37,722 nucleotides of DNA from Clostridiaceae bacterium. Its GTDB lineage: Bacteria; Bacillota; Clostridia; DUPQ01. Below are positions 1 to 37,722 of the stretch, piece by piece (within the stretch, counting starts at the first letter, position 1; each line of letters opens with the position of its first letter). Below the pieces are notes generated by a model, which worked only from the letters and a program-made list of their open reading frames with translations, had not been told where the DNA came from and searched no databases. The position numbers and the translations under genes were made by a program. The stretch spans positions 1 to 37,722 of the forward strand of contig JAAYBX010000086.1 of the NCBI GenBank assembly GCA_012729955.1, written 5' to 3'.

Positions 1-666
1 AAAGACAGAAGAAGAGATTTGGCACAGGCCGCTGAGGTTATAAAGCAGTATTCACCTGACATACTCAGTCTTAATGAGGTACATTACAATATAGGTTTTT
101 CCGGTTTTGCAAAACAGGCTGAGGAACTCAACCAGATTCTGGATTATAAATATATGTATTACGGTAAAGCAGGCGCAATCAAGGAAGGTTTCCAGGGGAA
201 TGCCCTGTTTTCCAGATATCCTGTAAAGACAGTACAGACTGTTCTTGTTGACCAGCCTGCTGTATGTGATGAGGATACTTATTATGAACAGCGTTCCTTT
301 ATAGACTCAGTTATTGATGCCGGTGTTTATATAAGGGTTATAGTAACCCATTTCGGCCTTGCTAAAGGCGAAAGGAAGAATGAACTGGACCTTCTTATGC
401 CTATATTCAAAAGCAACAAAAAACCTCTTGTCTTTATGGGGGATTTAAATGTAAAGCCTGAAGATTTGCAGCTTAAAATGATATCTGATGTTCTCTTAGA
501 TACCGCCCATATCAGCAGCAGCCCGAATTATACTTTCCCTTCAGATGTACCTGACAGGAAAATCGACTATATATTCGTATCGCATGATATAAAAGTAAAA
601 GAAGTGCTGATTCCTTCCACCATGGCATCAGATCATCTTCCATATATTGCAGATGTTTCTTTATAG
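1..666 (+). CDS. Endonuclease/exonuclease/phosphatase family protein, 5' end missing
   Basis: The reading frame is open from the first base, so the start lies upstream of the window; the in-frame TTG at position 19 is probably internal. About 221 residues are visible. Motifs of the DNase I-like/EEP fold appear in order: a metal-binding Asn-Glu in SLNEVHY near the start, a central FMGDLNV, then KIDYIFVS and a C-terminal SDHLPYIAD with the catalytic His. Members hydrolyse phosphodiester or phosphomonoester bonds in nucleic acids, lipids or small molecules, and substrate cannot be read from this sequence. No membrane segment is seen in the visible part. It converges on the next gene and their stop codons overlap in TTATAG (661-666), with no terminator between them. 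Confidence 0.85.
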   Translation, partial: KDRRRDLAQAAEVIKQYSPDILSLNEVHYNIGFSGFAKQAEELNQILDYKYMYYGKAGAIKEGFQGNALFSRYPVKTVQTVLVDQPAVCDEDTYYEQRSFIDSVIDAGVYIRVIVTHFGLAKGERKNELDLLMPIFKSNKKPLVFMGDLNVKPEDLQLKMISDVLLDTAHISSSPNYTFPSDVPDRKIDYIFVSHDIKVKEVLIPSTMASDHLPYIADVSL

Positions 667-1464
667 GATATTAAATAGATTTATAAAATTATCGTAAAGG
701 ATACTTATATTTTCCTGTTCAGTTAGGTGAAGATTTAAAAATCTTTCCAGCTCCAGTTTATGGTCCCACATCGGGTAATCAGTGCCGAACAGAAATTTAT
801 CGCTTCCGAAAGTCCGTATAATATCACAGGCCACATCCGGTTCAAGAGCATACAGGCTTGAGGATGTGTCAAAGTATAATCCTTCTATTCCACGTAAAGT
901 TTTATATGCTTCTTCCCAGCATTTATACCCTCCGAAATGAGCCGCTATGCATTTAAGCTTTGGGAATTTTTCTTTTATAGATATAAAACGTTTGGGTTTA
1001 GTGTAATCATACCTTTCATCACCTGCATGCAGCAGGCATACCATGCCTGTTTCTTCAGCTTTCCTGTAGGTTTTGTAGAATCTGGAATCATCAGCATATG
1101 CTATCTGAAAATCATGATGCATCTTTATTCCTTTAAGACCATTTTCTACTGCTCGTTCCATTTCCTTCTCGACATCACAAAAATCCTGATGCATAGATGC
1201 AAGTCCTGTAAATTCCTTATGTTCTTTGCATTCAGAAATTATAAAATCATTAATGGTTGTAACCTGATGAGCATTGGTCGCTACAGAGCAGACAAGATAC
1301 TTCTGGACATTTATTCTTTTTCCATTTTCAATAAGCTGCTTTGAAGTTCCATTATAAGCCATAGGCAGGTTATAGAAATCTCCGATAGTTTTTGATGCCT
1401 TTAATGCAATTTTCTCAGGATAAATATGTGTATGCGAATCCGCAATTCTGTATAAACTGTCCAA
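661..1464 (-). CDS. Amidohydrolase family (TIM-barrel metal-dependent hydrolase)
   Basis: A 267-residue predicted cytoplasmic hydrolase. The metal-binding HxH is at residues 11-13 (DSHTHIYPEK). Later metal ligands and barrel motifs are visible in GIKMHHDF, CLLHAGDE, IAAHFGGYKCWE and LFGTDYPMWDH, the typical pattern of the Amidohydro_2 family (decarboxylases and lactonases). The substrate is not identifiable. The start codon is TTG, chosen because GGAAGG sits seven bases upstream and the HxH then falls at the usual distance from the N terminus. It is last in a minus-strand run after the glycosyltransferase, dGTPase-like and membrane-protein genes, and may also have its own promoter. Confidence 0.85.
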   Translation of the reverse strand: MDSLYRIADSHTHIYPEKIALKASKTIGDFYNLPMAYNGTSKQLIENGKRINVQKYLVCSVATNAHQVTTINDFIISECKEHKEFTGLASMHQDFCDVEKEMERAVENGLKGIKMHHDFQIAYADDSRFYKTYRKAEETGMVCLLHAGDERYDYTKPKRFISIKEKFPKLKCIAAHFGGYKCWEEAYKTLRGIEGLYFDTSSSLYALEPDVACDIIRTFGSDKFLFGTDYPMWDHKLELERFLNLHLTEQENISILYDNFINLFNIL

Positions 1465-1493
1465 ATAAACGCCTTCCTTTATGCAATGGCTCT

Positions 1494-1521
1494 ATTTTAC
1501 ACCCATATAAAATAAATTCAA
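1494..1521 (-). promoter_or_regulatory. Candidate sigma-A promoter for the amidohydrolase gene
   Basis: On the minus strand TTGAAT (1516-1521) and TAAAAT (1494-1499) are 16 bases apart, in the 60-base gap before the TTG start. The -35 matches 4 of 6 consensus bases and the -10 matches 5 of 6. Candidate by eye only. Confidence 0.4.
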
Positions 1522-1524
1522 GCG

Positions 1525-1947
1525 TTATTCTTTGTTTGTGAATTTTTCCAAAATATCATTATACAAGCTGTCAGTCAGCTCTGATGTATCCTGATTAAAT
1601 ACTGCAAATCCGTCTTTGTGCTCAATGACTATGTAATCCTTTACATTTTTGTACACATAAAGCTTGTATCTTCCGTATTGCTCATTCTTAAATGTCCCGC
1701 TATAAATCTTTATGAGGTCAGCACCCATTACCCTGCTTCCAACTGTTATGGAATCGACCTTCTCTACTTTTACCATATCATCATAATCTATAGTAAGCCG
1801 TTCCAAACCGGACTTTATGGTTATTGACTGCTCATCTGCTATAATGCTGACTTTGCTGAATATTAAAAGAGCTGCAATAGCAATTAATAAAACTGCTGTA
1901 ATAATCATGCCTGTCTTGTTTTTTTTGAATAGTTCTTTTTTCTCCAT
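1525..1947 (-). CDS. Small single-pass membrane protein with a PH-like extracytoplasmic domain
   Basis: A 140-residue protein. A basic N terminus (MEKKELFKKNKTG) is followed by one hydrophobic segment at about residues 13-30, then a mostly beta-rich region to about residue 120 and a short C-terminal helix. The pattern of a membrane anchor followed by phrases such as ADEQSITIKSGLERLTIDYD resembles small bacterial PH-domain membrane proteins, whose function is mostly unknown. The domain assignment is by pattern only. A G-rich ribosome binding site (GGGGGAAG) precedes the ATG. It lies 31 bases after the dGTPase-like gene and is probably cotranscribed with it. Confidence 0.7.
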   Translation of the reverse strand: MEKKELFKKNKTGMIITAVLLIAIAALLIFSKVSIIADEQSITIKSGLERLTIDYDDMVKVEKVDSITVGSRVMGADLIKIYSGTFKNEQYGRYKLYVYKNVKDYIVIEHKDGFAVFNQDTSELTDSLYNDILEKFTNKE

Positions 1948-1978
1948 TTAATCTTCCCCCTGGATAAATAATATGACT

Positions 1979-3190
1979 TTAGAATGATGTAATCTCATCA
2001 AACAATTTTTTCGCGTACATGTCTGTCATGGATGATATGTAGTCAATAACCGCCAGTGTATAGTGCTCTTTATTTGAAAGGTCATAAAGCATTATATTTT
2101 TGAAATTATCCGGCCTGTTTTCTGCTTTTGAATATTTCCTCAAACGGTCTGAAAATGATGAAGCCAGTTCAGGATAAATTGTTGAGTACTCTGACTTAAT
2201 ATATGAAAGTGTGTCACCATCCCTGTAAAAGGACATCAAAATATCAAACAGGGATTCGATGATGAGCCTGGCAAACTCCTCATACTTTTTTAACCGTTTA
2301 TTCTTGTATATATGCTCATAGTTAAATGCTTTTATTTCCTTAAGTATCATAAAACCTTCATCAGAAAAACATATGCCGTGTTCTTTTTTGCTGTTCAAGC
2401 ATAAATCAGTTACCAGGCTGTTTATTATCGTACTGTTATTCATAGTCTCTTCTGCTTTTTTATACTGTTTAAGTATTTCATCAAGACTTTGTATATCCTG
2501 CTGATTAAGAATCTTCAGTCTTAACGCATCTTCGATATCCCTGCCAAGATATGCGATTATATCAGAAGCTTTAACTACACAGCCTTCATATGTATAAGGG
2601 GAAGTCGTTGAAGCATTTTTAATGCGTTCAAGATCTATATATTCCTCTCTGGGTATAAGCTGTTTTTTTTCTATTTCACCGCAATGCGTGACTATTCCGT
2701 CCCTTACCGCATAAGTCAGGTTCAAATTCTCTTCCTGTCCTGAAGCATTCTGAATAGTTTCACAGTAGTCGATAAACCTTAAACTGTTTTTTTCATGCCA
2801 GAAATCGGACTTCAGGTATTCTTTGGATATCTTGTTAATAATCCTCTCGCCGCTATGACCAAAAGGCGCATGACCAAGGTCATGGCCTGCAGCAATAGCC
2901 ATCACAAGCTCATCATTCAGACCCAGATATCTGGCAATACCAAAACTTATTGATGATACATTATTTACATGCTCCATCCTTGTGCAGACATGGTCATTCC
3001 TTGTCGCGAAAAATACCTGTGTTTTCTGTTTAAGCCTTCGAAAAGCCCTGCTGTTTATAATCCTGGTATAATCCCGGTAAAATTCTGAGCGTATATCATT
3101 TTCTCTTCTACTGATCTGTTTCTTACGGCAGATCATATTCTCCCATTTTGAATTTCTGTCTGTTGCAGATACATCATATAGTTCTTTCAT
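1979..3190 (-). CDS. dGTP triphosphohydrolase-like HD-domain protein
   Basis: About 403 residues. The family cleaves dGTP or other dNTPs to the nucleoside and tripolyphosphate. HD-fold metal ligands are visible from the chosen start: H74 (RMEHVNN), H103-D104 (AAGHDLGHAPFGH) and later the Asp in KASDIIAYLGRD. The N-terminal INSRAFRRLKQKTQVF is the substrate-pocket signature of bacterial dGTPases. I chose the ATG at 3190 because it overlaps the previous stop codon as TGATG with GGTGG five bases upstream. An in-frame ATG at 3214, inside the upstream gene, would add eight residues. The length is close to short-form clostridial members. It may police the dNTP pool; substrate preference is unknown. 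Confidence 0.88.
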   Translation of the reverse strand: MKELYDVSATDRNSKWENMICRKKQISRRENDIRSEFYRDYTRIINSRAFRRLKQKTQVFFATRNDHVCTRMEHVNNVSSISFGIARYLGLNDELVMAIAAGHDLGHAPFGHSGERIINKISKEYLKSDFWHEKNSLRFIDYCETIQNASGQEENLNLTYAVRDGIVTHCGEIEKKQLIPREEYIDLERIKNASTTSPYTYEGCVVKASDIIAYLGRDIEDALRLKILNQQDIQSLDEILKQYKKAEETMNNSTIINSLVTDLCLNSKKEHGICFSDEGFMILKEIKAFNYEHIYKNKRLKKYEEFARLIIESLFDILMSFYRDGDTLSYIKSEYSTIYPELASSFSDRLRKYSKAENRPDNFKNIMLYDLSNKEHYTLAVIDYISSMTDMYAKKLFDEITSF

Positions 3191-5067
3191 CAAAACCACC
3201 AGCTTGGAAGCCATCTTAAAAGCTCGATATAATCGACACTGATCTTTATCCCTGTCATAGCAGGATAGAAAGCTGCAAAAACAAGAATACTCAATAAGAC
3301 ATATATGTTAATGTATTTCTTTATCTTAGGATTATCCTCCATAAAGTATGAAGCTATGTACACTATTGCCAGGATCATAAAAGGCACACATCCGAAGTAA
3401 TGGTATAGGAAAGTTATACTTCTTGGTGCTACAGCCCATGGCAGCAGGATGGAAAGGTATCCTGCAAATATAAACAGGCCTCTTTTGTCGCGTCTTTTTA
3501 TAGATACTATCGCAGTCCCTATGAGCGCAGCTAGGCCTGTCCACCATATTACAGGATTGCCTATGGCTACTATGGTACCCCACTGACCTTCGGCTTTAAT
3601 AGGAGCAGAGTAGTAATAAACAGGCCTGTACATAATCGGCCATGTATACCAGCTGGATTTGAAAGGATGGTCTTGCGTGACTCCCTTATGGTATTCAAAC
3701 ATATGCTTCTGACTTGCGATTATGTTATCTGCCATTTCCATAACTGTAAACTTTTCATTATCAATGGCAGCTGACTGTATCTGGAATATGGGGGTATACG
3801 ATACCGCATATATCAGTGCAGGTATAGCTATGAAGAAAAACAGGCATATAAAGCATGTAAGCAGAGTATTTTTAGCAACAAGCGCTTTGCCTCCATGAAC
3901 AATACGTCCATATCCGAAAGACTTCCATTCTAAAAACATCTTAACGAAGAATAAAAGCGCTATTCCGGCTCCTGCGTAAAAACCAATCCATTTTACGGAT
4001 ATCGCGCACCCGAAGAAAAAACCAGAAAAGAATAAAGGCACGAGCGTCTTAAAATAACTCGTCTTTCTTAAGTCCATATCCACATAACTTGCCATGAAAT
4101 AGAAGGTAAGCATTATGAAAAGAACCAGATAACTGTCCACTGTTCCAAGCCTCGTCTGTACAAAATGCATGCATTCAAATGCCAGAAGCGTTGCTCCAAG
4201 CATAGCAAAGTAATGGTTTTTAAACAGCTTCTTCCCAAGAGCATACATAACTGGTATCATCAAAGCTCCAGCTATCGCGCCCATAGCCCTGTACCCGAAA
4301 GGATTAACCCCGAACAGCTTATATGACCACATGATTATTATCTTGCCAAGGTGAGGGTGAGTATTTTCATAAACTGTATCGCTTTTTATCATGAATTCAT
4401 AAGCAGTCCGTGGAAAATATATCTCATCGAAGTATGTACTGTTCATATATGAAGGCTCATAAACAAACAGGTCCTGTTCATCAAACAAATTAATGGATTT
4501 GTCGTCTATATATGGATTAGATGGTGTAACTGTGTTTATGGGGATAGGAGTATCATTACCTGAAGCGAAGAAGCATACTTCCATAATTTCCCCCCTTGTT
4601 CCACGAATAAACTGCTCTTCCTTATCCTGATATATTCCTGAAACAATTTTAATAGAATCTGTTATAACAGGCTGTTCCAAGTCCATATAAAGCCATTTAA
4701 GAAATTTGCTTGGCCCTTTTTCCAAAGTTGCGAAATAAACATATCTTCCTGACATATCCTTGAAATATAAGTCCAGTGCGGTTATGTTGTACCAGGTATC
4801 TCCCAAACCGCAAAGATATGTAATCCTCTCAACAGTCTCTTGCTGTTCAAAATCAACATAAACGACTGACCCTGCTCTTTGCGGCGTCCATCCGTTTACC
4901 GGCCCTTTCATATTACCAAGATTAGTTAAAGATAAAACGAGATAAAACATAGTAAGCAGAATAATAGCCAGCTTTTCCTTAAGTGCCTGCCTGTTGCTTC
5001 TTTTTCTTTTATTTCTCATAAGTGTCTTATTCGGAGTTTTTTCAGATCCGTTGTATTCTTCTCTCAT
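3190..5067 (-). CDS. Polyprenyl-phosphate-dependent glycosyltransferase, PMT/GT39-like
   Basis: A 625-residue multi-pass membrane enzyme. A basic N terminus leads into a first membrane helix at about 31-50. An outside domain of roughly 140 residues follows (about 65-170), beta-rich and reminiscent of a discoidin-type carbohydrate-binding module. The catalytic loop then carries the Asp-Glu pair at 214-215 (FDEIYFPR) and NTHPHLGK near 236, both typical of protein O-mannosyltransferase relatives. About eight or more further hydrophobic segments fill the rest. Such enzymes transfer a sugar from a lipid carrier to a protein or cell-wall acceptor on the outer face. Donor and acceptor are unknown. 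No strong ribosome binding site precedes the ATG. The stop overlaps the next start (TGATG), suggesting translational coupling. Confidence 0.85.
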   Translation of the reverse strand: MREEYNGSEKTPNKTLMRNKRKRSNRQALKEKLAIILLTMFYLVLSLTNLGNMKGPVNGWTPQRAGSVVYVDFEQQETVERITYLCGLGDTWYNITALDLYFKDMSGRYVYFATLEKGPSKFLKWLYMDLEQPVITDSIKIVSGIYQDKEEQFIRGTRGEIMEVCFFASGNDTPIPINTVTPSNPYIDDKSINLFDEQDLFVYEPSYMNSTYFDEIYFPRTAYEFMIKSDTVYENTHPHLGKIIIMWSYKLFGVNPFGYRAMGAIAGALMIPVMYALGKKLFKNHYFAMLGATLLAFECMHFVQTRLGTVDSYLVLFIMLTFYFMASYVDMDLRKTSYFKTLVPLFFSGFFFGCAISVKWIGFYAGAGIALLFFVKMFLEWKSFGYGRIVHGGKALVAKNTLLTCFICLFFFIAIPALIYAVSYTPIFQIQSAAIDNEKFTVMEMADNIIASQKHMFEYHKGVTQDHPFKSSWYTWPIMYRPVYYYSAPIKAEGQWGTIVAIGNPVIWWTGLAALIGTAIVSIKRRDKRGLFIFAGYLSILLPWAVAPRSITFLYHYFGCVPFMILAIVYIASYFMEDNPKIKKYINIYVLLSILVFAAFYPAMTGIKISVDYIELLRWLPSWWF

Positions 5068-5113
5068 TTTTTCTGCTTAAAATAACCTCAATCTGCTCTG
5101 TTTGTGTAATATG

Positions 5114-5143
5114 TATATAGATTATATCCTTACAGGGCGGCAA
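5114..5143 (-). promoter_or_regulatory. Weak candidate promoter for the glycosyltransferase operon
   Basis: In the 84-base gap before the glycosyltransferase, the minus strand has TTGCCG (5138-5143) 18 bases from TATATA (5114-5119). A perfect TATAAT at 5121-5126 lies in the same place but lacks a recognisable -35. No clear terminator for the preceding gene is seen here. Confidence 0.28.
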
Positions 5144-5151
5144 ATAAAAGG

Positions 5152-5790
5152 CTAAAAGCTGTTTTTTTGGATATCCATAATAGTAACTAAGGTTTTCGGA
5201 TTTGATTTTTCACGTACTTCCAAAGCTTCTTGTTTTGAACCGCCTATAACTCCGTAATGCATTGGAACTATTACCCTTGTTTTAATATAGTATGTCGCTT
5301 GTGCTGCTTCATTAGGATTCATGACATATTTACTGTCCGGATATACTGGTATAAGTGCGACATCTGCCGTTATATTCCGCATTTCCTCAATAAGATCAGT
5401 ATCCCCTGCGTGGTATATGGATATATTATCCATCCTGACTAAGAAACCCAGCCATCCGTTCTCCTTCGGGTGATTGGGTTTTGTCACGTTATATGCAGGC
5501 AGGGCTTCTATCTCTATTCCATTGATTGCAAATTTGTCATATGGCTTCACGACTATCATATTGTCCAGCCCTAGAATTTTCGCCGAGTCCTTTTCTGTGA
5601 CAATCTTGGTTTCAGGTTTTAGTATCTTTAAGATATCTTCTTTCGAGCAGTGGTCATAATGCTTATGTGAAACGAATATTATATCCGCTTTCCTGCCTTC
5701 ATCTATTCTGAATGGGTCAAAGTATATCGTCTTGCTGCCATCAACACGGAAGGATGCATGTCCAAGCCATCTTATCTTATCAGTCAGCAT
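5152..5790 (-). CDS. Metallo-beta-lactamase-fold hydrolase (UlaG-like)
   Basis: A 212-residue soluble protein. The family metal motif HxHxDH is intact at residues 42-47 (SHKHYDH), followed by IYHAGDTDL and a C-terminal PMHYGVIGG that supply further metal ligands. It begins with WLGHASFRVDG, the usual opening of the UlaG/YtkL-like branch of Zn-dependent hydrolases, whose members include a lactonase acting on L-ascorbate 6-phosphate. The substrate here is unknown. The ATG overlaps the end of the upstream CorC-like gene by 11 bases and is preceded by GGAGG nine bases away, so coupling is likely. Confidence 0.85.
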   Translation of the reverse strand: MLTDKIRWLGHASFRVDGSKTIYFDPFRIDEGRKADIIFVSHKHYDHCSKEDILKILKPETKIVTEKDSAKILGLDNMIVVKPYDKFAINGIEIEALPAYNVTKPNHPKENGWLGFLVRMDNISIYHAGDTDLIEEMRNITADVALIPVYPDSKYVMNPNEAAQATYYIKTRVIVPMHYGVIGGSKQEALEVREKSNPKTLVTIMDIQKNSF

Positions 5791-7048
5791 TTTTTCTTGC
5801 CTCCACTCTGACTTTTTCCACTCTCATATTCACTACTTCCAGTACAGTTATAACATGTCCGTCAAAAAGAAAACTGTCATTCGCATTTGGAAGATGGCCA
5901 AGCATCTCAGTTACAAACCCTCCGACAGTAGTGTATTCAGATTCGTAATCATCCTCTTCATATTCTATCATATCAAGAAAGTCATCTAGCAGCATATCTC
6001 CTGCAATCTCATAAGTTCCCGTGGATGTTTCCACTGTTTCCTCATCCAGATCATCAGTCTCATCCCATATGTCACCGACCAGCTGCTCCAGCACATCCTC
6101 TAAAGTAACAATACCCATAGTTCCTCCGAACTCATCAAGTACTATAGCCATATGTGCTCTTTTCGCTTTAAACTCCTCCATAACAGAAGATATCCCCATT
6201 GCTTTATATATATACAGAGGCTCACGCATCATTGTACGGATATCTATCTGCGAGCCTTTCTTTACAGCAGCCTTCAATAGTTTTTTTGTGCTCAGTATTC
6301 CTACTATGTTGTCAATTGTGCCTTTATACACAGGCACTCTGGAATACTCTTCTTCCAGCACTGACTGGATTATATCCTTCGGATCATCATCAATGTTTAT
6401 TGCAAAAACATCAACCCTCGGTGTAAGAATTTCAAAAGCCAGATCATCAGAAAACTCTATTGCTGACTTAATGAGGTCACTTTCCTTTTGTGTGAATCCG
6501 CCTTCTTCCTCAATTGTTTCAACTATGCTTAAAAGCTCGTCTTCAGTAACAGAAGGCTCTTCTTTTTTAGGCTTCCATAATTTTGAAAGCTTTTCAGTCA
6601 TCTTTGTAACTAAAAATACAACAGGTTTAAAGATGAACACGAATATCTTAACCATCCATGTTACATTTACCGCAAATCTGTTAGGATTATCGTTTGCAAC
6701 CAGTTTCGGTGTTATTTCACCGAATATAAGTATCACCACAGTAGTAATAACGACAGTTATAGTCTGAACAGGAAGACTTGTATTGCTTCTCTCTACAATC
6801 CTTAATGCCAAAAGTGTTGTCAATGAAGAAACAGCGATGTTTACCAGGTTATTTCCGACTAAAACTGTATAAAGCACAGAGGAGAAGTTTTTTGCCAGGT
6901 CATAAGTTTTTTTCTTTTTTACATCTCCAGATTCCGCTTCCAACCTGATTCTTCCTATGTTAAGTGATGTAAATGCTATTTCAGTACCAGAAAAAAGGAA
7001 TGAGAAAATCACAAGTATAATTATTCCAAGATAGATAAGCCACTCCAT
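5780..7048 (-). CDS. CorC/HlyC (CNNM-like) membrane protein, second of a tandem pair
   Basis: A 422-residue protein with the family's three parts in order. An N-terminal DUF21/CNNM membrane domain spans about residues 1-140 with several hydrophobic helices and the ITPKLVAND motif. A pair of CBS domains follows at about 205-330 (LTPRVDVFAIN, then HMAIVLDEFGGTMGIVTLEDVLEQLVGDIWDE). A C-terminal CorC_HlyC domain ends the protein. Relatives export or regulate Mg2+ or other divalent cations. The CBS pair probably senses nucleotide or Mg-ATP. It starts at TAATG overlapping the stop of its paralogue and is followed by the overlapping hydrolase gene. Confidence 0.9.
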   Translation of the reverse strand: MEWLIYLGIIILVIFSFLFSGTEIAFTSLNIGRIRLEAESGDVKKKKTYDLAKNFSSVLYTVLVGNNLVNIAVSSLTTLLALRIVERSNTSLPVQTITVVITTVVILIFGEITPKLVANDNPNRFAVNVTWMVKIFVFIFKPVVFLVTKMTEKLSKLWKPKKEEPSVTEDELLSIVETIEEEGGFTQKESDLIKSAIEFSDDLAFEILTPRVDVFAINIDDDPKDIIQSVLEEEYSRVPVYKGTIDNIVGILSTKKLLKAAVKKGSQIDIRTMMREPLYIYKAMGISSVMEEFKAKRAHMAIVLDEFGGTMGIVTLEDVLEQLVGDIWDETDDLDEETVETSTGTYEIAGDMLLDDFLDMIEYEEDDYESEYTTVGGFVTEMLGHLPNANDSFLFDGHVITVLEVVNMRVEKVRVEARKNAD

Positions 7049-8364
7049 TACTCAGCTACCTCATCTTTCTTCTTTCTGCCTTTTTCTTCTTGTTCAGTAT
7101 TTTCTGCTTCATTACTGCATACAGCTTTAACCAGAAGCTTCTCAATCCTCATACCATCCAATTCTTTTATTGAAACGTGCAGACCGAAATCCTCAAATGA
7201 ATCTCCAACAGCTGGTATATTCTGAAGATGTTCCATGGTCCATGCAGAAATTGTTTTATGTTCTATAATATCATCATTGTATGGAATATCCAGTATGTCT
7301 AAAAGCTCATCCATACGCAGTTCGCCTGCAATTTCCAATGCTCCATCATCCAGATAAACATAATCCTCTTCTACTATATCATCTTCATCATAAATATCGC
7401 CTACCAGTTCTTCCATTATATCTTCCATAGTGATTAAACCGGCTGTTCCCCCATAATCATCTGTTACAATTACCATATGGGCTCTTTTTGCACTCATCAT
7501 TTCAAAAAGCGTATTAACCAGCATGCTCTGGTGTACAAATATTGGTTTATCCATCAAAGCTGTTATATCTATAGCAGAATTGTTGAGCATACCTCTTAAA
7601 TACTTCCTTGACTGCAGAACACCAATTATGTTATCTATCGTATTTTCATAAACCGGGAGTCTGGAGAATTTTTCTTTTATGACCGTGCTGTCGATCTTTT
7701 CCTTACGCCAGTCTATATCAACTGCGACTATGTCTACTCTTGGGGTAAGGATATCAGCAGCAGTAGTATCCAGAAAGTCTATTGCTGACTGGATAAGCTC
7801 ACTCTGGTCAGATTCCAGTACGCCTTCTTCTTCAATCGTCTCTATCATGCTCTGAAGCTCATCTTCAGTCATCGTTGGTTCCTTAGTGCTATTTCCCATA
7901 AATTTTCTTAACAGCCTTCCTGTTGCAGAAAGGATATAGGCAAAAGGGGTAAGGATAATTATCAGAACTCTTAATACAGGAGCAGCCTTTATTGCATATG
8001 AGTCTGCATTGTCTTTAGCTATGCTTTTTGGAATTACTTCACTGAAAGTGAATATAAGTATAGTAAGAACAATTGTTGAGACCAGAGAACCTATCTCTCC
8101 TAAAAGCCGTACTGCAACCACAGTGGCTATCGAGGCAGCGGATATATGTATTATGTTTAATAATATAAGGATAGTCGTGATTGATTTATCTGATTGCTCG
8201 ATTATCTTCAGGACTCTTTCAGACTTATTGTCGCCGTTTTCCGCATTATATTTCAGCCGGACTTTGTTACAAGATGAATATGCCGTTTCCATACCCGCTA
8301 ATAGACCGCCCACGACGATAAGGACGATCAGGGTGATACTTCGGTATATACTGTCACTATCCAT
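7048..8364 (-). CDS. CorC/HlyC (CNNM-like) membrane protein, first of a tandem pair
   Basis: A 438-residue paralogue of the adjacent downstream gene with the same order: DUF21 membrane domain (about 1-150, with EVIPKSIAKDNAD), CBS pair (about 210-335, with MTEDELQSM before it and GGTAGLITMEDIMEELVGDIYDEDD at the end of the second CBS), and a CorC_HlyC domain. The tail is highly charged (EQEEKGRKKKDE). The likely role is divalent-cation efflux or its control; two side-by-side copies may form a heteromer. The ATG has no close ribosome binding site, only GGAG about 14 bases away. A good promoter lies about 40 bases upstream of the start, so this gene heads the operon. Confidence 0.9.
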   Translation of the reverse strand: MDSDSIYRSITLIVLIVVGGLLAGMETAYSSCNKVRLKYNAENGDNKSERVLKIIEQSDKSITTILILLNIIHISAASIATVVAVRLLGEIGSLVSTIVLTILIFTFSEVIPKSIAKDNADSYAIKAAPVLRVLIIILTPFAYILSATGRLLRKFMGNSTKEPTMTEDELQSMIETIEEEGVLESDQSELIQSAIDFLDTTAADILTPRVDIVAVDIDWRKEKIDSTVIKEKFSRLPVYENTIDNIIGVLQSRKYLRGMLNNSAIDITALMDKPIFVHQSMLVNTLFEMMSAKRAHMVIVTDDYGGTAGLITMEDIMEELVGDIYDEDDIVEEDYVYLDDGALEIAGELRMDELLDILDIPYNDDIIEHKTISAWTMEHLQNIPAVGDSFEDFGLHVSIKELDGMRIEKLLVKAVCSNEAENTEQEEKGRKKKDEVAE

Positions 8365-8402
8365 TAAGGATTTTCACACTCCATTAATCAAAATATATCG
8401 AT

Positions 8403-8431
8403 AGTTTAAGGCATAATATAAATATTGTCAA
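8403..8431 (-). promoter_or_regulatory. Promoter for the corC-corC-hydrolase operon
   Basis: Minus strand: perfect TTGACA (8426-8431), 17-base spacer, TAAACT (8403-8408, 4 of 6). Its -35 forms a 7-base inverted repeat with the divergent TTGACAA at 8451-8457 (TTGTCAA at 8425-8431), so the two promoters lie back to back. Confidence 0.6.
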
Positions 8432-8450
8432 GAGAAGCTTAAGTTCCTTG

Positions 8451-8482
8451 TTGACAACTCAATCATCAACTCTAATTATTCT
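8451..8482 (+). promoter_or_regulatory. Candidate promoter for the merR-like gene, possibly with a long MerR-type spacer
   Basis: TTGACA (8451-8456) is followed after 20 bases by TATTCT (8477-8482). MerR-family targets often have 19-20 base spacers, so this could be autoregulated. A perfect TATAAT at 8493-8498 is an alternative -10, but it has no -35 at 16-18 bases. CAACTC occurs twice (8455-8460 and 8467-8472) as a short direct repeat. Confidence 0.35.
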
Positions 8483-8528
8483 TGGTATATACTATAATAG
8501 CAATACATGAACTGCGAAAGGAATACTT

Positions 8529-9290
8529 GTGAAGATCTACTCGACATGCGAAATAGCAAAAATATGCGGAATACATCCTAATACAGTAAGATTCTATGAG
8601 CAGCAATCCTTAATAACCACACCAATAAGAAAGAGCAACGGTTACAGGGTATTTACAGATCTGCATATTTTTCAGATAAAACTCATAAGGATTGCCTTGA
8701 GGACAGAAGTTTTACAGAACGGACTGAGAAATCAGGTGGTTAAAATAATCAAACTGTGCGCAAAGATGGAATTCAGTGAAGCTGCCATTCAGACGGATAT
8801 CTATATAGAAATGATTGAAAGCGAATTACGTCATGCCAAAAATGCAGTAATGGCTGCTGAGAATATACTCCGAAATGATATTCCTTCTGAAAAAATATTC
8901 TTAAAAAAGAATGAAGCAGCAACATATCTTAACATAACAGCTGACACTTTAAGAAACTGGGATAGAAACGGACTTATAGATGTTAAAAGAAAATCCAATG
9001 GATACAGGGTATATGATGAGAATGATTTGAGAATTCTGAGTATAATTAGGACCCTTCGTCTGGCAAACTATTCCTTATCATCAATATTACGTCTTCTTTC
9101 AGTAATGAAGAATAAAACATATAGAAGTTCGGAAATAGAATATGTGCTGAACACGCCTTTCGCAGATGAAGATATAATAACTGCCTGCGATAAACTGGTT
9201 ATTTCATTGGAAAACACATTATCCGATGCCTGTATCATAAGAAAAGCTCTTGTCAGTAAGAAAAATATTGTAAAAAAGATAAAATATTAA
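8529..9290 (+). CDS. MerR-family transcriptional regulator with two tandem DNA-binding domains
   Basis: A 253-residue predicted cytoplasmic regulator. The first winged HTH spans about residues 3-75 (YSTCEIAKICGIHPNTVRFYEQQ, with wing SNGYRVF). The second spans about 124-190 (FLKKNEAATYLNITADTLRNW, with wing SNGYRVY). Both have the MerR layout, and they are linked by a helical segment at about 76-120. A C-terminal helical tail may mediate dimerisation or sensing. No metal-binding Cys cluster typical of MerR/CueR is seen, so a small organic ligand is more likely (inference). The start is GTG with AAAGGA seven bases upstream; the ATG at 8507 is out of frame. It is followed 74 bases on by an MFS exporter, its likely target. 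Confidence 0.88.
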   Translation: MKIYSTCEIAKICGIHPNTVRFYEQQSLITTPIRKSNGYRVFTDLHIFQIKLIRIALRTEVLQNGLRNQVVKIIKLCAKMEFSEAAIQTDIYIEMIESELRHAKNAVMAAENILRNDIPSEKIFLKKNEAATYLNITADTLRNWDRNGLIDVKRKSNGYRVYDENDLRILSIIRTLRLANYSLSSILRLLSVMKNKTYRSSEIEYVLNTPFADEDIITACDKLVISLENTLSDACIIRKALVSKKNIVKKIKY

Positions 9291-9364
9291 TTTTTCTAAC
9301 ATTACAGTATAACACCAAGGTTAATATGTGTAGTAAAATGCCTTCAGTTTTGAAGGAGGCTCAA

Positions 9365-10567
9365 ATGCAGAATTGGAAAAGTAAAATATTATTATTCATG
9401 TCAAGCCAGGCAGTAACACTGTTCGGATCCTCACTCGTACAATTTGCTATAGTCTGGTATATAACGCTTAAAACATCATCAGGCATATGGGTATCAGCTC
9501 TTACAATATGCTCATTTGTTCCACAGTTTATAATCTCGTTTTTTGCCGGGGTGTGGGCAGACCGCTATTCAAAAAAACTGCTGATTATATTCTCTGATGC
9601 GATAATAGCTATTTCTACACTTGTTCTCGTGCTGTTATTGCCACACATATCAAACGATAACACAGTATTCATCGCCCTGCTTATAGCTTCTGTTATCCGT
9701 TCATTAGGTGCAGGAATACAGACACCTGCAGTAAGTTCAGTCATACCTTTGTTTGTACCAGAAGAGCATCTTATGAAGTTCAATGGAATAAATGCTACTG
9801 TACAGTCAGTCGTACAGTTTGCAGCGCCGGCAGCTGCAGGAGCGATACTTTCATTCAGCACATTGCCCTCTACTCTTTTGATTGATATAGCTACTGCTGC
9901 TGTAGGAATAGGGATATTATCAGCTCTTGCCATACCGAAACAGACAGTAATTAATACTGACAGTTCTGAATCTGTATTCCAGGAAATGATAAAAGGCATG
10001 AAATATGCATTTTCTAATTCATATCTTCGCAAGCTTCTCATATTTTTCGGAATTTTTATTTTTCTTTCTGTTCCTGCAGGATTTTTAGCTACTCTGTTTG
10101 TAAGCCGTGAGTATAACAGCAGTTATGCATACATGTCCATTGTTGAAATAGTGGGATTTGCAGGCATGGCGGCAGGCGGTTTGCTGATTGGCATATGGGG
10201 AGGATTCAAAAAACAGATATTTACATTGATAACTGGCATTATAGCCTTCGGTATACTTGGTATCGGTATGGGTATCATTGATAATTTTATCGTTTATCTG
10301 ATCCTAATGGTAATATACGGAGTAGCCCTTACTATGGTACAGACATCCATTATGACCATAATACAGCAGAAATCTGATGCATCAATGATAGGAAGAGTAT
10401 TTGGATTCCAGAATGCCATGTTCAGCGGATGTCTTCCAATAGGTATGGCTGTATTCGGACCTTTGGCTGACATAATGCCTTTAAGATTATTAATGATAAT
10501 AACAGGCATCTTTATGTTGCTCATGGCTGGCCTTATACGTATTGATAAAGTGATGTTAATCGACTAG
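9365..10567 (+). CDS. MFS transporter, probable drug efflux (Mef-like)
   Basis: A 400-residue, strongly hydrophobic protein with about 12 membrane segments. The N terminus (WKSKILLFMSSQAVTLFGSS) and the loop-2/3 motif ADRYSKKLL match the MFS_3 group that includes macrolide exporters of the Mef type and EntS-like exporters. Substrate is not deducible. An in-frame ATG at 9326 exists, but AAGGAGG at 9353-9359 sits five bases before the ATG at 9365, so the latter is the start. It is probably cotranscribed with, or controlled by, the MerR-like gene upstream. Its end is only two bases from the end of the convergent gene, with no terminator visible between them. Confidence 0.88.
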   Translation: MQNWKSKILLFMSSQAVTLFGSSLVQFAIVWYITLKTSSGIWVSALTICSFVPQFIISFFAGVWADRYSKKLLIIFSDAIIAISTLVLVLLLPHISNDNTVFIALLIASVIRSLGAGIQTPAVSSVIPLFVPEEHLMKFNGINATVQSVVQFAAPAAAGAILSFSTLPSTLLIDIATAAVGIGILSALAIPKQTVINTDSSESVFQEMIKGMKYAFSNSYLRKLLIFFGIFIFLSVPAGFLATLFVSREYNSSYAYMSIVEIVGFAGMAAGGLLIGIWGGFKKQIFTLITGIIAFGILGIGMGIIDNFIVYLILMVIYGVALTMVQTSIMTIIQQKSDASMIGRVFGFQNAMFSGCLPIGMAVFGPLADIMPLRLLMIITGIFMLLMAGLIRIDKVMLID

Positions 10568-10569
10568 CT

Positions 10570-11406
10570 TCAGGTATATACTTCCCCATTTATCATGATA
10601 CTCTTTACAGTTACATCAATTCTGACCATGTTCAGAGCTGTTGTAAAATCCAGCACATCAAATATCTTCTGCTGGACCTGTCTTAGAGTCTCAATTATGT
10701 CATAATCAACATTAACTGTTATATTAACTTCCAATGCAATCCCTTCAGGTTTATTTATGACGCGAAAACGAGTCATGCCTTCAAAGCCGTTTATTGCAGT
10801 ACATCCGTAGCTGGCAATCTGGAAAAGCGTGTTATTAGATATTGTATACCCTCCAAGATATGAGAATGTCGGCCTTACTATGGTCTTGGTACCGTCAGGT
10901 TCGTACTTTGATTTATCTCTTCTTCTGAATATATATAATGGATCAAGAAGATATCCTGCGAAATCTTTCTTAATTTCAAAAGTAGGCACAGGTATTACAT
11001 GCTTTCCTTTCTCCTGCCGGCTCTTGGTCGCAATGGCAATTTCCTCTTCATCTGATATGTCCGTAATCCTTATAATCTTCTGAACAGGTGGCATTTCCAG
11101 TTTCTGGGCAATTTCGTTCACCATCTTGTCAGATGTCCCAAGTATCAGTATAGAGTCGGCTTTGCTGGCTTTTATTGCCTTTGCTACTTCCTTGCGATGA
11201 TCATTATCATCAAAGATTGCTCGTTTTATGGAAGCTATTTTCGTAGCTTCCTTTTTTGCGCTTTTCCCTGCTATGACTCTGTTCTCGCTTATTAATAAGC
11301 CGTCATCAATTATATGGGTTATTCCCATGTCCGAAGCCAAAAGCGTGGATTTATGGCTTTTGCCGGTTCCGCTAGGACCGACTAAGGCATATACCTTAAT
11401 GTGCAA
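10570..11406 (-). CDS. P-loop protein with Asp23/Gls24-like C-terminal region
   Basis: A 278-residue protein. Residues 8-17 form a Walker A motif (LVGPSGTGKS), and the preceding and following strands suggest a P-loop NTPase fold to about residue 130. The C-terminal part (about 195-275), with IALEVNITVNVDYDIIETL followed by an amphipathic helix and VRIDVTVKSI, resembles the Asp23/Gls24 fold found in Gram-positive envelope-stress proteins. That second assignment is by pattern and is tentative. Proteins of this type occur as conserved hypotheticals in Clostridia; no role is known to me. Ribosome binding site GGAGG lies six bases before the ATG, and an extended -10 lies upstream, so it may be transcribed alone. 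Confidence 0.7.
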   Translation of the reverse strand: MHIKVYALVGPSGTGKSHKSTLLASDMGITHIIDDGLLISENRVIAGKSAKKEATKIASIKRAIFDDNDHRKEVAKAIKASKADSILILGTSDKMVNEIAQKLEMPPVQKIIRITDISDEEEIAIATKSRQEKGKHVIPVPTFEIKKDFAGYLLDPLYIFRRRDKSKYEPDGTKTIVRPTFSYLGGYTISNNTLFQIASYGCTAINGFEGMTRFRVINKPEGIALEVNITVNVDYDIIETLRQVQQKIFDVLDFTTALNMVRIDVTVKSIMINGEVYT

Positions 11407-11429
11407 CCTCCATACATTGTTATATCCAG

Positions 11430-11438
11430 ATTATATCA
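11430..11438 (-). promoter_or_regulatory. Extended -10 promoter element for the P-loop/Asp23-like gene
   Basis: The minus strand reads TGATATAAT, a perfect extended -10 (TGnTATAAT), about 25 bases before the start codon. No good -35 is seen 17 bases further up, which extended -10 promoters can tolerate. Confidence 0.45.
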
Positions 11439-11471
11439 TATCTGTCTGGCTCATAATATGTGTCAGCTTCG

Positions 11472-12101
11472 CTATTTAATGCATTTGAGAATATGATATC
11501 CGGAGCTTCTGTTAATTGTTTCAACACTACAGAAAAGCTCAGATAATTTCTTTTTAGTGCTATCCAGTCCCTGTTTCTTCTGAATAACACAGTAAAAAGT
11601 GCCGCCCTCATTTAGTATCTCGAATGCTTTATCATAAAAAGCAAATACTACTGTTTTACCTGCTCTTATAGGGGGATTGGTGACGCATATATCAACTTTT
11701 TCCGATATGCTTTCTTTAGTTATATCCATTTTCTTTATATATGTCCTTTTAGACATGTTCTTATCGATATTTATTTTCGCTAAGGCAGCTGCTCTTTCAT
11801 TAACTTCATAAAGATATGAATTATTTATCTTCAAAAGCCTGTTAAGGATTATCCCTATAACCCCTATTCCACAGCCTAAATCTGCAAGCGAAGGCTTATC
11901 TTCATTGGATAACCCGCTTTCTGGTTTATCTGAATCCAAAAGGACTGAATCAATAAGAAGCTTGGAACCATAGTCAATACCCTGTTTGGAAAACACTCCG
12001 CTGTCAGAGTAGAACCTGAAATCCACTTCGTTAATTTTAACCTTGTATTCAAACATATTATCTTTGGTTAACGGTTTGTCCGTAAAATAGTGATCTGTCA
12101 T
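11472..12101 (-). CDS. Class I SAM-dependent methyltransferase, RsmC/YbxB-like
   Basis: About 209 residues. Motif I (SLADLGCGIGVIGI) binds S-adenosylmethionine. The catalytic VTNPPIRAGK is the N-P-P-[FIY] motif of enzymes that methylate an exocyclic amino group of a nucleobase, as in the 16S rRNA G1207 methyltransferase RsmC. The single-domain length agrees with the Bacillus YbxB type rather than two-domain E. coli RsmC. I chose ATG at 12101 because AGGAAAGG lies five bases upstream; an in-frame TTG at 12122 would overlap a terminator. The target base is inferred from family membership. The gene starts 20 bases after a terminator-like hairpin. Confidence 0.85.
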   Translation of the reverse strand: MTDHYFTDKPLTKDNMFEYKVKINEVDFRFYSDSGVFSKQGIDYGSKLLIDSVLLDSDKPESGLSNEDKPSLADLGCGIGVIGIILNRLLKINNSYLYEVNERAAALAKINIDKNMSKRTYIKKMDITKESISEKVDICVTNPPIRAGKTVVFAFYDKAFEILNEGGTFYCVIQKKQGLDSTKKKLSELFCSVETINRSSGYHILKCIK

Positions 12102-12120
12102 GATAACCTTTCCTGCCCCC

Positions 12121-12147
12121 AAAATGAAAAAGGGCGGTCTAGCCGCC
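12121..12147 (-). terminator. Rho-independent terminator after the ferredoxin gene
   Basis: On the minus strand GGCGG (12147-12143), a five-base loop, CCGCC (12137-12133), then C and TTTTT. It falls between the ferredoxin stop and the methyltransferase ribosome binding site, so the methyltransferase depends on readthrough or on a promoter I cannot see. Confidence 0.6.
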
Positions 12148-12170
12148 GGTTCTCAGTGTTTAGAAATCTG

Positions 12171-12399
<229 letters not shown>

Positions 12400-12474
12400 G
12401 GTCACAAAAGTAATTAGGATATATGTATTTAGAATATGCCTATATCTATCCGCTTATGGCTGAAATGCCGAGCA

Positions 12475-13698
12475 TCAAATTATCTGGAACACATAGAACT
12501 TCAAATAGTCAGTTTCAGGAACATTCCATAAAATTGGATGGTCCGGTGATTGCTGACGTTCCTCAATCTGTTTGAGTTGTACATTTGCATCATATGCAGC
12601 TTTTTTAAGCATTCCGACAAAAAGGTCATTACGCATAAAATGTGAACAGGAACATGTTGCCAGATATCCTCCCCTTGGAAGCAGCTTCATCGCCCGAAAA
12701 TTAATCTCATAGTACCCTTTCGATGCATTATACACAGTCTTGCTGCTTTTGGTAAAAGCCGGTGGGTCAAGTATTATAAAGTCATATGGGGACTGCCTGT
12801 TTTGCGATAAATCCAAAAGAAAGTCAAATACATCACATGTCTTAAAATCCATCTTTTCGGTAAATCCGTTTATTTGCGCATTCTTCTTTGCCATGTCGAT
12901 GGCATACTGTGAAATGTCCACAGCTGTTACATGCTTTGCTCCACCTTTAACAGCATTTAAGGCAAAAGATCCTGTATGCGTAAAACAGTCGAGTACATTC
13001 TTCTCCAAAGAAAGTTTTGCTACTAGCTGTCTGTTATATTTCTGGTCAAGAAAATATCCGGTTTTCTGTCCGTTTTCAAAATCCACCTCATATGTTATCC
13101 CGTTTTCTGTTATGTTTGTTATGGTCGAATGCGGGTGAGTTAATAAATCAGATTTATACCATCCCTTGTACTCGGATAATCCTTCCAGCTTCCTGATCGA
13201 TATGTTATTTCTTTCATAAATTCCTTCAATATCGACATTAACTTCATCAAGTACTTTTAGCAGTAACCTGAATATCATGTCCTTTCGCTTATCGATACCA
13301 TACGAAAGCACTTCAGCAACAAGTATTTTCCCAAAACGGTCTATTGTCAGCCCAGGAAGCCCGTCAGCTTCACCGAAGATAAGGCGGCAGTTGTCAAAAT
13401 CTTCCCTCATTACTGTCTGTCTGAACAGAACTGCATAACGGATTCTTCTCTCAAAAAACTGTTCATCAAATATATCATTTGTGTTTGATGACAGAATACG
13501 CACATGTATTTTACTTTTCTCACTGTACAGCCCAGTTCCAAGATAAGTTCCCTTTTCTGACTGCACATCAACCAAAGACCCGTTTTCAGGTGTTTCTGAA
13601 ACTGAAGTTATCTCTGCAGCATATACCCAGGGATGACCGTTTTTAAGTGAATATTCAGCTTTTTTTGTCACTTTAAATATTGGAAATGCCCTGTTCAT
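12475..13698 (-). CDS. 23S rRNA (cytosine) methyltransferase, RlmI-like
   Basis: A 407-residue protein with an N-terminal PUA domain (about 5-80, KNGHPWVYAAEI) and a central-to-C-terminal SAM methyltransferase domain. Motifs seen are VLDCFTHTGSFALNA (SAM-binding motif I), FIILDPPAF (catalytic DPPxF) and LATCSCSHFM with the paired Cys. RlmI makes m5C1962 in 23S rRNA of E. coli; Gram-positive members of COG1092 look alike, but their exact target is not always proven. Length matches the family. The ribosome binding site is AGGGGG about nine bases before the ATG. No terminator is evident before the ferredoxin promoter downstream. Confidence 0.88.
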   Translation of the reverse strand: MNRAFPIFKVTKKAEYSLKNGHPWVYAAEITSVSETPENGSLVDVQSEKGTYLGTGLYSEKSKIHVRILSSNTNDIFDEQFFERRIRYAVLFRQTVMREDFDNCRLIFGEADGLPGLTIDRFGKILVAEVLSYGIDKRKDMIFRLLLKVLDEVNVDIEGIYERNNISIRKLEGLSEYKGWYKSDLLTHPHSTITNITENGITYEVDFENGQKTGYFLDQKYNRQLVAKLSLEKNVLDCFTHTGSFALNAVKGGAKHVTAVDISQYAIDMAKKNAQINGFTEKMDFKTCDVFDFLLDLSQNRQSPYDFIILDPPAFTKSSKTVYNASKGYYEINFRAMKLLPRGGYLATCSCSHFMRNDLFVGMLKKAAYDANVQLKQIEERQQSPDHPILWNVPETDYLKFYVFQII

Positions 13699-13743
13699 AA
13701 TTAATACCCCCTCATGCTCTTACAGTATCATAATGCAAAATGA

Positions 13744-13772
13744 AGTATATCATATGCAACTTGCATTATCAG
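13744..13772 (-). promoter_or_regulatory. Weak candidate promoter for the rlmI-like gene
   Basis: Minus strand: CTGATA (13767-13772, 4 of 6), 17-base spacer, TATACT (13744-13749, 5 of 6), about 45 bases before the start codon. The rest of the 233-base gap 13699-13931 holds a terminator and two doubtful short open frames. Confidence 0.35.
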
Positions 13773-13833
13773 ATAAAATCATGAAGATAGTCACAAATTA
13801 TGCTTTAAAAGTTGCTTATGAGTTATATCTATC

Positions 13834-13853
13834 AAAAAAGCTCCAGGAGGAGC
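13834..13853 (-). terminator. Rho-independent terminator closing the ten-gene operon
   Basis: Minus strand GCTCC (13853-13849), loop TCCT, GGAGC (13844-13840), then TTTTTT. It is about 80 bases after the ricT stop codon. Confidence 0.6.
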
Positions 13854-13931
13854 AAATGACATCAGAATCGCAGAAAGTCCTGCTTTTCCCATTAGAGTGT
13901 ATATTAACACTATGATTTCAGAAAAACAATA

Positions 13932-14822
13932 TTAATTATCTTCAAGCTTTGTAAGCTCGTTTATATCCAGAGAATCATTCTCCACATCAGGTAATACCTT
14001 GTATCTACTGGATTTTTTCAGCACTGTAACATCCTGAGCATTGTATTGCCTTATGTCTATCTCTTCGCCCTTATCCAGTTTGACTCTTAGCATCCCTTTA
14101 AGCATGCTGACATCAATGACTTCTCCCTTTCCATCAGCTGTCTGAACTATAGCTCCGATACCAGGTGTCTTTTTTATAAGGTCTGTATAAACTTCATGTT
14201 CATATTTCAAGCAGCACATAAGCCTTCCACATACCCCGGATATCTTAAGCGGATTTAAGGACATTGCCTGGTCTTTTGCCATTTTTATGGATACAGTCTG
14301 GAATTCGTTTAAGAAAGTCTTGCAGCAGAAAGCTCTTCCGCATATCCCTATTCCGCCAAGAAGCTTAGCTTCGTCACGTACGCCTATCTGCCTTAATTCA
14401 ATTCTTGTACGAAAGGTTGATGCCAGATCCTTGACAAGTTCCCGAAAGTCTACCCTGCCGTCAGCAGTAAAGTAGAAAAGTATTTTACTCATGTCAAAAG
14501 CTGCTTCTACTCCAACAAGTTTCATGGCTATCTTGTGTTCCAATATCTTTTTTTCACAGATTCCGAAAGCTTCACATTCTTTATTTTTTGATTCCTCTGC
14601 TTTTGCCAGATCCTCAGATGTAGCCTTTCTGACAATCTCTTTAAGAGGTGCAACAATAGCAGATTCTTCTACTTCTGTAATCGGAGAAGCCACAGTTCCC
14701 ATTTCAGTACCCCTGACTGTCTCAACTATCACTTTATCATTTATATCAAGCTTCCAGTTTCCCGGAGCGAAGCTGTATATTTTGTTCGATTGTCTGAACT
14801 TTACTCCAACAACTGTTGTCAT
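13932..14822 (-). CDS. ricT: PSP1-domain protein RicT (YaaT)
   Basis: A 296-residue protein. The PSP1 region covers about 1-240 and includes two Cys-rich motifs, CGRAFCCKTF and VCGRLMCCLKYEHE, part of the conserved Cys set. In Bacillus subtilis RicT joins RicA (YmcA) and RicF (YlbF) in an iron-sulfur complex that acts with RNase Y in mRNA maturation and influences competence, sporulation and biofilm. No ricA or ricF is in this window. The ATG overlaps the end of holB by four bases, as in many Firmicutes where ricT follows holB, and GGAGG lies ten bases upstream. It is the last gene before the terminator. Confidence 0.92.
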   Translation of the reverse strand: MTTVVGVKFRQSNKIYSFAPGNWKLDINDKVIVETVRGTEMGTVASPITEVEESAIVAPLKEIVRKATSEDLAKAEESKNKECEAFGICEKKILEHKIAMKLVGVEAAFDMSKILFYFTADGRVDFRELVKDLASTFRTRIELRQIGVRDEAKLLGGIGICGRAFCCKTFLNEFQTVSIKMAKDQAMSLNPLKISGVCGRLMCCLKYEHEVYTDLIKKTPGIGAIVQTADGKGEVIDVSMLKGMLRVKLDKGEEIDIRQYNAQDVTVLKKSSRYKVLPDVENDSLDINELTKLEDN

Positions 14823-15772
14823 ATGTTTAATTCCTCCATCAGTTCCATATTCATTGTACCTACAGCTATACTTGCAGATACATTATCTTTTATATATTCA
14901 GCAGCCTTCATAACTGAATTATATGCATTAAGCAGGCTTTTACTGCTGTTTTTTGCTGCTGTTCTTTTTATAATATCCGAAATGTCGGTATTTATCAAGT
15001 TAACTGTTTGACCTGTTTCTTTATATATGACTGTATCACGGAATATGCTTTGCAGCACTTCCAAAAAAACTGTTATGTCTGTTTTAATATCCTTTTCAGT
15101 TAAATCTGTCTTTATCTCGCTAAGATATCCGATTGCAGCTATCCTTGTCTGTTTGAATGTTTCATCTGATATTAGTGTGTCCGCTCTTCCAATACATCCT
15201 TCAGAAAAACATGCTGCAGAATATATATACTGCATATCCGAATCGGGATGCTTCTCTTCAAGATATTCCAGTACTTCCTGTTTTGAATTTACTCCGGTAT
15301 AAATTATGATGCTTCGCGAGCGTATTGTATCTATCATCTGTTCCGAGTTAGTCACTGTAAGTATGAAATATGCATAAGAAGGAGGTTCTTCCAGAGTTTT
15401 TAAAAATGCGTTCTGTGCCTGGTCCGTCATTGTATCGGCATCGTGGATAATATATATTTTACGTCTGTTATGAATAGGCATTAGCTGCGTATCTGCAGTA
15501 AGATTCCTGATATCCTCGACAGTAATTGCTTTATCGCTCTGCAGTATATATTTCTCTTTGTATCCGGTGCACCCTTCACATATACCGCATGGATTAAGTT
15601 TGTCAGGATTACTGCAAAAAAGAAGTTCAGAGAAAGCATCTGCTATGAGCTTCTTGCCTGAACCCGAAGGGCCTTCGAATATATACCCGTGACTTATTCT
15701 GCCTTTTGCAATCAGTTTTGATAATTGTTCTTTTAAAGGCTTCCTTCCTTTGATGTCGTTAAAGTCTGTCAT
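14819..15772 (-). CDS. holB: DNA polymerase III delta prime subunit
   Basis: A 317-residue clamp-loader subunit. The N-terminal AAA+ region has GPSGSGKK with Lys in place of the usual Ser/Thr, and the SRC-type motif reads RSRS, in keeping with delta prime acting as a non-hydrolysing stator. The zinc module is intact: C-x8-C-x2-C-x2-C around CSNPDKLNPCGICEGC. FLKTLEEPP is the standard helix before sensor 1. It loads the beta clamp together with DnaX and HolA. It sits between darA and ricT, a conserved Firmicute order. The ATG has AAGGA five bases upstream and is one base past the darA stop. Confidence 0.93.
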   Translation of the reverse strand: MTDFNDIKGRKPLKEQLSKLIAKGRISHGYIFEGPSGSGKKLIADAFSELLFCSNPDKLNPCGICEGCTGYKEKYILQSDKAITVEDIRNLTADTQLMPIHNRRKIYIIHDADTMTDQAQNAFLKTLEEPPSYAYFILTVTNSEQMIDTIRSRSIIIYTGVNSKQEVLEYLEEKHPDSDMQYIYSAACFSEGCIGRADTLISDETFKQTRIAAIGYLSEIKTDLTEKDIKTDITVFLEVLQSIFRDTVIYKETGQTVNLINTDISDIIKRTAAKNSSKSLLNAYNSVMKAAEYIKDNVSASIAVGTMNMELMEELNI

Positions 15773-15773
15773 T

Positions 15774-16103
15774 TTATTCCTTGATGTATTTTATTACATC
15801 AGTTACAAAAATTGTTGCCCCGCCCATGGTTATTTCTATCGGATATCCTGTCAGAACTGCTCCTTGTGATGATCCGATCATTGAGGAATTAACTATCTTC
15901 TTCCTGCTCTTGGATTTTGTTTTAATAATTTCAATTGCGTGATCCATTTTTTCATCATCAACACCAATAAGCAAGGTGGTATTTCCGGATTTCAAGAATC
16001 CGCCTGTAGAACAAAGCTTTGTAACTCCATAACCTTCCTGACTGAGCCCTCTCATTACGTCGAGTTCATCTTCATCATTTACTATTGCGAATATAAGCTT
16101 CAT
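15774..16103 (-). CDS. darA: Cyclic di-AMP receptor, PII-like (DarA/PstA)
   Basis: A 109-residue PII-like signalling protein. MKLIFAIVNDEDELDVMRGL followed by YGVTKLCSTGGFLKSGNTT is the diagnostic N-terminal pattern: these positions form the trimer core and part of the c-di-AMP site. The B-loop is short and the T-loop region lies at about 65-90 (KSKSRKKIVNSS). Relatives bind c-di-AMP, which controls K+ and osmolyte balance; the downstream partner of DarA is not settled. AAGGAGG lies five bases before the ATG. The gene abuts tmk with no gap. Confidence 0.93.
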   Translation of the reverse strand: MKLIFAIVNDEDELDVMRGLSQEGYGVTKLCSTGGFLKSGNTTLLIGVDDEKMDHAIEIIKTKSKSRKKIVNSSMIGSSQGAVLTGYPIEITMGGATIFVTDVIKYIKE

Positions 16104-16733
16104 CTAATCCTCCTTCAAAATATTATCTACATATGATGTTATTTCTTTTGTTATTTCCTTTGCTTCTTTAGTCCCGTCAATCCTTACTATCCTGTCTGGA
16201 AACTTTTCTAAAAGTTTCTTATATCCTTCATATACTTTGTAGTGAAAGGACATATCCTCATTTTCCAGCCGGTCAGTTTCCGATGCGTTCTGTCGTCTCT
16301 TTAGAGACTGTTCAGGTGTTATATCAATAAAAAATGTAATCTTAGGAATTATATTCTTTACTGCTGCAAGGTTTATGGACAGTACTGCATCAAAGTCCAG
16401 ATCCCTGCCAAAAGCCTGATATGCAAGAGATGAATCGAAAAATCTGTCAAGTATCACTATCCTGCCCTCTTTAAGCAGAGGCTCGACCTTTTCTTCCATC
16501 ATCTGCGCTCTTGAAGACGCATATAACAGCATTTCTGTCAGAGAGGCCATTTCGGTATTATACTTATTAAGCACTATTGAACGGATTTCCTCTCCGATTT
16601 TAGTTCCCCCAGGTTCACGAAGCATTTCAGACTGGTAACCTTTCTTAGCAAGGTATTCACTCAAGGCTTTTATCTGAGTCGTCTTTCCGGAGCCATCGGT
16701 TCCTTCGAAAGAAATAATTATTCCTTTTGCCAT
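16104..16733 (-). CDS. tmk: Thymidylate kinase
   Basis: A 209-residue enzyme that phosphorylates dTMP to dTDP. The P-loop is at residues 10-19 (EGTDGSGKTT), the substrate motif DRFFDSSLAYQ is present, and REPGGTKIGE matches the family. I chose ATG at 16733 because MAKGIIISFEG aligns with the usual N terminus; the frame is open a further 21 codons upstream, inside coaX. GGAAAGG is 12 bases upstream, rather far. It lies seven bases after coaX and abuts darA. Linking dTTP supply to the clamp-loader gene is typical of Firmicutes. Confidence 0.95.
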   Translation of the reverse strand: MAKGIIISFEGTDGSGKTTQIKALSEYLAKKGYQSEMLREPGGTKIGEEIRSIVLNKYNTEMASLTEMLLYASSRAQMMEEKVEPLLKEGRIVILDRFFDSSLAYQAFGRDLDFDAVLSINLAAVKNIIPKITFFIDITPEQSLKRRQNASETDRLENEDMSFHYKVYEGYKKLLEKFPDRIVRIDGTKEAKEITKEITSYVDNILKED

Positions 16734-16740
16734 AAATATA

Positions 16741-17547
16741 TTATGCCTTTCCTTCTGTCTTAGGTTTATTCTTGTCATAAACCAGTTTAAGCCCATTCAG
16801 GGTGAGCATGCTGTCCACATAGTCAATCTGATCGCTTTTTTTAGCGATAAGATTTAAAAGACCTCCTGTAGCTATTACCTTTATATCCTCATAATTCTGG
16901 TTGTAGTCGTCAACGAGCTCCTTCTTCATATACTTGACTATACTGGCTATCTGCCCTAAGTATCCGTACACCAATCCCGACTGCATGGAATTTATGGTAT
17001 TCTTACCTATGACTTTAGGTGGCATAATTATGTCTATGTTTGGAAGCTTTGCTGCTTTTTTATTAAGGGCTTCTGCTGTAAGCTTAACACCTGAACATAT
17101 TACGACGCCAGGACATTCGAAATCTTTTGTTACACAGCTGAATGTGGTTGCTGTGCCAAAATCTATTACTATGGCAGGACCTTTATATGTTTCATAAGCT
17201 GAAACCAGGTTAACTATTATATCTGCTCCAAGCTCCTTAGGATTATCAATCTTTATATTTAATCCGGTCTTAATTCCCTGTTCTACCATCATGGGAGTCA
17301 GGTTAAAATACTTTTCCAGACTATGAGTCAGCGTATACATTATCCCAGGTACAACTGAAGAAAGTATTATTGAGTCGATATCGGACAGTTTCAATCCGGC
17401 TGCATTGAACATATTCATGTAGAACACTCCGAACTCGTCTGCGGTCCTTTCCTTGTTTGTAGTAAGACGCCACACATCAGTATATGCGCTCTTGTTATGC
17501 ACACCCATTACAATATTAGTATTTCCTACATCAATCGCTAAAAGCAT
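16741..17547 (-). CDS. coaX: Type III pantothenate kinase
   Basis: A 268-residue member of the ASKHA (acetate/sugar kinase-Hsp70-actin) fold. DVGNTN at residues 6-11 is the phosphate-binding motif, ELGADIIVNLVSA contains the catalytic Asp, and VIDFGTATTFSCV is the second phosphate motif. It makes 4-phosphopantothenate, the first committed step to coenzyme A, and is not feedback-inhibited by CoA in studied members. Length is normal. It follows a K/N-rich protein gene by three bases, and biotin ligase is two genes upstream, a common cofactor neighbourhood in Clostridia. Confidence 0.95.
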   Translation of the reverse strand: MLLAIDVGNTNIVMGVHNKSAYTDVWRLTTNKERTADEFGVFYMNMFNAAGLKLSDIDSIILSSVVPGIMYTLTHSLEKYFNLTPMMVEQGIKTGLNIKIDNPKELGADIIVNLVSAYETYKGPAIVIDFGTATTFSCVTKDFECPGVVICSGVKLTAEALNKKAAKLPNIDIIMPPKVIGKNTINSMQSGLVYGYLGQIASIVKYMKKELVDDYNQNYEDIKVIATGGLLNLIAKKSDQIDYVDSMLTLNGLKLVYDKNKPKTEGKA

Positions 17548-17550
17548 ACC

Positions 17551-17910
17551 TTACACCCTTATCATCTTTATTTCTTCAATCTCAAGACGTATTTCCTTCT
17601 CTATCCTGAGAATATCTTTTTTAATGTCCTCAGTTGTTTCCACTGCTTCACGGCTTACTCTTCTTTCCTTATTGTACCGCTTATAGTTATTATACCCTTT
17701 GTTCTGAAAAGTGTTTTTACTGCCTGCTTCTTCTTTTTTTTCTGTCACAGCAGGTTCAGTAAAGACATTTTCAGCAGCTTCTTCTTTGAGCTGGCTATTA
17801 TACTGCTTGTTGTAATAAGGATTCTTTTTCTTTCTGTAGTAGTTATTGTTGTTTTTTCTTGGTTTCTGCTGGTTTCTGTCGTTTGATGAAGCATTCTGGT
17901 TATCTGTCAT
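17551..17910 (-). CDS. Low-complexity Lys/Asn/Tyr-rich protein with C-terminal helix
   Basis: A 119-residue protein I do not recognise by family. Residues 1-85 are low complexity, strongly basic and rich in Lys, Asn, Arg and Tyr (for example KNNNNYYRKKKNPYYNKQYN), with a more acidic patch in the middle and then YNNYKRYNKERR. The last 30 residues (ETTEDIKKDILRIEKEI onward) look like a charged amphipathic helix or coiled coil. No signal peptide or membrane segment is seen. Disorder plus basic charge suggests nucleic-acid or ribosome contact, which is inference. AAGGAG precedes the ATG by six bases, so it is very likely translated. It is packed between birA and coaX with gaps of one and three bases. 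Confidence 0.75.
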   Translation of the reverse strand: MTDNQNASSNDRNQQKPRKNNNNYYRKKKNPYYNKQYNSQLKEEAAENVFTEPAVTEKKEEAGSKNTFQNKGYNNYKRYNKERRVSREAVETTEDIKKDILRIEKEIRLEIEEIKMIRV

Positions 17911-17911
17911 C

Positions 17912-18664
17912 TTATACTCCTTGTATTTTTAACCTTACCTCACTGGAGTCAAGGTATATTATCTTTCCGTCCTGTTCTATTATAAGCCTTCCATCAGTGT
18001 TTATTCCTTTTGAAATTGCTGTATATGATAACTGCTCTTTCGTATAGGTTATAACCGCGTTATTCATTAAAGAGTATTCATTCCACTTATCTATGATGCA
18101 GGCTGTTTCCCCATGCTTAATTTTATCATAGAAGAAGGCTACATTTCCACATATATTTTGTATTATGAGGTCAATGGGAACTTCAGTTCCTGTTTCGATA
18201 AGCAGTGAAGTAGCAATATCCGCTATATCCGGATGCATTTTCTTCTGATTGAGATTTATACCGATACCGATAACTACTAAATAAACATCATTATGTATAA
18301 TCCTGCTTTCACATAATATGCCACAGGCTTTTTTGCTATTTATCAATATGTCATTAGGCCATTTTATCCCTGGTCTTATACCATATACTGTCTCTATAGT
18401 TAAAGCTGTCGCAGAAGCTGCCATAACAGGCATCAGCAGTACCATTTCAGGGGTGATAATACCTTTTTCAGGCTTAATTGCCACAGAAAACCATGCACCC
18501 TGGGAGTTATCAGATATAAATGCCCTGTCGAGCCGCCCTCTTCCATGTGATTGCACTTCGGACTGTATTAAAGTAATTTCCTTACTAAAAGATTTTGCAT
18601 TATCTTTTGCATATGTATTAGTGGAATTGATGTATGGAAGCTTTATATATTCCATATCATACAT
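17912..18664 (-). CDS. birA: Biotin-[acetyl-CoA carboxylase] ligase, HTH-less BirA
   Basis: A 250-residue enzyme that makes biotinyl-AMP and attaches biotin to carrier proteins. The catalytic motif SHGRGRLDRAF lies near residue 40-50, and KWPNDILI followed by KKACGILCE contains the ATP and biotin contacts. The usual N-terminal winged-helix repressor domain of group II BirA is absent: the protein begins directly with EYIKLPYINSTNTYAKD. This copy is therefore a group I ligase and cannot act as the bio-operon repressor by itself. It starts at TAATG, overlapping the previous stop. The ribosome binding site is weak, suggesting coupling. Confidence 0.93.
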   Translation of the reverse strand: MYDMEYIKLPYINSTNTYAKDNAKSFSKEITLIQSEVQSHGRGRLDRAFISDNSQGAWFSVAIKPEKGIITPEMVLLMPVMAASATALTIETVYGIRPGIKWPNDILINSKKACGILCESRIIHNDVYLVVIGIGINLNQKKMHPDIADIATSLLIETGTEVPIDLIIQNICGNVAFFYDKIKHGETACIIDKWNEYSLMNNAVITYTKEQLSYTAISKGINTDGRLIIEQDGKIIYLDSSEVRLKIQGV

Positions 18665-19248
18665 TATTTATTGCCTGGCTTTCTTACTATGTATTTCTTC
18701 TTATTCAATAGATATTCAATATATCCGTTCTTTTCGCCTATTTTACGTGCATCTTCCGAGACGAAAAGATATCCTGATAACGCTTTTTCGTAATAATGGC
18801 TGTCAGTGTCTTCCAGTTCCATCAGAGCGCTTTTCAAATACAATTCTTCTGAGTCATCAACAATTATAGGAACATCCATAAATTTTCCAAGCACTTTTAT
18901 TTTCTCGGAAAAAACAGTAGTGGTTATGAGTACAAGAGGTTTTCTGTATGTTCCCAGCCTATATTCACAAGCTTTCATAAGCGAGCCTGCAAGAGCATTG
19001 GAGTTTTCCATCTCCAGATATGCACCTTCTATTACATATGTCTTTTCGATAGGAACATCAATACATAAGCATGTATATCCAGGTATGTTATATCTCTTAA
19101 TATCATCAGCAGGGCACAGATATGACACAATAACAGTTTTCGGTCCATTGCCTGTCTTAATAAACGAGTCACCGTATTCTGAAAGCTTCATCCCGAAAGA
19201 CACTGCATCTTTTGCTTTGCTCTCTGGGACATGATAGTAAGTTATCAT
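18664..19248 (-). CDS. Unrecognised 194-residue protein
   Basis: I do not recognise the family. The protein is soluble by appearance, mixed alpha/beta, with no signal peptide or membrane segment. The N terminus reads ITYYHVPESKAKDAVSFGMKLSEYG and a later stretch VIVSYLCPADDIKRYN, then LCIDVP. An N-terminal Tyr-His followed by an alpha helix ending in Gly loosely recalls ADP-ribosyltransferase-like folds, but key residues cannot be aligned by eye and this is a guess. It overlaps the alcohol dehydrogenase gene by four bases (ATGA) and birA by one (TAATG), so it is a genuine operon member. AGAGG lies about ten bases before the ATG. Confidence 0.75.
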   Translation of the reverse strand: MITYYHVPESKAKDAVSFGMKLSEYGDSFIKTGNGPKTVIVSYLCPADDIKRYNIPGYTCLCIDVPIEKTYVIEGAYLEMENSNALAGSLMKACEYRLGTYRKPLVLITTTVFSEKIKVLGKFMDVPIIVDDSEELYLKSALMELEDTDSHYYEKALSGYLFVSEDARKIGEKNGYIEYLLNKKKYIVRKPGNK

Positions 19249-20348
19249 AAACTGCCCGCCTCTTTGTACATCCTCACTATATCTTCTGTTTCCAGATTGC
19301 CCGGAGTAGCTTTAATACTGGACTGTATCATAGCGATAGCTCCGTATTTTACACACTGTTCCTGATTAAGCACAGGTCTTTCCATCTTTTCAAGAAAGAA
19401 GTCACACATCGTGTCAATATCAGAAAACCCAAGCTCCTTTATAATCAGCTTTGTTTTGTCTTTTTCATGTTTCATCATGTGCTGAAAATACGGCTTGACA
19501 AAATAAAGATTGGAAAACCCATGGGGCATCTTATGAAAATATGTCATGGAGTAACCCAATGCATGCATTGCAGTTGTTCCTGTATGGGAAATTGCTATAC
19601 CGCCAAGCATTGAAGCATACATAAGATCGTTTCTGCTCTGTTCGTCAAACTGCTTTATCTGTAATGCATTAACTGCTTTTGCAAAAGAATGTATGCCTTC
19701 AATTGAATACATCTGCGACAGGTTAGTGCTCTTTAGTGAAAAATAGCTTTCAAAAAGGTGGCTTGCTGCATCAAAAGCTGTGGATATTGTATAATCAGCA
19801 GGAAGGCTGTATGTATATTTAGGATCCAGTAATGCATATTTTGGGAAAATATATTCAGATGCGAAACTCTTTTTTGTCTGCCATTCATCAACTGTAAGTA
19901 TGGAATAAGGTGTAACCTCGCTTCCAGTCCCGCTTGTTGTCGGTATGGCGATTATAGGTAAGGCTTTTCCGATTTTCTTAGAAAAAAGATCCATACCGCT
20001 CATGTTAGTTACAGCTAAAACCGCTATGGCTTTTGCCGCATCAAGTGCGGAACCTCCTCCAATAGCAATAATATAATCACAATTAAATTTCTTGCTCATC
20101 ATAGCAGCATCTTCAACTGCAGACACTTTGGGATTCTCTTCAATCCTGTCATACAGGATATACGGTCCGCCGGCCAGAGCATTTATGACATCATCAAATG
20201 CGCCGCTTTTTTTGGCTCCGCTTCTGCCTGTAATAATTAAAGGAAAGTGTCCGGTATCTTTAAACACTTCTTTATTATTAAAGACACAGCCTTTCCCAAA
20301 TATTATTTTTACAGGTATATAACTTTTAATTTCCATTTGCAGGTACAT
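19245..20348 (-). CDS. Iron-containing alcohol dehydrogenase
   Basis: A 367-residue group III (Fe-type) dehydrogenase. IIAIGGGSALDAAKAIA is the NAD(P)-binding motif and IPTTSGTGSEVTP follows as expected. Metal ligands are visible as Asp and His in FDAASH, His in TAMHALGY and His in KMPHGFSN. It interconverts an alcohol and an aldehyde or ketone with NAD(P)H; the substrate is not evident. The ATG at 20348 overlaps the preceding gene by 23 bases with AGAGG about 11 bases upstream. An ATG at 20336 (MEIKSYIPVKIIFGKG) fits the family N terminus as well but has no ribosome binding site. Either start implies coupled translation. Confidence 0.9.
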   Translation of the reverse strand: MYLQMEIKSYIPVKIIFGKGCVFNNKEVFKDTGHFPLIITGRSGAKKSGAFDDVINALAGGPYILYDRIEENPKVSAVEDAAMMSKKFNCDYIIAIGGGSALDAAKAIAVLAVTNMSGMDLFSKKIGKALPIIAIPTTSGTGSEVTPYSILTVDEWQTKKSFASEYIFPKYALLDPKYTYSLPADYTISTAFDAASHLFESYFSLKSTNLSQMYSIEGIHSFAKAVNALQIKQFDEQSRNDLMYASMLGGIAISHTGTTAMHALGYSMTYFHKMPHGFSNLYFVKPYFQHMMKHEKDKTKLIIKELGFSDIDTMCDFFLEKMERPVLNQEQCVKYGAIAMIQSSIKATPGNLETEDIVRMYKEAGSL

Positions 20349-20919
20349 ATGAGAAGGAGCCTCTGTACATTATGAAACATTCCCCTGATGTAATCTTGAT
20401 TCCCCTTCCGTCTCCTCTGGGTATTATTACGAAGTGATCCTTGCTGAGTGATGCTCCCGGAGCCAGATTCTCCCCTGTGGTAGTATCACTTAATCCTTCG
20501 TTATTTGCATTTCCTATTACTTCAGCATTGCCGGCTCTGAGTAAAATTTCAGAAGTTCCAAGCGCATATATTACATCCCCGTTATAAACATGAAGAACCT
20601 GCATGCCATAATTATCAGACATGTCCCTGACGGTTACATCAAGAAAATCCATTCTTGATTTTAGGGCGTCTATTTCTTTTAAAGCATTTCCAAGAGCTGT
20701 TTCCAGTTCTGTAATTTTGGCATTATCCACAGGGCTGGTTGTTGATCCCCCTGAAGTTCCTGATGACTGTATAAGGGCTTTTACTTCAGCTATTTTGGCG
20801 TCTACATATTCGACGCTTGCGATTACCAAATCCGCAGTCTGTGCTGTCGTGCAGAACATAAGGCTCATTACCAATACAATGGTTATTATCGCTATCGTGG
20901 TCTTTTTCTGCTGTCTCAT
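20326..20919 (-). CDS. Secreted coiled-coil protein of unknown function
   Basis: A 197-residue protein with a basic start (MRQQKKTT), a hydrophobic segment at about 8-22 and a likely signal-peptide cleavage soon after (CTTAQTA). A short helix (VEYVDAKIAEVKALIQ), a Gly/Ser/Thr linker and a second coiled-coil stretch (ITELETALGNALKEIDALKSRM) follow. A C-terminal beta-rich domain of about 80 residues with many Gly (GDVIYALGTSEILLRAG, IIPRGDGRGIKI) ends the protein. No catalytic motif is seen. It may be an envelope-associated oligomer. It heads the ten-gene operon, directly after the promoter, with AGAGGAG before the ATG. The fold name is unknown to me. Confidence 0.75.
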   Translation of the reverse strand: MRQQKKTTIAIITIVLVMSLMFCTTAQTADLVIASVEYVDAKIAEVKALIQSSGTSGGSTTSPVDNAKITELETALGNALKEIDALKSRMDFLDVTVRDMSDNYGMQVLHVYNGDVIYALGTSEILLRAGNAEVIGNANNEGLSDTTTGENLAPGASLSKDHFVIIPRGDGRGIKITSGECFIMYRGSFSYVPANGN

Positions 20920-20959
20920 CTTTTGTTCTCCTCTTTATTACGGTTTTACGTTCTTATAC

Positions 20960-20989
20960 ATTATACATAACGAATTGAATAACGGTCAA
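20960..20989 (-). promoter_or_regulatory. Promoter of the ten-gene operon
   Basis: Minus strand: TTGACC (20984-20989, 5 of 6), 18-base spacer, perfect TATAAT (20960-20965), about 40 bases before the secreted-protein start. Two short palindromes, CTCATTTATGAG and CTCAATTGAG, lie just upstream at the end of alr but have no T-run, so I do not call a terminator. Confidence 0.6.
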
Positions 20990-21012
20990 TGTGCTTCTCA
21001 TAAATGAGTTAC

Positions 21013-22158
21013 TCAATTGAGAAGGTTATTTATCTTTATAATATTCCCTTCTTTTATGTACACCCTTGGTACTCTTGCGCCTATTTTACATATATACTCA
21101 TAATTTATTGTTGAACATATAGATGCAATATATTCGACTGGGATATTAGACCCAAACAGCTCAACTTCATCATTTTCCTTAACCCCAACCAAATCTGTAA
21201 TATCCGCCATGCACATATCCATACAGATACTGCCTACGACCGGAGCTCTCTGATTGTTTATGAATACATCAGTTTTCTGTGAAAGAACCCTGGAATATCC
21301 ATCTGCATATCCGCATGCTATTGTAGCAATTATACTGTCTTTATCTGTGATATACCTGTTACCATAACTTATAGGCTGGCCTTTTTTTACTTTCTTGATC
21401 TGGATTATCCTGGATTTGAAGCTCATTGCACATTTTAATTCCAACCCGTCATGTTCTTTACAGAATTCTGAAGGATATAACCCATATATAATTATTCCAG
21501 GCCTAACCATGTCAAGATACTTGTCTTCATGCAGTAAAACTCCTCCGCTGTTGCATATATGCTTTAAGGCTATATCGTAACCTGCTTGTTTTATACTATC
21601 TAGGATGTCAATAAATCTTTTATGCTGTATGTCTGTATATGTCTTGTCCTGTTCATCAGCAGTGGAGAAATGCGAGAATATCCCGCTGTAATGTATATTT
21701 ATTAAACCCAGTGCTTCAAGAACAGGTTCCAGATCATCATATGCAAATCCCACCCTGTGCATGCCTGTATCTATCTTAATGTGGGCATACAGAGTTTTTC
21801 CCAGTTTTTCTGCGACCAGTGAAAACTTCCTTGCCATATCCAGATTGGTTATAGTTGCAGCAAGGTTATTGTCTATTGCCTGTTCGATTTTCTCTGGGCA
21901 TATATAGCCAAGCACCAGTATAGGAGCCGTTATGCCGTTTCTTCGTAAGCTTATCCCTTCATCAAGCGTTGCGACAACAAGCATATACACGCCATTCTCA
22001 CAAAGTGTCTGAGCTATTTCTACTGCTCCATGCCCATAACCGTCCGCTTTTATAACAGCAGCTACTTTTGTATCATTTGTTTTTTTTCTGATTTGTAATA
22101 TATTATGCGATATGCAGTCTAGATCAATTTCCACCCACACCCTGTCAGGCTTTTCCAC
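21013..22158 (-). CDS. alr: Alanine racemase
   Basis: A 381-residue PLP enzyme that makes D-alanine for peptidoglycan. The PLP Lys is in AVIKADGYGHGA near residue 38. MHRVGF and the C-terminal catalytic Tyr region (ACGYADGYSR) are intact, and CMDMCMADIT is the usual substrate-site stretch. Length is standard. The start is GTG, fixed by AAGGAGG six bases upstream, and overlaps the end of nnrD by 14 bases. The nnrD-alr pairing is common in Firmicutes. Confidence 0.95.
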   Translation of the reverse strand: MEKPDRVWVEIDLDCISHNILQIRKKTNDTKVAAVIKADGYGHGAVEIAQTLCENGVYMLVVATLDEGISLRRNGITAPILVLGYICPEKIEQAIDNNLAATITNLDMARKFSLVAEKLGKTLYAHIKIDTGMHRVGFAYDDLEPVLEALGLINIHYSGIFSHFSTADEQDKTYTDIQHKRFIDILDSIKQAGYDIALKHICNSGGVLLHEDKYLDMVRPGIIIYGLYPSEFCKEHDGLELKCAMSFKSRIIQIKKVKKGQPISYGNRYITDKDSIIATIACGYADGYSRVLSQKTDVFINNQRAPVVGSICMDMCMADITDLVGVKENDEVELFGSNIPVEYIASICSTINYEYICKIGARVPRVYIKEGNIIKINNLLN

Positions 22159-22999
22159 ATGCCACCTCCTTGTGCGCTCTGGGTATATACTTTATTATAT
22201 CCGATGATATCATGCTTATCATGCCTAAGTCCTTAACAGCAAGATCCCCAGCCAATCCATGCATATAAACTGCAGAACAGACATTTCTGAACATATCTTT
22301 CGACATAACTGAGTATGCAGTCACCATACCTGCAAGAACATCACCTGAACCGGCTGTAGCCATCCCAGGATTCCCTGTATTGTTAATGTATACTGAATCA
22401 TTCCCTGCGACAACAGTATTATTTCCTTTTAAAACTGTTATGCATCCATACTCCTCATAAAATTTGTAAGCTGTACCGACTCTGTCTTTTTGAATATCTG
22501 ATATGGATATTCCGGTAAGACCTGACATTTCTCCTGGATGAGGAAGTATAGTCATCCTGTGGCCATGCTTCTTCAACATATCTTTATTTCCAGAAAGCAT
22601 CCTAAGCGCTGTAGCATCAGCTACAATACTGCATTTTGAATTCTCCAGCACTTTCTTTAAGAGCATCACATTCTCATTATCATTATTAAGACCGCATCCT
22701 ATGCATATGCAGTCTTTGTTTTCAATAATCGAAAGAATATTTTCAACTGGTACTGTAATGCCTTCAGTAGTTAGAAGATCATATATTAATAAGTCTTTTT
22801 CAGGTGCAGTGTAATATACAAGGCCTGCACCGCTTCTGTAACAGGAATCTACACATAATTTTAAGGCTCCTGTCATGCCATAAGAGCCAGCAATTACAAG
22901 AAACCTTCCATAATCCGATTTACAGCTTTGGGCTTTTCGCGGAAGGAAAAAATCTGATATGTCTTTTTTATTGAATTCAACAATCTTCATGAAGGTCAT
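22145..22999 (-). CDS. nnrD: ADP/ATP-dependent (S)-NAD(P)H-hydrate dehydratase
   Basis: A 284-residue ribokinase-like enzyme that repairs hydrated NAD(P)H. KSDYGRFLVIAGSYGMTGA near the N terminus, LPHPGEMSGLTG in the middle and NTGNPGMATAGSGDVLAGMV toward the end are its signature nucleotide-binding and catalytic regions. The NnrE epimerase domain, fused in the two-domain YjeF form, is absent, so the epimerase must be elsewhere or lacking. Two ATG codons (22999 and 22990) are possible and neither has a good ribosome binding site. It overlaps alr. The gap before it (23000-23092) is A/T-rich and includes TATAAT but no clear promoter pair. Confidence 0.9.
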   Translation of the reverse strand: MTFMKIVEFNKKDISDFFLPRKAQSCKSDYGRFLVIAGSYGMTGALKLCVDSCYRSGAGLVYYTAPEKDLLIYDLLTTEGITVPVENILSIIENKDCICIGCGLNNDNENVMLLKKVLENSKCSIVADATALRMLSGNKDMLKKHGHRMTILPHPGEMSGLTGISISDIQKDRVGTAYKFYEEYGCITVLKGNNTVVAGNDSVYINNTGNPGMATAGSGDVLAGMVTAYSVMSKDMFRNVCSAVYMHGLAGDLAVKDLGMISMISSDIIKYIPRAHKEVACGKA

Positions 23000-23092
23000 T
23001 ATACCATCAGAATTATATTTATTAAATAGACTGGGGAATTATGGACAACTGCCTCTTTTTAAACAGTATTATTTATTTAATTATAAACCTTA

Positions 23093-23554
23093 CTAATATC
23101 CCAAAAGTTTAGGTGCAATATAGCAGATTAAGGTAATTATGATAGCAGACATAGCGGCTCCTGCGCTTACGCTTAAAAAGGCTTTCTTTTTGTCCATCTG
23201 CATAAATGCCGCTATAGCGCTTCCAGTCCAGACTCCTGTAACAGGCAGAGGTATCGCGACAAATATTGCAAGCCCCATTGTCTCATACCTTTCAACTTTT
23301 TTCTGGCCTTTTTTTACTTTTTTATCAATGAAATCATAAAACCATTTAAGGATTTTTTTTGTGCTGAGCCATTTAAATATCGGTGTAAAGCAGTATATTA
23401 CAAAAAACATGGGGATTAAAGACCCTACATATGAAACAAGCGTAACAAGAACCGGGTCCAGCCTGTAAAGAAGAATCCCGACTGGAATCGCGCCTCTCTG
23501 TTCAATAATGGGAACTGCTGAAATTGCCAGTATATACAGATATTGCTTTAACAT
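23093..23554 (-). CDS. COG2426-type small membrane protein (annotated small multidrug export family)
   Basis: A 153-residue membrane protein with about four hydrophobic segments. It begins with LYILAISAVPIIEQRGAIPVGI, and PLPVTGVWTGSAIAA is a conserved re-entrant-like motif seen in this family. A basic cytoplasmic loop (KKVKKGQKKVERY) separates the halves. The family name suggests export of small molecules, but I know of no firm experimental proof of that role. AAGGAAGG lies five bases before the ATG. It follows the helicase gene by 26 bases and is probably cotranscribed. Confidence 0.85.
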   Translation of the reverse strand: MLKQYLYILAISAVPIIEQRGAIPVGILLYRLDPVLVTLVSYVGSLIPMFFVIYCFTPIFKWLSTKKILKWFYDFIDKKVKKGQKKVERYETMGLAIFVAIPLPVTGVWTGSAIAAFMQMDKKKAFLSVSAGAAMSAIIITLICYIAPKLLGY

Positions 23555-23580
23555 AAATACCTTCCTTTTTAAGACTTAGA

Positions 23581-25914
23581 CTATATATTACTATAGTTCC
23601 ACCACTTTGGAAATAGGGATTTGTATTTTGAAGTACCGAACCTGGAATCTATGAGCAGTACAAAACCAGTATCAGTTTCGCTTCTTATTACCCTTCCTGC
23701 TGCCTGAAGCACCCTGTTCATTCCCGGATATGTGTAAGAATAATCAAATCCGTTCATGTCATTATCATCAAAATACTTTTTTATAAGCTCTCTTTCCGGA
23801 CAGACCATTGGGAGTCCAGGACCAATTATTGCAGCACCGGAAAGCATTTCTCCCACAAGATCTATTCCTTCTCCGAAAAGTCCTCCCATAACAGCAAAGG
23901 CTACCAATGTATTATCACCGAACTGTTCGAACCTATCCAAAAACAAGCTTCTGTCAGTATCATCCATATTCGCTTTCTGCTCAAGAATTACTGCCTCAGG
24001 GTAAATGATAGTGAATATATCCATAACACGCCTCATATATGCATATGAAGGGAAGAATGCCATATAGTTGCCAGTTTTTTTAGTGAATTCACTTTTCAGT
24101 ATCTGCGCTATTCTTTCATATGATGCATCTCTGTCTTTATATTTTGTAGAGACTTCTGTAACAAGTTTTATATTCAAGTTTTCCTTTGGGAATGGTGAAT
24201 CTAAAGTTATGAAGCTGTCCATATTCATATCTCCGCCTAAAAGGTCCATGTAATACCTTTTAGGCTCTAAAGTTGCAGAAAATAGTATTGATGACCTACC
24301 CATATCCATGCTCTCCTTTAAAAGGTAAGAAGGGTCAATGCACATCAGCTTAATATCCAGCTCTTTGCCTTCTGACGAAAACAGCGTTGTAAATCGCTTA
24401 TCATAATACTGAGCAACTCTTGAAAAGAAAAGAAGATTGAACATGCCATCTAAGAATATTTCCCTTTTATCATCAGATATTTTAGAAAGATCATACATCA
24501 TAATATCGTTAAGACATTTGTCTGTTTTTTCAATAAGGCTTGATGGCAGATCATTCTGCGAAATGAATCCTTTATTCAGAACCGAAAAATGTTCCATCTG
24601 CAGCTCTTTCATCTCATTGATAAGTTCATTAACGCTTTTTCTTAATGCCTTCCATTCTTTTTTTATACCGCTTTTGAAATCATCAAGCTGTTTTATACTC
24701 AAAGAGCAGGAAAACATTTCTCTGCCTCTCTCTACCAGATTATGCGCTTCATCCACCATAAAGCAGAAAGATTCCTCGTTTTCATAATCGAAATATCTCT
24801 GTAATCTTATTCTCGGATCAAAAAGGTAGTTATAATCGCAGATTATCAGGTCACAGTAATTAGAAAGATCCAGACTCAGTTCAAATGGACAGATGTTATA
24901 ACTATCTGCATACTTAGCAATTATATCCCGATCAAAAAACTGCTCATGAAGCATGTCTTTTATACATGTCCTGGCTCTTAAATAATATTGGTTTGCCCTT
25001 GGGCACTTATCTGGATCACAATCTCTTTTTACCAGTGGACATACTTTGTCTTTGGCATTTATACAGATAGTTCTTAAATTAAGACCGCCTTTTTCCAGTT
25101 TTCTGTATGCATCCACAGCTACTTTTGCCGTCACGGTTTTTGCTGTCAGATACATCAGTTTATCTACAAGGCCTGCACCTAATGCCTTTATTGCAGGGAA
25201 CAATACACCCATAGTTTTGCCTATACCGGTCGGAGCAGTAGCGAAGAGTTTTATGCTGTCATTTATACAGTTATATACTTCACTCATTAGTTTTTTCTGG
25301 CCAGCCCTGTATGTACCAAAAGGGAATTCCAGTGTTTCAATACTCTGGTCTCTTATTATCTTCCACTTTCTTATTCCTGTTACCCAGTCAAGATATCTGT
25401 TTGCAAGTTCAGAATATATATTCTCCAGTTCCTTGAATGAATTCATGTACTCGAAATTAATACTGTCCTGGGTCTCTCTGTTTATGTATACCAGCCTTAT
25501 ATTTATTGTGTCAATATTATGTTTCTTGCAGTATATATATGCATAACAGTAAGCTTGTCCTAAGTGTTCAGGCTTATCTGCCGGCTTTATTTCGTTAATA
25601 TCCTTGTTTGTTGTTTTTAGCTCATATACATAAATATCGGGTGCTTCTGCTGTTCCTGTTTTCAGTATCCCGTCAATCCGTCCGGTAATTATCATGCGTA
25701 CTTCATTATTTTCCAAGATATCCTCTACATATACTTCCTTTGTAAAAGCATCTTTACCGTATTGCTTTATCATCTCTTTCTGGAAGCGGATATGATTCGC
25801 TGTTCCATCCAGTGCTGCTTCCCTAAAACTGAATCCTGCGCGTGCATCAATATCCCCTGAGAAGAGGGAGAAATTTGCAATATCCCTTACTGAAACATTA
25901 ATTCTTTTCTGCAT
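23581..25914 (-). CDS. PD-(D/E)XK nuclease fused to XPD/DinG-type iron-sulfur helicase
   Basis: A 777-residue fusion. Residues 1-150 carry a complete RecB/Cas4-like nuclease signature: D81 in GRIDG, E98 and K100 in YELKTT, then Q120 and Y124 in QAYCYAY. The helicase follows: Walker A TAPTGIGKT (227-235), iron-sulfur Cys among C284, C292, C299, C304, C317 and C342, DEAH at 388-391, FSATL and a C-terminal QAAGRVIRSETD (motif VI). This points to a 5'-3' structure-specific DNA helicase with an end-processing nuclease for repair or recombination. Such fusions are known in Clostridia. An in-frame ATG at 25938 lies in a hairpin loop; I prefer 25914, with AGGTG ten bases upstream. Confidence 0.9.
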   Translation of the reverse strand: MQKRINVSVRDIANFSLFSGDIDARAGFSFREAALDGTANHIRFQKEMIKQYGKDAFTKEVYVEDILENNEVRMIITGRIDGILKTGTAEAPDIYVYELKTTNKDINEIKPADKPEHLGQAYCYAYIYCKKHNIDTINIRLVYINRETQDSINFEYMNSFKELENIYSELANRYLDWVTGIRKWKIIRDQSIETLEFPFGTYRAGQKKLMSEVYNCINDSIKLFATAPTGIGKTMGVLFPAIKALGAGLVDKLMYLTAKTVTAKVAVDAYRKLEKGGLNLRTICINAKDKVCPLVKRDCDPDKCPRANQYYLRARTCIKDMLHEQFFDRDIIAKYADSYNICPFELSLDLSNYCDLIICDYNYLFDPRIRLQRYFDYENEESFCFMVDEAHNLVERGREMFSCSLSIKQLDDFKSGIKKEWKALRKSVNELINEMKELQMEHFSVLNKGFISQNDLPSSLIEKTDKCLNDIMMYDLSKISDDKREIFLDGMFNLLFFSRVAQYYDKRFTTLFSSEGKELDIKLMCIDPSYLLKESMDMGRSSILFSATLEPKRYYMDLLGGDMNMDSFITLDSPFPKENLNIKLVTEVSTKYKDRDASYERIAQILKSEFTKKTGNYMAFFPSYAYMRRVMDIFTIIYPEAVILEQKANMDDTDRSLFLDRFEQFGDNTLVAFAVMGGLFGEGIDLVGEMLSGAAIIGPGLPMVCPERELIKKYFDDNDMNGFDYSYTYPGMNRVLQAAGRVIRSETDTGFVLLIDSRFGTSKYKSLFPKWWNYSNI

Positions 25915-25960
25915 AAAAAACAAACACCTGTTTCTCATTATACACTAATACGCAGGTGTT
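25914..25960 (-). terminator. Terminator-like hairpin ending at the helicase start codon
   Basis: Minus strand: AACACCTG (25960-25953), 22-base loop, CAGGTGTT (25930-25923), then TGTTTTTT running straight into the ATG at 25914. It probably ends yebC transcripts, but its 3' arm also holds the only Shine-Dalgarno-like AGGTG for the helicase gene. Confidence 0.5.
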
Positions 25961-25965
25961 GTATA
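25937..25965 (-). promoter_or_regulatory. Candidate helicase promoter inside the hairpin
   Basis: Minus strand: TATACA (25960-25965, 4 of 6), 17-base spacer, perfect TATAAT (25937-25942) in the hairpin loop. Transcription from it would begin near 25930 and leave a leader of about 16 bases. Confidence 0.35.
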
Positions 25966-25985
25966 TTGTAACGGTATATGTGGTT

Positions 25986-26711
25986 TTACTCTTGATCCCA
26001 GTTGTGATATATGTTCTGAACGTCATCAAGATCATCAAGATTATCTATAAGTTTTTCCATACTCGGTATCTTGTCATCGTCAATCTTAACATATGTCTGA
26101 GGAATCATCTGTATCTCGGCTTCCAAAAATTCATATCCTTTTTGCTCAAGTGCTTCTCTTACAGAGGAGAACTGTGTCGGATCGCATGTTATCTCATATA
26201 ATTCATCTTCATTCTCAAAATCCTCAGCTCCGGCTTCAAGCGCATCCATCATAAGCTGGTCCGCATCTATCTTTGCATTTTCTTCAATAATCAATACGCC
26301 CTTCTTGTCGAACAGATATGAAACGCATCCGTTTGTTCCGAGATTACCTCCGAACTTATCGAAAAAGTGCCTTACATCAGAAGCTGTCCTATTCCTGTTA
26401 TCAGTCATTGCTTCAACTATAACCGCAACTCCGTTAGGACCATATCCTTCATATGTTATTTGTTCATAACTTTCCGCATTACCTTCTCCGGAAGCTTTCT
26501 TTATGCTCTTGGCTATTGTGTCATTAGGTACGTTATTTGCTTTTGCTTTAGCGATTACATCCCGTAAACGCGAATTACTGTTAGGATCTGGTCCGCCAGA
26601 TCTCACTGCAACCATTATCTCACGGCCTATTTTTGTAAATACCTTGCCTCTTGAAGCATCACTTTTTTCTTTTTTGTGTTTTATGTTCGCCCACTTAGAA
26701 TGTCCTGACAT
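25986..26711 (-). CDS. YebC/PmpR-family protein
   Basis: A 241-residue member of the TACO1/YebC family. The N-terminal [19 protein letters not shown] and the following [17 protein letters not shown] and [21 protein letters not shown] are diagnostic. Members have been described as DNA-binding regulators, and the YebC/TACO1 group has also been linked to translation of proline-rich stretches. Which applies here is unknown. The start ATG at 26711 is chosen because GGAG lies seven bases upstream and it matches the family N terminus; the frame is open 12 codons further up. It follows yigZ by one base and precedes a terminator-like hairpin. Confidence 0.93.
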
Positions 26712-26712
26712 G

Positions 26713-27351
26713 TTATATCTCCAAATAAATATTATTTTCGCGTTCAATTATACATTTGTTGTTAACCAACTCATATATTTTACCAATTTGTTCCTCTGCT
26801 TTCAAGTCCTCTGCAGCAAACCGCACAATGACCTGTTCTGTGAACTTTACATCCATAACCGTATGCTCTTCCATTATACGCTTAAGCTTCTCATATGACG
26901 AATAGTCTGTAGTTAATATGAAAACCGCACAGTCAACCCTTCTTGCCAGTCCTGCCTGCTCGACCGCCTCTTTAGCACTCTGGCTGTATGCACGTGCCAG
27001 CCCTCCCGTTCCAAGAAGCGTCCCTCCGAAATATCTTACTACTATTATCAGCACATTTTCAATATTATTTTTTTTAAGCACTTCAAGAATCGGTAATCCC
27101 GCTGTTCCTGAAGGTTCTTTGTCATCAGAATATCTCTGGTAAAGCACTCCGTTGTCATTTATAACATATGCATATGTATGATGCGTCGCATCAGGATACA
27201 TAGTCTTCACTTTCTCCAGCTCAGACAATGCATCTGTTTCCGTTTCTGTTTTTATTGCAAAAGAAATAAAGCGCGACTTTTTTTCCACTATTTCCGATTT
27301 TGCATTCTGCTTTATTGTATAGACTGTATTACCTGACACCTGTCGAACCAA
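26713..27351 (-). CDS. YigZ/IMPACT family protein
   Basis: About 212 residues. The N-terminal UPF0029 domain includes [36 protein letters not shown] and [20 protein letters not shown], all diagnostic. A C-terminal DUF1949-like domain follows from about residue 130. Relatives regulate translation in eukaryotes (IMPACT) and are of uncertain role in bacteria. The start is ambiguous: ATG at 27375 would overlap dut by 47 bases, GTG at 27339 by 11, while TTG at 27351 has AGGTGG five bases upstream. I use TTG, giving a length close to E. coli YigZ. Confidence 0.85.
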
Positions 27352-27811
27352 AGCCTCCACCTCTGTCTTTCCCAATATCAGCGACGCTTTTTGTTTCGAT
27401 AAATTCCATTCTAGGCACCTGCTGTAGAACTATCTGTGCGATTCTGTCACCTTTTTTAATATAGTATACTCCCTGACGGTTCTGCTTTTCGGTTATGTCA
27501 AAATTACCTTCATTTACTATGGAGCTGTTATGCATTATTATCCCGATTTCGCCTCTGTATCCTGTGTCTATCGTGCCCGGGCTGTTAGATATTCTTAATC
27601 TGGTATTAAGTGAAAGTCCGCTCCTTGGCCTTACCTGTATCTCATAACCTTCCGGTATCGCGACTTTTAATCCTGTTGGTATTATCTTGGTGCTGTTTAT
27701 ATCAAGGATAATATCCTCACATGCGCAAATATCCATGCCTGCATCATGACTATTGGCGTAAACCGGAATCTTTGCGTCTTCTCTTGTTTTTTCTATGTAT
27801 ACTTTAATCAT
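27329..27811 (-). CDS. dut: dUTP diphosphatase
   Basis: A 160-residue trimeric enzyme that hydrolyses dUTP to dUMP and pyrophosphate, keeping uracil out of DNA and supplying dUMP for thymidylate. The five family motifs appear in order: DAGMDICA, RPRSGLS, GTIDTGYRGE, KGDRIAQIVL and the C-terminal flexible RGGGFGSTG. Length is slightly above the usual 145-155 because of a small insertion near residues 105-118 (EKQNRQGVYYIKK). The ATG overlaps the zapA stop by four bases (ATGA). Confidence 0.95.
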   Translation of the reverse strand: MIKVYIEKTREDAKIPVYANSHDAGMDICACEDIILDINSTKIIPTGLKVAIPEGYEIQVRPRSGLSLNTRLRISNSPGTIDTGYRGEIGIIMHNSSIVNEGNFDITEKQNRQGVYYIKKGDRIAQIVLQQVPRMEFIETKSVADIGKDRGGGFGSTGVR

Positions 27812-28188
27812 CTGAACTCGTTTTGTGCTTTCTTAAGCTGTTCCTCTGTCTGAGAAAGCGTATCCTTCAGCTCTGCATTAGCCTGAGTTAATTTCTCTAT
27901 CTTCGCTTCCAGCATCTTGACACGTGAAATCTGCTCTTTGGATTTTTTTTCGATATCATCCATTAAGGCTTTCTGCTTGTTCGCCTGGTCCCTTTCCTTG
28001 AAGTAATCATCAGAAATATTTACTGCTGTGAGTACGGCAGCCATTGAAACACTTAATTTCGGATTATCCCTCATAATGGAAGACATTTTTTTATCAACGA
28101 ACAATGCTATCTTTTCGATATACTCTTCGGATTCACTGCCTTTGATTAAATATTCTGTATTGCATATTCTTATTTTTGTCGTTTTCAT
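27808..28188 (-). CDS. zapA: Cell division protein ZapA
   Basis: A 126-residue protein. The N-terminal globular domain (KIRICNTEYLIKGSESEEYI then IALFVDKKMSSI) is followed by a long helix and a coiled coil to the end (about 75-120). ZapA promotes FtsZ filament bundling at the division site. The start ATG at 28188 has GGAG six bases upstream and fits the family; the frame is open a further 38 codons across the promoter. It has a strong promoter and leads the zapA-dut-yigZ-yebC group. Confidence 0.9.
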   Translation of the reverse strand: MKTTKIRICNTEYLIKGSESEEYIEKIALFVDKKMSSIMRDNPKLSVSMAAVLTAVNISDDYFKERDQANKQKALMDDIEKKSKEQISRVKMLEAKIEKLTQANAELKDTLSQTEEQLKKAQNEFR

Positions 28189-28217
28189 GTTATGCTCCAT
28201 TGGTTTTATGCATAACA

Positions 28218-28246
28218 AGTATATATTAACAGAAGAGTTTTTGCAA
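28218..28246 (-). promoter_or_regulatory. Promoter for zapA-dut-yigZ-yebC
   Basis: Minus strand: TTGCAA (28241-28246), 17-base spacer, TATACT (28218-28223, 5 of 6), 29 bases before the zapA start. The nrdD promoter uses the same pair of hexamers with the same spacing. Confidence 0.6.
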
Positions 28247-28261
28247 AAGGTATGTGGTGTT

Positions 28262-30127
28262 TTATGCCTTATCAAATACCAGGCATGCCTTGAACAGATC
28301 ACCTTCTATTTCTAAAAGCATCGCGCCTTTCATTATTTCTGTCAGGCTTTTGGCTATTGACAGTCCTAACCCGCTGCCTTCACCTGTTCTTGATGAATCA
28401 CCTCTTACAAAACGTTCCATGAGTTCATCTGCAGATATATTCAGTTTGTACTTTGAAACATTTTTAAAGCAGATCCTTACACGATTGAGTTGCTGTTCAA
28501 CAGTTATATATGCCCTTGTCCCAGGCTGGGAATATTTACAGATATTTTCCAGCATGTTATCCATTACTCTCCATATGAGACGTCCGTCAGCTAAAATATG
28601 AATATCACTGCTAAAATCATTCATCACTGGTTCTATATCATTCTCAGTAAGTTTTGTGGAGTATTCGCCTATAGCCTGATTCATTATCTCTTTCAGATTC
28701 AGCTTTTCCATATTAGCAGTTATGACTCCTGATGTGGCTTTTGACGCTTCGATAAGATCATCTGTGAGTTTTTTCAGTCTTGCGCTTTGTCTTTTGAGTA
28801 TCTCAATATATTCTTTCGATGTAGCATCATCAATATTCTGCCTGTCCAGTAAGTCCACATAGTTGATTATTGAGGTTAAAGGCGTTCTTATATCATGCGA
28901 TACATTAGTTATGAGTTCGCTTTTAAAATGTTCGGATTTCATTTTTTCATTTATCGCGTTGGACATCCCTTTGGAAATATTATTTAGATTCTCTGCATGC
29001 TTTTTGAAATCATTCAGCATATATCTGTTATCTATCCTGTAGTTCAGATTACCGAGTGATATCGCTTCTCCGCCCTTTTTTATCTTTATCATGTTAAGGG
29101 CTGCAAAGCAGGACAATACCACTACAGCTATCCTTATCATGAACCAGAAAAATACCGGAGTGAAGCTTCCTCTTGCCATGAAAAGCATTAGAATGAGCTC
29201 AATAAACGATACGAATCCGATTACAAGGAGCAGTTTCCATATAAGCGGTATCTTGGACAAAATCTTCCATATGAATCTGAATATCCCTCTTGCAACTATG
29301 TATACAAGCGTGTTTCTAAACAGTGTCTTTAGCTTTATCCTTGCAGCGAAACTTACAGTCAGAACCATAAGCGCTAAAAATATGAATGCGAATCCGAAAG
29401 ATAAAAGCATTACAAGCGCTTCATACATATATTCCGAGTACAAGGCCCTGGCAGGCTCCTGAATTACTAAAACAGCTAATGCTATCATTCCTCCAATAAG
29501 AAGTATTAATAAGTCAAATGGTATCTTATCAATAAAACCAGGTTCAAACTTGTCATGCTCCTTCTTACGTGCAGCAGAATATATAAGATATATGAATATG
29601 AGGATAGTCATTACCAGAGAGACTGAAGCTAAGGGTATTAGCATGTTTCTCGTCTTGTATGCGAAATTATATAGATTATACGGAAAACGGTAGTCATCTG
29701 ATGCTGATATATCCTTTTTCACATAAGCAGTCATAGTATAACCGCCTTGGTTAATAGCAAAAGGGACTTTATATCCATATTGCGCTGTATAGCTGGAAAG
29801 AATAATTTTTCCCGAATTATCTGTGATTTCAAAAAAGAAGTTTGTATTTTCCTCTGAATAATACTGCATATAATCCTCAAGAGCCTGCTCATCGGGGTAT
29901 GCAGAAATGTACTGCGTAAAATATCCGTTATATACATCCATGGCATAATCTGTGGTAATATCAGAACATATGCTGCTTTTAAAGAAAGCCATATCAGGAT
30001 TTCTGTCAATATCATATGTTTTTATCAAGACAGAAGAAGTGACTGCTACTGTAAATGTAAGTGCGGTAATTGTAATAAGAAGATAAGCCAGTACTTTTGT
30101 TAACAAACTGTTACTCATGTTCTTCAT
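28262..30127 (-). CDS. Membrane sensor histidine kinase
   Basis: A 621-residue kinase. A first membrane helix (about 10-35) and a second (about 160-185) flank an extracytoplasmic sensor region of roughly 125 residues. Four more hydrophobic segments follow (about 203-223, 237-260, 298-318 and 325-345), so the total is about six. The H box has phospho-acceptor H411 in NVSHDIRTPLTS. The N box is DNMLENICKYS and the G2 region GEGSGLGLSIAKS. The canonical G1 DxGxG is missing; FKNVSKYKLNIS stands in its place, a variant seen in some Firmicute kinases. It follows its response regulator by three bases with AGGG upstream of the ATG. The signal is unknown. Confidence 0.88.
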   Translation of the reverse strand: MKNMSNSLLTKVLAYLLITITALTFTVAVTSSVLIKTYDIDRNPDMAFFKSSICSDITTDYAMDVYNGYFTQYISAYPDEQALEDYMQYYSEENTNFFFEITDNSGKIILSSYTAQYGYKVPFAINQGGYTMTAYVKKDISASDDYRFPYNLYNFAYKTRNMLIPLASVSLVMTILIFIYLIYSAARKKEHDKFEPGFIDKIPFDLLILLIGGMIALAVLVIQEPARALYSEYMYEALVMLLSFGFAFIFLALMVLTVSFAARIKLKTLFRNTLVYIVARGIFRFIWKILSKIPLIWKLLLVIGFVSFIELILMLFMARGSFTPVFFWFMIRIAVVVLSCFAALNMIKIKKGGEAISLGNLNYRIDNRYMLNDFKKHAENLNNISKGMSNAINEKMKSEHFKSELITNVSHDIRTPLTSIINYVDLLDRQNIDDATSKEYIEILKRQSARLKKLTDDLIEASKATSGVITANMEKLNLKEIMNQAIGEYSTKLTENDIEPVMNDFSSDIHILADGRLIWRVMDNMLENICKYSQPGTRAYITVEQQLNRVRICFKNVSKYKLNISADELMERFVRGDSSRTGEGSGLGLSIAKSLTEIMKGAMLLEIEGDLFKACLVFDKA

Positions 30128-30130
30128 CGG

Positions 30131-30823
30131 TTAACCCTGCCTTTCCATCTTGTATCCCTGCCCCCATACGACTTTGAAATATCTTGGTTCTGCAGGATTT
30201 ATCTCGATTTTTTCCCTTATGTGCCTTATATGCACAGCGACAGTATTTTCCGCACCATAGGGTTCATCTTTCCAAACTTCTGAATAAATCTGCTTTGTGG
30301 AATAAACCTTTCCAGGATTCTGCATAAGAAGCTTCAGTATATCAAATTCTATCGGTGTCAGGCTTATCGGTTCTGATGCCACGGTTACTGTTTTTGCATC
30401 ATCATCAAGCTCGATATCTCCTATCTGTATTACGGATTTCGGTTTGGTTTCAGCTCCGAGCTGCATATATCTTCTCAATTGGGATTTTACCCTGGCAAGT
30501 ACCTCTACCGGATTGAATGGTTTGGTTATATAGTCATCTGCTCCTAAATTAAGGCCAAGCACTTTATCATTATCTTCGCTTTTTGCTGTTAAAAGTATAA
30601 TGGGAACATTGCTGATTTTTCTTATTTCCACCATAGCGGTAATTCCGTCTACATCTGGCATCATTATATCCAATAGCACCAGATGTATCTTGTTTTCTTT
30701 AATAATTTCTACCGCTCTTTTGCCGTTATAGGCTGTAAAAGTTTTGTAGTCATCTGAAGATAGGTAAATCTTTAATGCAGAAACTATATCATAATCGTCA
30801 TCACAAATAAGTATGTTGTACAT
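30131..30823 (-). CDS. OmpR/PhoB-type response regulator
   Basis: A 230-residue regulator. The receiver domain has acidic D8-D10 (ICDDDYD), phospho-acceptor D52 in LLDIMMPDVDG, the signalling Thr in LLTAKSED and Lys in ITKPF. The C-terminal winged helix (about 130-228) has the OmpR pattern, with LTPIEFDILKLL, then VYSTKQIYSEVW and NTVAVHIRHIREKI. Phosphorylation by the adjacent kinase presumably controls DNA binding; targets are unknown. The ribosome binding site is AAGGAG six bases before the ATG. The 80-base gap between it and nrdG has no convincing promoter. Confidence 0.93.
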   Translation of the reverse strand: MYNILICDDDYDIVSALKIYLSSDDYKTFTAYNGKRAVEIIKENKIHLVLLDIMMPDVDGITAMVEIRKISNVPIILLTAKSEDNDKVLGLNLGADDYITKPFNPVEVLARVKSQLRRYMQLGAETKPKSVIQIGDIELDDDAKTVTVASEPISLTPIEFDILKLLMQNPGKVYSTKQIYSEVWKDEPYGAENTVAVHIRHIREKIEINPAEPRYFKVVWGQGYKMERQG

Positions 30824-30903
30824 GGCTGTCTCCTTCTTTCTCTATTTTGCACCATAAATGCTTAAGGAAAAAGCCTTATTTTCATTAAAGTTTTATTAAG
30901 ATG

Positions 30904-31422
30904 CTAAAAATCAGCATTTACATCATCATATCGGCTCAAAACAACCTTATTCTCCTTATAAGACTGCTTCACATCAATTATCCTTTGATTTTTGGATCCT
31001 TTATATGTAAGCCTCTCATCTTTTTGTTCAATTATAAAGGGACTATCGACAAGAACATCAACATAATCCAAAAGAGCCTTTTTATTTTTATCAGCCGTTA
31101 TCTGCTCATATGTGTACCCTGAATATGCCCATACGTTCAGACCTTTATTGATTGCTGCTTTTGCAACAGGTATTAGTTCCAAAGGCTGCATAAAAGGCTC
31201 ACCTCCTGATAAGGTGATGCCTCTTTGCAATTTGGATTCATTAATGTATTTAATAATATTATCTGCTTCTTCTAAAAATCCGCCATTTACGTCATGGGTG
31301 TTGGGATTATGGCAACCTTTGCAGTTATGCAGACAGCCTTGTGTCCAAATGACAATTCTCAAACCAGGGCCGTCAACTGTGCTGTCCTTTATGCAATTAG
31401 AGGACAGCCTTATCTTATGCAT
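30904..31422 (-). CDS. nrdG: Anaerobic ribonucleotide reductase activating protein
   Basis: A 172-residue radical SAM enzyme that creates the glycyl radical on NrdD. The cluster motif CxxxCxxC is at C30, C34 and C37 (TQGCLHNCKGCHNP). TLSGGEPFMQP is the SAM-binding GGE motif. It is longer than the E. coli protein (about 154 residues) by a small C-terminal extension. The start ATG at 31422 overlaps the nrdD stop by eight bases, so translation is probably coupled; upstream in-frame codons lie inside nrdD. Confidence 0.94.
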   Translation of the reverse strand: MHKIRLSSNCIKDSTVDGPGLRIVIWTQGCLHNCKGCHNPNTHDVNGGFLEEADNIIKYINESKLQRGITLSGGEPFMQPLELIPVAKAAINKGLNVWAYSGYTYEQITADKNKKALLDYVDVLVDSPFIIEQKDERLTYKGSKNQRIIDVKQSYKENKVVLSRYDDVNADF

Positions 31423-33757
31423 GCTTGACTCTGTCTCTTTCTTCTGCCGCTTTTGAATCATTGAAGTTATCAAGCGTTCCGACAAGATATCCTGTTATCC
31501 TGCGTATCCTCTCAAATTTCGGACCATTCTTTTCTTCTCTTTTGCAGTTTGGACAGACAGAATCTTTTATAATTCCTGTATAACTGCACACCGGGTCTCT
31601 GTCTACTGGATGATTGATGCTTCCATAACCTATATTGCATTCCTTCATGTATCTGATGATATCTTCAAAAGCTTCAAGATTCTTTAATGGGTCACCGTCG
31701 ATTTCCACATAAGATATATGTCCGGCATTTGTGTATGTGTGATATGGTGCTTCTTTTTGAAGCTTGTCATATGCTGATATTTTGTAATACACAGGAATAT
31801 GGAAAGAATTAGTGTAATAATCCTTGTCAGTTATTCCTTCTATGGTACCATATACTTTTTTATCCAGAGCGGTAAATCTTCCTGACAAACCCTCTGCAGG
31901 TGTAGCTATTAAAGAGAAATTCAAAGTATACTGCTTCATATACTCATCACATTTTTCCCTCATGTGGCTTATAATCTTCAATCCTAATTCCTGGGCTTTT
32001 TCACTTTCTCCGTGGTGTTCTCCTATCAGGGCCTTCAGACACTCAGCAAGCCCTATAAATCCTATTGTCAGAGTTCCCTGTTTAACAACCTCTTCAAGAG
32101 TATCCTCCCAACCGAGGTTTTCTGATCCCATCCAAAGATGCTGGCCCATTAGGAATGGGAAGTTTTTAACTTTCTTGCTGCCCTGTACTACCAGTCTGTC
32201 TAAAAGCTGTTGTTTTACAGCATCCATCTTATCATCAAGGTCCTTAAAGAATCCTGCTTCATCAAATTTGCCTTTTAGTACAACTCCATGCTTGAGGCCA
32301 AGCCTTGGCAGATTTATGGATGTGAAGGAAATATTACCCCTTCTGCTTACAACTTCATCACCGCATACATTTCCCAATACCCTTGTCCGGCATCCCATGT
32401 ATGTGACTTCTGTGTCAGGATTTCCCGGTTTATAGTATTTTATATTAAATGGGGCATCAATAAATGAAAAGTTTGGAAACAGTCTTCTGGCTGATACTCT
32501 GCATGCAAGCTTGAATAAATCATAATTCGGATCTTCAGGATTATAGTTCACGCCTTCCTTTACTTTGAAAATCAGTATAGGGAATATTGGTGTCTCTCCA
32601 TTGCCAAGCCCTGCATCCTGGGCAAGTAGCAGATTCTTTGATATCATACGACCTTCTGAGGATATGTCTGTGCCGAAATTGATGCTGGAAAATGGAACCT
32701 GGGCTCCTGCCCTTGAATGCATGGTGTTTAGATTGTGGACAATACCTTCCATTGCCTGAAAGGTCTTTTTGTCAGTTTCAGCCAGTGCTTCTTCATATGC
32801 GAACTTGTTTATCTTCTCTATGTCTTTATGCTCTGCTCCACACTCTTCAACAAGAAACTCATTAAATTTCTTTATAAATTCGCTGTGCATGTCTATTTTG
32901 GCGTAGAGACCGGTTCTTTTTTCAAATTCCTTTATTTTATCTATGCAATCTGATGCGGCACCAGACATAATTTTTAAGGCCTTAACAGTATTGTCCCTGT
33001 ATGTCCTTCTGAAAGTCTTTTCAACGCCGTCAGCAAGATAATAGTCAAATGCCGGAATACTCTGCCCTCCATGCTGGTCATTCTGGTTGCTTTGTATAGC
33101 TATTGCTGCCAGTGCTGCATATGAACCTATATCCTGAGGTTCGCGAAGATGTCCATGGCCTGTCGAAAATCCGTGTTTGAAAAGGCGGGAAAGATCAATC
33201 TGGCAGCATGTGAGGGTTCCCATGTTATAGAAATCCATATCGTGAATATGTATGTCTCCCTCTTCATGCATCTTTGTGTGCTTAGGATCTAATAGATTGG
33301 TTTTACAGAATTCTTTTGACACTGCAGATCCATACTGAAGCATGGTACCCATTGCGGTATTACCATCTATATTGGCATTCTCCCTTTTCAGATTGCTCTG
33401 ATTCGCATCATGGAAGGTAATCTCCTCAATAGCCTTCATAAGACGCGTCTTCATGGACCGTGCTTTATTGCGTTCTTCCCTGTATATAATATACTTCTCA
33501 GAGGTCTTTGCATGACCTTGTTCAATAAGCACTTTGATTACCGCATCCTGCACGTCTTCAACTGTAGGTGTGGCTTCAATGAATCTTCGATTTAGCAATT
33601 GCACTACCTTTTCTGTAAGCTGCTCTGCAATTGTAAAATCCGCTTTTGTATTTTCCTCTTTTGCTACTGCCTCTGCGGCTAAGAATATAGCTCTGGTGAT
33701 TCTAAGAGGCGAAAAGTTTTCTTCACGCCCGTCGCGTTTGGTAATTTTCGTAATCAT
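31415..33757 (-). CDS. nrdD: Anaerobic ribonucleoside-triphosphate reductase
   Basis: A 780-residue class III reductase that makes dNTPs from NTPs using a glycyl radical. The N-terminal ATP-cone (about 1-95, KITKRDGREENFSPLRI) gives allosteric control. Body motifs include DIHIHDMDFYN and NFSFIDAP. Near the C terminus the zinc site includes CSYTGIIKDSVCPNC, and the glycyl radical Gly is about residue 756 in RRITGYLVG. The start ATG at 33757 has GGGAG six bases upstream and fits the family; the frame is open 16 codons further. Two NrdR-like boxes lie just upstream. The enzyme is oxygen-sensitive, consistent with an anaerobe. Confidence 0.96.
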   Translation of the reverse strand: MITKITKRDGREENFSPLRITRAIFLAAEAVAKEENTKADFTIAEQLTEKVVQLLNRRFIEATPTVEDVQDAVIKVLIEQGHAKTSEKYIIYREERNKARSMKTRLMKAIEEITFHDANQSNLKRENANIDGNTAMGTMLQYGSAVSKEFCKTNLLDPKHTKMHEEGDIHIHDMDFYNMGTLTCCQIDLSRLFKHGFSTGHGHLREPQDIGSYAALAAIAIQSNQNDQHGGQSIPAFDYYLADGVEKTFRRTYRDNTVKALKIMSGAASDCIDKIKEFEKRTGLYAKIDMHSEFIKKFNEFLVEECGAEHKDIEKINKFAYEEALAETDKKTFQAMEGIVHNLNTMHSRAGAQVPFSSINFGTDISSEGRMISKNLLLAQDAGLGNGETPIFPILIFKVKEGVNYNPEDPNYDLFKLACRVSARRLFPNFSFIDAPFNIKYYKPGNPDTEVTYMGCRTRVLGNVCGDEVVSRRGNISFTSINLPRLGLKHGVVLKGKFDEAGFFKDLDDKMDAVKQQLLDRLVVQGSKKVKNFPFLMGQHLWMGSENLGWEDTLEEVVKQGTLTIGFIGLAECLKALIGEHHGESEKAQELGLKIISHMREKCDEYMKQYTLNFSLIATPAEGLSGRFTALDKKVYGTIEGITDKDYYTNSFHIPVYYKISAYDKLQKEAPYHTYTNAGHISYVEIDGDPLKNLEAFEDIIRYMKECNIGYGSINHPVDRDPVCSYTGIIKDSVCPNCKREEKNGPKFERIRRITGYLVGTLDNFNDSKAAEERDRVKHA

Positions 33758-33766
33758 AACTCTCTC

Positions 33767-33782
33767 TCCCAATATGTAGTGT
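33767..33782 (-). promoter_or_regulatory. NrdR-like box, proximal to nrdD
   Basis: The plus strand reads TCCCAATATGTAGTGT, matching 13 of 16 positions of the published NrdR box consensus acaCwAtATaTwGtgt (from memory). It overlaps the nrdD ribosome binding site in DNA. Its start is 33 bases from that of the second box, about three helical turns. Confidence 0.6.
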
Positions 33783-33799
33783 CCGTTACCGGATCGTAA

Positions 33800-33815
33800 A
33801 CACAATACTTAGTAT
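33800..33815 (-). promoter_or_regulatory. NrdR-like box at the nrdD transcription start
   Basis: The plus strand reads ACACAATACTTAGTAT, matching 13 of 16 positions of the NrdR consensus. It spans roughly -5 to +12 relative to the start predicted from the adjacent promoter. NrdR is a Zn/ATP-cone repressor of ribonucleotide reductase genes; no nrdR gene is in the window. Confidence 0.65.
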
Positions 33816-33817
33816 TT

Positions 33818-33846
33818 AGTATATTGCGAGGTTTTTTATTTTGCAA
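33818..33846 (-). promoter_or_regulatory. Promoter for nrdDG
   Basis: Minus strand: TTGCAA (33841-33846), 17-base spacer, TATACT (33818-33823). The predicted start is near 33811 and leaves a leader of about 54 bases containing both NrdR-like boxes. Confidence 0.65.
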
Positions 33847-33862
33847 TAGAGTTTTAAAAGAA

Positions 33863-33882
33863 AAACAAGAAATTTCTTGTTT
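33863..33882 (-). terminator. Palindromic terminator between rsmA and nrdD
   Basis: A perfect 20-base palindrome (AAACAAGAAATTTCTTGTTT) followed on the minus strand by TT, C and TTTT, and on the plus strand by an A and TTTTTT. It ends the transketolase-tatD-rsmA unit about 70 bases after the rsmA stop. The stem is A/T-rich, so strength is uncertain. Confidence 0.5.
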
Positions 33883-33951
33883 ATTTTTTAACACTGGAAT
33901 ATTAACATTTTATGTTCTAAAAAGATGCTGTGAGACAGTTATTGATTTACA

Positions 33952-34800
33952 TTATTTGTTTTTGAGTCTGTACAATTCCCAGGACAGTTTTGCAAACTGC
34001 TCTATGGATAATGATTCCGCTCTGGCATCAGCTCTTATATCCATCTTTGTCAGCATTTCTTCCACAGCTTCTTTGCTTGTGTTGAATGAAGACATTGAGG
34101 CAATACAATTTGAGAGCTTTTTGCGTCTCTGCGAAAAACCGGCTCTGACCACAGAAAAGAAAAATTCCTCAGAAGGAACATCAACCAGCGGTTTGTCCCT
34201 TTTCACAAACTTCAACACTGTACTTGTAACCTTTGGTGAAGGTATAAAGCTTTCAGGCGGGACATTAACAACGAAAGATGCATCATACCGGTAACTTACA
34301 TATATTGTGAAGCTTCCATATACCCTGCTCCCTTCTTTTTCGCATATCCTGTCTGCTACCTCTTTTTGCATCATAAAAACCATTAAATCAGGAATATTTT
34401 CTTCTTCAAGAAACTTGGCTATAACCGGAGTGGTTATATAGTAAGGCAAATTGGCAACCGTCTTGTATCTGCAGTTACAACCTAATAGGCTTGATATATC
34501 TGTTTTGAGGATATCTTTATTCACTATCTCAACATTGTCATGCTTTGCAAGAACTGCAGTAAGGGGCTTTATAAGATCCTGATCTGTTTCAACTGCATAC
34601 ATCTTTTTACATAAAGGTGCAATAAGAGCTGTTATAGCGCCTGTTCCGGAACCTACCTCGATCACAATATCTTCTTTATTAAGATTAAGTGCTTCCACAA
34701 TTTTCAAAGCTATTGATTTGTCTATAAGGAAGTTCTGCCCTAAGGCTTTCTTTGCCCTTATATAATTCGGAAGAGGTATTATATTATCTACATTCTTCAT
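33952..34800 (-). CDS. rsmA: 16S rRNA dimethyladenosine transferase
   Basis: A 282-residue enzyme (KsgA) that dimethylates A1518 and A1519 of 16S rRNA during small-subunit maturation. AKKALGQNFLIDKS is the diagnostic N terminus, VIEVGSGTGAITALI binds SAM, and VANLPYYITTPV is the catalytic NLPYY motif. A C-terminal helical domain ends with the usual SFSQRRKKL-type segment (here GFSQRRKKLSN). The ATG overlaps the tatD stop as TGATG. The tatD-rsmA order is frequent in Firmicutes. Confidence 0.95.
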   Translation of the reverse strand: MKNVDNIIPLPNYIRAKKALGQNFLIDKSIALKIVEALNLNKEDIVIEVGSGTGAITALIAPLCKKMYAVETDQDLIKPLTAVLAKHDNVEIVNKDILKTDISSLLGCNCRYKTVANLPYYITTPVIAKFLEEENIPDLMVFMMQKEVADRICEKEGSRVYGSFTIYVSYRYDASFVVNVPPESFIPSPKVTSTVLKFVKRDKPLVDVPSEEFFFSVVRAGFSQRRKKLSNCIASMSSFNTSKEAVEEMLTKMDIRADARAESLSIEQFAKLSWELYRLKNK

Positions 34801-35591
34801 CAGATCTCCAATGCCTGTTTGTATTTTGCTGCCTTTTTGAAAAGATTAAAGCTGTTATCCCACAAATTTTCCAAAAGCTTTTCATATGATATCTGCTTCA
34901 CCTCTGCCATTTTTCTTGCAATGTACACAAGATTCCTGGGTTCATTTCTGGTACCTCTGAAAGGTTCAGGAGACATATATGGACAGTCTGTCTCTAAAAG
35001 AATCCTGTCAAGGGGTATGGCTTTCAAGGCTTCAATGGATTTGCTCGCATTCTTAAATGTAATAACTCCGGTAAAGGAAATATACAGACCGAGATTAAGA
35101 AGGATTTTAGAACTCTCCGCACTTCCCGAATAACAGTGCATGACTCCATTAATATTTTTTCCAAATGAAGATAAGATATCTATGGTATCCTTATGAGCAT
35201 CCCTGTCATGGATTATTACTGGCATATCCATCTGCTTTGCCAATTCCAGCTGTTTTGTAAAAACATCCTTCTGTTTATTTTTTTCACAGAAATCATAGTA
35301 ATAATCCAGACCGATTTCGCCAATTGCCAGTGTTTTCTGTTCTAAAGCGAGTTTTTTAAGAATATCCAGGTCTTCTTCCTTGAAATCATTACCATTATGA
35401 GGGTGTATACCTACTGAACTGAATATCTGACTGTTTTCATTTGCATAAATAACAGCCTTTTTTGAAGTTTCCATATCGTCAGAAACATTGAGAACGGCAC
35501 GTATGCCGTTCTCTAAAGCTCTTTGTATAACTTCATTCCTGTCCTGATCGAACTGTTTTGCAAGAATATGAGCATGGCTTTCAAATATCAT
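34800..35591 (-). CDS. TatD-family metal-dependent hydrolase
   Basis: A 263-residue TIM-barrel hydrolase. Metal ligands are visible as H6 and H8 (SHAHI), E92 (AIGEIGLDYYYD), His in VIIHDRDAH, His in VMHCYSGS and Asp in LLETDCPYMSPEPFRG. Studied family members act as Mg-dependent 3'-5' DNases or on D-aminoacyl-tRNA; the role here is not determined. It overlaps the upstream transketolase gene by four bases (ATGA) and rsmA by one. Confidence 0.93.
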   Translation of the reverse strand: MIFESHAHILAKQFDQDRNEVIQRALENGIRAVLNVSDDMETSKKAVIYANENSQIFSSVGIHPHNGNDFKEEDLDILKKLALEQKTLAIGEIGLDYYYDFCEKNKQKDVFTKQLELAKQMDMPVIIHDRDAHKDTIDILSSFGKNINGVMHCYSGSAESSKILLNLGLYISFTGVITFKNASKSIEALKAIPLDRILLETDCPYMSPEPFRGTRNEPRNLVYIARKMAEVKQISYEKLLENLWDNSFNLFKKAAKYKQALEI

Positions 35592-36523
35592 TGTCTCTTC
35601 AATGCCATCGCGATCTTTGCTTTAATAACTATATTTTCCGCTGTCAGGCTATATAGATTTATGAGATCTTCTGGTTTTCCTGATTTGCCGAATTTGTCTT
35701 CAATTCCTACTCTCTTAACAGGAGCAGGAAGCTCATCACATAAAACCTCACATACTGCAGAACCCAGCCCTCCGATAATATTATGCTCCTCAGCTGTAAC
35801 TATCGCTCCGGTCTCTCTTGCAGCTTTAATAATTATCTCTTTGTCAATAGGCTTAATAGTATGTATATTGATAACTCTGGCTAAGATACCCTGTGCCCTG
35901 AGCGCTTCATATGCATCAAGTGCAGGTTTGACCATCAGACCAGTAGCTATAATAGTAACATCACAGCCATCTTTCAGCTGAACACCTTTTCCAATCTGAA
36001 ATTCGTAAGAGTTATCATATATATCTTCCACAGCCAGTCTTCCAAGTCTTAAATACACAGGACCATTGTAATCTATTATTGCTTTTACTGCCTGTTTGGT
36101 TTCTCTTCCGTCACAAGGCTGAATGACTGTCATATTAGGTAATGCCCTCATTATAGCTATATCTTCAATAGCCTGATGGGTCGCGCCATCCTCTCCGACA
36201 GATATACCCGCATGTGTTGCAGCTATCTTGACATTAAGTTTCGGATAGCAGACTGAGTTTCTTATCTGTTCTGCAGCTCTTACTGCTGCAAATATGGCAA
36301 AGGAACTTGCAAACACAATCTTATTGCATGTAGCCATGCCTGCTGCAGATGATATCATGTTAGCTTCAGCAATTCCTGTATTAAAGAATCTTTCAGGATA
36401 TAACTCCTTAAAAGAAGCTGTCATAGTGGATTTCGATAAATCCGCATCAAGTACTATTATTCTTTCATTGCTCCCGTATTCTGCTAATGCTTCACCGTAA
36501 GCCGCTCTTGTAGCTTTTTTCAT
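35588..36523 (-). CDS. Transketolase, C-terminal subunit
   Basis: A 311-residue protein holding the pyrimidine-binding and C-terminal domains of transketolase. It contains IVLDADLSKSTMTASFKELYPERFFNTGIAEANM, in which Glu of GIAEA is the conserved glutamate that activates thiamine diphosphate, and GEDGATHQAIEDIA near residue 115. It works with the N-terminal subunit encoded next door, together making the enzyme of about 590 residues that transfers two-carbon ketol units in the pentose phosphate pathway. Split transketolases are common in Clostridia and archaea. One base separates it from the N-terminal subunit gene. Confidence 0.93.
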   Translation of the reverse strand: MKKATRAAYGEALAEYGSNERIIVLDADLSKSTMTASFKELYPERFFNTGIAEANMISSAAGMATCNKIVFASSFAIFAAVRAAEQIRNSVCYPKLNVKIAATHAGISVGEDGATHQAIEDIAIMRALPNMTVIQPCDGRETKQAVKAIIDYNGPVYLRLGRLAVEDIYDNSYEFQIGKGVQLKDGCDVTIIATGLMVKPALDAYEALRAQGILARVINIHTIKPIDKEIIIKAARETGAIVTAEEHNIIGGLGSAVCEVLCDELPAPVKRVGIEDKFGKSGKPEDLINLYSLTAENIVIKAKIAMALKRQ

Positions 36524-36524
36524 A

Positions 36525-37367
36525 TTATACCCCCAGATTCTCGATATATGCGTCTATTTCAGCAATGGCTTTATCTCTCTGTTCCTGATTGGGAGCTTTC
36601 CCATGCCAGCCATACTGGTTTTCCATATATGATACGCCTTTGCCTTTAACTGTTTCAGCAACAATCATAGTAGGTTTGCCTTTAGTCTTTTTAGCTTTTT
36701 CAACTGCATTGTCTATCTGATTCATATCATGTCCGTCAATTATAATGACGTTCCATCCGAAAGCTTCAAACTTAGCAGCTACCGGTTCAGGTGACATTAC
36801 TTTTGTTATATCCCCGTCTATCTGTAATCCGTTATGATCAAGAAAAGCAGTAAGATTATCCAGTTTGTAATGAGCCGCATACATCATTGCTTCCCATACC
36901 TGGCCTTCCTGCAGCTCTCCATCGCCTAATATCGCATAAACCCTGTAACCTCTTTTATCGAGTTTTCCCATCTGTGCCATACCGCATGCCGCACAGATTC
37001 CCTGTCCAAGCGAACCGGTAGTCATATCTACTCCCGGAACATCCTTCAAAGACGGGTGGCCTTCAAGATAACTGTCAGCCTGGCGGAATGTCAGAAGATC
37101 TTTCTTTGGAATATATCCCTTTTCAGCCAGTACCGAATACAATACTGGTGACGCATGTCCTTTTGATAGTACAAATCTGTCCCTGTCTGGATCTTTCGGT
37201 GCTGAAGGATTTACATTCATGTGCTTGAAATACAATACTGTAAGTATATCTGCACAGGATAACGATCCGCCTGGATGGCCGCTGCCGGCTGAAAAAACCG
37301 CATCAATAATATTTTTTCTAACATCGGCTGCCTTCCTCTTCAATTTTAGCAATAATTCCTGTTCCAT
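36525..37367 (-). CDS. Transketolase, N-terminal subunit
   Basis: A 280-residue protein with the thiamine diphosphate-binding domain. SAGSGHPGGSLSCADIL is the family opening motif, and GDGELQEGQVWEAMMYAAHYKLDNL is the GDG-x(n)-N Mg-ThDP motif. SKGHASPVLYS supplies a catalytic His. The start ATG at 37367 has AAGGAG six bases upstream; 11 further open codons lie upstream. It leads the tktN-tktC-tatD-rsmA unit under the promoter at 37439-37466. Confidence 0.94.
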   Translation of the reverse strand: MEQELLLKLKRKAADVRKNIIDAVFSAGSGHPGGSLSCADILTVLYFKHMNVNPSAPKDPDRDRFVLSKGHASPVLYSVLAEKGYIPKKDLLTFRQADSYLEGHPSLKDVPGVDMTTGSLGQGICAACGMAQMGKLDKRGYRVYAILGDGELQEGQVWEAMMYAAHYKLDNLTAFLDHNGLQIDGDITKVMSPEPVAAKFEAFGWNVIIIDGHDMNQIDNAVEKAKKTKGKPTMIVAETVKGKGVSYMENQYGWHGKAPNQEQRDKAIAEIDAYIENLGV

Positions 37368-37438
37368 TAACAACTCCTTTTTTCGTGTCAATATATGCAA
37401 TTACGGATAGGTTTTACAGTACATGCCTAACCTTAGTA

Positions 37439-37466
37439 ATTATATCATCTCACAACTCTTTGTCAA
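37439..37466 (-). promoter_or_regulatory. Consensus promoter for the transketolase operon
   Basis: Minus strand: perfect TTGACA (37461-37466), 16-base spacer, perfect TATAAT (37439-37444). The -35 lies within the last codons of the upstream yitT-like gene. The leader of about 65 bases contains an imperfect stem (GGTTAGG with CCTATCC) of unknown meaning. Confidence 0.7.
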
Positions 37467-37722
37467 AGGCCCCGAAGCCTTCTCCAAGTACCTGATGAGC
37501 AGAAGTAACAATTAGAAACGCCTTATTATCCATCTGTTTGACTAATTTTTTCAAAGCTGGCAGCTGCCTGTTTTTAACTACACAGAAAAGAGTCTCCCTT
37601 TCCCTTTTAAAATACATTCCACGGCCGGCAAATCCTGTAACCCCTCTGCCAAGAGTGTGTATTATCGCATCAGCTATCTGCTCGCTCTTCTCCGACATTA
37701 TAAACACTGCTTTTGCAACATT
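37450..37722 (-). CDS. YitT family membrane protein, C-terminal part only
   Basis: The frame is open to the window edge, so the start lies beyond it; GTG at 37707 and ATG at 37698 are probably internal. About 90 residues are visible, matching the DUF2179 domain that ends YitT-type proteins: a strand-helix start (AVFIMSEKSEQIADAI), GRGVTGFAGRGMYFKRE, LFCVVKNRQLPALKKLV and AFLIVTSAHQVLGEGF. The N-terminal membrane part is not in the window. The function of the family is unknown to me. Confidence 0.85.
   Translation of the reverse strand, partial: NVAKAVFIMSEKSEQIADAIIHTLGRGVTGFAGRGMYFKRERETLFCVVKNRQLPALKKLVKQMDNKAFLIVTSAHQVLGEGFGAFDKEL

Follow-up and report, generated by a model that had tools for sequence, protein, structure and literature searches.

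Two 16-bp palindromes in the leader of nrdD and nrdG, the class III ribonucleotide reductase genes of a Clostridiaceae bacterium, very probably form an NrdR operator pair through which the nrdDG promoter would be repressed at high dATP. NrdR is a widespread bacterial repressor that shuts off the synthesis of DNA building blocks when dATP is plentiful. This reading draws on the boxes themselves, their phased spacing, their conservation in the genus, the presence of an nrdR gene, a second pair at the nrdJ promoter and a matrix built from boxes outside the genus. NrdR binding, nucleotide control and the blocking of initiation at this promoter are what we infer by analogy with other NrdR operators. 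The window referred to below is the whole stretch of DNA analyzed, 37,722 nucleotides in length.

Layout of the nrdDG leader

Between rsmA (33952-34800) and the nrdD ATG (33757) there are 194 nt, within which the pair lies. Read along the minus strand, the order of elements is TTGCAA, 17 nt, TATACT, 2 nt, ATACTAAGTATTGTGT, 17 nt, ACACTACATATTGGGA, GAGAGAGTT and ATG (Table 1). The sequence-only reading had put both boxes downstream of a TTGCAA-N17-TATACT promoter, one of them over the predicted start and the other overlapping the nrdD ribosome binding site, and each of these placements stood up to closer analysis. The hexamers, at 33846-33841 and 33823-33818, are invariant in congeners. The distal box begins 2 bp past the -10 hexamer, which places the expected start (about 33810-33812) within it; the proximal box, which ends 9 bp before the nrdD ATG, would occupy about +29 to +44 relative to that start. 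The proximal box ends in GGGA, four bases that it shares with the Shine-Dalgarno sequence GGGAGAG. Here the 3ʹ end of the box deviates from the consensus (GGGA vs GTGT), and the same replacement of the half-site end is found in 4/4 species of the genus; GGGA is probably conserved because it doubles as the Shine-Dalgarno sequence.

Table 1. Features of the nrdDG region, in window coordinates
Feature	Position	Strand	Basis
-35 hexamer TTGCAA	33841..33846	-	Pattern scan; identical in 4/4 species of genus
-10 hexamer TATACT, 17 bp from -35	33818..33823	-	Pattern scan; identical in 4/4 species
Predicted transcription start, 6-8 nt after -10	33810..33812	-	Inferred from promoter geometry
Distal NrdR box (putative) ATACTAAGTATTGTGT, 13/16, C4 and G13	33800..33815	-	Direct reading; 10/16 positions invariant in congeners
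Inter-box spacer, 17 bp	33783..33799	-	Length 17 in 4/4 species; 4/17 positions identical
Proximal NrdR box (putative) ACACTACATATTGGGA, 14/16, C4 and G13	33767..33782	-	Direct reading; 13/16 positions invariant in congeners
Shine-Dalgarno GGGAGAG of nrdD	33764..33770	-	Direct reading; about 8 nt before ATG
nrdD, class III anaerobic ribonucleoside-triphosphate reductase, 780 aa	31415..33757	-	NCBIfam NF005497 1123.9 bits, TIGR02487 603.8 bits
nrdG, radical SAM reductase-activating protein	30904..31422	-	TIGR02491 153.1 bits, cut-off 126.1; ORF coordinates

Both genes score above the cut-offs of curated models, and the nrdD product carries an N-terminal ATP-cone. nrdG begins with an ATG that overlaps the 3ʹ end of nrdD, so the two genes very likely make up a single operon. 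On the same strand after nrdDG (28262-30823, minus) are a response regulator and a histidine kinase, which are VanR/VanS-like, with scores below curated cut-offs. Between rsmA and nrdD, a perfect A+T-rich inverted repeat, ACAAGAAATTTCTTGT, is followed by T-rich DNA (33861-33887, minus); rsmA transcription may terminate here, the repeat having too high an A+T content to register in the terminator scan.

Paired boxes, their conservation and a second pair at nrdJ

Boxes were scored against a symmetric consensus, ACACWAYATRTWGTGT. The two sites were first reported at 33767-33782 and 33800-33815 with 13 of 16 matches each; the coordinates stand, as does the score of the distal box, and the proximal box in fact matches at 14/16. 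Their starts are 33 bp apart with a 17-bp spacer, and the approximately three helical turns originally noted are fixed in four species. At such a score one box is unremarkable; the pair is not. Across the 2.28-Mb genome, sites with at most three mismatches number 77 on the forward and 65 on the reverse strand, and a reversed-pattern control gives 150 and 144. Since such sites are this common, a lone box proves little, and the single-box genome scan was dropped as evidence, the reversed control outnumbering the real pattern. This abundance of single matches at 13-14/16 is also what speaks for coincidence, that is, for two such matches arising by chance in an A+T-rich leader. However, when the leader was dinucleotide-shuffled 20,000 times, an equal pair at spacers of 14-17 never arose, and the chance explanation, refuted by the genome-wide pair search and by conservation in three congeners, has a negligible probability.

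For the pair search, a core pattern (ACWANNTNTWG) was required twice at in-phase spacing. Only two places in the 2.28-Mb genome carry such a pair, the nrdD and nrdJ promoters; the 178 single-core matches in the genome would be expected to give approximately 0.03-0.04 pairs by chance. At spacers about half a turn longer (off-phase) or about one turn longer, the paired core occurs nowhere in the genome. The search is a specificity test and not a blind prediction, since its core pattern was designed with the sites already known. Within the window, the nrdD pair is the only one scoring at least 24. Matrix scores, an early suggestion for checking the boxes, also favor them: with a matrix from nrdD-promoter boxes outside the genus, themselves chosen with the same consensus, the pair reaches 24.4 compared to 5.1 for the runner-up among independent in-phase pairs in the window. 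A four-turn alternative that uses an overlapping site at 33822-33807 (spacer 24) was rejected as weaker, matching at 11/16 and without G13.

The expectation that the same type of pair would precede other nrd genes was borne out at nrdJ, which encodes a class II reductase. At its promoter, ATACAATATCTAGTAC and ATACAAAATATAGTTT are separated by 16 bp; the first of them overlaps the likely -10 (TACAAT), and the proximal box is free of Shine-Dalgarno overlap. This pair was first noticed by reading the nrdJ promoter, before the genome-wide pair search. One congener (G003) has two nrdJ copies (L073 and L075) with identical promoter boxes; a mixed assembly is possible, with contamination estimated at 6%. 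The best single NrdR-like site of the genome under study, ACACAATATATAGTAT with one mismatch (G000:C49:16145-16160; L042:1146-1161), is approximately 160 bp upstream of rpmH-rnpA, and a similar palindrome, ATACTATATGTAGTAG, is found in a congener (L087), also 333 bp before rnpA. A search for an in-phase partner of the rpmH-rnpA palindrome gave no clear candidate.

Conservation was assessed in a four-species alignment of this genome and three recovered congeners. The promoter hexamers are identical at 12/12 positions and the 17-nt promoter spacer at 6/17, and DNA upstream of the -35 is identical at 28/105. The boxes are identical at 23/32 positions (10/16 distal, 13/16 proximal) versus 4/17 for the sequence between them (Fisher p = 0.0015). 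The inter-box length is 17 bp in all four species while the sequence has diverged, and C4 and G13 of both boxes, four G-C pairs in total, are invariant throughout. Two sites contacted by protein and held at a fixed phase would be expected to leave such a pattern in the alignment. Directly after the distal box, TTA (33797-33799, giving TTGTGTTTA) is also invariant in 4/4 species, whereas nearly all of the remaining spacer is not.

The repressor gene and alternative readings

A search for nrdR in the genome, also proposed at the outset, recovered one gene (G000:C130; TIGR00244, 184.9 bits, cut-off 124.65), located away from nrdJ and following a helicase-like gene. The predicted protein is a canonical NrdR that aligns nearly end to end with solved NrdR structures and has a zinc ribbon, an ATP-cone and intact D15, R17 and RRRR26-29. 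The last three contact DNA in S. coelicolor NrdR (PMC9110341), and they are likewise present in the NrdR of two congeners; the third congener, whose genome is 78% complete, gave no nrdR match. Autoregulation of nrdR was considered and dropped, as no convincing box pair precedes the gene in three species.

Could selection act on RNA or core promoter function alone, with the boxes kept through their overlap with the start region and the Shine-Dalgarno sequence and NrdR not involved? The shared GGGA of the proximal box and the position of the distal box against the -10 are in line with such an origin. However, palindromic positions outside the Shine-Dalgarno sequence are conserved too, the 17-bp spacing is fixed while the spacer sequence diverges, and at nrdJ the same type of pair recurs with its proximal box off the Shine-Dalgarno sequence. 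An RNA element in the nrdD leader was rejected separately, with no Rfam family matching above its gathering score, and selection of this kind is very unlikely to explain the boxes. A different regulator that recognizes A+T-rich palindromes, for example one that responds to redox state or oxygen and controls anaerobic genes, is an even less probable occupant of the two sites. Against it stand the paired geometry and the C4/G13 positions, both specific to NrdR, and the finding that genome-wide the pair is carried by the two reductase genes only; what another regulator would account for is the TTTA after the last G of the distal-box TTGTG, conserved in 4/4 species and only partly explained by NrdR.

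Proposed repression and its relation to known operators

In the NrdR operator model, an NrdR tetramer carrying dATP together with ATP (or ADP) would grip both boxes at high dATP. Two pairs of zinc-ribbon domains would contact the boxes on one face of the DNA, about three helical turns apart, and kinking of the DNA at each box would keep RNA polymerase off the promoter. This scheme follows established NrdR biochemistry, in which binding of the dATP/ATP-loaded tetramer to the two boxes kinks the DNA and denies access to the promoter (PMC9110341). The clamp would span the start site (distal box) and the early transcribed leader (proximal box). By analogy, occlusion of initiation is the likeliest blocking step; another possible one is a halt to elongation at an early stage. 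When dATP falls, ATP-only NrdR oligomers would leave the DNA and nrdD-nrdG would be transcribed; through the second pair, nrdJ would come under the same repressor.

Published spacing rules bear on how well the pair fits. NrdR binds boxes with spacers of 14-17 and 24-27 bp, best at 15-17 bp; in vivo, repression is seen with 15-17 bp and with about 26 bp (PMC12051234). The 17-bp spacer found here is at the upper limit of what is usual, and S. pneumoniae NrdR bound a 17-bp spacer about 8 times worse than one of 16 bp (PMC12051234). Additionally, a change at C4/G13 costs S. coelicolor NrdR 50- to 100-fold in binding (PMC9110341). The proximal operator and the Shine-Dalgarno sequence could also act as one shared element, with the same bases setting the strength of the box and of translation; the operator might then be weak on one side and nrdDG repressed less tightly than nrdJ. 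This arrangement is conceivable, though rather unlikely.

The closest known counterpart is the Listeria monocytogenes nrdDG operon (PMC12051234), also class III, in which a pair three turns apart overlaps the polymerase site and the proximal box is near the ATG. There the spacer is 16 bp and box 2 ends 13 bp before the ATG, compared to 17 bp and 9 bp here, so a box close to the nrdDG ATG is already known. Unlike in L. monocytogenes, the predicted -10 here precedes both boxes, and the proximal box shares Shine-Dalgarno bases. The nrdRJ operator of Streptomyces coelicolor (PMC9110341; PDB 7p37, 7p3f, 7p3q) likewise consists of two palindromes with C4/G13 about three turns apart, and its NrdR has the same D15, R17 and RRRR motif. 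However, nrdR is co-transcribed with nrdJ in S. coelicolor and separate here, where the region upstream of nrdR showed no box pair. Streptococcus pneumoniae, another species of Bacillota, also has NrdR boxes on its nrdDG promoter (PMC12051234), at four-turn (25 bp) instead of three-turn (17 bp) spacing.

Among other Clostridia, most nrdD genes examined carry a similar upstream pair at three-turn (15-17) or four-turn (25-26) spacing. The four-turn nrdD pairs (25-26 bp) occur in Pumilibacter-like Clostridia (L032, L033, L034, L035 and L036) and a few others, as in Streptococcus; this genus has 17 bp.

The nrdDG pair is an ordinary, if well-supported, instance of known NrdR operators, and its value is one of annotation and not of surprise. 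For a lineage known, in the records examined, from metagenome-assembled genomes, it provides a confident regulatory annotation in which one repressor would act at two operators, one on each of the two reductases of the genome (class II and class III), and the published rule on NrdR-box phasing gains cases from Clostridia.
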